A stretch of DNA of 12,040 bases from contig JAIELR010000172.1 of NCBI GenBank assembly GCA_019752835.1, positions 1-12,040 on the forward strand, read 5' to 3'. A program made the position numbers and the translations under genes. The notes below the pieces were generated by a model, which was not told where the DNA came from, made no database searches, and worked only from the letters and a program-made list of their open reading frames with translations. Positions 1-12,040 of this stretch are shown piece by piece. This DNA comes from Gammaproteobacteria bacterium (GTDB lineage Bacteria > Pseudomonadota > Gammaproteobacteria > UBA1113). Each line of letters begins with the position of its first letter. Position 1 is the stretch's first letter.

Positions 1-361
1 CTGAGCTTGATGAACCAGTGGTTGTAGCTAGTATCCCTAGTTTTGCTAAGTTATCCGCACACCACTCACCCTCACATACCATGAGGGTCTCGTCTGACCT
101 TGAGATTATTTCGTGCAAACGGTATAGCGGTTTTTCCTCCAAATATTTTGGTTCACCAAGGCAATAATTGTTAACATTAAGATGCACTGGCCTAATCCAT
201 TTTACTCCTGTGGTGGAATGCTTTAAACGAATGCGCCAATATAAAGCTTGACCTATTTGGTCTGTATACTCATGTATCGCTTCTAACTGATAACCGTCAT
301 TGAGTGGCTTATCTGCTAATTTGTATACAGCTTCATTGAGATTTTTATTGGTGGTAATCAT
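1..361 (-). CDS. Toprim-domain primase (P4-like mobile-element primase), 3' end beyond the window
   Basis: This is the N-terminal 120 residues of a reading frame that stays open to the window edge. Residues 93-110 read LMVCEGEWCADNLAKLGI; the EGE core with a hydrophobic strand before it and a helix after it is the acidic motif of a Toprim fold (Glu97 is the likely catalytic acid), followed by the ATTTG turn. Toprim domains of this kind synthesise RNA primers in phage P4-like and plasmid primases, usually with a helicase domain behind them, which would lie outside the window. The ATG at 361 has a strong ribosome site (GGAGG, six bases before ATG) and lies inside the end of the CHC2 zinc-finger gene, a 17-nt overlap that suggests coupled translation. 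The two together equal a standard primase N-terminus, so they probably act as a split primase. Domain assignment is firm; the specific family is inferred. Confidence 0.85.
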   Translation of the reverse strand, partial: MITTNKNLNEAVYKLADKPLNDGYQLEAIHEYTDQIGQALYWRIRLKHSTTGVKWIRPVHLNVNNYCLGEPKYLEEKPLYRLHEIISRSDETLMVCEGEWCADNLAKLGILATTTGSSSS

Positions 362-671
362 GATTTACCTCCAATGCGTTTAATGCACGTGCAGCTTTTA
401 AAAAACTTAAATTGTAACGTTTTCTGTGGAATTCTAATACGTCACCCCCATGTACTCCGCATGCCATACAGCAAAAACCACCTGAATCAAGACGAACTCG
501 CAAACTGGGGGTGGTATCATTATGAAAAGGACATAGCGCAGATTTCCACTCTAAACTGCCTGTAAGTTTTAAACCTTGGCTTTTATAGTATTGGCCAGCA
601 CTTGGCAATAAGTTACGATTAAAAACTCGGCTATAGCGCCTCGGTTTTCGATTACTATTTGTTTTAATCAT
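345..671 (-). CDS. CHC2 zinc-finger protein, N-terminal part of a split mobile-element primase
   Basis: A 108-residue protein with a clear CHC2 zinc ribbon: Cys47-x2-His50 (ALCPFHND), then GGFCCMACGVHGGD carrying Cys68-x2-Cys71, followed by DVLEF. In DnaG-type primases this ribbon recognises single-stranded template DNA and is followed in the same chain by the Toprim catalytic domain. Here the chain stops and the Toprim domain starts in another frame 17 nt back, so the primase is made as two polypeptides. The start at 671 is supported by a GGGGAGG ribosome site and lies 3 nt after the alpA stop, so the two are surely co-transcribed. The N-terminus is rich in Arg/Lys. It probably serves replication of the integrated island after excision. 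Confidence 0.88.
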   Translation of the reverse strand: MIKTNSNRKPRRYSRVFNRNLLPSAGQYYKSQGLKLTGSLEWKSALCPFHNDTTPSLRVRLDSGGFCCMACGVHGGDVLEFHRKRYNLSFLKAARALNALEVNHDYHQ

Positions 672-674
672 TGC

Positions 675-929
675 TTATACCTCCCCTTTAGCTGCACTAC
701 GATCTGTTTCTAGCTTTGCAACTAATGCAGAAATTTCCTTGTCATTTTTGCCTGCAATACGGGCAAGATTTAAGGCTTCAACTTCGGCAGCAGGCCAACC
801 AACACATCGTGCACCAAGACGGACAGGTTTAGTCCATAATCCTTGTGCAATACGGAGATAGATAGTGCTACGAGAGTAGCCAGACAATTTTTTAACTTCA
901 GGAAGACGGAGAATGATAGAAGAACGCAT
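675..929 (-). CDS. alpA: AlpA-family transcriptional regulator (MerR-like winged-helix DNA-binding protein)
   Basis: The 84-residue protein starts MRSSIILRLPEVKKLSGYSRSTIYLRIAQG, the usual AlpA layout: a short strand, a LPEVKKLSGYSRSTIY helix-turn-helix, then a wing with W/P-rich residues (LWTKPVRLGARCVGW) and the helix AAEVEALN. AlpA proteins are small activators of integrase or excision genes; the type member acts on CP4-57, which also sits in ssrA. The frame is open upstream to a GTG at 974, but the ATG at 929 has AAGGAG seven bases before it and fits the usual family start, so I chose 929. The neighbours are the two primase genes downstream and, about 100 nt upstream, the end of an unrecognised gene. 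A role in switching the island's integrase or primase genes is inferred from family and context. Confidence 0.88.
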   Translation of the reverse strand: MRSSIILRLPEVKKLSGYSRSTIYLRIAQGLWTKPVRLGARCVGWPAAEVEALNLARIAGKNDKEISALVAKLETDRSAAKGEV

Positions 930-974
930 GTTTGTACTCCTTGGTACGTTGTTAAACATGCTCCCATTGAACAC

Positions 975-1004
975 GAGATAGGGGGATATCTTGCAACCTA
1001 TCTC
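975..1004. promoter_or_regulatory. 8-bp inverted repeat upstream of alpA, possible operator
   Basis: GAGATAGG (975-982) and CCTATCTC (997-1004) are perfect inverted copies separated by 14 nt, in the roughly 100-nt gap between the unrecognised gene (stop at 1033) and alpA (start at 929). The repeat is not followed by a T-run in the direction of transcription, so it does not look like a terminator. Its place just ahead of alpA makes an operator for AlpA or another island repressor plausible. No convincing promoter hexamers were found beside it. Confidence 0.3.
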
Positions 1005-1032
1005 TTAAAACAGAGATTATGAGCGGTATTTT

Positions 1033-1821
1033 TTATAATACGGGGATAGGGAGAAGATTGCTAGCAGTGATTTTTTTGCATGAAGCTAAAGGCATACTTT
1101 TCAATATTTGTTGTAAACGGCTTTTATTAATACCCTCTTCATTTGCAACAACTTGAAGAAAAGCCCTCGTTCCTTTTCTCTTTTCTTCTTGGACACGAAG
1201 ATACAGTCTATTACGCCGATTTTCAGTAGTTTCAGCCTTGCCTAATGGATGGTCTATACAATAAACTAAAGTACTTTTATCGAGAATAAGTTGATCTTGA
1301 GTAAACGTGATTACATTTAGCAGCGGTATTAAATGGCCGGATATAGAAAGAAGCATTTCATTTTCATAAAATAAGAAGACCGGACTTTGATGATTTTGTT
1401 TTTTGCCTTTTAACGTCCCCAGATGCCATTTGTTACCATCTGTTAGCCTAATTGTTGGATTAGTTATTTGCAGCAAATTAGCAAGAGCTGTAGCCAATGC
1501 CTCCATGCTAATCTTCCATTGTTTTAGTCTCTCTAGGTCAACAGGAATACGCCCAATATCATCTCGTTTATCACAAGAAATGAAAGCACGAGCAGGTCGA
1601 TTATCTGCCTCAGGAAAAATTTCTACAGGCATAAAACAATTTTCCTCGCATCCTCGACATATTGTTGAGTTACCGGGCGACGATTGCTTTAAGATATTGG
1701 AGTCTTTGAGCACCTTTACAAACGAAGATGGCCATTCAGCTATATCATCCATGCTGAATAAAACACTAGCTTTATTGCCAAGCCTATAAAAGATTTGCTC
1801 AAGCAACAGCTTCAAGTTCAT
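1033..1821 (-). CDS. Unrecognised 262-aa protein with a Cys cluster and a C-terminal HTH-like segment
   Basis: I cannot assign a named family. Visible features: a Cys cluster near residue 55 (ICRGCEENCFMPV, Cys55-x2-Cys58-x3-Cys62) with another Cys at 83 (FISCDKRDDIGRI), which could bind zinc; a central hydrophobic helix (residues 106-118); a WHLGTLKGKK motif at 132-141; a run of charged residues (TTENRRNRLYLRVQEEKRKGT) leading to a helix-turn-helix-like C-terminus around 216-241 (ANEEGINKSRLQQIL). The last part resembles a DNA-binding recognition helix. The ATG at 1821 lies inside the end of the preceding gene (23-nt overlap) and has no clear ribosome site, so it is probably translated by coupling. 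It stands between the broken gene and alpA. A DNA-binding regulator or an accessory to its upstream partner is possible; function unknown. Confidence 0.7.
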   Translation of the reverse strand: MNLKLLLEQIFYRLGNKASVLFSMDDIAEWPSSFVKVLKDSNILKQSSPGNSTICRGCEENCFMPVEIFPEADNRPARAFISCDKRDDIGRIPVDLERLKQWKISMEALATALANLLQITNPTIRLTDGNKWHLGTLKGKKQNHQSPVFLFYENEMLLSISGHLIPLLNVITFTQDQLILDKSTLVYCIDHPLGKAETTENRRNRLYLRVQEEKRKGTRAFLQVVANEEGINKSRLQQILKSMPLASCKKITASNLLPIPVL

Positions 1822-2533
1822 TGCTATGTACTATTTTAGGTTCCGAATGTTTAAGTTCAAGGCCTGAATCAATAAGCATTTTTTTGATTATCAATGATTT
1901 TTCATCATGCTTTAATGAACAAGAGTTGGGGTGACTTATATTAAAAGTATAAATTTTTTTTCTTTTTTTTGATGTGGTATTTTCAAAAATAACTTGAATG
2001 CCAACTTGGTTGATTACATATTGAGAAATACTTTTTTCTAGTTGTTCAAGCAGATCGTAAATAGCAAGAGGATTTACAGTCGGATCTGTTTCTAACGTAA
2101 TACGATCCTTTCTCCCAAAAAGAGATAAACGGAATCGTTTTATTACTACCTGGCTAATTCCCGATTCTGAGCCATAGATAAATTCAAAATTGCGAGATTT
2201 TAATATAGTGAGTTCATATACGCGTTCATCTTTAGGATCATCGGGTAGTGCTTCATTTAAAACAATTTTGGTAAAAATTTTTTGTAATTCAAGTATTAAA
2301 GTGTTATCGCCGATAGCGGGAATGTCTAGCGTTCCTTCATTTTTAGAATAAATAAAAATAATCTCAAAAGCGGGATGATGCGCTCGTTTCTGAAATTGAT
2401 TTTCTTCCCATTCAACACTTGCTTGTGCGTAATCCTCAGGGTAAGCAAAAAAATAATCTAAATCGTTGCGCTTAAAGCAATCAATCTTGCAATTTTTGCC
2501 ACGTCCCTGTGTAATATATAAAATATTTCGCAA
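1799..2533 (-). CDS. C-terminal part of an unrecognised gene split by a frameshift
   Basis: This frame carries about 235 residues beginning TQGRGKNCKIDCFKRNDLDYFFAYP. Its only in-frame start is a weak TTG inside the preceding gene, with no ribosome site of its own, and the two frames overlap by 53 nt. Removing a single T in the TATATATTACACAGG stretch (about 2510-2525) joins the two frames smoothly as ...EIAKYFIYTQGRGKNC..., so this is best read as the C-terminal two thirds of one roughly 400-residue protein. The sequence is a mixed alpha/beta protein with charged patches (FGRKDRITLETDPT, KKRKKIYTFNISHPNSCSLKH) but no motif I can name. It could still be made if the shift is programmed, or if the base is a sequencing error. 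Confidence 0.6.
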   Translation of the reverse strand: MRNILYITQGRGKNCKIDCFKRNDLDYFFAYPEDYAQASVEWEENQFQKRAHHPAFEIIFIYSKNEGTLDIPAIGDNTLILELQKIFTKIVLNEALPDDPKDERVYELTILKSRNFEFIYGSESGISQVVIKRFRLSLFGRKDRITLETDPTVNPLAIYDLLEQLEKSISQYVINQVGIQVIFENTTSKKRKKIYTFNISHPNSCSLKHDEKSLIIKKMLIDSGLELKHSEPKIVHSNELEAVA

Positions 2534-2996
2534 TCTCTTGCTCTAGTAAATTAACGGTACTAGCATCTACTCTTGCATTTTTTTGAGGCATATTTTTTCG
2601 TTTACGCCAATACGTTAGGGTATCTGCATGGTTAAACGCACTAGCACCATCCCAATATTCTGGTCGCTCAAGAAAAGTCCAAAATGCATGTTCATAAAAT
2701 CCTTTAAACATAGAAAATTGTAATGCTAAATTTTCGCCATGCCATGTTGCCTCATCAATGATAGCTTTTGATCCAGCTTCTGTAGCCATGTTGTGAATTG
2801 CGTAAAAATCTTGTTCCATTGGGTTGCGTATATTTTCTGGCAACTCGAGCCATGCTTGATAAATTGGCTCAATTTTTGTTTCAAGCACGTTTTCAAATTC
2901 AATTTCTGTTAACACGTTATGCTGGGTAAAGTACTGCTGCAAGAATTTATTAGGAACTTTACGCAAGAAGTGTTGTAGGTTAAACGCTTTAGACAT
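2481..2996 (-). CDS. N-terminal part of an unrecognised gene split by a frameshift
   Basis: The frame encodes 171 residues, of which about 160 appear genuine; the last ones (YYTGTWQKLQD) look like out-of-frame tail after the shift near 2515. The ATG at 2996 has a good AGGA ribosome site and lies 14 nt after the dinD stop, so it belongs to the same transcript as PIN-dinD. The protein is predicted mostly helical, rich in aromatic and acidic residues (YQAWLELPENIRNPMEQDF, YEHAFWTFLERPEYWDG), with no signal peptide or membrane segment. I do not recognise a named domain. The frame that follows (1799-2533) is very probably its continuation; its partner downstream is the Cys-motif protein at 1033-1821. 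Confidence 0.65.
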   Translation of the reverse strand: MSKAFNLQHFLRKVPNKFLQQYFTQHNVLTEIEFENVLETKIEPIYQAWLELPENIRNPMEQDFYAIHNMATEAGSKAIIDEATWHGENLALQFSMFKGFYEHAFWTFLERPEYWDGASAFNHADTLTYWRKRKNMPQKNARVDASTVNLLEQEIAKYFIYYTGTWQKLQD

Positions 2997-3010
2997 TATA
3001 ATCCTATGTT

Positions 3011-3847
3011 TTATAGAGCATCTGGTTTTTTTAACGCTTTTTTGTCTTCTGAAGCTAAACGACGCTCAATTTTTTTAACATCTTCCGCGGCTGGAAGCTT
3101 TTCAGGATGTATTCCTCGATCTAATAGTGTTTTACGAACAGCCTCATTATTGGTGACGTGCTCCTCTGAAATTGCGGACTCTGTTTTCATTCCGTGTGCT
3201 TTCGCATTAAACGCAGTAATTTCAGCAGCAAAATCTTTTGCTTTTAAAATAATCGTAGGGGCAAAATCTGCCAGAGGGCGACCCTCAGGAACTTTCCACT
3301 GAGTCTTCATTACTTTTGTCGGTTTGCCAAAAAGCGCTTGATCACCTTTGCTTCGAATAAGCGCAAAATTTTCATTTCCACCTGTTTGCTCATAAATCAC
3401 TTGTGACAGCTCTTTCTCGGTCTGACTCAGCTTTTTGCGAGCTGTCAATCGCTCAAATTCCTGCAATCGTTGTTCAATTAATTCTGCGCGTCTCGTTTGA
3501 ATGGCGAAATAGGTCTGCGCAAATGCAATTTCTGATTTCTTTGGATCGCCATTTTGCGCAATTAAATAACAAGCATAGCGTGTGAGCATAAAATCATCAA
3601 TTTCACGTTGGCTACCTGAACCAAGATCGACCATTTTGCTGACGTCAGCAAAATGGTCTGAAACCGCATGGTTTGAAGTCTCGCAAGCAATCTTAGCCTT
3701 GGCAATTGCGTTCAAAAAATTTCGCCATTGATCATAACCAAGTAGTTTTTGTAGATCACGCGCAAGCCAAAACTCTGTCCCATCTACAGTTTTTTGGGCA
3801 TAAGATTCAAATGTATTGGTTAAGGTATGGATCATTTCGGTTTTCAT
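3011..3847 (-). CDS. dinD: DinD, DNA damage-inducible protein D
   Basis: The 278-residue product matches DinD in length (E. coli 274) and in landmark segments: EFWLARDLQKLLGYDQWRNF (residues about 25-44, the Bro-N-like N-terminal fold), DHFADVSKMVDLGSGSQREI, the highly typical LTRYACYLIAQNGDPKK (about 108-124), and a Lys/Glu-rich helical middle. In E. coli DinD belongs to the SOS regulon and inhibits RecA strand exchange. Its ATG overlaps the stop of the PIN gene (ATGA at 3844-3847), with a GAGG ribosome site inside that gene's end, so the two are translated together. No LexA-type box is visible upstream of the pair. Such island-borne dinD copies are accessory rather than core. The coding sequence contains a perfect 30-bp palindrome at 3629-3658. 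Confidence 0.93.
   Translation of the reverse strand: MKTEMIHTLTNTFESYAQKTVDGTEFWLARDLQKLLGYDQWRNFLNAIAKAKIACETSNHAVSDHFADVSKMVDLGSGSQREIDDFMLTRYACYLIAQNGDPKKSEIAFAQTYFAIQTRRAELIEQRLQEFERLTARKKLSQTEKELSQVIYEQTGGNENFALIRSKGDQALFGKPTKVMKTQWKVPEGRPLADFAPTIILKAKDFAAEITAFNAKAHGMKTESAISEEHVTNNEAVRKTLLDRGIHPEKLPAAEDVKKIERRLASEDKKALKKPDAL
3629..3658. repeat. Perfect 30-bp palindrome inside dinD
   Basis: GACCATTTTGCTGAC (3629-3643) is followed immediately by its exact reverse complement (3644-3658), with no spacer and TGACGTCA at the centre. On the minus strand it encodes the DinD residues DHFADVSKMV. The flanking bases do not pair, so the symmetry stops sharply. It may be a protein-binding site, a cruciform-forming site, or a product of chance plus codon choice. 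Confidence 0.9.
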
Positions 3848-4716
3848 ATTAATTCCTCAATTGACGCGTGACTCGGTTTTATTGAGTCGTTTATTAAATT
3901 TGGAAAGTAAATGGGTGTTATATTAGGATTCAGATTCTTAGTATGCAAATTTGCGAGATCTTTGTCATTAGTGATTAAAGCAGAGCAGTAAGAGGCCTCA
4001 ATTATTTGAACTCCGTCAGTAAACTTGTCTTTTTTAAGTAGATTTTGGGGTTGTAGCGATTTTTCTGTTAGAAAATCTAAATACAAATGATATAATAGTA
4101 ATGCACGTAATGTCGGGTATGTGCTTATATGAATAACAAATTTAATTAAAATAAGATCGCTATATTTAATTTGAGTGACATTAAAAAAAATTAATCGTAA
4201 TGTTGATAATTTTTCTGTGTTATGGGCAAAATCTTTTAAAAAAGATTGCACACATTCGTCAAAGTTTTTAACTTTCTTATATTTGAGGGGAGATGTTGGT
4301 TGCCATAGTGTGCGACTCTTTTCTAGTAAGTTTTCTCGTTCAGTAATAAAATCTTTTAATTTTTTATCCTCAAGTCCTTCACTATAATTTTCAACTCGCT
4401 TATTTAACTCTTGTAATAGAAGCTCATCAGTTATAAATGGATTGAATGGTTGATCTTCCTTTAATTTATTGAGCTCCATACGATATAAACATTCACGTCC
4501 TTTGCTAAATTTTGGATTTAAATTTCTAACAAAACGAAATAGCTTTACGGTTTTTTCTTTATTTTTCAAGCTACATGCTGCAAGTTCGTATGTAGTGTAA
4601 ATCCCAATCACGGGTAATAAATTATTCTTCTCTAATATATTATGAAGGTTAGATATACTTATATTATTATCGATACAGTAATTAATAAAACTAGTATCAA
4701 GGAAAGCTGTTTTCAT
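3844..4716 (-). CDS. PIN-like nuclease domain protein, large form with a long central insertion
   Basis: The 290-residue product begins MKTAFLDTSFINYC, the first PIN motif (Asp7), followed by TTYELAA with Glu44, and ends with DGVQIIEASYCSALITNDKDL (Asp234, Glu240, Asp251/Asp253), the classic final PIN motif where acidic residues hold the metal. PIN domains are Mg-dependent ribonucleases, best known as VapC-type toxins of about 130 residues; here roughly 180 residues of unrecognised helical sequence separate the motifs, so this is not a standard VapC and there is no antitoxin-like gene beside it. The start has a good AGGATGAG ribosome site, the gene follows the integrase stop by 23 nt, and it overlaps dinD by 4 nt. 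Its sequence is visibly more AT-rich than int or dinD, which fits acquired cargo. Nuclease activity is inferred from motifs. Confidence 0.75.
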   Translation of the reverse strand: MKTAFLDTSFINYCIDNNISISNLHNILEKNNLLPVIGIYTTYELAACSLKNKEKTVKLFRFVRNLNPKFSKGRECLYRMELNKLKEDQPFNPFITDELLLQELNKRVENYSEGLEDKKLKDFITERENLLEKSRTLWQPTSPLKYKKVKNFDECVQSFLKDFAHNTEKLSTLRLIFFNVTQIKYSDLILIKFVIHISTYPTLRALLLYHLYLDFLTEKSLQPQNLLKKDKFTDGVQIIEASYCSALITNDKDLANLHTKNLNPNITPIYFPNLINDSIKPSHASIEELI

Positions 4717-4739
4717 AATCTCATCCTATTGAACGTAAA

Positions 4740-5930
4740 TCAGTTAGTACTTTCAACTTTTATTTCATCCAAATAATCTGCCCATTGCTGCATCATTTTT
4801 TTGCGCTCGGCTAAATGAGCGGTTCTGTTGTAAGCCCTACCATTAGGATCACGTACTGCATGAGCGAGTTGATGCTCAATATAATCCGGTCGCACCCCCA
4901 ACACCTCATCCAAGATTGTTCTTGCCATTGCTCTAAAGCCGTGGCCTGTCATTTCACTTTTATCTATTCCCAAACGGCGCATAGCTGCCAAGATAGCATT
5001 ATCACTCATTGGTCGTTCATTGCTGCGCGCGCTTGGAAATACAAATTGCCCCCTGCTCGTCAGCGAATGAAGTTCATTTAATATATCAAGCGCTTGCCGA
5101 GATAATGGCACGATATGCTCGGTATTGGTCTTGGTAACAGTGTAACGCCATTCTGCTTTATCAAGATCGATATCTGACCATTTGGCAGTTCGGAGTTCGC
5201 CTGGGCGAACAAAAACCAAAGGAGCTAATCGAAGCGCGCAATGTACAATTAGCGTGCCTTTGTAAGCATCAATTGCTTGTAACAGTCCAGCGACTTGTTT
5301 AGGTTCCGTGATAGCTGCAAAATGTTTTTCTTTCACGGGTGGGAGAGCACCTCGGAGATCGGCTGAAGGATCACGCTCTGCACGTCCTGTAGCAATCGCA
5401 TAACGAAATATTTGTCCGCAATTACTTAATGTACGGTGCGCTGTTTCAAGTGCACCTCTTTTTTCTACTCGATGCATAATAGATAAGAGGAGTGGGGCGG
5501 TAATATCGACAATTGGCATAGTACCAACCCAAGGGAAAACATCGCGCTCAAGTCGGCGCAAGGTACGGGTAGTGTGGCTTTCTGTCCAAGTAGCCGAGTA
5601 CTTGGCAAGCCATTCTCTGGCAATGGCTTCAAAATTGTTTGCAATATGGTTAGCCTTTGCTGCCTTTTTAGCCTTGCGGTTTTCACTAGGATCAACTCCA
5701 ACAGCCAACAATTTACGCGCCTCGTCTCGACGATCTCGGGCATCTTTTAAACTTACTTCGGGATAAACACCCAAAGACAACCGCTTTTCCTTGCCCTCAA
5801 TCCGATATTTCAGTCGCCACCATTTACCCCCGGCGGGCGAAATTTCCAAATACAAACCACCACCGTCAAATAGCTTTGTGGACTTTTCGGCAGGTTTTGC
5901 ATTACGAATAGTGATGTTGGTTAAGGGCAT
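4740..5930 (-). CDS. int: P4-type tyrosine recombinase / integrase of the ssrA-integrated island
   Basis: The 396-residue protein has the layout of P4-like integrases. Residues 1-85 form the N-terminal DUF4102-type arm-binding domain (TIRNAKPAEKSTKLFDGGGLYL, KRLSLGVYPEVSLKDAR), followed by a helical core-binding domain and a C-terminal catalytic domain. All catalytic residues are present: Arg242 (VRPGELR), Lys267 (TKTNT), His330-x-x-Arg333 (HGFRAM), His353/His357 (EHQLAHAV) and Tyr367 (AYNRT). It would catalyse integration and excision of the island, with the ssrA 3' end as the likely site, since its start lies about 160 nt from the end of tmRNA. It is transcribed away from ssrA, with no strong ribosome site before its ATG at 5930. 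It looks intact and functional. Three TTGCCCCC repeats and a possible promoter lie just upstream. Confidence 0.96.
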   Translation of the reverse strand: MPLTNITIRNAKPAEKSTKLFDGGGLYLEISPAGGKWWRLKYRIEGKEKRLSLGVYPEVSLKDARDRRDEARKLLAVGVDPSENRKAKKAAKANHIANNFEAIAREWLAKYSATWTESHTTRTLRRLERDVFPWVGTMPIVDITAPLLLSIMHRVEKRGALETAHRTLSNCGQIFRYAIATGRAERDPSADLRGALPPVKEKHFAAITEPKQVAGLLQAIDAYKGTLIVHCALRLAPLVFVRPGELRTAKWSDIDLDKAEWRYTVTKTNTEHIVPLSRQALDILNELHSLTSRGQFVFPSARSNERPMSDNAILAAMRRLGIDKSEMTGHGFRAMARTILDEVLGVRPDYIEHQLAHAVRDPNGRAYNRTAHLAERKKMMQQWADYLDEIKVESTN

Positions 5931-5998
5931 GGGGGCAACTCATTTTGGCTCAGGGTCAATTGCCCCCGATCTTGCCCCCACTTGCCCCCAGATGTCAA
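5931..5998 (-). promoter_or_regulatory. int upstream region: TTGCCCCC repeats overlapping a possible promoter
   Basis: TTGCCCCC occurs three times in direct orientation on the plus strand (5960-5967, 5972-5979, 5982-5989) and once inverted (GGGGGCAA, 5931-5938) directly before the int ATG. On the minus strand TTGACA (5998-5993) and CAAGAT (5974-5969), 18 nt apart, form a plausible but weak promoter that the repeats overlap. Such repeats beside an integrase gene are typical of arm-type Int binding sites or of sites for autoregulation; which protein binds here cannot be told from sequence. Confidence 0.5.
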
Positions 5999-6035
5999 TA
6001 GACATACTGAGATTTCTTTGGACAAAGGTATAAAC

Positions 6036-6061
6036 AAAAAACCCGCTGTTACGCGGGTTTT
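6036..6061 (-). terminator. Rho-independent terminator downstream of ssrA
   Basis: The stem AAAACCCGC (6038-6046) / GCGGGTTTT (6053-6061) with loop TGTTAC gives a minus-strand hairpin followed by a T-run (complement of 6036-6041). It lies 32 nt beyond the mature 3' end of tmRNA and before int, so it ends the ssrA transcript and insulates int. Being nearly symmetrical it could also stop plus-strand transcripts. If the island entered at the ssrA 3' end, this terminator belongs to the island or to the rebuilt junction. Confidence 0.85.
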
Positions 6062-6093
6062 AGGAAGTGTTGATATTTCATTAAACTTTGATT

Positions 6094-6118
6094 TGGTGGA
6101 GGCGGCGGGAATTGAACC
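6094..6118. other. Probable attachment site (att core) at the ssrA 3' end
   Basis: The T-arm and acceptor 3' strand of tmRNA is a recurrent target of P4-type integrases, and an intact one begins about 160 nt away. The segment given is the part of ssrA that the island would have to restore on insertion. I found no second copy of this sequence between 1 and 6090, so the partner site, if present, lies left of the window. The exact core cannot be set from one junction. Confidence 0.45.
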
Positions 6119-6460
6119 CGCGTCCGCAAATCCTCGACTTTCAGCTCTACATGTTTAGCCATATTCTTGGTTTTAACACCTTGTTACCCAACAGGCAGGG
6201 TAATCAAACTGCGATTCTGCAAAGTTTAACTAGTTGACGGCAGACACCCCTACTAGCGATCTTGTGAGAAATGACCACTGGGAACAGATGCACAAGCACA
6301 TCTGGCCAATGGCGCTAAGCTACTGTTTAGGCAGCTTGTTCAGCGAGGATGCTATCGTTGTTTGCAACTATAACAGTAGTAACAGGTTTAACGAGCTTAG
6401 CTACTATGCTCGACATGCACTATAAAGCTTTGTAATCCACGTCGAAACCAAGTCGCCCCC
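6094..6460 (-). ncRNA. ssrA: tmRNA (ssrA)
   Basis: The 367-nt minus-strand RNA rescues stalled ribosomes with SmpB and tags the truncated protein for proteolysis. The 5' end GGGGGCG (from 6460) pairs perfectly over 7 bp with CGCCTCC at the 3' end, including the G3-U wobble that marks alanine acceptance, and the terminal CCA is encoded (6096-6094). The 5' segment GGTTTCGACG and the 3' segment GCGGGTTCAATTCCCGC are the canonical tRNA-like domain. The resume codon GCA begins at 6365 after TATAGTT, and the tag frame runs to TAA at 6329-6327: ANNDSILAEQAA, ending in the Ala-Ala recognised by ClpXP/ClpAP-type proteases. smpB is immediately upstream in the same direction. The 3' end is the likely integration site of the island to its left. 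Confidence 0.97.
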
Positions 6461-6482
6461 AAAGTTCTGACTTGATCATGTA

Positions 6483-6511
6483 ATTATAAACTATTTTTTA
6501 TTGTATGTCAT
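6483..6511 (-). promoter_or_regulatory. ssrA promoter overlapping the smpB stop codon
   Basis: On the minus strand ATGACA (6511-6506; five of six match TTGACA) and TATAAT (6488-6483) are separated by exactly 17 nt. The start of transcription would fall near 6475, leaving a precursor leader of about 15 nt that RNase P would remove to make the mature end at 6460. The -35 box contains the smpB TGA (6510-6508), so ssrA can be transcribed independently of smpB. Confidence 0.65.
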
Positions 6512-6969
6512 CGTATTTTTTTGACTTGTTGTTTTTGACGTTCCCAGTCGCGATTTTTTTCCGTTTGGCGTTTATCGTAAAGTTTTTTCCCTTTGGCGAG
6601 GGCAATGCTGATTTTGACCTTGTTTTTTTTCCAATAGAGGGAAATTGGGATGACGGTATAGCCTTTTCGTTCAACTAGTCCTATAAGTTTATTTAATTCT
6701 GCGCGATGTAGGAGTATTTTGCGTGTACGGCGCGGGTCGGGTTTTATGTGGGTAGAAACGGTGCCGAGCGGGGTAATGAGGGCGCCGATTAACCATGCTT
6801 CGCGGTTTTTAATGAGGATGTAACTATCCACTAGTTGAACTTTTCCTTCGCGCAGGCTTTTAACTTCCCAACCATCGAGGACGATCCCGGCTTCAAATTG
6901 ATCTTCAAGCTCATATTCAAAGCGTGCTTTTTTGTTGTAGGTAATGGTCTTATTGTCTGTCTGGCTCAT
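6508..6969 (-). CDS. smpB: SmpB, SsrA-binding protein
   Basis: The 153-residue protein binds the tRNA-like domain of tmRNA and delivers it to stalled ribosomes. The family landmarks are all there: [21 protein letters not shown] at the N-terminus, [18 protein letters not shown], and the basic tail [20 protein letters not shown] that fills the empty mRNA channel. The frame is open upstream to 7137 but the extra residues are encoded by the intergenic hairpin element and are not SmpB-like; the ATG at 6969 (MSQTDNK), with AGAG nine bases before it, matches the usual start and length. ssrA follows 47 nt downstream. ratA is divergent across about 330 nt. Confidence 0.95.
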
Positions 6970-6999
6970 TTTATACTCTGCGCAATTTAATTTGGACTC

Positions 7000-7154
7000 G
7001 GGCCATCCATGGCCCTCGCCCCTTCGGGGTGGCTTGCAGCCGTCAAAATTGGCCTTCCTGCCAATTTTTCGGCGTTGTTGCTTTTGACCGCTCGCCGTCC
7101 TCATGTACGGGAAGTACACTCCGGCGGCTCGTGTCAAAAGCGCCTAGCCGAAAA
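7000..7154. repeat. Nested inverted-repeat element (palindromic intergenic repeat) between smpB and ratA
   Basis: This 155-nt GC-richer block sits in an AT-rich intergenic region. Perfect arms are GGGCCAT/ATGGCCC (7000-7006/7009-7015), CCCC/GGGG (7019-7022/7026-7029), AAAATTGGC/GCCAATTTT (7045-7053/7060-7068), then a nested set: TTTTCGGC/GCCGAAAA (7066-7073/7147-7154), GCTTTTGAC/GTCAAAAGC (7080-7088/7133-7141), CGCCG/CGGCG (7093-7097/7122-7126) and TGTAC/GTACA (7104-7108/7114-7118). This looks like a MITE- or REP-type dispersed element. If smpB is transcribed from the right it would form a highly folded leader; no other copy is in this window. Confidence 0.7.
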
Positions 7155-7261
7155 CCGAATTGCTTTGAGTATACTTATCACATAATTGTCTAATGAGTGA
7201 TTGTAACAGGAATTGCTTTAATCTGGGAGTGAAAATTTCTCGCATCTTTTTGTCAGCGGGG

Positions 7262-7267
7262 TATAAT
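7262..7267 (+). promoter_or_regulatory. Likely -10 box of the ratA-ratB promoter
   Basis: A perfect TATAAT stands 30 nt before the ratA ATG, in the right place for a short leader, and is followed by the GAGGA ribosome site at 7286-7290. No good -35 hexamer lies at 16-18 nt spacing, so the promoter is either -35-weak or activator-dependent. Confidence 0.5.
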
Positions 7268-7296
7268 AGGCCAAAATAACTTACTGAGGACAGTTA

Positions 7297-7743
7297 ATGA
7301 CCGTTATCAATCGAAGTAAAGTGGTAGAATTTAGCGCGGCTCAAATGTATGGCTTAGTTAATGACATCGATAATTACCCTGTTTTTTTGCCCTGGTGCAC
7401 AAAAAGCATTGTGTTGAGTCGAAGCAGTGATGAAATTCGAGCGGAATTGACGCTTTCAAAAGGGGGCTTGGAAAAGTCCTTTACGACGTGTAATCGTCTG
7501 CAAGAAAATAAAATGATTGAGGTGCGCTTGGTATCAGGTCCTTTTAAACAATTGGAAGGGTTTTGGCGTTTTGAACACTTAGATGATAATTCTTGTAAAG
7601 TGTCACTCGATTTAGAGTTCGAGTTTAGTAATTTTTTGATTAGCATGGCATTAGGGCCGGTGTTTAATCAAATTGCCAATAATTTGGTGGATGCTTTTTG
7701 CCAACGTGCGCTTGATTTATACAAGGTAGCTGATGCGGGTTGA
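7297..7743 (+). CDS. ratA: RatA, START/COQ10-type protein (ribosome association toxin / coenzyme Q-binding family)
   Basis: The 148-residue protein has the compact START-like fold of the Coq10/RatA family: RSKVVEFSAAQMYGLVNDIDNYPVFLPWC at the N-terminus is the signature, followed by beta strands (ELTLSKGGLEKSFTT, EGFWRFEHL) and the long C-terminal helix (GPVFNQIANNLVDAFCQRA). In E. coli RatA was described as blocking 50S/30S association, while eukaryotic Coq10 homologues bind ubiquinone; which role holds here is not visible. The ATG at 7297 has GAGGA six bases ahead. The end overlaps ratB by 11 nt. Its position divergent from smpB is the conserved gamma-proteobacterial arrangement. Confidence 0.93.
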   Translation: MTVINRSKVVEFSAAQMYGLVNDIDNYPVFLPWCTKSIVLSRSSDEIRAELTLSKGGLEKSFTTCNRLQENKMIEVRLVSGPFKQLEGFWRFEHLDDNSCKVSLDLEFEFSNFLISMALGPVFNQIANNLVDAFCQRALDLYKVADAG

Positions 7744-8041
7744 AATCGTTTATGCTCTGCCTGATCAACAAAAACGATATTGGGTAGCGCTTGAAGAAAA
7801 CGCCAGCCTTGAGCAAGCTATAGTGTTGTCTGGAGTGCTACAAGATTTTCCCGACTTACAGAATACAACGTATAGTGTTGGCATTTGGGGACACCGTGCT
7901 GAGCTGGATACAGTGTTGCACGAGGATGACCGTGTCGAAATTTACCGGCCTTTACTTATGGATCCTAAGGCATCCAGGCAGCTTCAGGTAAAAAAAGATC
8001 GTAAGGGGAGGAAGCGAAGTTTTTATCCAGCGAAAGCTTAA
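7733..8041 (+). CDS. ratB: RatB / RnfH-family ubiquitin-like fold protein
   Basis: The 102-residue product begins MRVEIVYALPDQQKRYWVALEENASLEQAI and continues VGIWGHRAELDTVLHEDDRVEIYRPLLMDPKASR, the standard RnfH (RatB) pattern with a beta-grasp fold and the invariant VEIYRPL...DPK segment. Its cellular role is unsettled; the ratA pairing is conserved, but direct evidence that it is an antitoxin is weak. The start ATG at 7733 lies inside ratA with AAGG before it (translational coupling). The basic tail (KKDRKGRKRS) is usual for the family. In many relatives bamE (smpA) comes next; here an ankyrin gene follows instead. Confidence 0.93.
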   Translation: MRVEIVYALPDQQKRYWVALEENASLEQAIVLSGVLQDFPDLQNTTYSVGIWGHRAELDTVLHEDDRVEIYRPLLMDPKASRQLQVKKDRKGRKRSFYPAKA

Positions 8042-8103
8042 TATTTCAATAATCAAAATAGTGTAAATTATCTAATATTCAGAATAATTAGGAAATATAT
8101 ATT

Positions 8104-9273
8104 ATGTCCAATTTCAATCAAGAACAAACATATATACTGCGTAATCTCATTTCTCAAGGATTTGAAGGTACATCATGTCGCATGAATACCGAAATACGCG
8201 ATGGAATTAAAAACGCTATCGAACACAACGCTGACCCCGCCATTCTTAGTGAGAATGGAATGGAAAATACAGCGCTCGTTTGGGCTATTGTATGTGGAGA
8301 GCGTGATTTAGCCTCTTTTTTAATTGATCATCCTAATTCACAGGATTCATTAAATATGACAGGTGACTCGATGGCTTACAACACGCCTTTGATGCTTGCG
8401 TTTAAAAAAGGGTTCTATGAGCTTGCTTTCCAACTCATAAAAAAGGGAGTTGATCTTAATGCAAAAACTGATGAGGAGAATAAGCTTACATTACTACATT
8501 TGGCTATATTGACCCTCGGTGCTTCAATGAAGGTTGATGTGTCTGATAACGTTAATGAGCATAATTTCTTTAATCAAAAAAATGACGCGGACTTTACCCT
8601 TCAACAAGAACAAAACTTTATTTGCCAGTTAATTGAGGGCGGTGCGAACCTGGCTGCAAAAGATAAATTTGACAAGACTCCATTGGATTATTTATCACAA
8701 CCACTTGATGAAGCAGAAATATATTTTTGTCATTCTAAGACAATGTCTTTTAATGAATATTGTAATTCTCTAATCAAGGATGGAATTTTCGTTGAAAACG
8801 CGGAAGTTGCTGAAATTAAAGCAAAATTGGATAATTTACATGAAGAAGAACGCAAAGTTGTTCGAAGTCTTATACAGTCTGGAATTAATACTCCTGAAAA
8901 GCTGGATGAAGTAAAGGATACACTCAGAAAAACTCTACCACAGATAGCGCAGAATTATCTCAATTATTGTAAGTCTTCTAATTGTTCTCGAACAGCAAAA
9001 GAGATCATTGTCGATCCGACAAACTCCTTTACATCCCTTTTAGAAATTAAAGAATCTGGCGAGTTTATCGCTACGGCTTGTCCAAAGGGCGGTGATAACA
9101 ACATTACACTTGCTGTTGCAGGTCACCTTGATTTGCATAGAAAAAGTAATGAGGGCCATTTCCTTATTGAGCTTATTAAGTCTCGAGCCCTTTATTTAAG
9201 CACTCCTGGTCATCAAGTCTTCTGTAATAAAATAGATGATATGTTGCCTAAAGGTCCACAGCCAGGTAGTTAG
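8104..9273 (+). CDS. Ankyrin-repeat protein, possible Dot/Icm effector
   Basis: The 389-residue protein carries about three or four degenerate ankyrin repeats in its first half: ENTALVWAIVCGERDLASFLI (54-74), NTPLMLAFKKGFYELAFQLIKKGVDLNAK (93-121), LTLLHLAIL (128-136) followed by an insertion, and FICQLIEGGANLAAKDKFDKTPLDYL (172-197). The second half is a helical, charged region (about 232-285) and a C-terminal part without a recognised domain. There is no signal peptide or membrane segment, so it would be cytosolic or translocated. Ankyrin proteins are a common class of Dot/Icm substrates in Legionella and Coxiella, and Dot/Icm genes start less than 1 kb away; the effector role is inference. 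AGGA lies 10 nt before the ATG. It has its own 62-nt AT-rich upstream gap after ratB and may be a late insertion. Confidence 0.8.
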   Translation: MSNFNQEQTYILRNLISQGFEGTSCRMNTEIRDGIKNAIEHNADPAILSENGMENTALVWAIVCGERDLASFLIDHPNSQDSLNMTGDSMAYNTPLMLAFKKGFYELAFQLIKKGVDLNAKTDEENKLTLLHLAILTLGASMKVDVSDNVNEHNFFNQKNDADFTLQQEQNFICQLIEGGANLAAKDKFDKTPLDYLSQPLDEAEIYFCHSKTMSFNEYCNSLIKDGIFVENAEVAEIKAKLDNLHEEERKVVRSLIQSGINTPEKLDEVKDTLRKTLPQIAQNYLNYCKSSNCSRTAKEIIVDPTNSFTSLLEIKESGEFIATACPKGGDNNITLAVAGHLDLHRKSNEGHFLIELIKSRALYLSTPGHQVFCNKIDDMLPKGPQPGS

Positions 9274-9339
9274 CGTAGTCGATATTAAAGCGTAATACCG
9301 GGTGAAATAATCTTGCGGAGCTCGACCCTGGATTGCGTA

Positions 9340-9364
9340 CCACCTTGCTTTATGGGCAAGGTGG
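9340..9364. terminator. Strong hairpin between convergent ank and marC genes
   Basis: CCACCTTGC (9340-9348) and GCAAGGTGG (9356-9364) form a perfect 9-bp stem with a 7-nt loop, 67 nt after the ankyrin stop. There is no T-run on either strand, so it is not a textbook intrinsic terminator, but its place between convergent genes suits a transcription stop or mRNA end-protecting structure. It could equally be part of a repeat element. Confidence 0.4.
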
Positions 9365-9397
9365 GCTGACAGGAAAGAGAACTCGCAGGATACATTT

Positions 9398-9431
9398 CCT
9401 CTGAATTGCGCTGCGCTGCATTCGGGCTACG
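9398..9431. repeat. REP-like palindromic sequence overlapping the marC 3' end
   Basis: On the minus strand CGTAGCCCGAATGCAGC followed by GCAGCGCAATTCAG resembles the REP-type repeat (CGTAGCCCGGATG...GCG...ATCCGGG) seen between genes in many gamma-proteobacteria. CTGAAT (9401-9406) pairs with ATTCGG (9420-9425) and GCG with CGC inside it. The marC stop codon (9429-9427) lies within the repeat, so it contributes the last bases of that gene. Confidence 0.5.
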
Positions 9432-10020
9432 TTAAATGAAAATACAACGAAACCCCATTCAATAACATCTGCACGGCCACTACGGTTAAAAGCATACCCA
9501 TCAACCGTTCCATCGCGATTATCGCTCGCTCCCCTAATATTCGATGAAGCTTAGCTGCAAAAACAAGTATAATAGTCGTGGTTAAGGTGGCTAAACTTAA
9601 GCCAAAAAAACAAGTCCACAAATTTTGTGGGTGCTGTGTTGAAAACAGCAGAACCATCGCCATGGTAGAGGGGCCAGCAACCATGGGAATGGCAAGAGGC
9701 ACAATAAAGGGTTCAACAACCGGTTTATCAGTGATTTTTTCAAAATGCTCAGGCGGGAAAATCATTCGTAATGAAACTAAAAACAAAATGACGCCGCCTG
9801 CGATGTCAAGCGCGGGTGGGGTTATTTGAAGTTCTCTCATTATGGGTGAACCAAAAAACAAAAAAACAATCAAAATAACAAACGCAATTATACATTCACG
9901 AATAATAATTTTTACACGCCGATTATGTGGCGTGCCTTTAAGAAGCGCAAGAAATACTGGTATATTCCCGAGCGGATCCATCAATATGATAAAAATGAGG
10001 GTCAGTGAAAATAGTGACAT
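9427..10020 (-). CDS. MarC / YhgN-family inner-membrane protein
   Basis: The 197-residue protein, the same length as E. coli YhgN, is hydrophobic throughout with about six membrane segments (roughly 3-25, 41-58, 70-88, 104-126, 134-156, 169-193). Family motifs are DPLGNIPVF (15-23), GGVILFLVSLRM, and VPLAIPMVAGPSTMA (107-121) with the conserved Pro/Gly pair. The MarC family (UPF0056) is widespread; the early link to multiple antibiotic resistance was not upheld and transport substrates are not established. It is convergent with the ankyrin gene and divergent from icmN, sharing a 92-nt intergenic region with it. It is probably ancestral core DNA rather than part of the secretion system. Confidence 0.92.
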   Translation of the reverse strand: MSLFSLTLIFIILMDPLGNIPVFLALLKGTPHNRRVKIIIRECIIAFVILIVFLFFGSPIMRELQITPPALDIAGGVILFLVSLRMIFPPEHFEKITDKPVVEPFIVPLAIPMVAGPSTMAMVLLFSTQHPQNLWTCFFGLSLATLTTTIILVFAAKLHRILGERAIIAMERLMGMLLTVVAVQMLLNGVSLYFHLT

Positions 10021-10042
10021 GGCTTGTTTTCATTTTGCTTTG

Positions 10043-10069
10043 GGATACGGTAGTATATACCGTCCATCC
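10043..10069. promoter_or_regulatory. Dyad symmetry in the marC-icmN divergent intergenic region
   Basis: ACGGTA (10047-10052) and TACCGT (10058-10063) are perfect inverted copies around GTATA; GGAT (10043-10046) and ATCC (10066-10069) extend the symmetry with a 2-nt bulge. The 92-nt region (10021-10112) must hold both promoters, but I see no convincing hexamer pair at correct spacing. The dyad is the best candidate for a regulator site. Confidence 0.35.
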
Positions 10070-10112
10070 TTGAATTGGAATGTTGCAACCTCAATGGAAT
10101 TGTCTTAATTAA

Positions 10113-10805
10113 ATGATGCTGAAATTCTTTTTTACATCCCGATATCGCATAGGGCAATTTTTTGTGAGTGCTATATTGATGTTGAGCCTCTTCGGCTGCA
10201 CGAGTGTTGATACGCCTCCCAGTGAGCCGCAAAGCAGCCGTGCTCTGCAGGGCGTGTTTATTGGTGGTGCAGCTGGAGCTGCTATCGGTGCCGTTTCCAC
10301 CGGTGTCACTATACCGGTTGCCGCTGCAATGGGCGGAATTGTAGGTGGCGCACTTGCTGCGTCAATGGTAGAAAAGAGAACGCCTGAAGAGCAATTGGCA
10401 GATAAACTACGTCGTGATAAAGTTCAAATTATTCGTGTTGGTGAAGATTATATGCTGGTCTTGCCAAGTGAAAATTATTTCTATGCAAATTCATCTCATT
10501 TTAATGAAAAAATGTACCCGGCTGTCGTTGATATAGCCCAGTATATTAACCAATATGATCTTGAAACCGTTAAAGTTGCAGGTTATACGGATAATCAAGG
10601 AAATGATTATCGCAATATAGCGATGTCAAGGGAGCAAGCACAGATTGTTTCATCCCTGCTATGGATGGACCACGTTCGACCTTCCTTTATGTATACGATA
10701 GGATACGGCTCTGCATACCCCATCGCAGATAATAGCGTAAAAGGGAGACAGGGTTTGAATAATCGTGTCCAAATTACGTTTAGACGCTTGACCGCTGAAA
10801 GCTAA
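10113..10805 (+). CDS. icmN: IcmN/DotK-like Dot/Icm lipoprotein with OmpA-like peptidoglycan-binding domain
   Basis: The 230-residue protein starts with a signal peptide ending in a lipobox LFGC (Cys29), so it is a lipoprotein, probably in the outer membrane. A Gly-zipper stretch follows (about 47-82, GGAAGAAIGA... GGIVGGALA), then an OmpA-like domain (about 115-227) with VAGYTDNQGNDYRN (155-168), SREQAQIV and NNRVQITFRR (216-225); Asp160 and Arg218 are the residues that usually hold peptidoglycan. In the Dot/Icm apparatus IcmN/DotK is an accessory of the outer-membrane core complex. The gene is directly followed by IcmL-type genes, which supports this over a YiaD-like general lipoprotein with the same domain order. 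There is no clear ribosome site before the ATG (10113 or 10116). Confidence 0.82.
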   Translation: MMLKFFFTSRYRIGQFFVSAILMLSLFGCTSVDTPPSEPQSSRALQGVFIGGAAGAAIGAVSTGVTIPVAAAMGGIVGGALAASMVEKRTPEEQLADKLRRDKVQIIRVGEDYMLVLPSENYFYANSSHFNEKMYPAVVDIAQYINQYDLETVKVAGYTDNQGNDYRNIAMSREQAQIVSSLLWMDHVRPSFMYTIGYGSAYPIADNSVKGRQGLNNRVQITFRRLTAES

Positions 10806-10842
10806 AGCTTCAGGAACCATTGGTTTTTATCAGGAGTAAATT

Positions 10843-11739
10843 ATGCCCAATCAACCGCCCAAAAAGCCGACAATTTCAACGGCAAGCGGAAAACCAGCCA
10901 AACCTGCAGACTCTATTGCTGCTGCGAGTAAGCAGCCGTTTATGGACAAGCAAACAAAAAAAGAAGCGGTCGAACTTGTTCGTTTACGTAATGACTTTTA
11001 TCGTGACAACTACCGTCGTTTAATAGCCATCCTATTGTTGTTATTAGTATTTATGTTTGCAATGGTTTATTGGATTTATTATTTGACGTCACATCGTCCT
11101 TCACCCCGATATTTTGCAACTAACGCAGCGGGGGGCTTGATTCCACTCAAACCTTTATCCGAAAGCTCATTATCGGATATTGCGCTGCAAAATTGGACAG
11201 TTCGAGCCGCAACGACAACCTTTACTTTTAATTATGTCCAATTAAACCAACAATTGGAGAATGCAAAAGATACTTATTTTACGTCGGCAGGTGGGCAAGC
11301 CTTCATGACAACGTTAGTAAACTCGGGAGATCTAGATGCGGTTAATCAGGGCAAATTTATTGTGACCTCTGAACCAACCGGTGCTCCTGAAATTTTATCT
11401 CGAGGCATTATGGATGCTGGAAGTTACAAAGGACGCTTTGCTTGGGTCGTTCAAGTTCCATTACAAATTAATTACGAAAGTGTATTACAAAATATTTCCT
11501 CGCATCGTACCGTCAATGTTCAAATGACGGTTGTACGAACCTCGCCTCTTGTGGATAATTCAGCAACAAATATAGATAGTTTACAAGGCATCGGTATTAG
11601 CCAATTATTAGTTCAAAGTACAGCGAATGTTTTAATACCAACACCTGCGTCGCCGACGGCTCAAGCAAGTGGCCCTGTTGTAATGACGGCCATTGATCAA
11701 ACCGTTGCAATCCATCCATCGCTCAGTATGGCTGTTTAG
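10843..11739 (+). CDS. icmL: IcmL/DotI, inner-membrane component of the Dot/Icm type IVB secretion system
   Basis: The 298-residue protein has the family signature VELVRLRNDFYRDNYRRL (43-60) immediately before one membrane segment (about 61-82), followed by a periplasmic domain (YFATNAAGGLIPLKPL, LQNWTVRAATTTFTFNYVQ, FAWVVQVPLQINYES). DotI is structurally related to VirB8 and builds the inner-membrane platform of the secretion channel. Legionella DotI is about 212 residues; this one has a longer Pro/Ala/Lys-rich N-terminus (1-40) and a C-terminal low-complexity tail after about 255 (LIPTPASPTAQASGP). CAGGAG precedes the ATG by six bases; 37 nt separate it from icmN. A further IcmL-family gene follows after 3 nt. 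Confidence 0.9.
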   Translation: MPNQPPKKPTISTASGKPAKPADSIAAASKQPFMDKQTKKEAVELVRLRNDFYRDNYRRLIAILLLLLVFMFAMVYWIYYLTSHRPSPRYFATNAAGGLIPLKPLSESSLSDIALQNWTVRAATTTFTFNYVQLNQQLENAKDTYFTSAGGQAFMTTLVNSGDLDAVNQGKFIVTSEPTGAPEILSRGIMDAGSYKGRFAWVVQVPLQINYESVLQNISSHRTVNVQMTVVRTSPLVDNSATNIDSLQGIGISQLLVQSTANVLIPTPASPTAQASGPVVMTAIDQTVAIHPSLSMAV

Positions 11740-11742
11740 ATA

Positions 11743-12040
11743 ATGAGCGATGATTTTGACCGGAAAAATAGCCGATTAATGCGCCTGATTGCGGTGGTTG
11801 TATTTCTGAATATTATTGTCATTTGCATCGCTTTTTACGTGCAAACACATTTAAAGGACCCGCCTTATTATCAAATTTGGCGGCAGACAAATGGAAAACT
11901 GGCTGGGCAAACAATGCCTCCGTTAGCCGGGCCCATTATTAATCAGCAGTCCTTGTTACACTGGTGTGAAAATGCAGCTTCGGCGATTTATACCTATGAT
12001 CAAGCGCATTACCAAGAGCAGATACAGGATGCGATAAATA
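11743..12040 (+). CDS. Second IcmL-family protein (IcmL paralogue), 3' end beyond the window
   Basis: The first 99 residues are visible. They begin MSDDFDRKNSRLMRLIAVVV and run through one membrane segment (about 13-33), then PPYYQIWRQTNG, LAGPIINQQSLLHWCENAASAIYTYDQAHYQEQIQ; the W-x2-xAA-x-AIYTYD-x2-HY segment matches the LQNWTVRAATTTFTFNYVQ region of the IcmL just upstream. It lacks the basic N-terminal RLRNDFYRDNYRR motif, so it is a divergent copy. The ATG is 3 nt after the icmL stop with no own ribosome site, so translation is probably coupled. Coxiella also carries two icmL genes side by side. It may take the place of DotJ/IcmM as partner of DotI; that is inference. Confidence 0.85.
   Translation, partial: MSDDFDRKNSRLMRLIAVVVFLNIIVICIAFYVQTHLKDPPYYQIWRQTNGKLAGQTMPPLAGPIINQQSLLHWCENAASAIYTYDQAHYQEQIQDAIN

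What the first reader, a model, noticed from the sequence alone, without database searches (positions are those of the whole stretch)
3011..4716. PIN-like nuclease translationally coupled to dinD, as cargo next to the integrase
A large PIN protein (motifs Asp7, Glu44, Asp234, Asp251/253 with a long insertion) overlaps dinD by ATGA and nothing antitoxin-like is adjacent. DinD affects RecA activity; a nuclease paired with it in a mobile island suggests a defence or damage-response module, possibly with DinD as sensor or control. PIN is recognised from motifs and coupling is seen; the joint function is inferred. I know of no described system with this pair.
Basis: partly seen in the sequence, partly recalled or inferred. 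Interest (0 to 1): 0.7.

Follow-up and report, generated by a model that had tools for sequence, protein, structure and literature searches.

The report
Orphan PIN nuclease beside mobile dinD
A mobile island carries a nuclease of a rare, unnamed PIN family whose gene overlaps dinD, but the two genes were not found together in the other genomes examined, so they look like a chance pairing; the more surprising thing is a 30-letter mirror-image DNA site hidden inside the dinD gene.

Summary

A dedicated module is not supported. None of 8 other PIN places has dinD nearby, and none of about 90 other dinD genes has this PIN. In 143 Legionellales genomes PIN occurs in 5 and dinD in 11; the one with both has them about 126 kb apart. 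DinD often follows restriction-modification genes and shows the ATGA-length overlap in 22 of 60 loci.

Unexpectedly, dinD holds a perfect 30-bp palindrome (3629-3658). In 90 dinD genes 13.6 of 15 positions pair, against 9.9 for synonymous controls, with compensating codon changes. It also stands outside dinD in 32 of 37 viral contigs. A self-acting DNA site is my favoured, unproven reading.

The parts
3844..4716 (-). PIN-fold protein, 290 aa, member of a rare unnamed family with a helical insertion
3011..3847 (-). dinD, 278 aa (Bro-N domain)
   Evidence: NF008573 375.6 bits, E 1.6e-112; PF02498; PADLOC PDC-S13 386.8 bits
3844..3847 (-). ATGA overlap of the PIN stop and the dinD start
   Evidence: sequence
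3629..3658 (-). perfect 30-bp palindrome inside dinD, encoding DHFADVSKMV
   Evidence: first seen as an inverted repeat; conserved with compensating codon changes
4740..5930 (-). tyrosine integrase of the island
   Evidence: PF00589, PF13356, PF22022 above cut-off
6094..6460 (-). tmRNA gene, probable integration target
   Evidence: ARAGORN; use as the target is inferred; the repeat search of 1-6600 gave no convincing second attachment site
1799..2996 (-). gene after dinD, split over two overlapping ORFs (2481-2996 and 1799-2533) that match successive parts of one phage family
   Evidence: phrog_37634 positions 3-159 and 158-397 of 416

Best explanation
A mobile island next to tmRNA carries the run integrase - PIN - dinD. 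The PIN protein is an orphan nuclease, most likely a metal-dependent endoribonuclease, of a rare horizontally moving family without a dedicated partner. DinD is an independent Bro-N protein that tends to sit, often with a 4-base overlap, behind whatever gene precedes it, often a restriction-modification subunit. Here the PIN gene occupies that slot. The two are probably co-expressed, but they are not a dedicated two-gene system. DinD expression is probably fed back on through the 30-bp palindrome inside its own gene. Shown: genes, overlap, predicted fold, lack of linkage in the places examined, the conserved palindrome. Inferred: ribonuclease activity, co-expression, insertion at tmRNA, and the palindrome acting as a binding site.
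For: PIN fold and conserved acids. The 8 other PIN places have no dinD in the held flanks and varied neighbours: an integrase and a Schlafen/AlbA protein near one, a PemK-like toxin near another, AbiEii/AbiEi near another, an IS240-type transposase near another. dinD upstream genes: of 60, 18 match RE_endonuc, 17 ResIII, 11 N6_Mtase, 4 HSDR_N; 22 of 60 overlap by 4 bases. A published dinD-hsdS fusion whose specificity function seems intact shows dinD joining other genes (PMC4996451, passages seen). dinD lies beside integrase genes in two streptococcal phage records.
Against: The PIN family is small and only 8 places outside the window could be examined; in one (L098) the contig starts 175 bp before the PIN gene and in one (G352) the gene is broken. 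Four of the 80 dinD loci hold no upstream ORF. A pairing confined to close relatives absent from the collections would be missed. Ribonuclease activity is inferred from fold only, and Foldseek alone gave no significant match.
Confidence: 0.68

Rival explanations
1. PIN and DinD form a real two-gene defence or toxin-antitoxin-like unit, with DinD as sensor, control or antitoxin, that is recent and confined to this lineage.
For: ATGA overlap; no room for another antitoxin gene between integrase, PIN and dinD; DinD matches a PADLOC phage-defence-candidate model, PDC-S13, 386.8 bits.
Against: None of 8 other PIN places has dinD nearby, and the PIN profile matched none of the other dinD loci. The one Legionellales genome of 143 with both has them about 126 kb apart. 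dinD makes the same overlap with other genes.
Confidence: 0.12
2. The PIN family is a VapC-like solitary toxin or defence ribonuclease that works alone, kept silent or inactive until triggered; dinD is irrelevant to it.
For: The best solved folds by Z are VapC chains; some relatives lie near toxin-antitoxin and mobile genes.
Confidence: 0.45
3. The dinD palindrome has no function: a near-palindrome in a conserved peptide is kept perfect by template-switch correction during replication, which copies one arm onto the other.
For: The conserved peptide itself supplies many pairs (resampled mean 9.9 of 15); such correction would change both arms together.
Against: Sharp border at 30 bp (pair just outside 0.33 against 0.44 expected). 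The same sequence stands outside dinD in 32 of 37 viral contigs, which correction does not explain. A one-pair mismatch (GCC/GGG) persists in 23 of 90 genes.
Confidence: 0.2
4. The palindrome acts as an RNA hairpin in the dinD message rather than as a DNA site.
For: The mRNA segment folds with a 13-bp stem and ACGU loop, z -2.6. Over all 15 pairs mismatches are 48 G-T/T-G against 24 A-C/C-A on the coding strand.
Against: The central pair, which cannot form in a hairpin, is also enriched (0.81 against 0.52). Over pairs 2-13 alone there is no G-U excess (my tally: 11 G-U type, 14 A-C type). The test is not decisive.
Confidence: 0.25

Closest known systems
VapC toxins (PIN-domain ribonucleases of VapBC)
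   Different: About 290 rather than about 132 residues, a long helical insertion, no VapB-like neighbour found, 17% identity over the aligned part
HARP, minimal protein-only RNase P
   Different: No sequence match; lower Z than VapC; substrate untested
DinD of Escherichia coli
   Same: Same family; an E. coli copy is 38.8% identical
   Different: In the short E. coli stretch read no R-M gene is annotated (the gene table is incomplete), and its palindrome is weak (10 of 15)
dinD-hsdS fusion of the Btr190I type I R-M system
   Same: dinD tied to another gene in a defence locus (PMC4996451, passages seen)
   Different: Fusion to a specificity subunit, no PIN protein mentioned in the passages

Membership tests
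PIN-domain nucleases | PIN fold | tested here: met
PIN-domain nucleases | Three or four conserved acidic active-site residues | tested here: met
   Positions 7 (D/E), 44 (E), 230 (D in 17 of 18), 234 (D), 251 (D/E) in the 18-row alignment
PIN-domain nucleases | Metal-dependent RNA cleavage | not testable with these tools
   needs an assay
VapBC type II toxin-antitoxin | Small adjacent antitoxin gene | tested here: not met
   Neighbours are integrase (23 bp) and dinD (-4 bp); no antitoxin family above cut-off
DinD (NF008573) | Full-length match above the curated cut-off | tested here: met
   375.6 bits against 242, residues 1-277
DinD (NF008573) | LexA-type SOS control (as its name suggests; recalled) | tested here: inconclusive
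   3 CTGT-N8-ACAG sites with one mismatch in the window against 2.96 expected, none near PIN or dinD; other LexA boxes or a remote promoter were not tested
Conserved PIN-dinD module | Genes kept together in other genomes | tested here: not met
   0 of 8 PIN places and none of the other dinD loci held

The most novel reading that the evidence does not exclude
dinD carries inside its coding sequence a sequence-specific 30-bp DNA dyad, GACCATTTTnnnGACGTCnnnAAAATGGTC, conserved across phyla by compensating codon changes, through which DinD (a Bro-N protein) binds and regulates its own gene. The same dyad, standing alone between genes of phages, is a target by which DinD senses or acts on invading DNA, or by which phages exploit DinD. 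That would give DinD a DNA target and explain its place beside restriction-modification genes.
Probability: 0.3. Interest if true: 0.8.

Novelty: new member of a known kind. Interest (0 to 1): 0.5.

Why it matters
The pair itself is probably accidental, which removes a tempting but wrong defence system. Two things remain. First, a PIN family that the four profile libraries used here do not describe, small but structurally clear. Second, a conserved DNA site inside dinD that also stands in phage contigs. None of the papers listed in my searches on DinD shows, by title or by the passages I saw, a DNA target of DinD; most papers of subscription journals are not held. The site makes such a target directly testable.

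Tried and rejected
PIN search with one sequence found only itself among 5.8 billion proteins, and nothing in viral contigs (with alignments), genome contigs or plasmids (with a relative); the phage match is chance (E 1). The first relative appeared in a search of 10 genomes. Sequence searches of solved structures gave nothing credible for either protein (best E 0.71 and 0.22). The single-sequence fold was discarded. A weak partial match in G264 (E 1.8e-4) did not return with the larger profile and was not counted. Early palindrome counts scanned both strands and counted sites twice; one search replaces them. One search used a looser pattern; one search replaces it.

A REP-like multicopy repeat was considered and rejected: I gave 42 of the 80 dinD loci's genomes; 36 have one place, 2 have two (not examined further) and 4 none at one mismatch. 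A looser exact pattern matched 28 of the same 42, but its reversed control also matched in one genome, and 3 of 80 sampled Pseudomonadota genomes. The repeat search of 1-6600 showed only weak repeats, among them a 16-base, 81% match between 1643-1658 and the tmRNA end, which I take as chance. For generic PIN genes upstream of dinD, Pfam tables showed 25 of 47 families for all 60 upstream genes and 25 of 30 for 27 of them; no PIN was listed, and the families not shown are not excluded. For genes near stand-alone sites I scanned 54 of the 87 listed; 25 of 27 families shown, mixed phage genes, Phage_integrase in 2.

Papers: DinD with PIN domain 0; PDC-S13 0; DinD with Bro-N 1, listing only; DNA damage-inducible protein D with palindrom 3, listing only; dind with palindrom 131 by word start, 15 listed, none on dinD by title; the palindrome arms 332, 20 listed, none on dinD by title; DinD with RecA 38, 20 listed; DinD with restriction-modification 8, of which passages of PMC4996451, PMC10327210 and PMC10602874 were seen; one search listed 1; one search was a general search, listing only.

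Full report
1. What is there. On the minus strand the order is tmRNA (6094-6460), tyrosine integrase (4740-5930), PIN (3844-4716), dinD (3011-3847), then a split gene (2481-2996 and 1799-2533) matching successive parts of one phage family, a 262-residue ORF, an AlpA-like regulator and a DnaG-type zinc-ribbon protein. The PIN stop and dinD start overlap as ATGA. Integrase and PIN are 23 bp apart. This looks like a small island inserted at tmRNA; the target is inferred, and the other end lies outside the window or was not recognised. The host is probably a member of Legionellales: the closest DinD relative with an organism name, 83% identical, is from a MAG called Legionellales bacterium. No whole genome is held for the window.

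3. Is the pair conserved? I scanned 124 loci plus the window with profiles of both proteins. The PIN profile matched 8 distinct places outside the window (in G009, G033, G352, G475, G503, G481, G438, G426), none with dinD in the held flanks, mostly about 7 kb each side; L098 starts 175 bp before the gene. dinD was found in 101 sources including the window and duplicate loci of the same genes (90 distinct sequences with the motif), none but the window with this PIN; four of the 80 first loci hold no upstream ORF. In the same 143 Legionellales genomes PIN occurs in 5 and dinD in 11, 10 of them over the cut-off; one genome (G426) has both, at 140,955 and 266,643 of one contig.

4. What dinD does with its neighbours. 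Of 80 dinD loci (the best 80 of 469 matches), my crude gene caller found a same-strand upstream ORF in 60, an opposite-strand one in 16 and none in 4; 22 of the 60 overlap dinD by 4 bases. Pfam on the 60: RE_endonuc 18, ResIII 17, N6_Mtase 11, HsdM_N 9, HSDR_N 4; the table counts families, and I did not check which proteins carry two of them. A published case has dinD fused to a type I specificity gene (PMC4996451, passages). A dinD-like gene in a pneumococcal chromosomal island was removed together with regulatory genes, without as large an effect on transformation as removing the element (PMC10602874, passages). In a streptococcal phage and a satellite phage record dinD lies beside the integrase. 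So dinD next to an integrase, and dinD overlapping its upstream gene, both occur without the PIN gene.

5. The palindrome. A scan for terminators showed a 30-bp perfect palindrome inside dinD at 3629-3658. In 90 distinct dinD genes the place pairs at 13.62 of 15 positions on average; redrawing synonymous codons from each gene's own usage gives 9.88 (sd of means 0.15, highest 10.3 of 1000). Perfect palindromes: 20 observed, 0.08 expected. Codons 4 and 7 of the peptide form 225 of 270 pairs against 134 (sd 8) when codon 7 is shuffled among genes. The site is the best 30-bp palindrome of its gene in 87 of 90. Two of the 90 have only 6 pairs. On a tree of 87 of these genes (3 with another peptide dropped) the codon 4/7 state changes 36 times, 21 of them changing both codons, not always to a fully paired state; at residue 6 GTC is used in 86 of 87 (485 of 1229 valine codons elsewhere in these genes), AAA at residue 8 in 86 of 87 (986 of 1862 elsewhere), TTT at residue 3 in 87 of 87 (442 of 912 elsewhere). 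Relatedness inflates shuffle tests, so the codon fixation and the tree counts matter most. In 14 more divergent dinD genes that I picked from the hits, the pairs are 10, 14, 13, 9, 14, 14, 14, 5, 3, 13, 12, 14, 15 and 6: 12 or more in all eight at 49-62% identity and in one at 36% with other residues, 10 or fewer in the five others, all below 40%.

6. The same site outside dinD. An exact scan of viral contigs found 37 contigs. Of 37 sites, 5 overlap a DinD match, one of these (L141) only a 19-residue scrap, and 32 lie outside. In 398 Pseudomonadota genomes 11 have a match at one mismatch, and the reversed control pattern shows none in the rows listed; of 12 sites parsed, 9 lie in dinD and 3 outside; a thirteenth place (L187), not parsed by that script, lies within a DinD match. 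Of 28 outside sites with distinct flanks, 9 are inside ORFs of 100 codons or more, 14 between tandem genes, 2 convergent, 3 at contig ends and none divergent, while such ORFs cover 80% of those loci: the sites tend to avoid genes. L065 has copies about 50 bp before and about 30 bp after its dinD, and L148 one about 14 bp before a dinD-like start whose match covers only residues 1-65. Genes near the viral sites are mixed phage genes. In 42 dinD genomes the site is nearly always single, so it is not a repeat family there.

7. Reading. A DNA dyad read by a dimeric protein explains fixed outer bases, symmetric change of the inner triplet and stand-alone copies; Bro-N is the obvious reader, by inference. 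An RNA hairpin or neutral template-switch correction are live rivals. None was tested at the bench, and I do not claim a function as shown. The first-stage pair is best seen as an accident of island assembly, with confidence 0.68.

Noticed in passing
window 3629-3658, inside dinD: Perfect 30-bp palindrome, conserved in most dinD genes examined, with compensating codon changes.
   Followed up: yes
L139-L175 (viral contigs): The same palindrome stands outside dinD in 32 of 37 viral contigs, in four of them with a second related palindrome 41-65 bp away (L139, L154, L167, L174).
   Followed up: partly
window 1799-2996 (-): Gene after dinD is split over two overlapping frames that match successive parts of phrog_37634; probably broken.
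   Followed up: no
L133, dinD of a Zymomonas plasmid: Lacks the usual palindrome but has a different inverted repeat 12 bases downstream (11 of 15 pairs over 30 bp).
   Followed up: no
L101 (G352): Broken PIN relative lies about 0.8 kb from an AbiEii/AbiEi pair.
   Followed up: no
window 3011-3847: DinD matches PADLOC's PDC-S13 candidate model and, more weakly, a type I specificity model.
   Followed up: partly
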